Assembly: GCA_001773955.1 (NCBI GenBank)
Contig: MEYH01000003.1
Location: 1-37,491 of the forward strand
Length of the DNA stretch: 37,491 bases
Reading direction: 5' to 3'
DNA from: Candidatus Sediminicultor quintus
GTDB taxonomy: Bacteria; Atribacterota; Phoenicimicrobiia; Phoenicimicrobiales; Phoenicimicrobiaceae
Position numbers and translations under genes: made by a program. The notes under the pieces are model-generated. The model ran no database searches. It was not told where the DNA came from and saw nothing but the letters and a program-made list of their open reading frames with translations. Below, piece after piece: positions 1 to 37,491 of the stretch. Every line of letters begins with the position of its first letter. Position 1 is the stretch's first letter.

Positions 1-1
1 A

Positions 2-310
2 ATGCAAAAAATAAGAATTCGCTTACAGGCATATGATCACAGAATATTAGATAATTCTACCTTAATGATAATAGATACTGTAAAAAGAATTGGCGGGAGA
101 TTTTCTGGTCCTATACCTTTACCAACAGAAATAAATAAATATTGTGTCTTACGTTCGCCACATGTGGATAAAAAGTCAAGGGAAGAGTTTGAAATGAGAA
201 CTCACAAGAGATTGATTGATATATTAGAGCCCTCCACCAAGACTATAGAAGCATTAATGCATCTTGATTTACCATCAGGCGTAGACATTGAGCTCAAAAC
301 TCTGGAATAA
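2..310 (+). CDS. rpsJ: 30S ribosomal protein S10
   Basis: S10 is a small-subunit head protein and, as NusE, a partner of NusB in antitermination. The 102-residue product has the family's opening ([16 protein letters not shown]), the SGPIPLPTE loop, the [21 protein letters not shown] segment and the closing LPSGVDIE. The length equals that of typical bacterial S10, so the ATG at base 2 is probably the true start, but no ribosome binding site can be checked because the window begins there. It is the first gene of the S10 operon. It is followed by an unusually long 244-base gap full of repeats before rplC, where most bacteria have a short spacer. Confidence 0.96.
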
Positions 311-554
311 AAGGTTGGCAACAAAATAGTCGTTAGTGAATAGTCGTTAGTAGGAGTGGTTGTTCCGTATATCTTTGGATTAAAATGTAGGGGCTCGATG
401 AATCGAGCCCGAATAATGGCGGGGCGGAACCCAACATTGTTTGAGTGCCGCCTCCTACGGAAAAAAATTAAAAAAAGAGAAGGATAAATAAGGGATTAAA
501 AGATTTCGAAGCGATACGAAATACGAAATATTAGACTCGGAGGTGAATGTAAAA
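311..554 (+). repeat. Repeat-filled rpsJ-rplC spacer
   Basis: This gap inside the S10 operon starts with family-1 words (TAGTCGTTAGTGAATAG). It continues with a GTAGGGG...CTCCTAC element at about 387-458, whose left part is a perfect hairpin (GGGCTCGAT-GA-ATCGAGCCC), and ends with family-2 words (CGATACGAAATACGAAAT) next to the rplC ribosome binding site CGGAGG. No ORF of interest was seen. Confidence 0.75.
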
Positions 555-1178
555 ATGGAAGCAGGAATATTGGGAGAGAAATTAGGAATGACAAGGATAT
601 TTGCTAAAGATGGAGAATCTATTCCGGTAACTGTAATTTTAGCCGGCCCCTGTCAGGTAATACAGAAGAAAACTATAGAAAAGGATGGTTACAACGCAGT
701 TCAATTAGGTTTTAAGGAAGTAAAAGAGAAAAAAGTTTCCAAACCCATAGCTAACCATCTTAATAAATATAAAGTAAAACTAATAAAGCATATCAGAGAA
801 TTTAAGGTTAACGATTCCAATAAATATTCATCTGGTGCAGAAGTAAAGGTAGATGTTTTTAAAGAAGGTGACAAGGTAGATATTGTAGGAATATCTAAGG
901 GAAAAGGGTTTGCTGGTGCAATTAAGAGACATAATTTTTCAGGTGGGCCTAAAACCCATGGCCAGAAGGAGTATTTTAGATCAGTTGGCTCAATGGGTGC
1001 TACAGATGCAGCTCGAGTATTTAAAGGAAAAAAATTGCCAGGACATATGGGAACAGATAGAGTTACGGTGAAAAATATAGAGGTAGTAAAAATTAACCTC
1101 GAAAGAAATTTAATTTTAGTTAGAGGTTCAGTTCCCGGTGCAAAAGGAGCGTTGCTTGTCATTAATAAAAATGGGTAA
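555..1178 (+). CDS. rplC: 50S ribosomal protein L3
   Basis: L3 is an early-assembly 23S rRNA-binding protein whose long loop reaches the peptidyl-transferase centre. The product shows the N-terminal ILGEKLGMTRIF motif, the central GKGFAGAIKRHNF/SGGPKTHG loop and GSMGATDAARVFKGKKLPGHMG, all characteristic. I place the start at the ATG at 555, giving 207 residues. The ORF-track start (GTG 543) lies inside the CGGAGG ribosome binding site at 538-543 and would add four residues not seen in the family. rplD follows 35 bases downstream. Confidence 0.96.
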   Translation: MEAGILGEKLGMTRIFAKDGESIPVTVILAGPCQVIQKKTIEKDGYNAVQLGFKEVKEKKVSKPIANHLNKYKVKLIKHIREFKVNDSNKYSSGAEVKVDVFKEGDKVDIVGISKGKGFAGAIKRHNFSGGPKTHGQKEYFRSVGSMGATDAARVFKGKKLPGHMGTDRVTVKNIEVVKINLERNLILVRGSVPGAKGALLVINKNG

Positions 1179-1213
1179 TTTAAGTATATTTTACCAGGGG
1201 AGGAGGATTTTTT

Positions 1214-1837
1214 ATGATTGCTTTATCAGTTCATAATATTAAAGGAGAAAATGTTGGAGAAGTTTCCCTAAAAGATAATATTTTTAATACTAAAGTAAAT
1301 AAATATCTTGTTCATCAAGCGGTTAAGCGTTATTTGGCAAACAGAAGAAGAGGGACTGCTTCTACAAAAAATAGAAGCGAAGTAAGAGGTGGAGGAGCTA
1401 AACCCTGGAAACAAAAGGGAACTGGAAGGGCTAGAGCAGGAACTAATAGCTCACCTATTTGGGTAGGAGGCGGAATTGTATTTGGGCCTGCCCCGAGAGA
1501 TTATTCCTTTTCTTTGCCTAAAAAAATGAAAGTTGCCGCCTTAAAATCGGTACTATCAAATAAGGTAGAGAATAAAGAAATTATAATTGTAGACAATTTA
1601 TCATTAGAAGAAAATAAGACTAGTAAGATGGTGGAAATTTTAATAAATTTGCAAGCATTTAAAAAACCATTAATAATAATTGAAAAAGAAGATAACGGAA
1701 TAGTACAAGCAACAAGAAATATTAAAGGGGCACAGGTTTTGCCCGTTTCTAAAATAAATACCTATGATCTTATAAACCATGAAAAGATAATAATTACCAA
1801 AGAAGCTTTGAAGCGAATTGAGGAGGTGTTAATATAA
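1214..1837 (+). CDS. rplD: 50S ribosomal protein L4
   Basis: L4 binds 23S rRNA domain I and lines the exit tunnel; in some bacteria it also represses its own S10 operon. The 207-residue product has the basic tunnel loop with RRGTASTKNRSEVRGGGAKPW and KGTGRARAGTNSSP, the strongest signature of the family, then GIVFGPAPRDYSFSLPKKMK. The start ATG is preceded by GGGGAGGAGG. Its stop codon overlaps the rplW start by one base (TAATG), indicating translational coupling. No autoregulatory leader can be judged here because the operon promoter lies outside the window. Confidence 0.96.
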   Translation: MIALSVHNIKGENVGEVSLKDNIFNTKVNKYLVHQAVKRYLANRRRGTASTKNRSEVRGGGAKPWKQKGTGRARAGTNSSPIWVGGGIVFGPAPRDYSFSLPKKMKVAALKSVLSNKVENKEIIIVDNLSLEENKTSKMVEILINLQAFKKPLIIIEKEDNGIVQATRNIKGAQVLPVSKINTYDLINHEKIIITKEALKRIEEVLI

Positions 1838-2124
1838 TGCCTTCAGATAGAGATGTTATATTAGAACCAATAATTACAGAGAAAACCGTAAGATTAAAAA
1901 AAGAAAATAAATATGTATTCAAGGTAGATTGGCAAGCCAATTCCACTGAAATTGGAAAATCTATTGAAGAGAAATTTAAAACGAAAGTTGCAAAAGTAAA
2001 TATTATGAAGATGTTAGGTAAAAAGAAGAGTTTAGGAAAATACTCTGGAAAGACATCGCATTGGAAGAAAGCGATAGTTACCCTAAAAAAGGGTGAAAAA
2101 ATTAAAGAATTAGAAAATATCTAA
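1837..2124 (+). CDS. rplW: 50S ribosomal protein L23
   Basis: L23 sits at the tunnel exit and is the docking site for trigger factor and SRP. The 95-residue product shows ILEPIITEKTVRL and YVFKVDWQANSTEIGKSIEEKF, then VNIMKMLGKKK, in the standard order and length. The start overlaps the rplD stop by one base. rplB begins 34 bases after its stop. Confidence 0.95.
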   Translation: MPSDRDVILEPIITEKTVRLKKENKYVFKVDWQANSTEIGKSIEEKFKTKVAKVNIMKMLGKKKSLGKYSGKTSHWKKAIVTLKKGEKIKELENI

Positions 2125-2158
2125 TGTATAAAAGATATTTAAGGATGGTGTAGATTAA

Positions 2159-2992
2159 ATGGCGGAGATAAAAAAATTCAAACCTACTTCTCCTGGGAGA
2201 AGATTTATGACCATTTCAACCTTTGATGAAATAACTACTGATAAGCCAGAAAAATCTCTAACCGTAGGACTTAAAAAAAGAGGCGGAAGAAATAATCAAG
2301 GCAGACTAACAGTTAGGCATCAAGGCGGTGGAAGTAAGAGAAAGTATAGAATAATAGATTTTAGGAGTCAAAAAGAAGGAATTCCGGCAAAGGTTTTTAG
2401 TATTGAATATGATCCTAATCGTTCAGCACGAATTGCTTTACTTAAATACTATGATGGAGAAAAGAGATACATCCTATGTCCGGCAAATTTAAAAGTGGGA
2501 GATGTAATTATATCCGGAAGAGATGCAGATATTAAGGTAGGAAATTCAAAATCATTAAAAGATATCCCTACTGGTACATTAATTCATAATATTGAATTAA
2601 GATCAGGACAAGGCGGCAAATTAGTTCGTTCAGCCGGAGCAGTAGCTCAACTTATGGCCAAAGAAGGAAAATATGCTCATGTTAGATTACCTTCAGGGGA
2701 AGTGAGGTTAATTCATTTGGAGTGTAAAGCCAGTATCGGGCAAATTGGTAACCTTGTTCATGGAAATTTATCGCATGGTAAGGCAGGCAAAAGTAGATGG
2801 TTAGGGATAAGACCAGCAGTTAGAGGGGTTGCCATGAATCCTATTGATCATCCCATGGGCGGTGGAGAAGGAAAGAGTTCTGGGGGCAGACACCCTTGCT
2901 CTCCAACCGGTATGCTGGCAAAGGGTTATAAGACCAGAAAAAAGAATAAACCTTCAGATAAATATATTGTAAAAAGAAGGACGAAAAAATAG
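2159..2992 (+). CDS. rplB: 50S ribosomal protein L2
   Basis: L2 is a primary 23S rRNA-binding protein needed for subunit joining and peptidyl-transferase activity. The 277-residue product has the N-terminal [12 protein letters not shown], the RNA-binding [13 protein letters not shown] stretch, [18 protein letters not shown], and the C-terminal [26 protein letters not shown], which includes the conserved histidine near the catalytic centre. The length is normal. A weak AAGGATGG ribosome binding site precedes the ATG, so some coupling to rplW is plausible. Confidence 0.97.
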
Positions 2993-3017
2993 TAAATAAG
3001 GGAGGCAGTTGTTTTAG

Positions 3018-3302
3018 ATGTCTAGATCTTTTAAAAAGGGACCTTATATTGATGAAAAATTATTAAGTAAAATTAGAGAACTAAATCAGAAGAGACAGAA
3101 AACTATCATTAAAACTTGGTCTAGAAGGTCAACTATTTTTCCTATAATGGTTGGACATACCATTGCTGTACATAACGGTAAAAGACATATCCCAGTGTAT
3201 ATTACCGAAAACATGGTAGGTCATAAATTAGGAGAATTTTCCCCTACTAGGATTTTTAAGGGGCATAGTGCTCATACTGAAAGAGCAACCTCGTTAAAGT
3301 AG
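3018..3302 (+). CDS. rpsS: 30S ribosomal protein S19
   Basis: S19 forms a head dimer with S13 near the A-site tRNA. The 94-residue product matches the family end to end: [62 protein letters not shown]. The ribosome binding site is AAGGGAGG. A 157-base A+T-rich spacer separates it from rplV. This is longer than usual for this operon but, unlike most gaps here, shows none of the recognisable repeat words. Confidence 0.96.
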
Positions 3303-3459
3303 TAAATGATATTAGGTAGTAAAATATTAACAAATCTTTTGATTTGATTACTTATTATATAGGTAAATTAAGAAATTTTATTTAAATTTATTAAAGATTA
3401 TCAAACAATTAATTTTTATTATTGCAGAAAAGCAAATAAATTAAATTAGGAGGAAAACA

Positions 3460-3804
3460 ATGAGTATAAAAGCAGTAGGTAAATATTTACCTATATCTGC
3501 TCGCAAGGGAAGACAGGTTTTAGATATTATTCGGGGCAAGAATGCTGGCGAAGCTCTCTTAACTATGAAGTTTCTTCCTAACCGTTCAGCTAAAATGGTA
3601 TACAATGTTTTAAACTCTGCGATTTATAATGCACAAAATAATAATGATATAAACGTAGAAGATTTATATATATCCGAAGCCTATGCTGATGAAGGACCTA
3701 TAACAAAAAGATTTAGACCTCGGGCTATGGGTAGAGCAAGCAAAATAAGAAAAAGAACTAGTCATATTACCATTATAGTTGATCATAAAGGGGAGGGGAA
3801 GTAA
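3460..3804 (+). CDS. rplV: 50S ribosomal protein L22
   Basis: L22 spans the large-subunit body and lines the exit tunnel opposite L4; its hairpin is the site of macrolide-resistance changes. The 114-residue product has SARKGRQVLDIIRGKNAGEAL, the LNSAIYNAQNN helix and the hairpin tip RFRPRAMGRASKIRKRTSHI. The start ATG follows AGGAGG at a good distance. Its stop is immediately followed by the TTG start of rpsC. Confidence 0.96.
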   Translation: MSIKAVGKYLPISARKGRQVLDIIRGKNAGEALLTMKFLPNRSAKMVYNVLNSAIYNAQNNNDINVEDLYISEAYADEGPITKRFRPRAMGRASKIRKRTSHITIIVDHKGEGK

Positions 3805-4539
3805 TTGGGACAGAAAGTACATCCAAAAGGATTAAGAATTGGAATTATAAAAGATTGGGATGATAAGTGGTTTGCAAAAAAAGGTTATGCAGAAAATATA
3901 TATCAAGATTACAAAATAAAACAATATATTAAAAATCGTTTAAAACATGCTGGAATATCTTGTGTCGAAGTTGAACGTATAGCTGATCGAGTGAGATTAA
4001 CTATAAATTGCGCAAGACCAGGTATTGTAATAGGCCGAAAAGGGGCGGAAGTTGCTAAATTAAAAGAAGAATTGTCTAAATTTGTAAAAAATGATTTACA
4101 GTTAAAAATTATTGAAGTAAAAAAACCCGAATTAGATGCTCAGTTAGTTGCTGAGAGTATTGCTGAACAACTGGAAAGAAGAGGCTCTACTAAAAGATCA
4201 ATGAGGCAGGCAGCCAGCCGATCTATAAAAATGGGTGCTGAAGGGATGAAAGTATCTTGTTCGGGTAGAATAGGCGGGGCTGAAATAGCACGAACAGAAT
4301 GGCATTTAGAAGGTAGGTTACCTCTCCATACTTTGCGAGCGGACATAGATTATGGTTTTGCCGAAGCTAATACAACTTATGGTAAAATTGGTGTTAAGGT
4401 GTGGATTTTCCGAGGAGAAGTACTTCCAGCAAAAAACAAAGAGATATCTAACCAGAAAGAAGTAAACAAGGTTTTAACTGGCGAGAAAGTAGAAAAATCA
4501 AGTAGAGAAGGAGCACGGAAAGATGTTACAACCAGCTAG
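3805..4539 (+). CDS. rpsC: 30S ribosomal protein S3
   Basis: S3 lies at the mRNA entry channel and contributes to mRNA unwinding. The 244-residue product has the [14 protein letters not shown] start, a type-II KH domain with the GxxG loop (IGRKGAEV, about residue 75), and the C-terminal [34 protein letters not shown] block. Translation begins at TTG directly after the rplV stop, supported by GGGGAGGGG. The last ~35 residues are a low-complexity basic/acidic tail. Its final 17 bases overlap rplP. Confidence 0.96.
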
Positions 4540-4945
4540 AACAAAATTTCGAAAAACACATAGGGGAACCATGAAAGGATGTGCCCATAAAGGAGATTTT
4601 ATTGCTTTTGGAGATTTTGGTTTGCAGGCATTAGAGCCTCATTGGATAACCAGTGCTCAAATAGAATCAGCACGGGTTGCTATCACTCATGCAATAAAAA
4701 GAGGTGGAAAAGTTTGGGTAAGAATATTTCCTGATAAATCGGTGACTAAAAAACCAGCAGAGACCAGGATGGGTAAAGGAAAAGGAGCCCCAGACCATTG
4801 GGTGGCAGTAGTAAAACCTGGAAAGGTATTATTTGAATTAGGCGGAGTTGAACTAAATTTAGCTAAAGAAGCGATGCGGTTAGCCGCCCATAAGTTACCC
4901 ATAAAAACTCGTTTTCTTTCCAGAAACGAACAGGTGGTGGGATAA
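4523..4945 (+). CDS. rplP: 50S ribosomal protein L16
   Basis: L16 organises the A-site region of the large subunit. The 140-residue product has the N-terminal [81 protein letters not shown] and [13 protein letters not shown], a near-complete match to the family. It starts 17 bases inside rpsC, and its stop directly abuts the rpmC ATG, so rpsC-rplP-rpmC are tightly coupled. Confidence 0.97.
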
Positions 4946-5152
4946 ATGAAAGCAAGTGAATTAAGAGATTTGTCATTAGAAGAATTACAAAAGAAACTGA
5001 CTGATTTTAAAGATGAATTATTTAGCTTGAGGTTTCAAGTTGTTACAGGACAATTGGGTAATTCTATGAGAATAAAAGAAGTAAGGCATAATATTGCTAG
5101 AGCAAAAACAATTTTAAGAGAAATTGAATTAGAAAAAAACAAAGTAAATTGA
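4946..5152 (+). CDS. rpmC: 50S ribosomal protein L29
   Basis: L29 sits beside L23 at the tunnel exit. The 68-residue helical product has [31 protein letters not shown] and [19 protein letters not shown], which are typical. The ATG follows the rplP stop without any spacer; the GGTGGTGGG stretch at the end of rplP serves as ribosome binding site. Confidence 0.95.
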
Positions 5153-5170
5153 AATAAAAAGGAGGCCTAA

Positions 5171-5428
5171 ATGCTGTCCGGAAATAAAATCAAAACAAAA
5201 ATTGGAACAGTCGTAAGTAATAATATGGAAAAGAGTATAGTTGTAAAAGTTGAATACCTGGTATCACATCCTCTTTACAAAAAGAGGATAAAAAAATCAT
5301 CTAAATTTATGGCACATGATGAAAAAGATACCTGTAGTATTGGCGATAAAGTAAAAATTGCCGAAACGCGGCCTTTAAGCAAAAGAAAAAGATGGAGAGT
5401 TACGGAAATATTAGAAAGAACGAAATAA
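5171..5428 (+). CDS. rpsQ: 30S ribosomal protein S17
   Basis: S17 is a primary 16S rRNA-binding protein with an OB fold. The 85-residue product shows [41 protein letters not shown] and the closing [18 protein letters not shown], all standard. GGAGG precedes the ATG. It is followed by a 275-base repeat-filled gap, whereas rplN normally follows closely. Confidence 0.96.
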
Positions 5429-5703
5429 GATAATTCAGATTAAATAGTGAATAGTGAATAGTATTTAGTAATAAAACGAAAAATGAAAAGCGAAATGCAA
5501 AACTATAACTCAAAATTAAAAATTAAAGAAAAAGTTTTGAGTTTTGAATTATGGTTTTTCGCTTTTCGCTTTAACTTTTTAGTTGTATATCGAGATTGCC
5601 GCGCTCCGAACGCGATACTCGATACGCAATACGCGATACGAATTACTATTCACTAACTAACGACTAACGACTATATACTAATTAAGGAGAGAAGGTAGAT
5701 AAG
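5429..5703 (+). repeat. Repeat mosaic between rpsQ and rplN
   Basis: Three modules can be read. Family-1 words (AATAGTGAATAGTGAATAG) follow the rpsQ stop. A long imperfect inverted repeat of the AAAGCGAAAA type lies at about 5484-5572, with arms reading GAAAAGCGAAATGC and GGTTTTTCGCTTTTCGC. Family-2 words (CGATACTCGATACGCAATACG) lead into inverted family-1 words (ACTATTCACTAACTAACG) just before the rplN ribosome binding site. The inverted repeat would form a hairpin in the operon transcript. Confidence 0.75.
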
Positions 5704-6072
5704 ATGATACAGATGCAAACACGTTTATTCGTTGCGGATAATTCGGGTGCTAAAGAAATACAATGTATAAAAGTTTTAGGCGGTTCCCGTAGAAGATATG
5801 CTAAAATAGGAGACATTATTGTTGCTTCAGTTAAAGTAGCAGCAGTGGGAGGAACCTGCAAAAAAGGTGAAGTTATTAAGGCGGTTGTTGTAAGAACCAG
5901 GAAAGAACTTGGTCGACCAGATGGTTCTTATATTAGGTTTGACGATAATGCAGCAGTTATTATTAGTGATCAAAATGAACCGGTTGGGACCAGAATATTT
6001 GGACCAGTTGCTCGAGAATTAAGAAATAAAAATTTTATGAAGATAATTTCACTAGCGCCTGAGGTAGTATAA
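5704..6072 (+). CDS. rplN: 50S ribosomal protein L14
   Basis: L14 lies at the subunit interface. The 122-residue product is a textbook match: [44 protein letters not shown], then the [18 protein letters not shown] and [13 protein letters not shown] blocks. AAGGAGAGAAGG upstream of the ATG acts as ribosome binding site. rplX follows 18 bases after its stop. Confidence 0.97.
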
Positions 6073-6090
6073 AAAGGGAGGGATAGCGAT

Positions 6091-6423
6091 TTGGTTAACA
6101 ATAAAGTTGGTTTTAGAAAAGGTGATAAAGTATTAATTATCATCGGAGAAGATAAAGGAAAGAAAGGGAAAATTGTTCGTATTTTCCCCAAGAAGATGGA
6201 AGTAATAGTGGAAGGTGTTAATTTTTTAAAGAAACACTCTAAACCCACCCAAAAGGTTCCTCAAGGCGGAATAGTTAAGCAGGAAGGCGCATTGCATACT
6301 TCTAACATCAGATTAGTTTGCAACAAATGTAATACACCTACGGCCATTAGAAGAGAGAGAATTAAAGAGGGTAAAAGAGTGAGAGTTTGTAAAAAATGCG
6401 GAGAAATAATAGATAAGGTTTAG
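6091..6423 (+). CDS. rplX: 50S ribosomal protein L24
   Basis: L24 is an assembly initiator of the 50S subunit. The 110-residue product has the KOW motif near the N-terminus ([18 protein letters not shown]) and [33 protein letters not shown]. The C-terminus carries two CxxC pairs (CNKC at about residue 74 and CKKC near 101), a zinc-ribbon form known in many bacteria. The start is TTG after GGGAGGG. Confidence 0.96.
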
Positions 6424-6434
6424 GAGGTTGAACT

Positions 6435-6974
6435 ATGCCCCGATTGAAAGATAAATATTTGAAACAAGTTGTACCAGAGATGATGAAAAAATTTAAATAT
6501 AAAAGCGTGATGGCTGTTCCCAGATTACAAAAAACAATAATTAATATCGGGTTAGGAAGAGCTATAAAAGATTCAAAAATTATGGATGAAGCAGTAAAAG
6601 AATTAGCTGTTATTAGCGGGCAAAGGCCTATCATTACTCGGGCAAAAAAATCTATATCTAACTTTGGAGTTAGAAAGGATATGCCAGTGGGTTGCAAAGT
6701 TACCTTACGGAGTGATAGAATGTATGAATTCTTAGATAAATTTATTAATATAGCTATCGCCAGAATTCGAGATTTTAGAGGTATTCCTTCTGATTCTTTT
6801 GATGGAAGAGGGAATTATACTGTAGGTGTAAAAGAACAGTTAATTTTTCCCGAGATAGATTTTGATCAGGTAACCAATACTTTAGGAATGAATATTACTA
6901 TTGTAACAAGTGCCTTAAATGATGAAGAAGGGAAAGCCCTTTTAGAATTAATGGGTGTTCCTTTTAGAAAATAG
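6435..6974 (+). CDS. rplE: 50S ribosomal protein L5
   Basis: L5 binds 5S rRNA in the central protuberance. The 179-residue product shows [84 protein letters not shown] and the final MGVPFRK, all diagnostic. AGGAGG precedes the ATG. A 218-base repeat-rich gap separates it from rpsN. Confidence 0.97.
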
Positions 6975-7192
6975 TGTATATTTCGTATCGCGTATCTCGT
7001 ATTTTGTATATCGTATATAGTATATAGTAAAGAAAATAAAAAGAGAGAAAAAAATAGGAGTGTATTACATACGAACTTTACAGAATAAATAATATAAGTA
7101 ACCGTATAAAAACAGGAGTACTCGCTATAATTTGAGATACGAGTTATGAGAAATAAGTAAGTCATATTATGTACTAAAAAGGAGGAAATAGT
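6975..7192 (+). repeat. Family-2 repeat gap between rplE and rpsN
   Basis: Directly after the rplE stop comes a run of family-2 words (CGTATCGCGTATCTCG, then TATATCGTATATAGTATATA). The rest is A+T-rich with a partial inverse (GAGATACGAG) near the rpsN ribosome binding site AAGGAGG. No gene was found. Confidence 0.65.
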
Positions 7193-7378
7193 GTGGCCAA
7201 AACATCCCTAGTAGTAAAAGCTAAAAAAGAACCCAGATATAAAGTAAGGAAATATTTTCGTTGCAATATTTGCGGAAGACCTCGAGGCTATATGCGAAAA
7301 TTTGGTATATGCAGAATATGTTTTAGACAAATGGCCCACAGAGGAGAATTGCCAGGAATAACTAAATCAAGCTGGTAA
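7193..7378 (+). CDS. rpsN: 30S ribosomal protein S14, zinc-binding type
   Basis: S14 is a head protein next to S3 and S10. The 61-residue length and the two CxxC pairs (CNIC at about 24-27, CRIC at about 40-43) identify the short zinc-containing (type Z) form, as in Bacillota, Thermus and other lineages; the long zinc-free form is about 100 residues. [47 protein letters not shown] is canonical. The start is GTG after AAGGAGG. Confidence 0.97.
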
Positions 7379-7440
7379 AAGATATATTTAACTAAGTCTA
7401 TTATAATGAGTTGGATTTAAAAGAGAGGAGGATATTATAT

Positions 7441-7839
7441 ATGAGTGTTGTAACGGATCCTGTTGCTGATATGCTAACTAGAATTAGAAATGCCAACAAG
7501 GTGCGGCATGATTCTTTAATTGTACCATCATCAAAGTTAAAATTAGAAGTTACTCGTATATTAAAAGACGAAGGTTTTATCAGAGACTATAGATATAGAG
7601 AGGATAATAAACAAGGTCAATTGACCATCTATTTAAAATATATTAATAAAGAAAAGACCATCAATAATCTTAAAAGAATTAGCAAGCCTGGATTGAGAGT
7701 CTATGCAAAAAAAGACGAGATACCAGAAGTGTTGGGTGGTCTCGGGATCGCTATAATTTCTACCTCTAAGGGTATAATGACTGGTAAAGAGGCTCTACAG
7801 CGTCATCTTGGTGGAGAAGTAATTTGTTATATTTGGTAA
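7441..7839 (+). CDS. rpsH: 30S ribosomal protein S8
   Basis: S8 is a core 16S-binding protein and, in E. coli, the repressor of the spc operon. I place the start at ATG 7441, nine bases after GAGAGGAGG, giving 132 residues beginning [18 protein letters not shown]. The track's longer version starts at a TTG upstream of that ribosome binding site. [52 protein letters not shown] and the terminal GGEVICYIW are family hallmarks. Confidence 0.96.
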
Positions 7840-8015
7840 ATAAATTAGTATATAGTATATAGTGAAGAAAGTAGAAGACAGAATTCAGAAGCCAGAAGTC
7901 AGAATGAAGTAGTATATAGTATATCGTATATCGTGAAGAAAAAAAGTCAGGAGTTAGAAGCCAAGAGTCGCAATACAATATACGAAATACGCAATACGAA
8001 AATAGGAGGTTTTAT
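7840..8015 (+). repeat. Repeat gap between rpsH and rplF
   Basis: Family-2 words (AGTATATAGTATATAG) start right after the rpsH stop. AGAAGTCAGAA-type words (AGAAGCCAGAAGTCAGAA) follow, then another family-2 run, more AGTCAGGAG words, and inverted family-2 words (ATACGAAATACGCAATACG) that abut the rplF ribosome binding site. Overall this is an element with family-2 ends in inverted orientation. Confidence 0.7.
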
Positions 8016-8555
8016 ATGTCAAGAATAGGGAAGATGCCGATAACTATTCCTAAAGGAGTTAAAGTTGAATTAAATAATAATAAGATAAAGGTATCCGGAG
8101 AAAGAGGCGCTTTAGAGATAAACATTCATCCAGATATTCAGGTAAAGGTAGAAGAGGACAAGATTTATGTTTCCAGGCCTTCCGATGATAGATTTCACAG
8201 ATCTTTACATGGTTTGAGTAGAAGTTTGATAAATAATATGGTTGAAGGTGTGTTTTCAGGTTTTGAAAAAATCTTGGAAATACAGGGAGTAGGCTACCGA
8301 GCTGCTCTTGATGGTGGAAAAATGGTTATTCAGATAGGTTATTCTCACCCCATAAATGTTGACCCGCCAAAAGGAATTGAATTTGAAGTGGAAAAACAGA
8401 AGATAATTAAAATAAAAGGTATCGATAAACAGCTAGTAGGTGAAACTGCAGCTAAAATAAGATTATTGCGGAAACCAGAACCTTACAAAGGAAAAGGAAT
8501 AAGATATATTGATGAAGTAGTGAGAAGAAAAATAGGTAAAACTGGCGCAAAATAA
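8016..8555 (+). CDS. rplF: 50S ribosomal protein L6
   Basis: L6 supports the GTPase-associated centre. The 179-residue product has two repeated L6 domains: SRIGKMPITIPKGVKVELNNNKIKVSGERGAL at the N-terminus and, in the C-terminal half, EKQKIIKIKGIDKQLVGETAAKIRLLRKPEPYKGKGIRYIDEVVRRKIGK. AGGAGG precedes the ATG. rplR follows after a short spacer. Confidence 0.97.
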   Translation: MSRIGKMPITIPKGVKVELNNNKIKVSGERGALEINIHPDIQVKVEEDKIYVSRPSDDRFHRSLHGLSRSLINNMVEGVFSGFEKILEIQGVGYRAALDGGKMVIQIGYSHPINVDPPKGIEFEVEKQKIIKIKGIDKQLVGETAAKIRLLRKPEPYKGKGIRYIDEVVRRKIGKTGAK

Positions 8556-8609
8556 TCAATCAAAAGAACACTTTAGATATTTGAATTGTATCGGAAAGGA
8601 GTGCTATCA

Positions 8610-8975
8610 TTGGCTAAAATAAGTAAAAGATTAGCAAGGGTAAAAAGACATAAAAGAGTACGGAAAGATATATCCGGTAGTAGTGAAAGGCCGAGATTAT
8701 GTATTTTTAGGAGCTTAAAGCATATATATGCGCAGGTAATTGATGATAGGAAAGGAATAACTTTAGTTTCTCTATCTACACTCAACCCCGAAATAAGAGG
8801 GAAGGAAAAATATCAGGGAAACATAAAAGCTGCTGAAATGCTTGGCAGCTTGTTAGCCAAAAAGTTAGAGGAAAAGGGTATAAAAAAAGTAGTATTCGAT
8901 CGAGGAGGTTACCTCTATCACGGCAGAGTAAAGGCTGTAGCAGAGAATACTAGAAAAGGAAAGATAGTTTTTTAA
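8610..8975 (+). CDS. rplR: 50S ribosomal protein L18
   Basis: L18 carries 5S rRNA into the large subunit. I choose the TTG at 8610, seven bases after AAAGGAGTG, giving 121 residues ([21 protein letters not shown]). The track's start at 8586 lies upstream of that ribosome binding site. The family blocks [21 protein letters not shown] and the terminal [26 protein letters not shown] are clear. A 104-base A+T-rich spacer precedes rpsE. Confidence 0.95.
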
Positions 8976-9079
8976 TCTAAAAAAGATATTTAATATAAAT
9001 TCAGAAATAAGATAAATTTAGCAAAAAAAATTAAGAACCAAAAGTTATATTAAGAAAAAATGGGAGAGGAGGTGGATTA

Positions 9080-9622
9080 GTGCTAAAAATAGACCCTGAA
9101 GGTTTAGAGTTAAACGAGACAGTTGTTTTTGTAAATAGAGTAAGTAAAGTGGTAAAAGGTGGAAGGAGATTTGGCTTTGCTGCTATGGTAGTAGTGGGGA
9201 ATGGTGAAGGGATAGTAGGTATAGGTTATGGAAAAGCCAAAGACGTTTCCGAGGCAATTAAAAAAGGGGCGGTAAAGGCAAAGAAGAGTTTGATAAAAGT
9301 AAGAATAAAAAAAGGAACTATCCCTTATACAATTATAGGAAAATATGGAGCTGTTAATGTTTTTATGAAACCAGCCTCTCTTGGAACCGGAGTTATTGCT
9401 GGTGGTGCTGTTCGAGCGATATTAGAAGCAGCAGGATATCAAAATATTTTAACTAAGTCCTTAGGAAGTGATAATAATTTGAATATTGCCAAAGCTACTA
9501 TGGATGCACTTGTTAGTTTAAAGGACGCAAAAAATGTAGCAAAATTAAGAGGAAAAAGCGTGTTGGAGATGTATAGCCAACGATTACAACCAGGGGAGGT
9601 AATAAGTAATGAAATTATATAA
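9080..9622 (+). CDS. rpsE: 30S ribosomal protein S5
   Basis: S5 helps decode and line the mRNA channel. The 180-residue product has the double-stranded-RNA-binding N-terminal domain ([48 protein letters not shown]) and the C-terminal [29 protein letters not shown]. The start is GTG after GGAGAGGAGG. Its last 14 bases overlap rplO. In most bacteria rpmD (L30) lies between these two genes; here there is no room for it. Confidence 0.97.
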
Positions 9623-10049
9623 TTTATGCCCGGCTCCTAAATCAGTTAAAAAGCGTAAAAGATTAGGGAGAGGTTGTGGCTCAGGTCATGGTTTTACTTC
9701 CGGCCGAGGGGCAAAGGGGCAAAATTCTCGTTCGGGTGGTGGAGTTAGGCCGGGTTTCGAAGGCGGCCAGATGCCTCTCTATAGAAGAGTTCCTAAAAGG
9801 GGCTTTACCAGTATATTTAAAAAAAATTATAATATCATAAATATCAACCGGTTAAATATATTTGAAGATGGCGATGTAGTTACCCAGAAAGAATTAATTG
9901 ATAAGGGAATTATAAAAAAAGTAAAGTATGGAGTAAAAATATTAGCTAAAGGTAGCTTAAACAAGAAATTAACTATTAAAGCAAATAAATTTAGCCAGAA
10001 AGCGATAAACGAGATTGAATCAGTTGGTGGGAAGATAGAGGTGGTATAA
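9609..10049 (+). CDS. rplO: 50S ribosomal protein L15
   Basis: L15 is a late-assembly 23S-binding protein. The 146-residue product has the glycine-rich [50 protein letters not shown]-terminal arm and a C-terminal [18 protein letters not shown]. The ATG overlaps the end of rpsE, using CAGGGGAGG within rpsE as its ribosome binding site. The stop abuts the secY start codon. Confidence 0.96.
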
Positions 10050-11318
10050 TTGTTAGACACTATACGTAATTTATTTAAAATACCAGATTTAAAGAGAAGA
10101 TTAATTTTTACTTTGGGAATGTTAGTTGTGGTTAGACTGGGGAGTCACCTACCTTTACCAGGTATAGACAAAGAAGCAATGGCTAATCTATTTGCTCAAG
10201 GCGGAATATTAGGTTTTTTTGACCTATTCGCCGGAGGGGCATTAAGTCGTTTTTCGGTTTTTGCTTTAGGAATAATGCCCTATATTAATGCATCTATTAT
10301 TATGAGTCTTTTGCAATCTGTAGTTCCTATTTTAGAACAATGGGCTAAGGAAGGGGAAGAAGGCAGGGATAAAATAACTAAAATCACTCGTTATGCAACA
10401 ATATTTTTAGCCATTGTCCAGGCTTTTGGAATAAGTGTTTGGCTGCAAAATATGGGTGTGTTGATGATTTCAGGATTTGCTTTTAGATTCTTACTGTTAA
10501 TTACTCTTACAGCCGGAACTTGTTTTCTAATGTGGTTAGGTGAACAGATTACTGATTTTGGTATTGGTAATGGTATTTCTATAATTATTTTTGCTGGAAT
10601 TATAGCCGGAATTCCTTCCGATCTTGTGCAAACCGCTAAACTTTTCCAAGTTGGAGAAATTGGAATTTTACCGATAATAATTTTAATTGGTGTTTCTATA
10701 GTTGTTATTGGAGGAGTTATTGCTATTCAAAAAGGCCAGAGAAGAATACCGGTTCAATATGCAAAGAGAGTAATAGGACGTAGAATGTATGGTGGACAAG
10801 GGACACATATTCCCTTGCGTGTAAATCAAGCTGGAGTTATACCGATAATATTTGCCTCCGCTTTATTACTTTTTCCAGCTACTCTTGCACAATTTTTTCA
10901 AAATATAGCTTTTATGAAAAGTATGTCTAATGCTCTTTCACCGGGACAGCCCTTATATCTAATTTTGTATGCTATATTAATTATACTGTTTACTTTCTTT
11001 TATACAGCAATTACCTTCAATCCTGCCAATATGGCGGACAATATGAAAAAATATGGAGGTTTTATCCCCGGAATAAGACCAGGGAAAAATACTACTATCT
11101 ACATTGATCATATAATGACTCGAATTACACTAAGCGGCGCATTGTTTTTAGCCCTAATAGCTATCCTACCTAATATTTTGATAAAAATTACCGGAATTAC
11201 TACTTTCCATTTCGGGGGAACAGCTTTGTTAATTGTAGTAGGAGTGGCTTTAGAAACTGTCCAACAAATAGAATCACACATGTTAATGAGACATTATGAA
11301 GGATTTATTAAGAAATAG
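10050..11318 (+). CDS. secY: Preprotein translocase subunit SecY
   Basis: SecY is the membrane channel of the general secretion pathway. The 422-residue product has about ten hydrophobic segments. It also shows family motifs: LPLPGID, the plug-region FDLFAGGALSRFSVFALGIMPYINASIIMSLL, GQRRIPVQYAKRVIGRRMYGGQGTHIPLRVNQAGVIPIIFASALL, and NPANMADNMKKYGGFIPGIRPG. The start is TTG, directly after the rplO stop, with GAGGTGG as ribosome binding site. Its place in spc before adk is standard; a repeat-bearing gap follows. Confidence 0.97.
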   Translation: MLDTIRNLFKIPDLKRRLIFTLGMLVVVRLGSHLPLPGIDKEAMANLFAQGGILGFFDLFAGGALSRFSVFALGIMPYINASIIMSLLQSVVPILEQWAKEGEEGRDKITKITRYATIFLAIVQAFGISVWLQNMGVLMISGFAFRFLLLITLTAGTCFLMWLGEQITDFGIGNGISIIIFAGIIAGIPSDLVQTAKLFQVGEIGILPIIILIGVSIVVIGGVIAIQKGQRRIPVQYAKRVIGRRMYGGQGTHIPLRVNQAGVIPIIFASALLLFPATLAQFFQNIAFMKSMSNALSPGQPLYLILYAILIILFTFFYTAITFNPANMADNMKKYGGFIPGIRPGKNTTIYIDHIMTRITLSGALFLALIAILPNILIKITGITTFHFGGTALLIVVGVALETVQQIESHMLMRHYEGFIKK

Positions 11319-11339
11319 TTTTAGTTTTAACATTTTAGT

Positions 11340-11421
11340 TGCATACTGAAAACTGTAAACTGAAAACCTGTATTTAATGCTAACGAATAACGACTATTCA
11401 CTAACGACCAATTAAACTTGT
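11340..11421 (+). repeat. Family-1 right-end module before adk
   Basis: The stretch reads CTGAAAACTGTAAACTGAAAA followed by a TGTATTTAA link and CTAACGAATAACGACTATTCAC words. It is the same order as the modules upstream of orr, cdaA, glmM and nnr, and the inverse of the modules that follow stop codons elsewhere. Confidence 0.65.
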
Positions 11422-11449
11422 ATTAATGGCTCAAAAGAAAGGGAAAGTT

Positions 11450-12106
11450 ATGAGGTTAATCTTGTTAGGTCCTCCAGGTGGAGGAAAAGGAACGGTAGCA
11501 AAAAGGCTGCAGGTAGAATTCAATATTCCGGTAATTTCAACAGGAGTAATCTTAAGAGAGGCAGTAGATAAAAAGAATAAGCTGGGCATAGAAGCGGAGA
11601 ATATTATGAGAAAAGGAGGCCTAGTGCCTGACCATATTATTCTGGAAATAATAAAAGAAAGAATAAAACAGGAAGATTGTAAAAATGGTTATATATTTGA
11701 TGGCTTCCCTCGAAACATTGAACAGGCAAATTCCTTAGAAAAATTAAATAAAGAGCTCAATGAATATATTGATTATGTATTTTACTTTGAGATACCTTTT
11801 TCCGAAATAATAAAAAGATTATCTAATCGTAGAGTGTGCAGAAAGTGTGGTACTAATTATAATTTAGTATTTAATCCTCCTAAAAAAGATAATACCTGTG
11901 ATATTTGCAACAGAGAGTTGTATCAACGAGAGGATGATAAAGAAGAGACCATAAAGAATAGACTGGAAGTATTTGCTAAACAAACGATACCTTTAAAAAA
12001 CTATTATAAAGAAAAAAAATTACTAAAAGTGATAGATGCTAATTTAAGTGAGAATGCTTTTTTAGCGATCAAGAAAGTTTTACGAGGAATGCACAAAATA
12101 AATTAA
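11450..12106 (+). CDS. adk: Adenylate kinase, zinc-LID type
   Basis: Adenylate kinase interconverts ATP + AMP and 2 ADP. The 218-residue product has the P-loop GPPGGGKGT at 7-15, the AMP-site DGFPRNIEQA, and a LID with four cysteines (CRKC and CDIC), the zinc-binding form common in Gram-positive bacteria. I prefer the ATG at 11450, which gives the canonical MRLILLGPPG start after AAAGGG. The track's ATG at 11426 would add eight residues and has no clear ribosome binding site. The stop overlaps map by one base (TAATG). Confidence 0.96.
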   Translation: MRLILLGPPGGGKGTVAKRLQVEFNIPVISTGVILREAVDKKNKLGIEAENIMRKGGLVPDHIILEIIKERIKQEDCKNGYIFDGFPRNIEQANSLEKLNKELNEYIDYVFYFEIPFSEIIKRLSNRRVCRKCGTNYNLVFNPPKKDNTCDICNRELYQREDDKEETIKNRLEVFAKQTIPLKNYYKEKKLLKVIDANLSENAFLAIKKVLRGMHKIN

Positions 12107-12864
12107 TGGTAATTTTAAAGTCTCGCGAAGAAATTAAATGCATAAGAAAGAGTTGTCAATTAGCAGCAAGTGCTTTAAATAAAATATTAGAAAATATAAA
12201 AGAGGGAATTACTACTTTAGAGCTGGATAGGATTGCTGAGGAGTATATAATAAAACATGGGGCAAAACCTGCATTCAAAGGTGAAGGAATAGGAAAAAAT
12301 AAATTTCAGCATTCTATATGTGTTTCTATAAATGAAGAAGTGGTTCACGGTATTCCTGGAAAGAGAAGATTAAGAGAAGGGGATATTGTAAGTATAGATA
12401 TAGGAACAAATTTAGAAGGTTACTATGGTGATACTGCGATTACAGTTCCCGTAGGAAGAATAGGACTAAAAGAACAAAAACTTTTAGAGGTAACCAAAAA
12501 ATCTTTGTTTAAAGGTATAGAAAAAGCCATTGTAGGTAACAGATTAGGTGATATTTCTTTTGTCATTCAGGAAACAGTAGAAAAATCACATTTTTCTGTA
12601 GTAAGAGAATATGTAGGCCACGGAGTGGGTTGTTATTTGCACGAAGAACCACAGATACCTAATTATGGTGTTTCTCATACTGGCTTATGGTTGGAAGAGG
12701 GGATGGTGTTAGCACTTGAACCTATGGTAAATATGGGCGGTTATAAAACAAAACTTTGTAATAATGGATGGACAGTCGTGACAGAAGACGGAAGCCGATC
12801 AGCACATTTTGAACATTCTGTAGCCATAACTGCCGATGGTAACGAAATATTAACTAATCTTTAA
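12106..12864 (+). CDS. map: Methionine aminopeptidase, type I
   Basis: This enzyme removes the initiator methionine from nascent proteins. The 252-residue product has the metal-binding set in order: D in DIVSIDIGTNLEGYYGDTA (two aspartates), H in GHGVG, E in LALEPMVNMG and E in FEHSVAIT. The substrate-binding QHSICVSINEEVVHGIP segment is also present. It has no N-terminal extension. It is coupled to adk by a one-base overlap, and infA follows 57 bases later, the usual order in Bacillota-like operons. Confidence 0.96.
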   Translation: MVILKSREEIKCIRKSCQLAASALNKILENIKEGITTLELDRIAEEYIIKHGAKPAFKGEGIGKNKFQHSICVSINEEVVHGIPGKRRLREGDIVSIDIGTNLEGYYGDTAITVPVGRIGLKEQKLLEVTKKSLFKGIEKAIVGNRLGDISFVIQETVEKSHFSVVREYVGHGVGCYLHEEPQIPNYGVSHTGLWLEEGMVLALEPMVNMGGYKTKLCNNGWTVVTEDGSRSAHFEHSVAITADGNEILTNL

Positions 12865-12921
12865 ATAATTATAAGTTTATAAATGGTTTTAGCAAAAATA
12901 ATTTGAGCGGAGGAATAGTTG

Positions 12922-13137
12922 ATGGTTAAAGAAAAGTGCATAGAAATGCAAGGCAAAGTAATTCAATCCTTGCCAAATGCTACTTTTCGGGTTGAACTGG
13001 AAAATGGTTACGAAATATTAGCCCATATTTCAGGTAAAATCAGGATGCATTTTATTAGAATATTACCGGGAGACAGAGTGAAAGTTGAAATGTCACCTTA
13101 TGATTTGACCCAAGGTAGAATTGTATATAGATTGTAA
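12922..13137 (+). CDS. infA: Translation initiation factor IF-1
   Basis: IF-1 is a small OB-fold protein that blocks the A site during initiation. The product ([69 protein letters not shown]) is 71 residues from the ATG at 12922, eight bases after CGGAGG. The in-frame TTG at 12919 would add one methionine and sits too close to the ribosome binding site. It is followed by a repeat gap before rpmJ. Confidence 0.96.
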
Positions 13138-13312
13138 TTTAGTATATTGTATATCGTATCAGGCAGAAGAGCATTTTTGTTACATGATTTTATGATATGC
13201 AATATAGGAGAATCGTCCTCAAAAAACGTTATTATTAGTAATTATATAGGAGTTTTTTTACGATATACTATATACGAAATACGATATACTATTTCATGGA
13301 GGAAGGGAAAAA
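13138..13312 (+). repeat. Family-2 element between infA and rpmJ
   Basis: The gap opens with TAGTATATTGTATATCGTAT right after the infA stop and closes with the inverse words ACGATATACTATATACGAAA next to GGAGG of rpmJ. This is the cleanest example of a complete family-2 element with inverted ends. The middle (about 100 bases) is unique here. The ORF in the track at 13147-13377 runs across it and is not real. Confidence 0.7.
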
Positions 13313-13429
13313 ATGAAAGTAAGATCATCAGTCAAAAAAATGTGTGCAAAATGCAAAATAATAAAAAGAAAAGGTAAAATAAGAGTAATTTGTAATAATC
13401 CAAAGCACAAACAGAGACAGGGGAAATAA
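13313..13429 (+). CDS. rpmJ: 50S ribosomal protein L36
   Basis: This 38-residue gene is missing from the ORF track, which has a false ORF in another frame here. The translation runs [20 protein letters not shown]..., ending KHKQRQGK, with the zinc ligands C11, C14, C27 and H32 of the standard L36. GGAGGAAGGG precedes the ATG. It lies in its conserved place between infA and rpsM. Confidence 0.95.
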
Positions 13430-13453
13430 TTTTAAAGGAGGACATATTGAGAT

Positions 13454-13831
13454 ATGGCCAGAATAGCCGGAGTAGATTTACCTAGAAATAAGAGAATAGA
13501 ATATGCTTTAACTTATATCTATGGAATTGGTATTACCAGCGCTCGTTCCATATTAAAGGAATCAAAAGTTAATTGGGATACCAGGGCGAACGATCTAACC
13601 GAAGAAGAGATAAATAAGATAAAGGGAATTATTGATAAAAATTATAAAGTAGAAGGAGAATGTAGAAGTGAAATTACCACCTCTATAAAAAGGCTTATGG
13701 AGATAGGTTCATATAGAGGTCTAAGACACCGAAAGGGATTGACGGTTAGGGGTCAAAGAACTAAAACTAATGCGAGAACCAGGAAAGGGCCCAGAAAAAC
13801 AGTAGGAGCAAGAAAAAAGAAAAGTATATAA
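13454..13831 (+). CDS. rpsM: 30S ribosomal protein S13
   Basis: S13 contacts the P-site tRNA and the large subunit. The 125-residue product shows [29 protein letters not shown] and the C-terminal [39 protein letters not shown], both canonical. AAAGGAGG lies about 12 bases upstream of the ATG. rpsK follows closely. Confidence 0.97.
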
Positions 13832-13860
13832 TCTCTAAAGATACTGAAAGGAGAATTTAA

Positions 13861-14256
13861 TTGGCTAATAAGAAAAAAATACAGAAAACCAAAAAGAAAA
13901 TAAAAAGAAATATAGTTTTAGGAGTAGTTCACATCCAATCTACTTTTAACAATACTATAGTCACCATTGCAGATGGAGAGGGAAATGTAATTGCATGGTC
14001 AAGTGCGGGGAGTATGGGTTATAAAGGAAGTAAAAAAAGTACGTCTTTTGCTGCTCAAATAACTGCTGAAGCGGTGGCCAAAAAAGCTATGGATCAAGGA
14101 TTAAAAGAAGTGGACGTATTAGTAAAAGGTCCTGGTCCAGGGCGAGAAACAGCAATTAGATCTTTACAGGCAGTAGGTTTAAAAGTTAATATGATTAAGG
14201 ATGTTACCCCAATTCCACATAACGGTTGCAGACCTCCAAAACAACGAAGGATATAA
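13861..14256 (+). CDS. rpsK: 30S ribosomal protein S11
   Basis: S11 is a platform protein near the mRNA exit. The 131-residue product has [50 protein letters not shown] and the C-terminal [43 protein letters not shown]. The start is TTG after GAAAGGAG. A 351-base gap with a MITE-like element separates it from rpsD, which normally follows directly. Confidence 0.97.
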
Positions 14257-14607
14257 ATTAGTCGTTAGTGAATAGTGAATAGTCGGTAGTTCCAAATATA
14301 AAATACGAGATAAATTAACTAGTACAGTGTTCTCTAAATATCTTTACATTTTGTTCTGTCATTGCGAGGAGCAAAGCGACGAAGCAATCCCTTTATTTAT
14401 AAGGCTTGAGATTGCTTCGCTATCGCTCGCAATGACAAATCATTGTAACATTATTAAAGAAACGCTCTACTAGCTGGTTAATGGTTAATTGGTAAGTGAA
14501 TTATTAGTATTAAAATAGCTAATTATTTAGCTATTAAACCAGTTAATAATTTAAATGAAAATTTTCTATTATAAAGTTTTAAAAAAGTGGGGAGGTTATT
14601 GCTATAT
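14257..14607 (+). repeat. rpsK-rpsD gap with MITE-like element
   Basis: After family-1 words (TAGTCGTTAGTGAATAG) there is an imperfect inverted-repeat element at about 14313-14484. Its outer arms read CTAGTACAGTGTTCTC and, inverted, CTAGTAGAGCGTTTC. Its core hairpin (14358-14436) has arms GTCATTGCGAGGAGC and, inverted, GTCATTGCGAGCGATAGC. A smaller hairpin (AATAGCTAA/TTTAGCTATT) lies near 14514. No transposase is present, so any mobility would depend on an enzyme elsewhere. Confidence 0.7.
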
Positions 14608-15240
14608 ATGGCAAGATATACAGGGGCGGTATGTAAATTGTGCCGCAGAGAAACAGTGAAGTTATTTTTAAAAGGAGATAGGTGTTATTCTGCTAAATGT
14701 CCAATAGAAAAAGGTGCTTCGTTACCCGGTAAAAATGCAAAAAAGACAAGGGTAAGAAAATTATCTACCTATGGCGTAAGATTAAGAGAAAAACAGAAAC
14801 TTAGAAAGTATTATGGATTATTGGAAAAGCAATTCAAAAACCTTTTTAAAAAAGCTGAAAAGAAAAAAGGCGTTACTGGAGAAAATTTCTTAGAATTACT
14901 AGAGAGGAGACTGGATAACATAGTTTATCGATTTGGTATTACTAAATCAAGAGCCCACGCTCGACAATTGGTCCTGCATTCACATGTACTAGTTAATGGG
15001 AAAAAAGTGAATATACCCTCTTACCAGGTTGATATCAATGATGTGATTAAGATTAAAGAAAAGAGCGGAAATATCGAAAATATTAAAGAAATTAAAGAAG
15101 GGAAGATAGAGGTCAGTATTCCCTCCTGGTTAGAGTTTGATTTTGAGAACTTAAAAGGAAAGATAATAAAATTTCCTTCTAAAGAAGAATTAAATTTACC
15201 GGTAGAGGAAAAATTAGTAGTTGAATATTATTCTCGATAA
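14608..15240 (+). CDS. rpsD: 30S ribosomal protein S4, zinc-binding form
   Basis: S4 is a primary 16S rRNA-binding protein. From ATG 14608 the product is 210 residues beginning MARYTGAVCKLCRRE. Cysteines at 9, 12, 26 and 31 form the zinc site seen in one of the two S4 classes. The S4 RNA-binding domain (LLERRLDNIVYRFGITKSRAHARQLVLHSHVLVNGKKVNIPSYQVDINDVIKI) lies in the middle. The ribosome binding site GGGGAGG is 12 bases upstream; a TTG at 14599 is an alternative start but lacks family support. Confidence 0.95.
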   Translation: MARYTGAVCKLCRRETVKLFLKGDRCYSAKCPIEKGASLPGKNAKKTRVRKLSTYGVRLREKQKLRKYYGLLEKQFKNLFKKAEKKKGVTGENFLELLERRLDNIVYRFGITKSRAHARQLVLHSHVLVNGKKVNIPSYQVDINDVIKIKEKSGNIENIKEIKEGKIEVSIPSWLEFDFENLKGKIIKFPSKEELNLPVEEKLVVEYYSR

Positions 15241-15276
15241 TATATTTGGGTTTCCTATACCTAAAGAAGGAGAGCA

Positions 15277-16248
15277 TTGAAGGTAATGGATATTAATAAT
15301 ATAAAAATTAAAGTGGAAGATTTATCAGATAATTATGGTAAGTTTATCATAGAACCATTAGAAAAAGGTTATGGTGTTACTTTAGGCAATTCTCTTAGAA
15401 GAACATTATTATCTTCTATGTGGGGAGCAGCTGCAACTGCTATTAGAATTGAAGGAATCACCCACGAGTTTGATACTATTACAGGAGTCAAAGAAGATGT
15501 AATTGAAATAATTTTAAATATTAAAGAATTAGTAGTTAAAATATTTGCCGATGAACCGCAGATTTTAAAATTAAAGGCAAAAGGCAAAAAAACAGTAACT
15601 GCAGCAGATATAACTCCCAATATTAATGTAGAAATACTTAATCCTGACTTAAAGATAGCTACTTTAAGTGGGCACGCTAAATTAGATATGGAGATAGTAG
15701 TAGAAAAAGGAATGGGTTACTTCCTCGCTGAAAAAAATAAAAAATCTAGCCAATCAGTAGATACCATCTTTATCGATTCTTATTTTTCACCTATTACTAA
15801 GGTCCGCTATGATGTGGAAACTGCCAGCCTGAGTCAGTTTTCTAATTACGAAAAATTAACTTTGGAAATATTTACCAATAAAAGCCTTTTACCCGATGAA
15901 GCTTTGAGTAAATCAGCAAATATATTGATTAAATATTTAAAGATATTTACTAAGTTTTCTCCCGAAGATGTCGAATTAGAAGGCGAACTTATTTCAAGAG
16001 AAGAAAAAGAAAATAACGAAAAAGAAAAAATATTAAATAAAAGCATTGAAGAACTAGATTTTTCAGTTCGCTCGTATAATTGCTTAAAAAAATCCAATAT
16101 AAATACATTGAGAGATTTAGTTGATTACTCTCCAATAGAGGTAATAAAGATAAAGAATTTAGGAAAAAAATCTTTAGATGAAATAAAAGAGAAAATAACT
16201 AAGTATGGTTTTGTCTTAGGTGAAAAAATGCATCAGGAGGATTTTTAG
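15277..16248 (+). CDS. rpoA: DNA-directed RNA polymerase subunit alpha
   Basis: Alpha dimerises to nucleate RNA polymerase assembly and contacts UP elements and activators. The N-terminal domain shows YGKFIIEPLEKGYGVTLGNSLRRTLLSSMWGAAATAIRIEG. A charged linker (REEKENNEKEK) leads to the C-terminal domain with DFSVRSYNCLKKSNINTLRDLVDYSPIEVIKIKNLGKKSLDEIKEKI, including the conserved DNA-binding arginine and asparagine. AAGGAG precedes TTG 15277 by four bases; ATG 15286 is a possible alternative start. Confidence 0.96.
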   Translation: MKVMDINNIKIKVEDLSDNYGKFIIEPLEKGYGVTLGNSLRRTLLSSMWGAAATAIRIEGITHEFDTITGVKEDVIEIILNIKELVVKIFADEPQILKLKAKGKKTVTAADITPNINVEILNPDLKIATLSGHAKLDMEIVVEKGMGYFLAEKNKKSSQSVDTIFIDSYFSPITKVRYDVETASLSQFSNYEKLTLEIFTNKSLLPDEALSKSANILIKYLKIFTKFSPEDVELEGELISREEKENNEKEKILNKSIEELDFSVRSYNCLKKSNINTLRDLVDYSPIEVIKIKNLGKKSLDEIKEKITKYGFVLGEKMHQEDF

Positions 16249-16249
16249 G

Positions 16250-16603
16250 ATGAGACACAAGAAATTGAAAGGAAAATTAGGTCTCAGTAGTAGTCATAGA
16301 AGCTCTTTGTTAGCTAATTTATCTATTTCGCTCATAACTCATAAAAAGATTGAGACCACATTCACTAAAGCAAAAGAAGTCCGAAAACATGTGGAAAAGC
16401 TAATAACCATAGCTAAAGAGAATAATTTACATGCCCAGAGAGAGGTACAAAAAGTAATAAGAAACAAAAAAGCCTCTAAAGTATTATTCGAAGAAATTAG
16501 CCCAAAGTATTTAGAAAGAAATGGTGGCTATACACGTATTGTGAAAACTGGATTTCGCAAAGGCGATGCGGCATCTTTAGCTGTAATTGAATTTGTAGAA
16601 TAA
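16250..16603 (+). CDS. rplQ: 50S ribosomal protein L17
   Basis: L17 is a large-subunit protein near the tunnel exit. The true start is ATG 16250, nine bases after CAGGAGG and one base after the rpoA stop, giving 117 residues beginning MRHKKLKGKLGLSSSHRSSLLANLSISLITHKKIETTFTKAKEVRKHVEKLI. The C-terminus GGYTRIVKTGFRKGDAASLAVIEFVE is typical. The track's longer start (16220) lies inside rpoA and upstream of the ribosome binding site. It is the last gene of the alpha operon. Confidence 0.96.
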   Translation: MRHKKLKGKLGLSSSHRSSLLANLSISLITHKKIETTFTKAKEVRKHVEKLITIAKENNLHAQREVQKVIRNKKASKVLFEEISPKYLERNGGYTRIVKTGFRKGDAASLAVIEFVE

Positions 16604-16618
16604 TTGAAGAACAAATGA

Positions 16619-16689
16619 AAAAAGGTTAAAAAGTTTTATATTAGAACTGATTATTTAATAGTTAAACTTTTTAACCTTTTGATTTTTAA
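16619..16689 (+). terminator. Probable hairpin terminator after rplQ
   Basis: A long stem with arms AAAAGGTTAAAAAGTTT and AAACTTTTTAACCTTTT (about 16620-16636 and 16663-16680) is followed by GATTTTTAAT. The stem is strong in length but A+T-rich and the T tract is interrupted, so termination is plausible rather than certain. It would end the ribosomal-protein transcript before the ecf genes. Confidence 0.5.
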
Positions 16690-17053
16690 TCATTTGGTAT
16701 CGAGGATAGCGTACAGCGTGGAGCGTATAGTGTACATTATAGCGGGTAGCGTTTAGCGTATAGTTTCAAATTAGTAAGATGCTTGTTCTAATCAAGCTAA
16801 AGCGAAAAGCTAAAAGCTATAATTCAAAATTCAAAATTATTTTTGTATATGTATACTGTATTACTATTGCGATTATAAGTGTATATCATACATCGCGTCA
16901 TGTAGGGGTTGGATTTATCCAACCCGGGTTGTTTTGGTAATTTTTCTTCTAATGGGCTCAATTCATTGAGCCCCTACACCCTATACGCTATACGCTAGTT
17001 TACACGAGATACGAAATACTAGATACTAGATACGAGATACGAAATTATATGCG
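16690..17053 (+). repeat. Repeat mosaic between rplQ and ecfA1
   Basis: The modules, in order, are: family-2-like words (ATAGCGTACAGCGTGGAGCG); one arm of the AAAGCGAAAAGC family near 16798; a GTAGGGG...CCCCTAC element at 16902-16977 made of two perfect hairpins (GGGTTGGAT/ATCCAACCC and GGGCTCAAT/ATTGAGCCC); and family-2 words (CGAGATACGAAATACTAG) right up to the ecfA1 start. No gene was found. Confidence 0.75.
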
Positions 17054-17893
17054 GTGAGTATTTTGATTAAAATAAAAAATTTAAGTCACATATACAATTA
17101 TCAGATGAAAGATCAAATAAAAGCTTTAGATTCTATTAATTTAGAAATAAAAAAAGGTGATTTTATTTCTATTATAGGTTCCAATGGATCTGGAAAATCT
17201 ACTTTTGCTAAACACATGAATTGCTTGTTGCTTCCTACTACCGGAGATATTTGGGTAGATGAGATGAATACCAGGGATAAGAGCAAAACATGGGAAATAA
17301 GACGAAAGGTTGGCATGGTATTTCAAAATCCAGATAATCAGATTATTGCAACTACGGTGGAAGATGATATAGCCTTTGGCCTGGAAAATATTGGAATAAA
17401 GACAAAACTTATGAGAGAACGGGTTGATTGGGCTTTAGAAATTGTAGAAATGGAAGAGTACAAAAAAAGCGAACCACATTTGCTTTCAGGCGGACAAAAA
17501 CAAAGAGTAGCAATTGCTGGAGCAATTGCTTTACACTCATCCTATTTAGTTTTAGATGAACCTACAGCAATGCTCGATCCTCGGGGTCGAAAAGAGGTAA
17601 TAGCTATTGTTAAGAAATTAAATCTTGAAAAGAATATTACTATCATTTATATTACTCACTTAATGGAGGAGGCAGCTGAGTCTAACCGGGTAATCGCATT
17701 AGATAAAGGAAAAATTGCCCTCACAGGAAAACCTGAGGAGGTATTTACTCAAATAGAGATTTTAAAACAATTAAGATTGGATGTTCCTCAAATAACTGAA
17801 CTAGCTCTAAGATTAAACAAAAGAGGAATAGATATATCCCCTCATACACTGAAGGTTGAGGATATGGTGGAAAGTTTATGTTTATACATTTAG
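17054..17893 (+). CDS. ecfA1: ECF transporter ATP-binding protein EcfA1
   Basis: This is one of the two ATPases powering group-II energy-coupling-factor vitamin/metal importers. The 279-residue product has Walker A GSNGSGKST, the Q-loop VFQNPDNQIIATTVEDDIAFGLEN, the signature LSGGQKQRVAIAGAIA, Walker B LVLDEPTAMLDP and the H-loop YITHLMEEA. The start is uncertain: GTG 17054 (track) has no clear ribosome binding site, while TTG 17063 would use GGTGAG. It overlaps ecfA2 by 16 bases. No substrate-binding S component lies nearby, so it probably serves several S proteins encoded elsewhere. Confidence 0.94.
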   Translation: MSILIKIKNLSHIYNYQMKDQIKALDSINLEIKKGDFISIIGSNGSGKSTFAKHMNCLLLPTTGDIWVDEMNTRDKSKTWEIRRKVGMVFQNPDNQIIATTVEDDIAFGLENIGIKTKLMRERVDWALEIVEMEEYKKSEPHLLSGGQKQRVAIAGAIALHSSYLVLDEPTAMLDPRGRKEVIAIVKKLNLEKNITIIYITHLMEEAAESNRVIALDKGKIALTGKPEEVFTQIEILKQLRLDVPQITELALRLNKRGIDISPHTLKVEDMVESLCLYI

Positions 17894-18768
17894 AAAATAT
17901 ATGTTTTACCTATAGTTTGGGAATGCCCTTTGAAACAGAAGCATTAAAGAATATCAATTTAGAGATTGATGAAGGTGAATTTATTGGTCTAATCGGACAT
18001 ACTGGCTGCGGAAAAACGACTTTAATTCAGCATTTTAATGGTTTACTTACACCAACTTCTGGTAAAATCTACGTTGAAGGAGTGGATTTAAATAAAAAAG
18101 GAGTAAACCTTAGGTTAGTAAGACAAAAAATAGGTTTAGTGTTCCAGTATCCCGAGAATCAATTATTTGAAGAAACAATTTATCAAGAAGTAGCCTTTGG
18201 CCCAAGAAAATTAGGTTTACCAGAAGGAAAAATTGAAAAAAGAGTCAGAGAAGCCTTAAAGATGGTAGACCTTGATTATAACCTCTATATAGAACGTTCT
18301 CCTTTTTCTCTAAGCGGAGGGGAGATGCGGCGTGTCGCCTTAGCCAGCATACTTTCCATAAGACCGAAAATGTTGATTTTAGATGAACCCACTGCCAATC
18401 TTGATCCGCAGGGTAGAGATAGTATATTATCCGAGATAAAAAAAGTACATTATAACTTCGGAATAACTGTGGTATTAGTATCGCACAATATGGAAATGGT
18501 TGCCGAGACAGTAAAGCGTCTTTTAGTAATGCATCGAGGAGAGATAATCCTTGATGATACTCCCCGAGAAATTTTTGAGAAGCATGCTAACGATCTGGTG
18601 AAAGTGGGGTTAGGACTTCCACAGGTAACCGAGTGTATGCATAAATTAAAAGCAAAAGGAAAGGATGTATATACCGGGGTATTAACCGTAGATGATGCTG
18701 AAAGCGAAGTGTTAAAAAAAGTGAAAAAAACAATAAAGAGACAAATGTTAAAAGAGTGTAATTTATAA
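17878..18768 (+). CDS. ecfA2: ECF transporter ATP-binding protein EcfA2
   Basis: This is the second ATPase of the ECF module, forming a heterodimer with EcfA1. The 296-residue product has Walker A GHTGCGKTT, Q-loop VFQYPENQLFEETIYQEVAFGPRKLG, signature LSGGEMRRVALASILS, Walker B MLILDEPTANLDP and VLVSHNMEMVAE. It starts 16 bases inside ecfA1, so the two are co-translated. ecfT follows 25 bases after the stop. Confidence 0.94.
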   Translation: MFIHLENICFTYSLGMPFETEALKNINLEIDEGEFIGLIGHTGCGKTTLIQHFNGLLTPTSGKIYVEGVDLNKKGVNLRLVRQKIGLVFQYPENQLFEETIYQEVAFGPRKLGLPEGKIEKRVREALKMVDLDYNLYIERSPFSLSGGEMRRVALASILSIRPKMLILDEPTANLDPQGRDSILSEIKKVHYNFGITVVLVSHNMEMVAETVKRLLVMHRGEIILDDTPREIFEKHANDLVKVGLGLPQVTECMHKLKAKGKDVYTGVLTVDDAESEVLKKVKKTIKRQMLKECNL

Positions 18769-18793
18769 ATTATTATTAAAAAGATGGGGAAAG

Positions 18794-19591
18794 ATGAGAA
18801 TATTAAGGAATATTAGCTTTGGTCAATATATCCCAAGGGATTCTTTAATTCATAATTTGGATCCCAGAATAAAAATATTGAGTTGTTTGGCTATAATTGT
18901 AAACTTGTTTTTAATAACAAAATTTTCAGGATATTTAATTTTAGGAAGTTTTGTATTAATTAGCATTATTATTTCTAAGGTACACCCAAAATTTGTATTC
19001 AGGGGTCTGCGTCCCCTATTATTTATTATTATATTTACTCTGATAATCCATCTTTTTATGACTGAAGGAGAAGTGATTTATCAGTTAGGCTTTTTAAAAA
19101 TAACCCGGGAAGGATTAGTAAAAGGGCTGCTTATTTCTTTTCGATTATTTATCCTAATTTTAACTACCTCTCTGCTTACCCTGGCCACCTCTCCTATATC
19201 TTTAACTGATGGGATAGAAAGGTTATTGTCTGTTTTTAAATTCATAGGTATACCCGCTCACGAAATAGCCATGATGATGACTATAGCACTGAGATTTATT
19301 CCGACTTTACTGGAAGAGACAGAAAAAATAATGAAAGCTCAGATATCTCGAGGTGCAGACTTTGAAAGTGGAAATATTTTTAACCGAGCAAAGAATTTAA
19401 TACCTATTTTAATACCCTTGTTTGTTAATGCGTTTCGACGTGCTGATGAATTAGCCATTGCTATGGAAGCTAAATGCTATAGAGGGGGAGAGGGTAGAAC
19501 TCATTATAGAGAATTAAAAATCAAAAAAACTGATATTTTAACCTTTATTCTCACTATTGTTATCACTATTACAGTGAGTGTAATGTTTTGA
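18794..19591 (+). CDS. ecfT: ECF transporter transmembrane protein EcfT
   Basis: EcfT couples the two ATPases to exchangeable S components. The 265-residue product starts with FGQYIPRDSLIHNLDPRIKIL, typical of the family. It has about five hydrophobic segments, and two cytoplasmic coupling motifs can be seen: AQISRGADF and AMEAKCYRGGEGRT, the latter the Ala-Arg-Gly-like motif (here A-K-C-Y-R-G). It is the last gene of the ecfA1-ecfA2-ecfT cluster and is followed by a 714-base repeat region before truA. Confidence 0.93.
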   Translation: MRILRNISFGQYIPRDSLIHNLDPRIKILSCLAIIVNLFLITKFSGYLILGSFVLISIIISKVHPKFVFRGLRPLLFIIIFTLIIHLFMTEGEVIYQLGFLKITREGLVKGLLISFRLFILILTTSLLTLATSPISLTDGIERLLSVFKFIGIPAHEIAMMMTIALRFIPTLLEETEKIMKAQISRGADFESGNIFNRAKNLIPILIPLFVNAFRRADELAIAMEAKCYRGGEGRTHYRELKIKKTDILTFILTIVITITVSVMF

Positions 19592-20050
<459 letters not shown>

Positions 20051-20101
20051 AGAACTGTTTTTACTTATTCTCTTAAATCTTTCATTGAAAATGCATGATA
20101 G

Positions 20102-20236
20102 CTTAGTTTACTAAAAGAAGCTAAGGAAATAGATAACAATCAAACAGAATATCTTTTAAATGAAACTAAGAAATTAGCAAAAATATTAGGTTCAAGTATA
20201 TTAACTCTCAAAGGGAAAAATAAGTTTTTAGCTTAA
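20102..20236 (+). pseudogene. Remnant of four-helix-bundle (23S IVS-type) protein gene
   Basis: An open stretch of 44 codons ends in TAA and reads LSLLKEAKEIDNNQTEYLLN then ETKKLAKILGSSILTLKGK. This resembles the C-terminal helices of the four-helix-bundle/23S rRNA intervening-sequence protein family, which typically ends with '..LLKEA..I....Y..LL.E...L.KML...I..LK'. In-frame stops (TGA TAG) lie just upstream. A neighbouring frame there reads DSLVY, which could be more of the same gene after a frameshift. Repeat words replace the 5' part. It has no start codon or ribosome binding site and is probably dead. The family assignment is from memory of the pattern only. Confidence 0.5.
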
Positions 20237-20305
20237 CCAGAATGACCAATCATATTTCTATTCGTTAAATCATAAATATAATGAACTATATTAGAAAGTG
20301 GATAA

Positions 20306-21052
20306 ATGATTAACATAAAACTTACCATAGAATATGAAGGAACCAAATATTATGGCTGGCAAAGACAAAAAAATTTTTTAAGCATCCAGGGAATTTTGGA
20401 AGAAAAAATATCTCAGATCACCCAAGAAAAAATAATACTTAACGGTTCTGGGAGAACCGACGCAGGAGTGCATGCCTTAGGACAAGTAGCAAATTTTAAA
20501 ACTAACAGTTCTATTCCCTGGGTGGAATTACCTTTGATTCTAAACCGATTACTACCCTTAGATATCAGGATTAAAAAAGCAGAGAGAGTAGATGATAATT
20601 TTCATGCCCGTTATAGTGCAACGGGTAAAATTTATCATTATTATGTTTTGAATCCTAATCTAAATAATAGTTATCTATCTATTTTTTTAAGAAATTATGT
20701 ATATTGCGTTTATAAGAAGATAAATTTGGAAGAGATGAAAAAAGCCAGTATGTTTTTACGAGGAAAACATGATTTTGCATCTTTTGCTTGTTCGGGGAGT
20801 AGGATTAGAAACGGGGAAAGAACTATTAAAGATATAAACATAATTAGAAAGGGGAATATATTTTGTTTTCATATTGAGGCCGATGCTTTTTTATATAAAA
20901 TGGTTCGTACCATCGTCGGTACTCTCTTGGAAGTAGGCAAGGGGAATATAAATTATCTAGAGATGAAGAAGATATTAGAAGCTAAAAATAGAAAAATGGC
21001 AGGTAAAACTGTCCCCGCCAAAGGACTTTTTTTAATGAAAGTAAAATACTAA
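20306..21052 (+). CDS. truA: tRNA pseudouridine(38-40) synthase TruA
   Basis: TruA makes pseudouridine at positions 38-40 of tRNA anticodon arms. The 248-residue product has the family opening IEYEGTKYYGWQRQ, the catalytic GRTDAGVHALGQVANF with Asp52, the FHARYSATGKIYHYYV segment, RGKHDFASFA and FLYKMVRTIVGTLLEVG. The length is normal. The ribosome binding site is weak (GAAAGTGG). Its position between ecfT and rplM follows the Bacillota order, but long repeat regions on both sides suggest it may be transcribed separately. Confidence 0.95.
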   Translation: MINIKLTIEYEGTKYYGWQRQKNFLSIQGILEEKISQITQEKIILNGSGRTDAGVHALGQVANFKTNSSIPWVELPLILNRLLPLDIRIKKAERVDDNFHARYSATGKIYHYYVLNPNLNNSYLSIFLRNYVYCVYKKINLEEMKKASMFLRGKHDFASFACSGSRIRNGERTIKDINIIRKGNIFCFHIEADAFLYKMVRTIVGTLLEVGKGNINYLEMKKILEAKNRKMAGKTVPAKGLFLMKVKY

Positions 21053-21053
21053 T

Positions 21054-21276
21054 TAGTCGTTAGCATTAAATGGAATTTGACAGTTTTCAGTTATCGGTTT
21101 ACAGTTTACAGTTCATCAAAAGGGCCTATAATAATATAACTCCTATGCGCTTTGAGCTTTCTTTAAACTTGTAACTCGAAACCTGAAACCTGCAACTTAT
21201 TGCTAATTACACATTACTTATTATAGTATTTTATTTATTAAATGCTATTCACTACATACTACATACTATATACTAA
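21054..21276 (+). repeat. Family-1 element, copy A (truA-rplM)
   Basis: About 220 bases align by eye with 28784-28980 and 34895-35121. They share a TAGTCGTTAG start, the TTTTCAGTTATCGGTTTACA block, a TATAATAATA stretch, GAGCTTTCT, ACCTGCAACTTATT, TAATTACACATTACTTATTA, and a right end near ATTCACTA. In this copy the right terminal words are altered to CTACATACTACATACTATA. The left part contains TTGACA (21077) and, 17 bases later, TACAGT, a promoter-like pair that is also present in copy B. Confidence 0.7.
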
Positions 21277-21282
21277 TTTAGC

Positions 21283-21311
21283 TTGACATCATCGCTTGAT
21301 TATATTACAAT
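21283..21311 (+). promoter_or_regulatory. Sigma-70-type promoter for rplM-rpsI
   Basis: TTGACA (21283-21288), a 17-base spacer and TACAAT (21306-21311) match the vegetative consensus at 11 of 12 positions with ideal spacing. It lies about 110 bases upstream of rplM in unique sequence just after repeat copy A. This fits an independent rplM-rpsI transcript ending at the terminator near 22326. Confidence 0.75.
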
Positions 21312-21419
21312 TTACTATATTGTTTTCTAGTAAAAAAACAGTATTTTAAGTTGAATCGATAGTTATATTATTTTTTAAAAGTAAATTACACATGAAATTA
21401 TTAGGCAGGGAGGAACAAA

Positions 21420-21845
21420 GTGAAAACCTACAGTGCAAAAGCAGAAGATATTGATAGAAAATGGTATCTAATTGATGCAGAAGGAAAAATATTAGGGAGA
21501 TTAGCTACTCAGATAGCTACAATATTAAGAGGAAAGAATAAACCAACCTATACTCCATCCATGGATTTAGGTGATTATGTAGTGGTTATAAATGCTGAAA
21601 AGATAAAAGTAACTGGAAATAAACTCAAAGGAAAAATATACAGGTATCATACCTCTTATCCAGGAGGCTTAAAAAGCGTTATTCTGGAAACATTACTAAA
21701 GAAAAAACCAGAATTAGTGGTAAAAAAAGCAGTCCAAGGCATGATTCCTCATACAAAATTAGGTAGAGCAATGGTTAAAAAGTTAAAGATTTACAAGGGG
21801 AATGAACACCCCCATCAAGCTCAAAAATTAGAAAAAATTAACTAA
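21420..21845 (+). CDS. rplM: 50S ribosomal protein L13
   Basis: L13 is an early-assembly large-subunit protein. The 141-residue product has [60 protein letters not shown], then [13 protein letters not shown] and [32 protein letters not shown], all diagnostic. The start is GTG after AGGGAGG. With rpsI it forms a two-gene operon flanked by its own promoter and terminator. Confidence 0.97.
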
Positions 21846-21868
21846 GCACGAAGAAGGAGGTCAGATAC

Positions 21869-22261
21869 TTGTCACAGACAAAAAGTTATGGTACCGGAAG
21901 AAGGAAATCCTCAATTGCCAGAGTTTGGTTAGTCCCTGGCAAAGGTAGTATAAAAATTAACAAAAGAATATTAGATAATTATTTTGGACGAGAATCTTTA
22001 TCGACCGTAGTAGAGAAACCTTTAGAATTAGTAAATAAAAAGAATGAATTAGATGTTTTTGCTAAAGTAGAAGGAGGGGGTATTACTGGCCAAGCAGGGG
22101 CGTTACAACATGGAATTGCTAGAGCCCTTCTGCAATATGATCCTACTTTGCGCTCAATCTTAAAGAAAGAAGGTTTATTAACTCGGGATGCAAGGATGAA
22201 AGAAAGAAAAAAATATGGTCAAAAAGGCGCTCGGGCCAGATTCCAATTTTCTAAGAGGTAA
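21869..22261 (+). CDS. rpsI: 30S ribosomal protein S9
   Basis: S9 reaches with its C-terminal tail to the P-site tRNA. The 130-residue product has [97 protein letters not shown], with the universal terminal KR. The start is TTG after AAGGAGG. Confidence 0.97.
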
Positions 22262-22277
22262 TTATTTTTACATCATT

Positions 22278-22326
22278 GAAAAGAGAAAGGTTAGCCAAGC
22301 AGTAAGGTGCCTTTCTCTTTTTTTTT
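22278..22326 (+). terminator. Intrinsic terminator after rpsI
   Basis: An 11-bp perfect stem (AAAGAGAAAGG / CCTTTCTCTTT) with a 19-base loop is followed directly by a run of T. It sits 18 bases after the rpsI stop and is the clearest intrinsic terminator in the window. Confidence 0.88.
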
Positions 22327-22371
22327 ACTTTTTTATTTGAAAACTACTCGTTTTAAATTTTTTTAATTGTA

Positions 22372-22424
22372 TACTGATAACTGAAAACTGTATTTTGTAT
22401 TTAAAACTAACGACTAATCTACCT
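22372..22424 (+). repeat. Family-1 right-end module before orr
   Basis: ACTGATAACTGAAAACTG, then TTTTGTATTTAAAA and CTAACGACTAAT, followed by the ribosome binding site region AAGGAAG. This is the same module order as upstream of adk, glmM and nnr. Confidence 0.65.
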
Positions 22425-22441
22425 TTTTAAGGAAGCACACA

Positions 22442-23530
22442 TTGAAAATAAATCCTCATTTAGATATTTATTTAGACAAGATAAAAAGTAATTCAGAAAA
22501 TATTAAAACCCTTTGTTTAAAACACGGAATTACAGTAGTAGGAATAACTAAAGGATGTTGTGCTATTACGGAAGTAGGTCAAGCCATGATAGACGGGGGG
22601 ATAAATATTTTAGGCGATTCTCGAATTGAGAATCTCAAAAGATTGAAAAAATCTGAGCTTAAAGTCGAGACGATGTTAATAAGGATTCCTATGTTAAGTG
22701 AAGTGGATAGAGTTTTAGATTGGGCAGACATAAGTTTAAACTCAGAAATTTCGGTAATTAAATCATTATCACAGGAAGCTTTAAAGAGAAAGTCCGTTCA
22801 TAGAATAATTCTAATGATAGACTTAGGTGACTTAAGAGAAGGAATTATGCCAGATGACGCTTTGCAAATGGTAGACGAAATTAGAAAATTACCAGGAGTA
22901 AAAATAATAGGCATTGGTGCAAATTTTTGCTGTATCAGCGGAGTAATGCCTACTCGGAAAAACCTAACCAAACTGGTTGAATTAGCTGAAGAAATCGAAA
23001 AAAATTTTCATATAAATTTGGAGGTAATTTCAGGGGGCAACACCAGTGTTTTAAAATTAGTTGAAGATGATGTTATTCCCAATAGAATAAACCAGTTAAG
23101 GATAGGAGTAGGCATCATGCTTGGCCAAGATGATGTAAGATTGCGCAATATAGCAGGTACCTATCAAGATACTTTTATTTTAACTGCAGAAGTTATAGAA
23201 GTACAAGAGAAGCCATCTTTTCCCCGAGGAGAGATTGGCCGGGATGCTTTTGGGGAGATACCCGTTTTTCGAGATTTAGGAATAAGGAAAAGAGCCATTT
23301 TAGCAATAGGGAAACAGGACACTTATCTCGATAGTTTGATTCCTTTGAAAGAAGGAATCAAAATAGTAGGTGCAAGTAGTGACCATTTAATTATTGATAT
23401 TACTGATTCTAAAGAAGAATTAAAAGTTGGTGCTGAAGTAAGGTTTAAATTAAATTATCCCGCATTGCTTTCTGCCACCACTTCAAAATATGTAAAAAAA
23501 TATTTCTATAAAAGGAAGGAGATAAAATAA
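22442..23530 (+). CDS. orr: Ornithine racemase-like PLP enzyme (alanine racemase fold)
   Basis: The 362-residue product has the N-terminal PLP barrel of the alanine/ornithine racemase family: Lys37 in GITKGCC, ILGDSRIENL, MLIRIPMLSEVDRVLDWADISLNSE, MIDLGDLREG, a GIGANFCCISG segment and SGGNTSVLK, followed by the C-terminal beta domain. The run of motifs is close to clostridial ornithine racemase, which interconverts L- and D-ornithine, but related enzymes act on lysine or alanine, so the substrate is inferred. The start is TTG. The stop overlaps argF by one base, so the racemase and a carbamoyltransferase that uses L-ornithine are co-translated, which supports ornithine as substrate. Confidence 0.82.
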   Translation: MKINPHLDIYLDKIKSNSENIKTLCLKHGITVVGITKGCCAITEVGQAMIDGGINILGDSRIENLKRLKKSELKVETMLIRIPMLSEVDRVLDWADISLNSEISVIKSLSQEALKRKSVHRIILMIDLGDLREGIMPDDALQMVDEIRKLPGVKIIGIGANFCCISGVMPTRKNLTKLVELAEEIEKNFHINLEVISGGNTSVLKLVEDDVIPNRINQLRIGVGIMLGQDDVRLRNIAGTYQDTFILTAEVIEVQEKPSFPRGEIGRDAFGEIPVFRDLGIRKRAILAIGKQDTYLDSLIPLKEGIKIVGASSDHLIIDITDSKEELKVGAEVRFKLNYPALLSATTSKYVKKYFYKRKEIK

Positions 23531-24462
23531 TGGCTATAGATATGAAAGGCAAAAATTTAGTATCCATTAATGATTTGAGCAGAGAAGAGGTTACTCAAAT
23601 ATTAGAAACTGCTGAGATTATAAAATTGAGATATTATTCTCATGAAGAACAACCTCTTTTAAAGGGGAAAGTTTTAGGAATGATTTTTCAAAAACCTTCT
23701 TTAAGAACCAGGGTATCTTTTGAAGCAGGAATGATTCAATTGGGTGGGCAAGCAATTTACTTAGGTCCCGATGATATAAAATTAGGAGAAAGAGAAGCAA
23801 CTAAAGACATTGCTCGAGTGTTATCTCGTTACGTAAACGGAATTATGGCTCGAACTTTCAGTCATGAAATAATATTAGAATTAGCCAAGTATTCATCAGT
23901 TCCAGTTATTAATGGATTGTCTAACCTTTTGCACCCCTGTCAAGTTTTAGGTGATCTGTTAACGGTTAAAGAAAAGAAGGGTAGATTGTCTAATCTTAAA
24001 TTAGTTTATATTGGCGATGGAAATAATGTGGCACATTCCTTATTATTTGGAGCGGTTAAGGTAGGAATGGACATTGTTTTAGCCGTTCCTCCTGGCTACG
24101 AGCCGAAGGAAGAGATTGTAAATCTAGCCAACAAGGATGCTAAAAAAATAGGCAGCAAAATAGAATTTATCCGAGATCCAAAAGAAGCTGTAGTTGGAGC
24201 TGATGTTATATATACCGATGTTTGGACCAGCATGGGATTTGAAAAAGAGAGTGAAATTAGAAAAGAGGTGTTTAAGCCTTATCAAATAAATCAAGATTTA
24301 GTAAATAAAGCAAAAGATGATGTAATAATATTACATTGTCTGCCTGCTCATCGTGGGGAAGAGATAACTGATGAAGTTGTAGATGGTCCTCATTCTGTCG
24401 TAGTTGATCAAGCAGAAAATAGGTTACATGCTCAAAAAGGAATCTTAGCTTTACTATTATAA
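23530..24462 (+). CDS. argF: Ornithine carbamoyltransferase
   Basis: The enzyme joins carbamoyl phosphate and L-ornithine to give citrulline, or runs catabolically in arginine fermentation. The 310-residue product has the carbamoyl-phosphate loop SLRTR (57-61), HPCQ (135-138), the ornithine-binding DVWTSMG (230-236), HCLPAHRGEE (269 on) and the closing DQAENRLHAQKGILALLL. SMG and HCLP distinguish it from aspartate and other carbamoyltransferases. No other arginine genes are nearby, so an anabolic or catabolic role cannot be decided here. A 545-base repeat region follows. Confidence 0.94.
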   Translation: MAIDMKGKNLVSINDLSREEVTQILETAEIIKLRYYSHEEQPLLKGKVLGMIFQKPSLRTRVSFEAGMIQLGGQAIYLGPDDIKLGEREATKDIARVLSRYVNGIMARTFSHEIILELAKYSSVPVINGLSNLLHPCQVLGDLLTVKEKKGRLSNLKLVYIGDGNNVAHSLLFGAVKVGMDIVLAVPPGYEPKEEIVNLANKDAKKIGSKIEFIRDPKEAVVGADVIYTDVWTSMGFEKESEIRKEVFKPYQINQDLVNKAKDDVIILHCLPAHRGEEITDEVVDGPHSVVVDQAENRLHAQKGILALLL

Positions 24463-24661
24463 ATATATGTTACATAATTATAACCCAAAAAGTAAACAAA
24501 ATGGTAGGGGCACGATGCATCGTCCCCAAGGTAAACAGAAGACAATAAAACATAAAGGGCACAATTCATTGTGCCCCTACAAAATCATAAAAACTGTAAA
24601 CTGATAACCGATAACTGAAAAATTGTATTTGAAACTAACGACTATTTATTCACTAACCAAG
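24463..24661 (+). repeat. GTAGGGG element and family-1 end after argF
   Basis: A GTAGGGG...CCCCTAC element occupies 24504-24580. Its left hairpin (GGGGCACGATG/CATCGTCCCC) has lost one base in the right arm; its right hairpin is GGGCACAAT/ATTGTGCCC. Then follows the ACTGTAAACTGATAACCG module, a TTGTATTTGAAA link and CTAACGACTATTTATTCAC words. Confidence 0.75.
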
Positions 24662-24985
24662 AAGAGTTCACGATGTCTGTATATTTAATAACTTACAACT
24701 AATTTGATTTGATTAAAGAACAAAATAACTTTATAATTATGACAGGAAAAACTTTTCACTAGCGACTTATTTATCTTGCATTTTGTATTTTAACTAACGA
24801 CTATTCACTATTCACTAACGACTAAGAGTTCACGATGTCTGTATATTTAATAACTTACAACTAATTTGATTTGATTAAAGAACAAAATAACTTTATAATT
24901 ATGACAGGAAAAACTTTTCACTAGCGACTTATTTATCTTGCATTTTGTATTTTAACTAACGACTATTCACTATTCACTAACGACT
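24662..24985 (+). repeat. Exact 162-bp tandem duplication upstream of cdaA
   Basis: Positions 24662-24823 and 24824-24985 are identical by base-by-base reading. Each unit starts AAGAGTTCACGATGTCTG, contains TTGATTTGATTAAAGAAC, and ends with family-1 words CTATTCACTATTCACTAACG. The shared repeat words at the unit ends are a natural site for unequal recombination. The second copy ends about 20 bases before the cdaA start. Confidence 0.9.
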
Positions 24986-25007
24986 AATTTAAAAAGGGGA
25001 GAATCAA

Positions 25008-25817
25008 GTGCCAATCTCTTTCAGCATTTTAGACCTTATAGACATATTAGTCATTGCTTTTATTTCCTATCACCTAATTCTCTTAATCAAAAATACCCCG
25101 GCAGTACAATTAATCAAAGGATTATTTATTCTTTTTATTGCTTCTTTTATTGCTGATCAGCTTGGTCTTAGAACTATTAATTGGCTTCTAAAAGGAGCCA
25201 TGGCTATGATGGTTGTGGCTCTGCCTATAATATTTCAACCAGAAATAAGAAGAGGGTTATTAAAGATGGGGAAAAGAGGATTTTTTATAAATACCTCCTT
25301 TCTGCATAAAGAAGTCGATAAAAAAATTGAACAATTGATAAATGGATTGGTTATGGTAATGCCAATGCTTTCCAGTAAACATAAAGGAGCTTTGGTGGTT
25401 TTAGAGAGAGAGGTCGGTTTAAAAGATATTTTAGAGACCGGTATTATTTTAAATAGTGAATTTTCTCCAGAATTATTATATTCTATATTTATGCCCGACT
25501 CTCCTTTACATGATGGAGCTGTAATTCTTAGAGGGAATAAGATTGCAGGGGCGAATTGCATTTTACCGCTAAGCGAGAGAATGGATATTAGTAAATCTTT
25601 AGGTACCCGACATAGAGCGGCTTTAGGGTTAAGTGAACAGACAGATGCTTTGATAATTATAGTATCAGAAGAGACAGGAAATATATCCATTGCTTTAGAT
25701 GGTAAGATTACCCGACCTATGGAACCCCAGGGATTAAAAAAGATGTTAACACATTTATACCAACCCAAGATAATCTCTGAATTTGGTTTCTGGCCGACAG
25801 AGGATAATAAAAAATGA
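25008..25817 (+). CDS. cdaA: Diadenylate cyclase CdaA (membrane c-di-AMP synthase)
   Basis: CdaA condenses two ATP into cyclic di-AMP, the messenger controlling osmolyte, potassium and cell-wall balance. The 269-residue product has about three N-terminal membrane segments (residues 8-75) and a DAC domain with the catalytic DGA (169-171) and RHR (201-203) motifs. The start is GTG after AAGGGGAG. The last four bases overlap cdaR (ATGA). The cdaA-cdaR-glmM order is a conserved Bacillota module; here cdaR and glmM are separated by repeats, so c-di-AMP control of GlmM may rest on protein contact more than on co-transcription. Confidence 0.95.
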   Translation: MPISFSILDLIDILVIAFISYHLILLIKNTPAVQLIKGLFILFIASFIADQLGLRTINWLLKGAMAMMVVALPIIFQPEIRRGLLKMGKRGFFINTSFLHKEVDKKIEQLINGLVMVMPMLSSKHKGALVVLEREVGLKDILETGIILNSEFSPELLYSIFMPDSPLHDGAVILRGNKIAGANCILPLSERMDISKSLGTRHRAALGLSEQTDALIIIVSEETGNISIALDGKITRPMEPQGLKKMLTHLYQPKIISEFGFWPTEDNKK

Positions 25818-27025
25818 AAGAATTAAAAAATTGGTTTTTAAAAAATATAGATATCAAATTACTCTCTTTATTTTTAGCGATTATTCTATGGTTGTATATA
25901 GCAAGTGGAGAGAACCCCATAGTAGATAATTTTATCGATGTATCTCTTATCCAAAATAATCTCAGCGAAGACTTAGTGATAAAAGAGTTTCCCACAAATG
26001 TAAGCATGGGGATTAAAGGCCCCAAAAATATAATAAATAACATTTCTTCTCATCAGATTAGTGGGACAGTAAATTTTTCTGAAATTAACAAAGAAGGTCT
26101 ATATAAATTGAAGGTAGAAGTTGTTGCTCCTAAGGGAACACAGATCACCAGAATTATTCCTCCAGAAATAAAAGTTGAAGTTGAAAAAGTTTTAACTAAA
26201 GAGATTGAAGTTGAATATAGCTTAATAGGGGTTCCCGAAAAAGGATATTCTTTAACTGACGAACCTCAATTTAATCCTCCTAAGGTTAAGGTAATTGGTG
26301 CTCAGAGTGTATTAGAAAATATAAAACAGATAATTTGTGCTATTGATATTTCCGGAATAAAGGAAGATCTGAGCAGGAAACTAACAGTAAAAGCAGTTGA
26401 TGTAAACGGAAATGAAATTAAAGAAGTAAAGATTGAACCGGATATAGTGGGAGTATCGATTTCTTTAACTCGTGGGTATCCCGAAAAGCAATTAACAGTA
26501 AAACCAAAAATAATCGGGAAGCCAGCTCCGGGTTATCATATTTCTGAAATATTATCTGATCCCGATGATATAAAGATTTTTGGTAATTATTCTAAAATAA
26601 GTAATATTGAATTTTTAGAGACTATTGCCATTGATGTAAGTGGAATTACCAAGACTCTTTCAGTGAAAGTCCCGCCTGCCTTGGAAGAAGGATTAAATAT
26701 AGTGGAGGGTGAGGTTGAACTGATAGAGGTAACCATACAAGTTAAGGAAGCCATAATCCAGAAAATCCTAAAAAATATTTCAGTTGTACCTCAAAATTTC
26801 TCTCCCTTTGTGCCTTATGAAATAAAACCAAAGGTAGTTGATATAACTGCTGAGGGGAAAAATATGTTAGTTGACAAATTACAAGCAGAAGACGTAAAAG
26901 TCTATGTGAAATTTACGGATGATTTTAGGAAAGAGCAGAAGGTAAAAGTTCAAGTAGATCTTCCCGAAGGAATTTCTTTAATTAAAATTGAGCCAGAAGA
27001 AGTAACGGTGTTGATTGGTAAATAG
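25814..27025 (+). CDS. cdaR: CdaA regulatory protein CdaR (YbbR domains)
   Basis: CdaR is a membrane-anchored regulator of CdaA. The 403-residue product has one N-terminal membrane helix (about 10-30: IDIKLLSLFLAIILWLYIAS) and then roughly four YbbR repeats outside the membrane, recognisable by recurring KVxGPKN/IG-like strands and I-x-V-D/I-D-x-S patterns (for example AIDISGIKEDL and AIDVSGITKTL). It overlaps cdaA by four bases. Its stop codon TAG is itself part of the repeat word AATAGTGAATAG that opens the next gap, so the repeat insertion may have defined the present C-terminus. Confidence 0.92.
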   Translation: MKELKNWFLKNIDIKLLSLFLAIILWLYIASGENPIVDNFIDVSLIQNNLSEDLVIKEFPTNVSMGIKGPKNIINNISSHQISGTVNFSEINKEGLYKLKVEVVAPKGTQITRIIPPEIKVEVEKVLTKEIEVEYSLIGVPEKGYSLTDEPQFNPPKVKVIGAQSVLENIKQIICAIDISGIKEDLSRKLTVKAVDVNGNEIKEVKIEPDIVGVSISLTRGYPEKQLTVKPKIIGKPAPGYHISEILSDPDDIKIFGNYSKISNIEFLETIAIDVSGITKTLSVKVPPALEEGLNIVEGEVELIEVTIQVKEAIIQKILKNISVVPQNFSPFVPYEIKPKVVDITAEGKNMLVDKLQAEDVKVYVKFTDDFRKEQKVKVQVDLPEGISLIKIEPEEVTVLIGK

Positions 27026-27435
27026 TGAATAGTCGTTAGTCGTTAGTGAATAGCATATTTAGTATATAGTATTTAGTATATAGTATGTAGCTAAGAAGCC
27101 AGAATAAAGAAGTCAGAATGTAATCCTATTGCGTATCGAGTATTGCATATCGCGTTAAGAAAATAGTAGTCAGGAGTCAGGAGATTAGATAGAGTATAGC
27201 GTATTTGGTTAGTTGGTTAAGAGAATTAGCGGAAAGCGTGGAGGTTTAGTGTTTAGTAGGTAGGGGTTCGATTCATCGAACCCGCTAAAAAAAATACCAG
27301 AATTCCCCGGTCGGAAAAATCCGACCCCTACACCAGATTCAAAGATTACAATGATATAAAACATAATAAGTTGAAAACTTGCATTTATACTAACGACTAT
27401 TCACCATTCACTAACGACTAATAAAGGGGTAGTTT
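27026..27435 (+). repeat. Repeat mosaic between cdaR and glmM
   Basis: Family-1 left words (GTGAATAGTCGTTAGTCG) overlap the cdaR stop. Then come family-2 words (TATTTAGTATATAGTATG), AGTCAGGAGTCAGGAG words, a GTAGGGG...CCCCTAC element at 27260-27331 with hairpins GGGTTCGAT/ATCGAACCC and GGTCGGA/TCCGACC, and family-1 right words (CTAACGACTATTCACC) that end a few bases before the glmM ribosome binding site AAAGGGG. This gap is a mosaic of most families in the window. Confidence 0.8.
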
Positions 27436-28782
27436 ATGAAAAAATTATTTGGAACTGATGGGATAAGAGGGATTGCTAATAAAGAACCTATAACTGCGGA
27501 GACAGCCTTTCATATAGGAAGAACCGGGGCATATTTATTTAAAGATGAAGATAATCCGAGGATATTAATTGGTAAAGATACTAGAATTTCGGGAGATATG
27601 TTAGAAGCTGCTTTAATAGCAGGAATATGTTCAGCAGGTGTAGATGTCCTAAGAGTTGGAATAGTGCCTACCCCCGTAGTAGCTTACCTAACCAGAGTTT
27701 ACCATGCTAGTTGCGGTATAGTTATTTCTGCTTCACATAATCCTTTCGATCACAACGGCATTAAATATATTAGAGGGGATGGTTTTAAGTTTTCTGATTC
27801 AGAAGAAGAAGAGATAGAGAGAATATATTTTGAAAATCATTCAAGGGATGAATGGCCTGCCAAGAAAAATATTGGCAGGGTAAAAGAATTAGCTGGAGCA
27901 ATAGAAAGATATATTGATTACATAAAAAATACCCTTCCCCCAAAATTTACACTTAAGAGATATAAAATCGTTTTAGATTGTGCCAATGGTGCTTCTTTTA
28001 TGATTGCCCCCCGTGTTTTTGCAGAATTGGGGGCAGAGATAATTGCTATAAACGATAAACCCAACGGTACTAATATAAATTTTAATTGTGGTTCAGTACA
28101 TCCTGCTTCTTTGAGAGAAGAAGTTTTAAGACAAAAAGCAGATTTAGGTTTTTCTTATGATGGAGATGCAGATAGGGTTATTGCTGTAGATGAAAAGGGA
28201 AACATTGTAGACGGAGATCAAATAATGGCAATTTGTGCTTTAAATCTTTTCCAGAAAACCCAGTTGCCCTATAAAACGGTAGTAACTACTTTAATGAGTA
28301 ATACCAGCTTTGATAGGGCTATAGAAAAAGCGGGAGGAAAAGTGATAAGAACTAATATCGGTGACCGTTATGTATTGGAAATGATGAAGAAAGTTAAGAC
28401 AGTATTGGGAGGGGAACAATCAGGTCATATTATTTTTTTGCGATATAGTACTACCGGGGATGGATTGTTAACTTCTTTACAACTTATGAAGGTTCTCCTG
28501 GAAGAAGAAAAACCCCTATCTAATCTGGCTTCAGTAATGGAAAAATATCCTCAGATTATTTTGAATTATGAGGTTAAAGATAAAGAACGATTCTTTAAAA
28601 ATGTTTGCATAAATAAATATATTAAAGAAATAGAAAATGAACTTGACGGAAAAGGTAGAATTTTTGTCCGTGCTTCTGGTACTGAACCATTAATTAGAAT
28701 ATTGTTAGAAGGAGAAAACGAAAATAAATTAAAAAAAATTTCCCAGGATCTGGAAGAATTGATTAAAAAGGAAGATATTTAA
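27436..28782 (+). CDS. glmM: Phosphoglucosamine mutase
   Basis: GlmM converts glucosamine-6-phosphate to glucosamine-1-phosphate for UDP-GlcNAc and peptidoglycan. The 448-residue product starts KKLFGTDGIRGIAN. It has the phosphoserine loop ISASHNPFDHNGIK (Ser100), the metal loop DGDADR near 240, the sugar-binding GGEQSGHI, and the phosphate-binding RASGTEPLIRI near the C-terminus. The length is typical. It follows cdaA-cdaR and precedes glmS, so the two consecutive steps of amino-sugar synthesis lie side by side. Confidence 0.97.
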   Translation: MKKLFGTDGIRGIANKEPITAETAFHIGRTGAYLFKDEDNPRILIGKDTRISGDMLEAALIAGICSAGVDVLRVGIVPTPVVAYLTRVYHASCGIVISASHNPFDHNGIKYIRGDGFKFSDSEEEEIERIYFENHSRDEWPAKKNIGRVKELAGAIERYIDYIKNTLPPKFTLKRYKIVLDCANGASFMIAPRVFAELGAEIIAINDKPNGTNINFNCGSVHPASLREEVLRQKADLGFSYDGDADRVIAVDEKGNIVDGDQIMAICALNLFQKTQLPYKTVVTTLMSNTSFDRAIEKAGGKVIRTNIGDRYVLEMMKKVKTVLGGEQSGHIIFLRYSTTGDGLLTSLQLMKVLLEEEKPLSNLASVMEKYPQIILNYEVKDKERFFKNVCINKYIKEIENELDGKGRIFVRASGTEPLIRILLEGENENKLKKISQDLEELIKKEDI

Positions 28783-28783
28783 A

Positions 28784-28980
28784 TAGTGAATAGTCGTTAG
28801 TATTAAATGTAAGTTGACACTTTTCAGTTACCTGTTTATAGTTTACGGCTCATTAAAATGCCGTATAATAATACATTCCATACTTTGAGCTTTCTATAAA
28901 TTTGTAACTTGTAACTCGAAACCTGCAACTTATTACTAATTACACATTACTTATTACTGTATTTTATTCACTAACGACTA
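28784..28980 (+). repeat. Family-1 element, copy B (glmM-glmS)
   Basis: About 197 bases are bounded by TAGTGAATAGTCGTTAG and TTCACTAACGACTA, inverted ends that make a complete element. It shares the interior blocks of copies A and C (ACTTTTCAGTTACC, GTATAATAATA, TTTGAGCTTTCT, CCTGCAACTTATTACTAATT). It contains TTGACA (28814) and TATAGT (28837) with a 17-base spacer, so this copy could supply the promoter for the downstream ribozyme and glmS. Confidence 0.75.
28814..28842 (+). promoter_or_regulatory. Promoter-like sequence inside repeat copy B
   Basis: TTGACA at 28814-28819, a 17-base spacer and TATAGT at 28837-28842 match the sigma-70 consensus at 11 of 12 positions. It points toward the glmS ribozyme, about 190 bases upstream of the cleavage site. 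The same pair (TTGACA, TACAGT) occurs at the equivalent place in copy A. Activity is inferred only from the match. Confidence 0.5.
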
Positions 28981-29021
28981 ATAAAGAGGGTGATTGAAAG
29001 AAAAACATATAATAAAAAAAT

Positions 29022-29190
29022 TGAATACAAGCGCCAGAGCTTACTCAATATAAAGGACTAAGTGTTTTGATAGGGTAAGTTGACGAGGAAGGAGTTTATC
29101 GAAAATTCGGCGGATGCTCCTGGGTTTGCCAGATCTTTGGAAAACCTACAAAACTTGTGAGTAATTGCAAGCACAAAAAGGTTTTTATGG
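29022..29190 (+). ncRNA. glmS ribozyme (GlcN6P-activated self-cleaving riboswitch)
   Basis: The sequence carries the hallmark glmS ribozyme strings in order: AGCGCCAGA (cleavage expected just before the G at 29031), GTTGACGAGG, then TTTATCGAAAATTCGGCGG and ATGCTCC. P2 can pair CTTACTC with GGGTAAG, the core pairs GGAG with CTCC, and 3' stems can form from GGTTT/AAACC and CTTG/CAAG. In the known family glucosamine-6-phosphate acts as the cleavage cofactor and the cleaved mRNA is degraded, giving feedback on glmS. It lies upstream of glmS as expected, but cleavage would fall 504 bases before the start codon. The 3' limit is approximate. Confidence 0.93.
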
Positions 29191-29534
29191 CAAAATAAAT
29201 CCATTCTTAAGTATTCTTACAAAGGTTTTTCTATTCTAGTACAGACAGTTTTTTTAAAATATAACGCAAAGCTAAAAGTGCAAAGTGTAAAATAAAACTC
29301 AAAACTCAAAATTATGAAAAAAGTTTTAAATTTTTAATTGTAATTTTTAGTTTTTCGCTTTAAACACTAAGTTTTAGCCAGGTTATAATACAATTACTTA
29401 AAAAAGTTCTTAGATATTAAGATATTTATTGTAGAAGTAGAAACAGTGGAGAACCCTATTATCTTTCTAAATGGATTGGTAATAGGGTATTTATTTTTAG
29501 AAAGCAAATATTTAATTTAAGAAAGGATTAAAAA
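29191..29534 (+). repeat. Long glmS leader with repeat hairpin and second stem-loop
   Basis: Between ribozyme and start codon lies an inverted repeat of the AAAGCGAAAA family (about 29265-29360; arms ACGCAAAGCTAAAAG and TTAGTTTTTCGCTT). A second hairpin at about 29454-29492 has arms ACCCTATTATC and GGTAATAGGGT and is followed by ATTTATTTTT, so it could act as a leaky terminator or an mRNA-stabilising structure. The ribosome binding site is AAGAAAGGA. Confidence 0.6.
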
Positions 29535-31364
29535 ATGTGTGGAATAATTGGATATATCGGTTCAAAAGAAGCAGTACCCATTTTGTTAGATGGATTAAAG
29601 AAATTGGAATATCGGGGATATGATTCTGCAGGTATTGCTGTATTGAAAGATAATAAAATTAAAATAGTAAAATGTAAAGGAAAGGTGGCCAAATTAGAAA
29701 ATTTATTAGAAAAAGATGCCCCAAAAGGTAATATAGGGTTAGGACATACCAGATGGGCTACCCACGGGAGGCCTAACAATATAAATGCGCATCCTCACAA
29801 TGGACGTAATTCAGAGATAGTGGTAGTGCATAATGGTATTATAGAAAACTATATGTCTTTAAGAGAAAGATTAATTTCAGAAGGGTACAACTTTATATCT
29901 GAAACAGATACTGAGGTTCTTCCCCATTTAATAGAAAGTAATTATCAGAATGATTTTACTTTAGCAGTAAAGGAATCTTTAAAAGAAATAGAAGGTTCTT
30001 ACGCTATCGGAGTTATTTCTACTCGTGATCCGGGAAAAGTTGTCGCTTCACGTTGCGGGAGCCCTTTGATTATCGGAATAGGAGAGGGAGAAATGTTTTT
30101 AGCTTCTGATATCCCCGCTTTACTTAGTTATACGAATAGGGTAATCTTTTTGGAAGAAAGAGAAATTGCTACTATAACTAAAGATGGAGTAGAGATAATC
30201 AATTTCGAAGGTAAAATTTTACATAAAGAAGTAGTAAATATTGATTGGGATGAAGAGATGACAGAAAAGAGTGGATATAAACATTTTATGCTAAAAGAAA
30301 TTTTTCAAGACACTATGGTGATCCGTAATAATTTAGAAGGCAGAATTAATCTGTCTACAAAAGCACTGGAACTTAACAACCTATCTCTTTCTTTGGATAA
30401 GATTAAAGAAATAGAAAGAATATCTATTTTGGCTTGCGGGAGTTCTTATTATACAGCTTTGGCAGGTAAATATATTTTTGAGGAGTTAACCGGTATTCCG
30501 GTAGAGGTGGATTATAGCTCTGAATTTAGATACAGAAAAATATTACTGGGTAAAAAAGATTTAGCCATTCTGATATCTCAATCAGGAGAAACTGCGGATA
30601 CCATAGCTGCTTTAAGAGCTTGCCGGGAAGCTGGTTCTTACATATTGGCTCTAACCAATGTAAGGGGAAGCACTATCAGTCGGGAAGCAGATAGTGTAAT
30701 GTATATTAAGGCGGGTCCGGAAATAGGTGTGGCTACCACAAAAGCTTTTGTCGGCCAGCTAATGTGCCTTTATATACTATCTCTTTATTTTGCTCAAGTT
30801 ATGGAGACTCTTGATTTTTCGGAGATTAATAAAATAATTTCCGAGTTAATAAAGATTCCTCAAATGGTCGAGATTATTTTACTTAAAGACCCAGAGGTTA
30901 TTAAATTAAGTGAAGAATTTTATAAATTTCATAATTTTCTTTATCTGGGGCGGGGAATTAATTATCCTATTGCTTTAGAGGGGGCTTTAAAGCTTAAAGA
31001 GATTTCTTATATTCATGCTGAAGGTTATCCGGCAGGAGAGATGAAACACGGCCCTATTGCTCTTTTGGACAAGACTTTTCCGGTAGTGGTAATCGTGCCC
31101 AAGGATAAGGTGTATACTAAAGTGATTAACAATATAAAGGAGGTTAAAGCTCGAGACACCCTGGTATTAGCTATTGCTACAGAAGGCGATGAAGAGATTG
31201 TTAATATAGCAGACAGGGTATTCTATATTCCTAAAACTTCGGATATACTATATCCAATTTTATCAGTTATACCTTTACAATTGTTTGCCTACCATATTGC
31301 TAATAAATTGGGATGCGATGTAGATAAACCGAGAAATTTAGCTAAAAGCGTTACCGTGGAATAA
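29535..31364 (+). CDS. glmS: Glutamine--fructose-6-phosphate aminotransferase
   Basis: GlmS makes glucosamine-6-phosphate from fructose-6-phosphate and glutamine, the entry step to UDP-GlcNAc. The 609-residue product has the class-II glutaminase domain with the N-terminal nucleophile Cys2 (MCGIIGYIG), HTRWATHGRPNNINAHPH and HNGIIENY, then two SIS sugar-isomerase domains (LACGSSYYTALAGKYIFEEL, ISQSGETADTIAALR, HAEGYPAGEMKHGPIALL) and the terminal PRNLAKSVTVE. It is regulated by the upstream glmS ribozyme and lies next to glmM. Confidence 0.97.
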   Translation: MCGIIGYIGSKEAVPILLDGLKKLEYRGYDSAGIAVLKDNKIKIVKCKGKVAKLENLLEKDAPKGNIGLGHTRWATHGRPNNINAHPHNGRNSEIVVVHNGIIENYMSLRERLISEGYNFISETDTEVLPHLIESNYQNDFTLAVKESLKEIEGSYAIGVISTRDPGKVVASRCGSPLIIGIGEGEMFLASDIPALLSYTNRVIFLEEREIATITKDGVEIINFEGKILHKEVVNIDWDEEMTEKSGYKHFMLKEIFQDTMVIRNNLEGRINLSTKALELNNLSLSLDKIKEIERISILACGSSYYTALAGKYIFEELTGIPVEVDYSSEFRYRKILLGKKDLAILISQSGETADTIAALRACREAGSYILALTNVRGSTISREADSVMYIKAGPEIGVATTKAFVGQLMCLYILSLYFAQVMETLDFSEINKIISELIKIPQMVEIILLKDPEVIKLSEEFYKFHNFLYLGRGINYPIALEGALKLKEISYIHAEGYPAGEMKHGPIALLDKTFPVVVIVPKDKVYTKVINNIKEVKARDTLVLAIATEGDEEIVNIADRVFYIPKTSDILYPILSVIPLQLFAYHIANKLGCDVDKPRNLAKSVTVE

Positions 31365-31546
31365 AAAATGGGAAAGAACGGCTGTCGTTTCTGATTTTTA
31401 GTTTAGGTTAAAGTTAAAAAGTTAAAGTAAAAAGCAAAAACCATAATTATTATTTAAGAATTCAGGAGCCAAAAAAATACAAAAGAACTTAACATATTTT
31501 CTCTTTCTTGGCTCGATACCCGATATTATATACTTCAATATGTATT
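31365..31546 (+). repeat. glmS-glnA gap, weak repeat content
   Basis: A weak hairpin (AAGAACG/CGTTTCT followed by GATTTTT, about 31374-31399) could terminate glmS transcription. One degraded arm of the AAAGCGAAAA family (AAAGTAAAAAGCAAAAACCA) follows near 31423. The rest, to the glnA promoter, is A+T-rich and unassigned. Confidence 0.4.
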
Positions 31547-31575
31547 TTGTAAAATTATTAGAGAAAGAGTATAAT
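31547..31575 (+). promoter_or_regulatory. Sigma-70-type promoter for glnA
   Basis: TTGTAA (31547-31552), 17-base spacer, then a perfect TATAAT (31570-31575). It predicts a start near 31582 and a short leader of about 35 bases. No obvious GlnR or TnrA palindrome was found around it. Confidence 0.75.
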
Positions 31576-31616
31576 TGTAAAAACGTATTAAAAAAACTTT
31601 AAGGAGTAAGATATAA

Positions 31617-32945
31617 ATGGAAAAAATGACTAAAGAAATGATTTTAAATAAGGCTAAAGAGCTAAATATAAAATTTATAAGATTAAGATTTACCGATATT
31701 TTGGGAATGCCTAAGAATGTAGAAATTCCAGTAAGGGAACTAGAAAAAGCCCTTAATGGGGAGATCATGTTCGATGGTTCTTCTATCCAAGGCTTTGTGC
31801 GGATTGAAGAATCAGATATGTTTTTAAAACCGGATTATTCCACCTTTACGGTAAATCCCTGGGAAGAAGAAAAAGATGTTGCTCGGATTACTTGCGATGT
31901 TTATAATCCTGATGGTTCGCCCTTTCATGGTTGTCCCAGGAATAATTTAAAGAAAGTGTTGAAAGAAGTGGAAGAGATGGGATATTCTACCAATTTTGGA
32001 CCAGAAGTAGAATTTTTCCTATTTTTTAGAGATGAAAACGGTAAAGCTACCACAAAAACTCACGATCAAGGGGGATATTTTGATCTTTCGCCCATTGATT
32101 TAGGAGAAGAAGCAAGAAGGGATATAGTTATTGCTTTAGAAAAATTAGGCTTCGAAGTTGAGGCCGCTCACCATGAAGTTGCTCCAGGGCAGCATGAAAT
32201 AGATTTTAAATATTGCGATGCACTTACTGCCGCTGATAGGATAATGACTTTAAAATTGACTAGTAAGACCATAGCTTTAAAACATAATTTACATGTTACC
32301 TTTATGCCCAAACCTATTTTTGGTATATGCGGCTCTGGAATGCATACTCATTTATCTTTATTTAAAAATGGGGAAAATACTTTTTATGACCCTAATGGTA
32401 AATATAAATTAAGTCAAGAAGCTTTATATTTTATTGGAGGTTTATTAAAACATGCCAAAGGGTTTACTGCTATTACTAATCCTTTGGTAAATTCTTATAA
32501 GCGGTTAACTCCTGGTTATGAAGCGCCTGTTTATATTGCCTGGTCAGAGAGAAATCGTAGCCCTTTGGTCAGGGTGCCCGCAGCAAGAGAAGTAGGTACA
32601 AGGGCAGAACTGAGAAGTCCTGATCCATCCTGTAATCCTTACTTAGCTTTCGCAGTAATACTAAAAGCGGGTATTGATGGAATTAAAAAAAAGATTGATC
32701 CGGGAGAACCAGTAAGTAAAAATATTTATACTATGAGTAAAGAAGAGAAAAAATCTCTGGGTATTGAAAGTTTACCTTTTACTTTGGACGAAGCTTTACT
32801 AGAATTAGATAAGGACGAAGTAATAAAATCTGCTTTAACTAATCATATTTTAAAAAATTATATCAAGGCCAAGAGAGAAGAATGTGAAAATTATCGAATG
32901 CGGGTTCACCAGTGGGAACTGGATAGATATTTGACGATTTATTGA
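31617..32945 (+). CDS. glnA: Glutamine synthetase, type I-alpha
   Basis: GlnA condenses glutamate and ammonia to glutamine using ATP. The 442-residue product has [27 protein letters not shown], the metal-binding [17 protein letters not shown], the ATP/metal histidine in [43 protein letters not shown] and [13 protein letters not shown]. The length, [19 protein letters not shown] and the absence of the adenylylation-site loop match the I-alpha form of Bacillota, which is controlled by feedback rather than adenylylation. It has its own promoter and a good ribosome binding site (AAGGAG). Confidence 0.96.
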
Positions 32946-33260
32946 GAAATGAAGAGAAAGGAATTCAGAAGTCTAATTAGTATATAGTATATAGTATTTA
33001 GTATATAGTAAAGAAAAAAGAAGTCAGGAATCAGGAGACAGAATAAATTCGTATCGCGTATAGCGTATATAGTAAAAAAAGAAGTAGGACAGGCGTCTCG
33101 CCTGTCTATTGTGTGAAGTAGGGGTTTGATTTATCAAACCCGCAAAACTCGGGACAGATAAATCCGCCTCCCCCTACAAACTACAAATAGAAACAATATA
33201 AAATAAGGTATACGAAAATAACTTAAATTTTAAAATTTTTATAAAATTGAGGTTAATAAT
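32946..33260 (+). repeat. Repeat mosaic between glnA and ltaE
   Basis: AGAAGTC words and family-2 words (AGTATATAGTATATAGTATT) follow the glnA stop, then AGTCAGGAATCAGGAGACAG and CGTATCGCGTATAGCG. A perfect hairpin GACAGGCG-TCT-CGCCTGTC lies at 33088-33106. A GTAGGGG...CCCCTAC element is at 33118-33177 with left hairpin GGGTTTGAT/ATCAAACCC. The last 80 bases are A+T-rich, with no confident promoter. Confidence 0.75.
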
Positions 33261-34322
33261 ATGGAGAATTTTAATAAAAGCTTTAATTTAAAAAAAATCG
33301 ATTTAAGAAGTGATACAGTTACCTTGCCAACTGATGAGATGCGAGATGCTATGAATAATGCAAAAGTGGGGGACGATGTCTACCAGGAAGACCCCACAGT
33401 AAATCGATTGGAAGAGTTGGGCGCTAAAAAAATGGGAAAAGAGGGAGCATTATTTGTGCCCAGCGGTACTATGGGTAATCTTCTTGCAGTACTAACTCAC
33501 TGCCAAAGAGGAGATGAAGTAATTTTAGAGATGGACTCCCATATTTATTATTACGAGGTAGGCGGTATGTCGGCAGTAGCCGGAGTAATCCCACGATTAA
33601 TTATCGGGGATAAAGGAATCCCTGATATTCAGAACATTAAGCTGGCTTTAAGGGATGAAAATCTTCATTACCCTAAAACAACTTTAATCTGTTTGGAGAA
33701 TACTCATAATCGAGCAGGTGGAACAATTATCCCGCCTATGTTAACCACGGAAATCTGTCAGTTAGCACATCAACAAAATATTGCTGTTCATTTAGATGGT
33801 GCTCGAATATTTAATGCTGCCATCGCATTAAATATTGAACCCGTTCTTCTCGCTAAAAATGTTGATTCAGTGATGTTCTGTCTTTCCAAAGGTTTAAGTG
33901 CTCCGGTAGGGTCAATTTTGGCCGGTTCAAAGGAATTTATTCAAAGAGCACGTAAAAATAGAAAGATGCTGGGTGGAGGGATGAGGCAGGCAGGTATTTT
34001 GGCAGCAGCTGGTATAGTTGCCCTTGAAAAAATGGTAGATAGATTAAAAGAAGATCACAAAAACGCCCGTATTTTAGGCGAAGGTTTAGCTGATATAAGT
34101 GGAATAAAAGTTGATTTAGAGACGATTCAGACTAATATGGCATGTTTTGACCTTAATAAATCTGGGATGGATACGTACCAGTTTTTGCCAAAGTTAGCAG
34201 AGTATAATATATTGGGTTCACCGCGGCCACCTACTAAAGTTCGTTTGGTTACTCATTATGGAATTAGTGAAAATGATATTTATGCCACCATAAAGGCGAT
34301 AAAAGAAATAGTCAGAAATTAG
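33261..34322 (+). CDS. ltaE: Low-specificity L-threonine aldolase
   Basis: This PLP enzyme cleaves L-threonine or L-allo-threonine to glycine and acetaldehyde. The 353-residue product has IDLRSDTVTLPTDEMRDAM, VGDDVYQEDPTVNRLE, ALFVPSGTMGNLLA, LENTHNRAGGT, HLDGARIFNAA (Asp179, Arg182) and the PLP lysine in CLSKGLSAPVGS (Lys210), followed by GGGMRQAG. The length is normal. The ribosome binding site is weak (GAGGTT). It appears to be a single-gene unit between repeat gaps. Confidence 0.93.
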   Translation: MENFNKSFNLKKIDLRSDTVTLPTDEMRDAMNNAKVGDDVYQEDPTVNRLEELGAKKMGKEGALFVPSGTMGNLLAVLTHCQRGDEVILEMDSHIYYYEVGGMSAVAGVIPRLIIGDKGIPDIQNIKLALRDENLHYPKTTLICLENTHNRAGGTIIPPMLTTEICQLAHQQNIAVHLDGARIFNAAIALNIEPVLLAKNVDSVMFCLSKGLSAPVGSILAGSKEFIQRARKNRKMLGGGMRQAGILAAAGIVALEKMVDRLKEDHKNARILGEGLADISGIKVDLETIQTNMACFDLNKSGMDTYQFLPKLAEYNILGSPRPPTKVRLVTHYGISENDIYATIKAIKEIVRN

Positions 34323-34405
34323 TATCTTTACGAGATACTCGATACGCAATACGATACACTAACGACTATTCACTAGCGACTAATTAATGCAGGGAGGTTT
34401 TATTT
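34323..34405 (+). repeat. Short family-2/family-1 composite before thioesterase
   Basis: Family-2 words (CGAGATACTCGATACGCA) run straight into family-1 right words (CACTAACGACTATTCACTAG), then the ribosome binding site GGGAGG. This shows that the two families combine within 80 bases. Confidence 0.65.
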
Positions 34406-34837
34406 TTGCAGGCTTTACCAGGATATACGAACTGTTTTGTCTGTGGGAAAAGCAATCCTATCGGTTTAAACATTGTTTTTTTTAAAGACCAGGATAAAGT
34501 TAAAGCGGAGTTTATTCCTGAATCGAAACATCAAGGCTTTAAAGGAATTGTTCACGGAGGAATATTATTTTCTATTTTAGATGAAATAATGGGCAGAACT
34601 GCGGTGGTAACTAAGGGTGTTATGACTATGACTGTAGAAATTAATATCAGATACAGAAAAAAAGCCTTGGTAGGTGAAAAAATTGTCTTTACCGCACGGA
34701 TGACTAAAGATTTAGGCAGAATGATTGAGGCTCAAGCGGAAGCTCGTTCGGAAGATGGTGCTTTACTAACCGAGGCAAAGGGGAAATTTATAGTTGTGTC
34801 TAAGGAGATGCAGAAAGAAGTAGAAGAGTATATGTAA
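34406..34837 (+). CDS. PaaI-type hotdog thioesterase
   Basis: The 143-residue product is a single hotdog domain of the PaaI/YigI-like kind, which hydrolyses acyl-CoA thioesters. N-terminal GYTNCFVCGKSNPIGLNI is a common opening in this subgroup. The catalytic-region helix is in KGIVHGGILFSILDEIMGRTAVV, and the central strand carries MTVEINIRYRKKALVGEKIVFTARM. The start is TTG, eight bases after GGGAGG. The substrate cannot be deduced; neighbours are unrelated. Confidence 0.85.
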   Translation: MQALPGYTNCFVCGKSNPIGLNIVFFKDQDKVKAEFIPESKHQGFKGIVHGGILFSILDEIMGRTAVVTKGVMTMTVEINIRYRKKALVGEKIVFTARMTKDLGRMIEAQAEARSEDGALLTEAKGKFIVVSKEMQKEVEEYM

Positions 34838-34894
34838 TACTAATCTTAAATTAGTTTAATTGTATTGGGATTTCCTTTTTCTGTAAGCCCTAAT

Positions 34895-35121
34895 TAGTCG
34901 TTAGTGAATAGTGAATAGTCGTTAGTTTTAAATACAATTTTCAGTTTCGAATTATCAGTTTACAGTTTATTGTAAGGGAGTATGATAATAGAACATCTAC
35001 ACACTTTGGGTTTTCTATAAACTGGCAATTTGTAACTTAAACTCTATAACTTATTAATCATTAATGTATTTTATTTACTAAATACTATTCACTAACGACT
35101 AACGACTAAATGCTAACGACT
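34895..35121 (+). repeat. Family-1 element, copy C (thioesterase-fxsA)
   Basis: About 225 bases run from TAGTCGTTAGTGAATAGTGA to the inverse words ATTCACTAACGACTAACG. It shares with copies A and B the TTTTCAGTTTCG/ATCAGTTTACAG block, ATGATAATAGAAC, TTTTCTATAAACT and ACTTATTAATCATTAATG. The TTGACA of the other copies is degraded to ATACAA, so the promoter-like pair is absent. The preceding 34838-34894 and following 35122-35172 show nothing notable. Confidence 0.7.
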
Positions 35122-35172
35122 GATTTAATGATATTTTTCTAAAATTATTTTAATTATGAATGGGAGTAAACC

Positions 35173-35568
35173 ATGTTTTTTACTAAACTATTAATACTAT
35201 TTTTAATAATTCCAGTAACAGAACTGTATATTCTAATTGAAGTGGGGAAAGAGATAGGGAGTCTATCCACAATTGGTGTAATCATCTTAACCGGGATAAT
35301 TGGAACATACCTGGTAAAAAATGAAGGGTTTATGATTTTAAGGAAGATCCAGAATGATTTAAATGAGGGAATCATGCCAGGGGACAGCTTAATTCAGGGA
35401 GCAATTATTCTGGCCGGAGGGATATTGCTTCTTACTCCCGGTTTTGTTACAGATATATTAGGTTTTATTTTTTTAATGCCCGTTAGCAGAAGCATAGTTA
35501 AAAAATATTTATTAAAATGGCTAAAAGGAAAGATAAAAGAGGGTAATTTTTATTATAGAGAGTTTTAA
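35173..35568 (+). CDS. fxsA: FxsA family membrane protein
   Basis: The 131-residue product matches the FxsA family: hydrophobic N-terminus LLILFLIIPVTELYILIEVGKEIGSLSTIGVIILTGIIGTYLVKNEG, then GDSLIQGAIILAGGILLLTPGFVTDILGFIFLMPVSRSI. It has three to four membrane segments and a short basic tail. In E. coli overexpressed FxsA relieves F-plasmid exclusion of phage T7, but its normal role is unknown. GGGAG precedes the ATG. Confidence 0.88.
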   Translation: MFFTKLLILFLIIPVTELYILIEVGKEIGSLSTIGVIILTGIIGTYLVKNEGFMILRKIQNDLNEGIMPGDSLIQGAIILAGGILLLTPGFVTDILGFIFLMPVSRSIVKKYLLKWLKGKIKEGNFYYREF

Positions 35569-35620
35569 AAATACTTATTCATTTACAGCTAAAAAATAGT
35601 AAGAAAAAGGAATAATATTA

Positions 35621-36058
35621 TTGATTATAGGTTGTGGAATAGATTTAGTTAAAATAGAAAGAATAGAAAAAATAATTAAAAAGTGGGGAGATAATTTTAT
35701 TTTCAGGATATTTACCTCCTTGGAGAAAGAATATTGTGAAAAAAAGAAGGGCAACAAATATCAATCTTATACCGGAAAATTTGCTGCCAAAGAAGCACTA
35801 TTAAAAGCATTGGGATTAGGATTAAGAGAGGCTAACTGGAAAGAGATTGAGATAAAAAATAATGAACTAGGGCAACCCGTCATAGACACATCTGGAAAAT
35901 TAAGAAATATCGCTTCAACAAAAGGAGTTAGCAAATATTTTATTAGCATTTCTCATACCAAAGAATATGCTATAGCTGAAGTAATCTTAGAAAGTTCAGC
36001 TCAGAAGACAGAAGTCAGAAGTAGGGGCACGATGCATCGTGCCCCTACAAAATTATAA
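35621..36058 (+). CDS. acpS: Holo-[acyl-carrier-protein] synthase with repeat-derived tail
   Basis: AcpS transfers 4'-phosphopantetheine from CoA to acyl carrier protein. The product has IIGCGIDLVKIERIE (Asp8), FAAKEALLKALG (Glu58, Lys62) and FISISHTKEYAIAEVILE, which is where most AcpS proteins end (about residue 124). The remaining 21 residues (SSAQKTEVRSRGTMHRAPTKL) are encoded by AGAAGACAGAAGTCAG words plus a perfect GTAGGGG palindrome, so the tail is translated repeat DNA. The start is TTG. nnr follows, a frequent neighbour of acpS. Confidence 0.92.
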   Translation: MIIGCGIDLVKIERIEKIIKKWGDNFIFRIFTSLEKEYCEKKKGNKYQSYTGKFAAKEALLKALGLGLREANWKEIEIKNNELGQPVIDTSGKLRNIASTKGVSKYFISISHTKEYAIAEVILESSAQKTEVRSRGTMHRAPTKL

Positions 36059-36133
36059 AAACTGTAAACCGATAACTGACAACTAAAAACTTGTTTTTAA
36101 AACTAACGACTATTCACTATTCACTAACGACTA
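36001..36133 (+). repeat. Repeat cluster overlapping the acpS 3' end
   Basis: The cluster comprises AGAAGACAGAAGTCAGAAG words, then the simplest GTAGGGG element (36021-36048), a perfect 28-base palindrome with half GTAGGGGCACGATG. Next come ACTGTAAACCGATAACTG, a TTGTTTTTAAAA link and the right family-1 words CTAACGACTATTCACTATTC up to the nnr ribosome binding site region GGGAG. The first 58 bases lie inside the acpS reading frame. Confidence 0.85.
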
Positions 36134-36152
36134 ATTTAATGGGAGTTATCTT

Positions 36153-37491
36153 ATGAAGGTAGTTACCAGTCAACAAATGAGAGAGATTGATCGCAAAGCA
36201 ATAGAAGAAAATAACCTATCTGGTCTTGCTTTAATGGAAAATGCCGGATTAAGAATATTTCAAAGCCTGAAAGATATTTATTCTGACTTAAGATTAAAAA
36301 AGATTATCATCTTTGCTGGATCGGGCAATAATGGGGGAGATGGTTTTGTAGTTGCCCGTCATCTTTATGATTATGGAGTGAAAGTAGAAGTATTTCTCCT
36401 GGCTCCTTTTCACAAAATTAAAGATGAGGCAGGAGAAAATTTAAATATAATTGGTAAAATGGGAGTCGAATTGATTGAATTAGAGGCAGTAAAACTCGAA
36501 GAGATACAAAAAGCCATACAAAATTCTGATTTGATTATTGATGCTATATTAGGAACCGGATTGCAAGGAAAGGTAACTGGTTTAAAAGCTAAGATGATAG
36601 ACCTGATTAATATTGCTAACAAGGAAGTAGTTGCAATTGATGTTCCTTCTGGTTTAAATGCAGATTCAGGAAAGATTGAAGGACCATGCATCAAAGCAAC
36701 TCATACCATTACTTTAGCACTACCAAAAATTGGTTTACTGCTTTTTCCTGGAGCAAGCTTTGCAGGAAAGGTAAAAGTTGAAGACATTGGCATACCTTCT
36801 TATCTTTTAGAAAATAATAAAATAAAAACTAATATTGTAACCAAAGAGATGGTCCAATCACTTATACCGTTTCGTGCAACTTATTCTCACAAAGGCTCTT
36901 TCGGCAAAGTCTTAATCTTAGCTGGTTCGGTTGGCATGACCGGAGCAGCATATTTATCCAGCGAAGCAGCTATGAGAAGTGGAACAGGCATTGTGGTATT
37001 AGGAATTCCTCGAAGTTTGAATCAAATAATGGAAATAAAATTAACCGAAGTTATGACCTTTCCTCTTGCCGAAACGGTAAAACAGTCTTTAGGAGAAGAA
37101 GCAGAAGAAACAATTTTAAAATTAATGAAAAATTATTCCGTATTAGGGATAGGCCCTGGCATTTCTCGAGAATTAGAGACTCAACGATTAGTAAGAAAAA
37201 TTATAGAAAAGTCTAACATCCCTTTAGTTATTGATGCCGATGCAATATTCGCCCTAAGCAAGGATACTTCCCTATTGAAAAAGGTTAAAGCTCCTCTGGT
37301 GATTACTCCTCATCCAGGCGAAATGGCTAAACTAATAAATAAGGATATAGATTATATTTTAAATAATCAATTAGATATTACCAGAGAAATTGCTCAAGAA
37401 TTTGGGATTGTGGTAGTTTTAAAGGGAGCTAGAACAATTATTGCCAATAAAGAAGGAGAAGCCTATATCAATGTTGGTGATAATTCGGGAA
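36153..37491 (+). CDS. nnr: Bifunctional NAD(P)HX epimerase/dehydratase (3'-truncated by window)
   Basis: This gene is absent from the ORF track because it runs off the window. The enzyme repairs hydrated NAD(P)H. The N-terminal epimerase domain shows TSQQMREIDRKAIEE, LMENAG, FAGSGNNGGDGFVVARHL, IIDAILGTGLQG and AIDVPSGLNADSG. The C-terminal ATP/ADP-dependent dehydratase (ribokinase-like) domain shows KGSFGKVLILAGSVGMTGAAYLSSEAAMRSGTG, GIGPGIS, VIDADAI, ITPHPGEMAKL and VVLKGARTII. About 446 codons are present and the last part of the dehydratase domain is missing. GGGAG precedes the ATG. Confidence 0.94.
   Translation, partial: MKVVTSQQMREIDRKAIEENNLSGLALMENAGLRIFQSLKDIYSDLRLKKIIIFAGSGNNGGDGFVVARHLYDYGVKVEVFLLAPFHKIKDEAGENLNIIGKMGVELIELEAVKLEEIQKAIQNSDLIIDAILGTGLQGKVTGLKAKMIDLINIANKEVVAIDVPSGLNADSGKIEGPCIKATHTITLALPKIGLLLFPGASFAGKVKVEDIGIPSYLLENNKIKTNIVTKEMVQSLIPFRATYSHKGSFGKVLILAGSVGMTGAAYLSSEAAMRSGTGIVVLGIPRSLNQIMEIKLTEVMTFPLAETVKQSLGEEAEETILKLMKNYSVLGIGPGISRELETQRLVRKIIEKSNIPLVIDADAIFALSKDTSLLKKVKAPLVITPHPGEMAKLINKDIDYILNNQLDITREIAQEFGIVVVLKGARTIIANKEGEAYINVGDNSG

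Follow-up and report, generated by a model that had tools for sequence, protein, structure and literature searches.

The window analysed here is a stretch of 37,491 nucleotides forming contig C3 of a 1.95-Mb draft genome (G000; 113 contigs), and it carries acpS between fxsA upstream and nnr downstream, an order that matches congeners (Table 1). Both AcpS domain models match the product over their full length and above their curated cut-offs (PF01648 of Pfam: 62.6 bits against 25, E=4e-17, residues 4-119; TIGR00516: 92.7 bits against 59.8, residues 1-127). The TTG start is also used in congeners, and the relatives of the gene in databases, where named, are Atribacterota MAGs. Since this ORF is the sole AcpS match of the genome, the gene is presumably functional.

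Table 1. Features at the 3' end of acpS and the RAYT gene of the same genome (positions refer to the window unless another contig is named)
Feature	Position	Strand	Basis or remarks
acpS, holo-[acyl-carrier-protein] synthase	35621..36058	+	145 aa including tail; TTG start; stop TAA 36056-36058
20 foreign C-terminal codons, SAQKTEVRSRGTMHRAPTKL	35996..36055	+	alignment with six congeners and further family members
Heptamer words CAGAAGA CAGAAGT CAGAAGT	36002..36022	+	sequence; no stop in any frame
Perfect 28-nt palindrome, GTAGGGGCACGATGCATCGTGCCCCTAC	36021..36048		GTAG-type REP, double-tagged (collapsed) form
Right flank, AAAATTATAAAAAC, then ACTG-type heptamers	36049..36101	+	resembles flank of REP dimer 24557-24611
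First in-frame stop, TAA	36056..36058	+	begins 8 nt past the palindrome
ACTAACG/ACTATTC heptamer array ahead of the next gene	36102..36136	+	array shared by congeners at the same position
RAYT gene	G000:C105:21280-21936 (L119 reverse complement 2565-3221)	-	REP dimers on both sides

Residues 1-125 of AcpS align with relatives, and from codon 126 the frame reads SAQKTEVRSRGTMHRAPTKL and then stops. Codons 125-145 (35993-36055) pass through three CAGAAG heptamers and the GTAGGGG palindrome, which confirms from the sequence that a perfect palindrome and heptamer words lie in the acpS frame with a stop just beyond, as an earlier note on this DNA had stated. That note had also counted a tail of 21 codons; the frame does run through the repeats, but Ser125 is common to several congeners, so that the foreign part comprises 20 codons (126-145). 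The description of the tail as basic, repeat-derived and missing from the family holds, the net charge by count being about +4 and the tail being absent from every relative checked. As the frame contains no other in-frame stop, translation of the tail would be expected to reach the TAA at 36056.

The end of acpS has been replaced by repeat-derived sequence. Six congeners gave an acpS match; their proteins are 128-129 aa long and end in LFDK, THDK, LFDK, LLGK, LLDK and ILDK (pattern ...V[IV]LE[S/G]xx(D/G)K, then the stop). In four other family genomes with an intact acpS 3' end the protein measures 126-128 aa; in one further family genome the gene is cut off by the contig end. The tail was searched for in 61 genomes and 27 further loci and was absent wherever the 3' end was read, so that the check proposed in the earlier note, whether repeat-free relatives share this tail, turned up no relative that has it. 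In the alignment, native codons 126-129 (LFDK or similar) and the native stop are missing from the window's acpS. In congeners a conserved segment that begins with AAATYA comes after the native stop, with heptamer arrays beyond it, and a search downstream of the palindrome found no LFDK-like end, native stop or AAATYA flank. The acpS-nnr spacer is short, at 94 nt versus 131-701 nt in the congeners that have both genes on one contig. Lys129 (AAG) of the window's AcpS falls on the conserved native Lys position.

In an AlphaFold model of the protein, confidence extends as far as residue 124; the tail, with pLDDT values of about 48-57 (48 for residues 131-140 and 57 for residues 141-145), is predicted to be disordered. 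Sequence matches to solved AcpS chains end at about residue 124-127. The tail falls outside the catalytic fold and has probably been tolerated without being selected; it shows no sign of function, and a neutral, tolerated addition would be the simplest view of its effect on AcpS.

The heptamers at 36002-36022 belong to a repeat family (D3) shared with a long array at 19709-19905, and the right flank of the palindrome (36049-36101) is 89% identical to 24557-24611 (family D17). The hairpin of this stretch has a predicted energy of -26 kcal/mol. The repeats themselves are far beyond chance expectation, given 124 genomic copies of the palindrome core pattern versus 3 for a reversed-pattern control and a folding z-score of -5.6; the same core pattern occurs in 33-182 copies in eight congeners. 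The window holds other repeat structures. The fxsA-acpS pair is flanked by inverted arms of TTAGTCG/ACTAACG heptamers (34892-34941 and 36087-36136; 50 nt, 96%), and an array behind a gene is often the reverse complement of one ahead of a gene. A spacer elsewhere in the window holds a 162-nt tandem duplication (24647-24808 and 24809-24970, 98% identical). On the minus strand at 19661-19963, a CAGAAGA/CAGGAGA array yields a 100-aa ORF of CLLSSVF repeats, which is probably spurious because none of the six reading frames of these heptamers contains a stop.

The palindromes of this genome match the GTAG-REP super-family in being short (within 20-40 bp), in high copy and mostly intergenic, and a RAYT (REP-associated transposase) gene is flanked by the same repeats (PF01797, 31.5 bits against a cut-off of 23; NF047646, 69.1 bits, under its cut-off of 80). 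The GTAG tag stands on one side only in 65 of 79 sampled copies from the genome, and the acpS copy is one of the 7 in which it is paired (GTAG...CTAC). Close pairs have their tags outside in 17 of 24 cases, with a commonest spacing of 49 nt, the same arrangement as in the head-head dimers that Di Nocera et al. (2013, PMC3733652) describe for GTAG-REPs; at acpS the copy stands alone. The acpS-nnr spacer of genome G007 contains CAGAAGTCAGGAGTAGGGGCACGATGCATCATGCCC and, 64 nt on, GGGCACAATTCATTGTGCCCCTACAAAATCATAAAAAC, an apparent uncollapsed REP pair, and the acpS REP resembles a fusion of the left half of a REP with the right half of its partner. Since REP and heptamer flanks are stereotyped, the G007 match to the acpS spacer may not be orthologous. 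Within the sampled loci the palindrome lies inside a plausible gene only in acpS and one RAYT; a hit inside a hisD-like ORF (L086) proved to be a chance, non-palindromic match to the pattern. The RAYT ORF reads a further REP pair in frame as CRGTMHRARPS, which includes the REP peptide RGTMHRA of the AcpS tail, and the GTAG tag of the REP downstream of the RAYT gene overlaps its stop codon.

Repeats sit on gene ends in this genome and its relatives, mainly in the form of arrays, from which some genes take their stop. Periodicity at lag 7 climbs at the stop codon in G000 and congeners (0.37-0.46 around the stop versus roughly 0.28 inside genes), with no comparable climb at lags 6 and 8. The gene ends sampled come from about 200 kb chosen around palindromes, so the rates hold for that sample and not for the genome at large. 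By a strict test, 6 of 149 G000 genes have their stop covered by an array versus 0 at a control position 150 nt upstream, acpS alone has a REP within its end, and loss of the stop would add at least 16 codons at 34 of the 149 ends (~23%). The length of the AcpS tail is thus within chance. The CAGAAG words are open in every frame, since 7 and 3 have no common factor and none of the phases of the array holds a stop; two of the three frames of the palindrome at the acpS end are open and the third gives TAG. In most family members the MtnA C-terminus and stop come from heptamer arrays (L093 2168-3232, L151, L153, L155, L200-L208), and MtnA ends vary by species (LVVSR, LVFSR, LVC/SVC, VVNI, VVNTADRKTVISNK). 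Two further candidates were rejected. A gamma-carbonic anhydrase locus (L101 3576-3857; G000:C48:59675-59953) is a pseudogene with an internal deletion frameshift, which reads past its native TAA into GTATCGA heptamers (congeners have intact genes of about 172 aa), and L098, which by eye is LigA-like, overlaps repeats at its end but has an ordinary-looking C-terminus.

We think it probable that the tail arose in one lineage through loss of the acpS 3' end by deletion or unequal exchange, which brought repeats into frame and left a tail that was tolerated. An event of this kind, as we infer it, would have taken away native codons 126-129 together with the stop and the former 3' flank, with a short similarity between AGAAAGT at the acpS end and CAGAAGT in the downstream array perhaps guiding the exchange. 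A stop-free CAGAAG array and a REP would thereby have been placed in frame directly after codon 125, with translation running on to the first in-frame TAA past the REP, and a head-head REP dimer would have collapsed to one palindrome via deletion between GTGCCC direct repeats. This account needs the fewest steps because the native end and flank are gone, the spacer is only 94 nt and repeats like those lying further downstream in G007 abut codon 125. It agrees with the retention of a short native end, stop and conserved flank in all six congeners, with the apparent uncollapsed pair in G007 and the 7 of 79 double-tagged copies, and with the frequency of long open extensions near gene ends. Against it stand the failure to find an intermediate or a sister strain and the donor part of the array, which was not located, the junction TTCAGCTCAG having no second copy among the sequences examined. 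The Lys129 coincidence leaves some residual probability for a junction at the stop codon itself, in which case codons 126-128 would have drifted.

The earlier note had read the locus as evidence that repeat elements are inserted at stop codons or move them. Arrays do lie on gene ends, as the 6 of 149 versus 0 and MtnA illustrate, but a simple insertion at the acpS stop is excluded because the native LFDK-stop and its flank are gone and not displaced downstream, and one gene is insufficient to show the general claim. A version with two events, in which a REP/heptamer segment entered at codons 125-130 near the stop and the displaced native end was lost later, appears unlikely. REPs are mobile-like, this genome holds a RAYT flanked by them, Lys129 is kept in position and in many relatives MtnA takes its stop and last codons from arrays; yet nothing of the native codons, the stop or the flank survives in the downstream sequence, the spacer is shorter and not longer than in congeners, and the second event is an added requirement. 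Repeats often cause misjoins, and in a draft metagenome-type assembly of 113 contigs the true acpS could end as in congeners, with repeat reads wrongly joined to it. Such an error is improbable here, as the fxsA and nnr order matches congeners, on its acpS side the junction (AAAGTTCAGCTCAG) consists of unique sequence that offers no shared k-mer for a misjoin, and an identical double-tagged palindrome occurs in six other flanks. ACP is acidic, and a tail with its positive charge might serve as a basic arm helping AcpS to bind it; a selected extension of this sort is nevertheless highly improbable for a tail that is confined to one genome, is predicted to lack order and contains RGTMHRA, a plain product of the REP frame that is also found inside a RAYT ORF.

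Several known systems resemble the locus in part. GTAG-REPs are high-copy palindromes, mostly in head-head dimers, that associate with RAYTs and can occur within ORFs or overlap them (Di Nocera et al., 2013, PMC3733652), and the present genome shares the high-copy GTAG palindromes, the head-head dimers and a RAYT; the acpS copy differs in being double-tagged, in being read in a frame that avoids its TAG and in having heptamer words ahead of it. The enterobacterial RU-1 fused to the ECA3499 amidase of Erwinia (Delihas, 2007, PMC2759123) likewise has a repeat unit joined to the 3' end of a gene for a conserved enzyme, but it is a 127-bp MITE-like unit supplying most of the tail, whereas acpS has a short heptamer run and one REP. 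In Beggiatoaceae, TAACTGA heptamers overlap the stops of upstream genes and some code protein-end residues, as in MurG (MacGregor, 2015, PMC4679880); the likeness lies in intergenic heptamer arrays over stop codons of upstream genes, and the difference in one fixed heptamer there as against several heptamer families here, with stop-free words at acpS. Rickettsia palindromic elements are in-frame insertions in conserved proteins (reviewed in PMC10969869) and so resemble acpS in that a palindromic repeat is read in frame within a conserved protein; those of R. conorii carry a CGTC tag (PMC3733652), whereas the acpS element is tagged GTAG and the native end has been lost. REP ends supplying stops, REPs at ORF ends, repeat fusion eliminating a stop and heptamers over stops are already published. 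No work on tandem repeats in Atribacteria came up in a literature search.

The acpS tail is a clear, single instance of a type of event already known, ordinary in kind and useful as a clean case. It is cleanly polarised, the ancestral end being visible in six congeners, and it records the conversion of noncoding repeat DNA into the C-terminus of a probably essential enzyme. The repeats around it document a GTAG-REP/RAYT system in Atribacterota, a phylum unmentioned in the text of the 2013 survey (PMC3733652). More tentatively, and with rather less than even confidence, the heptamer arrays of the family could form a recurrent 3' gene boundary that gives some genes their stop and final codons and whose turnover rewrites C-termini between species, with acpS as the extreme case. 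Taken together, acpS and MtnA suggest that spacers filled with repeats can rewrite the ends of proteins again and again, an effect that would be measurable across the family.
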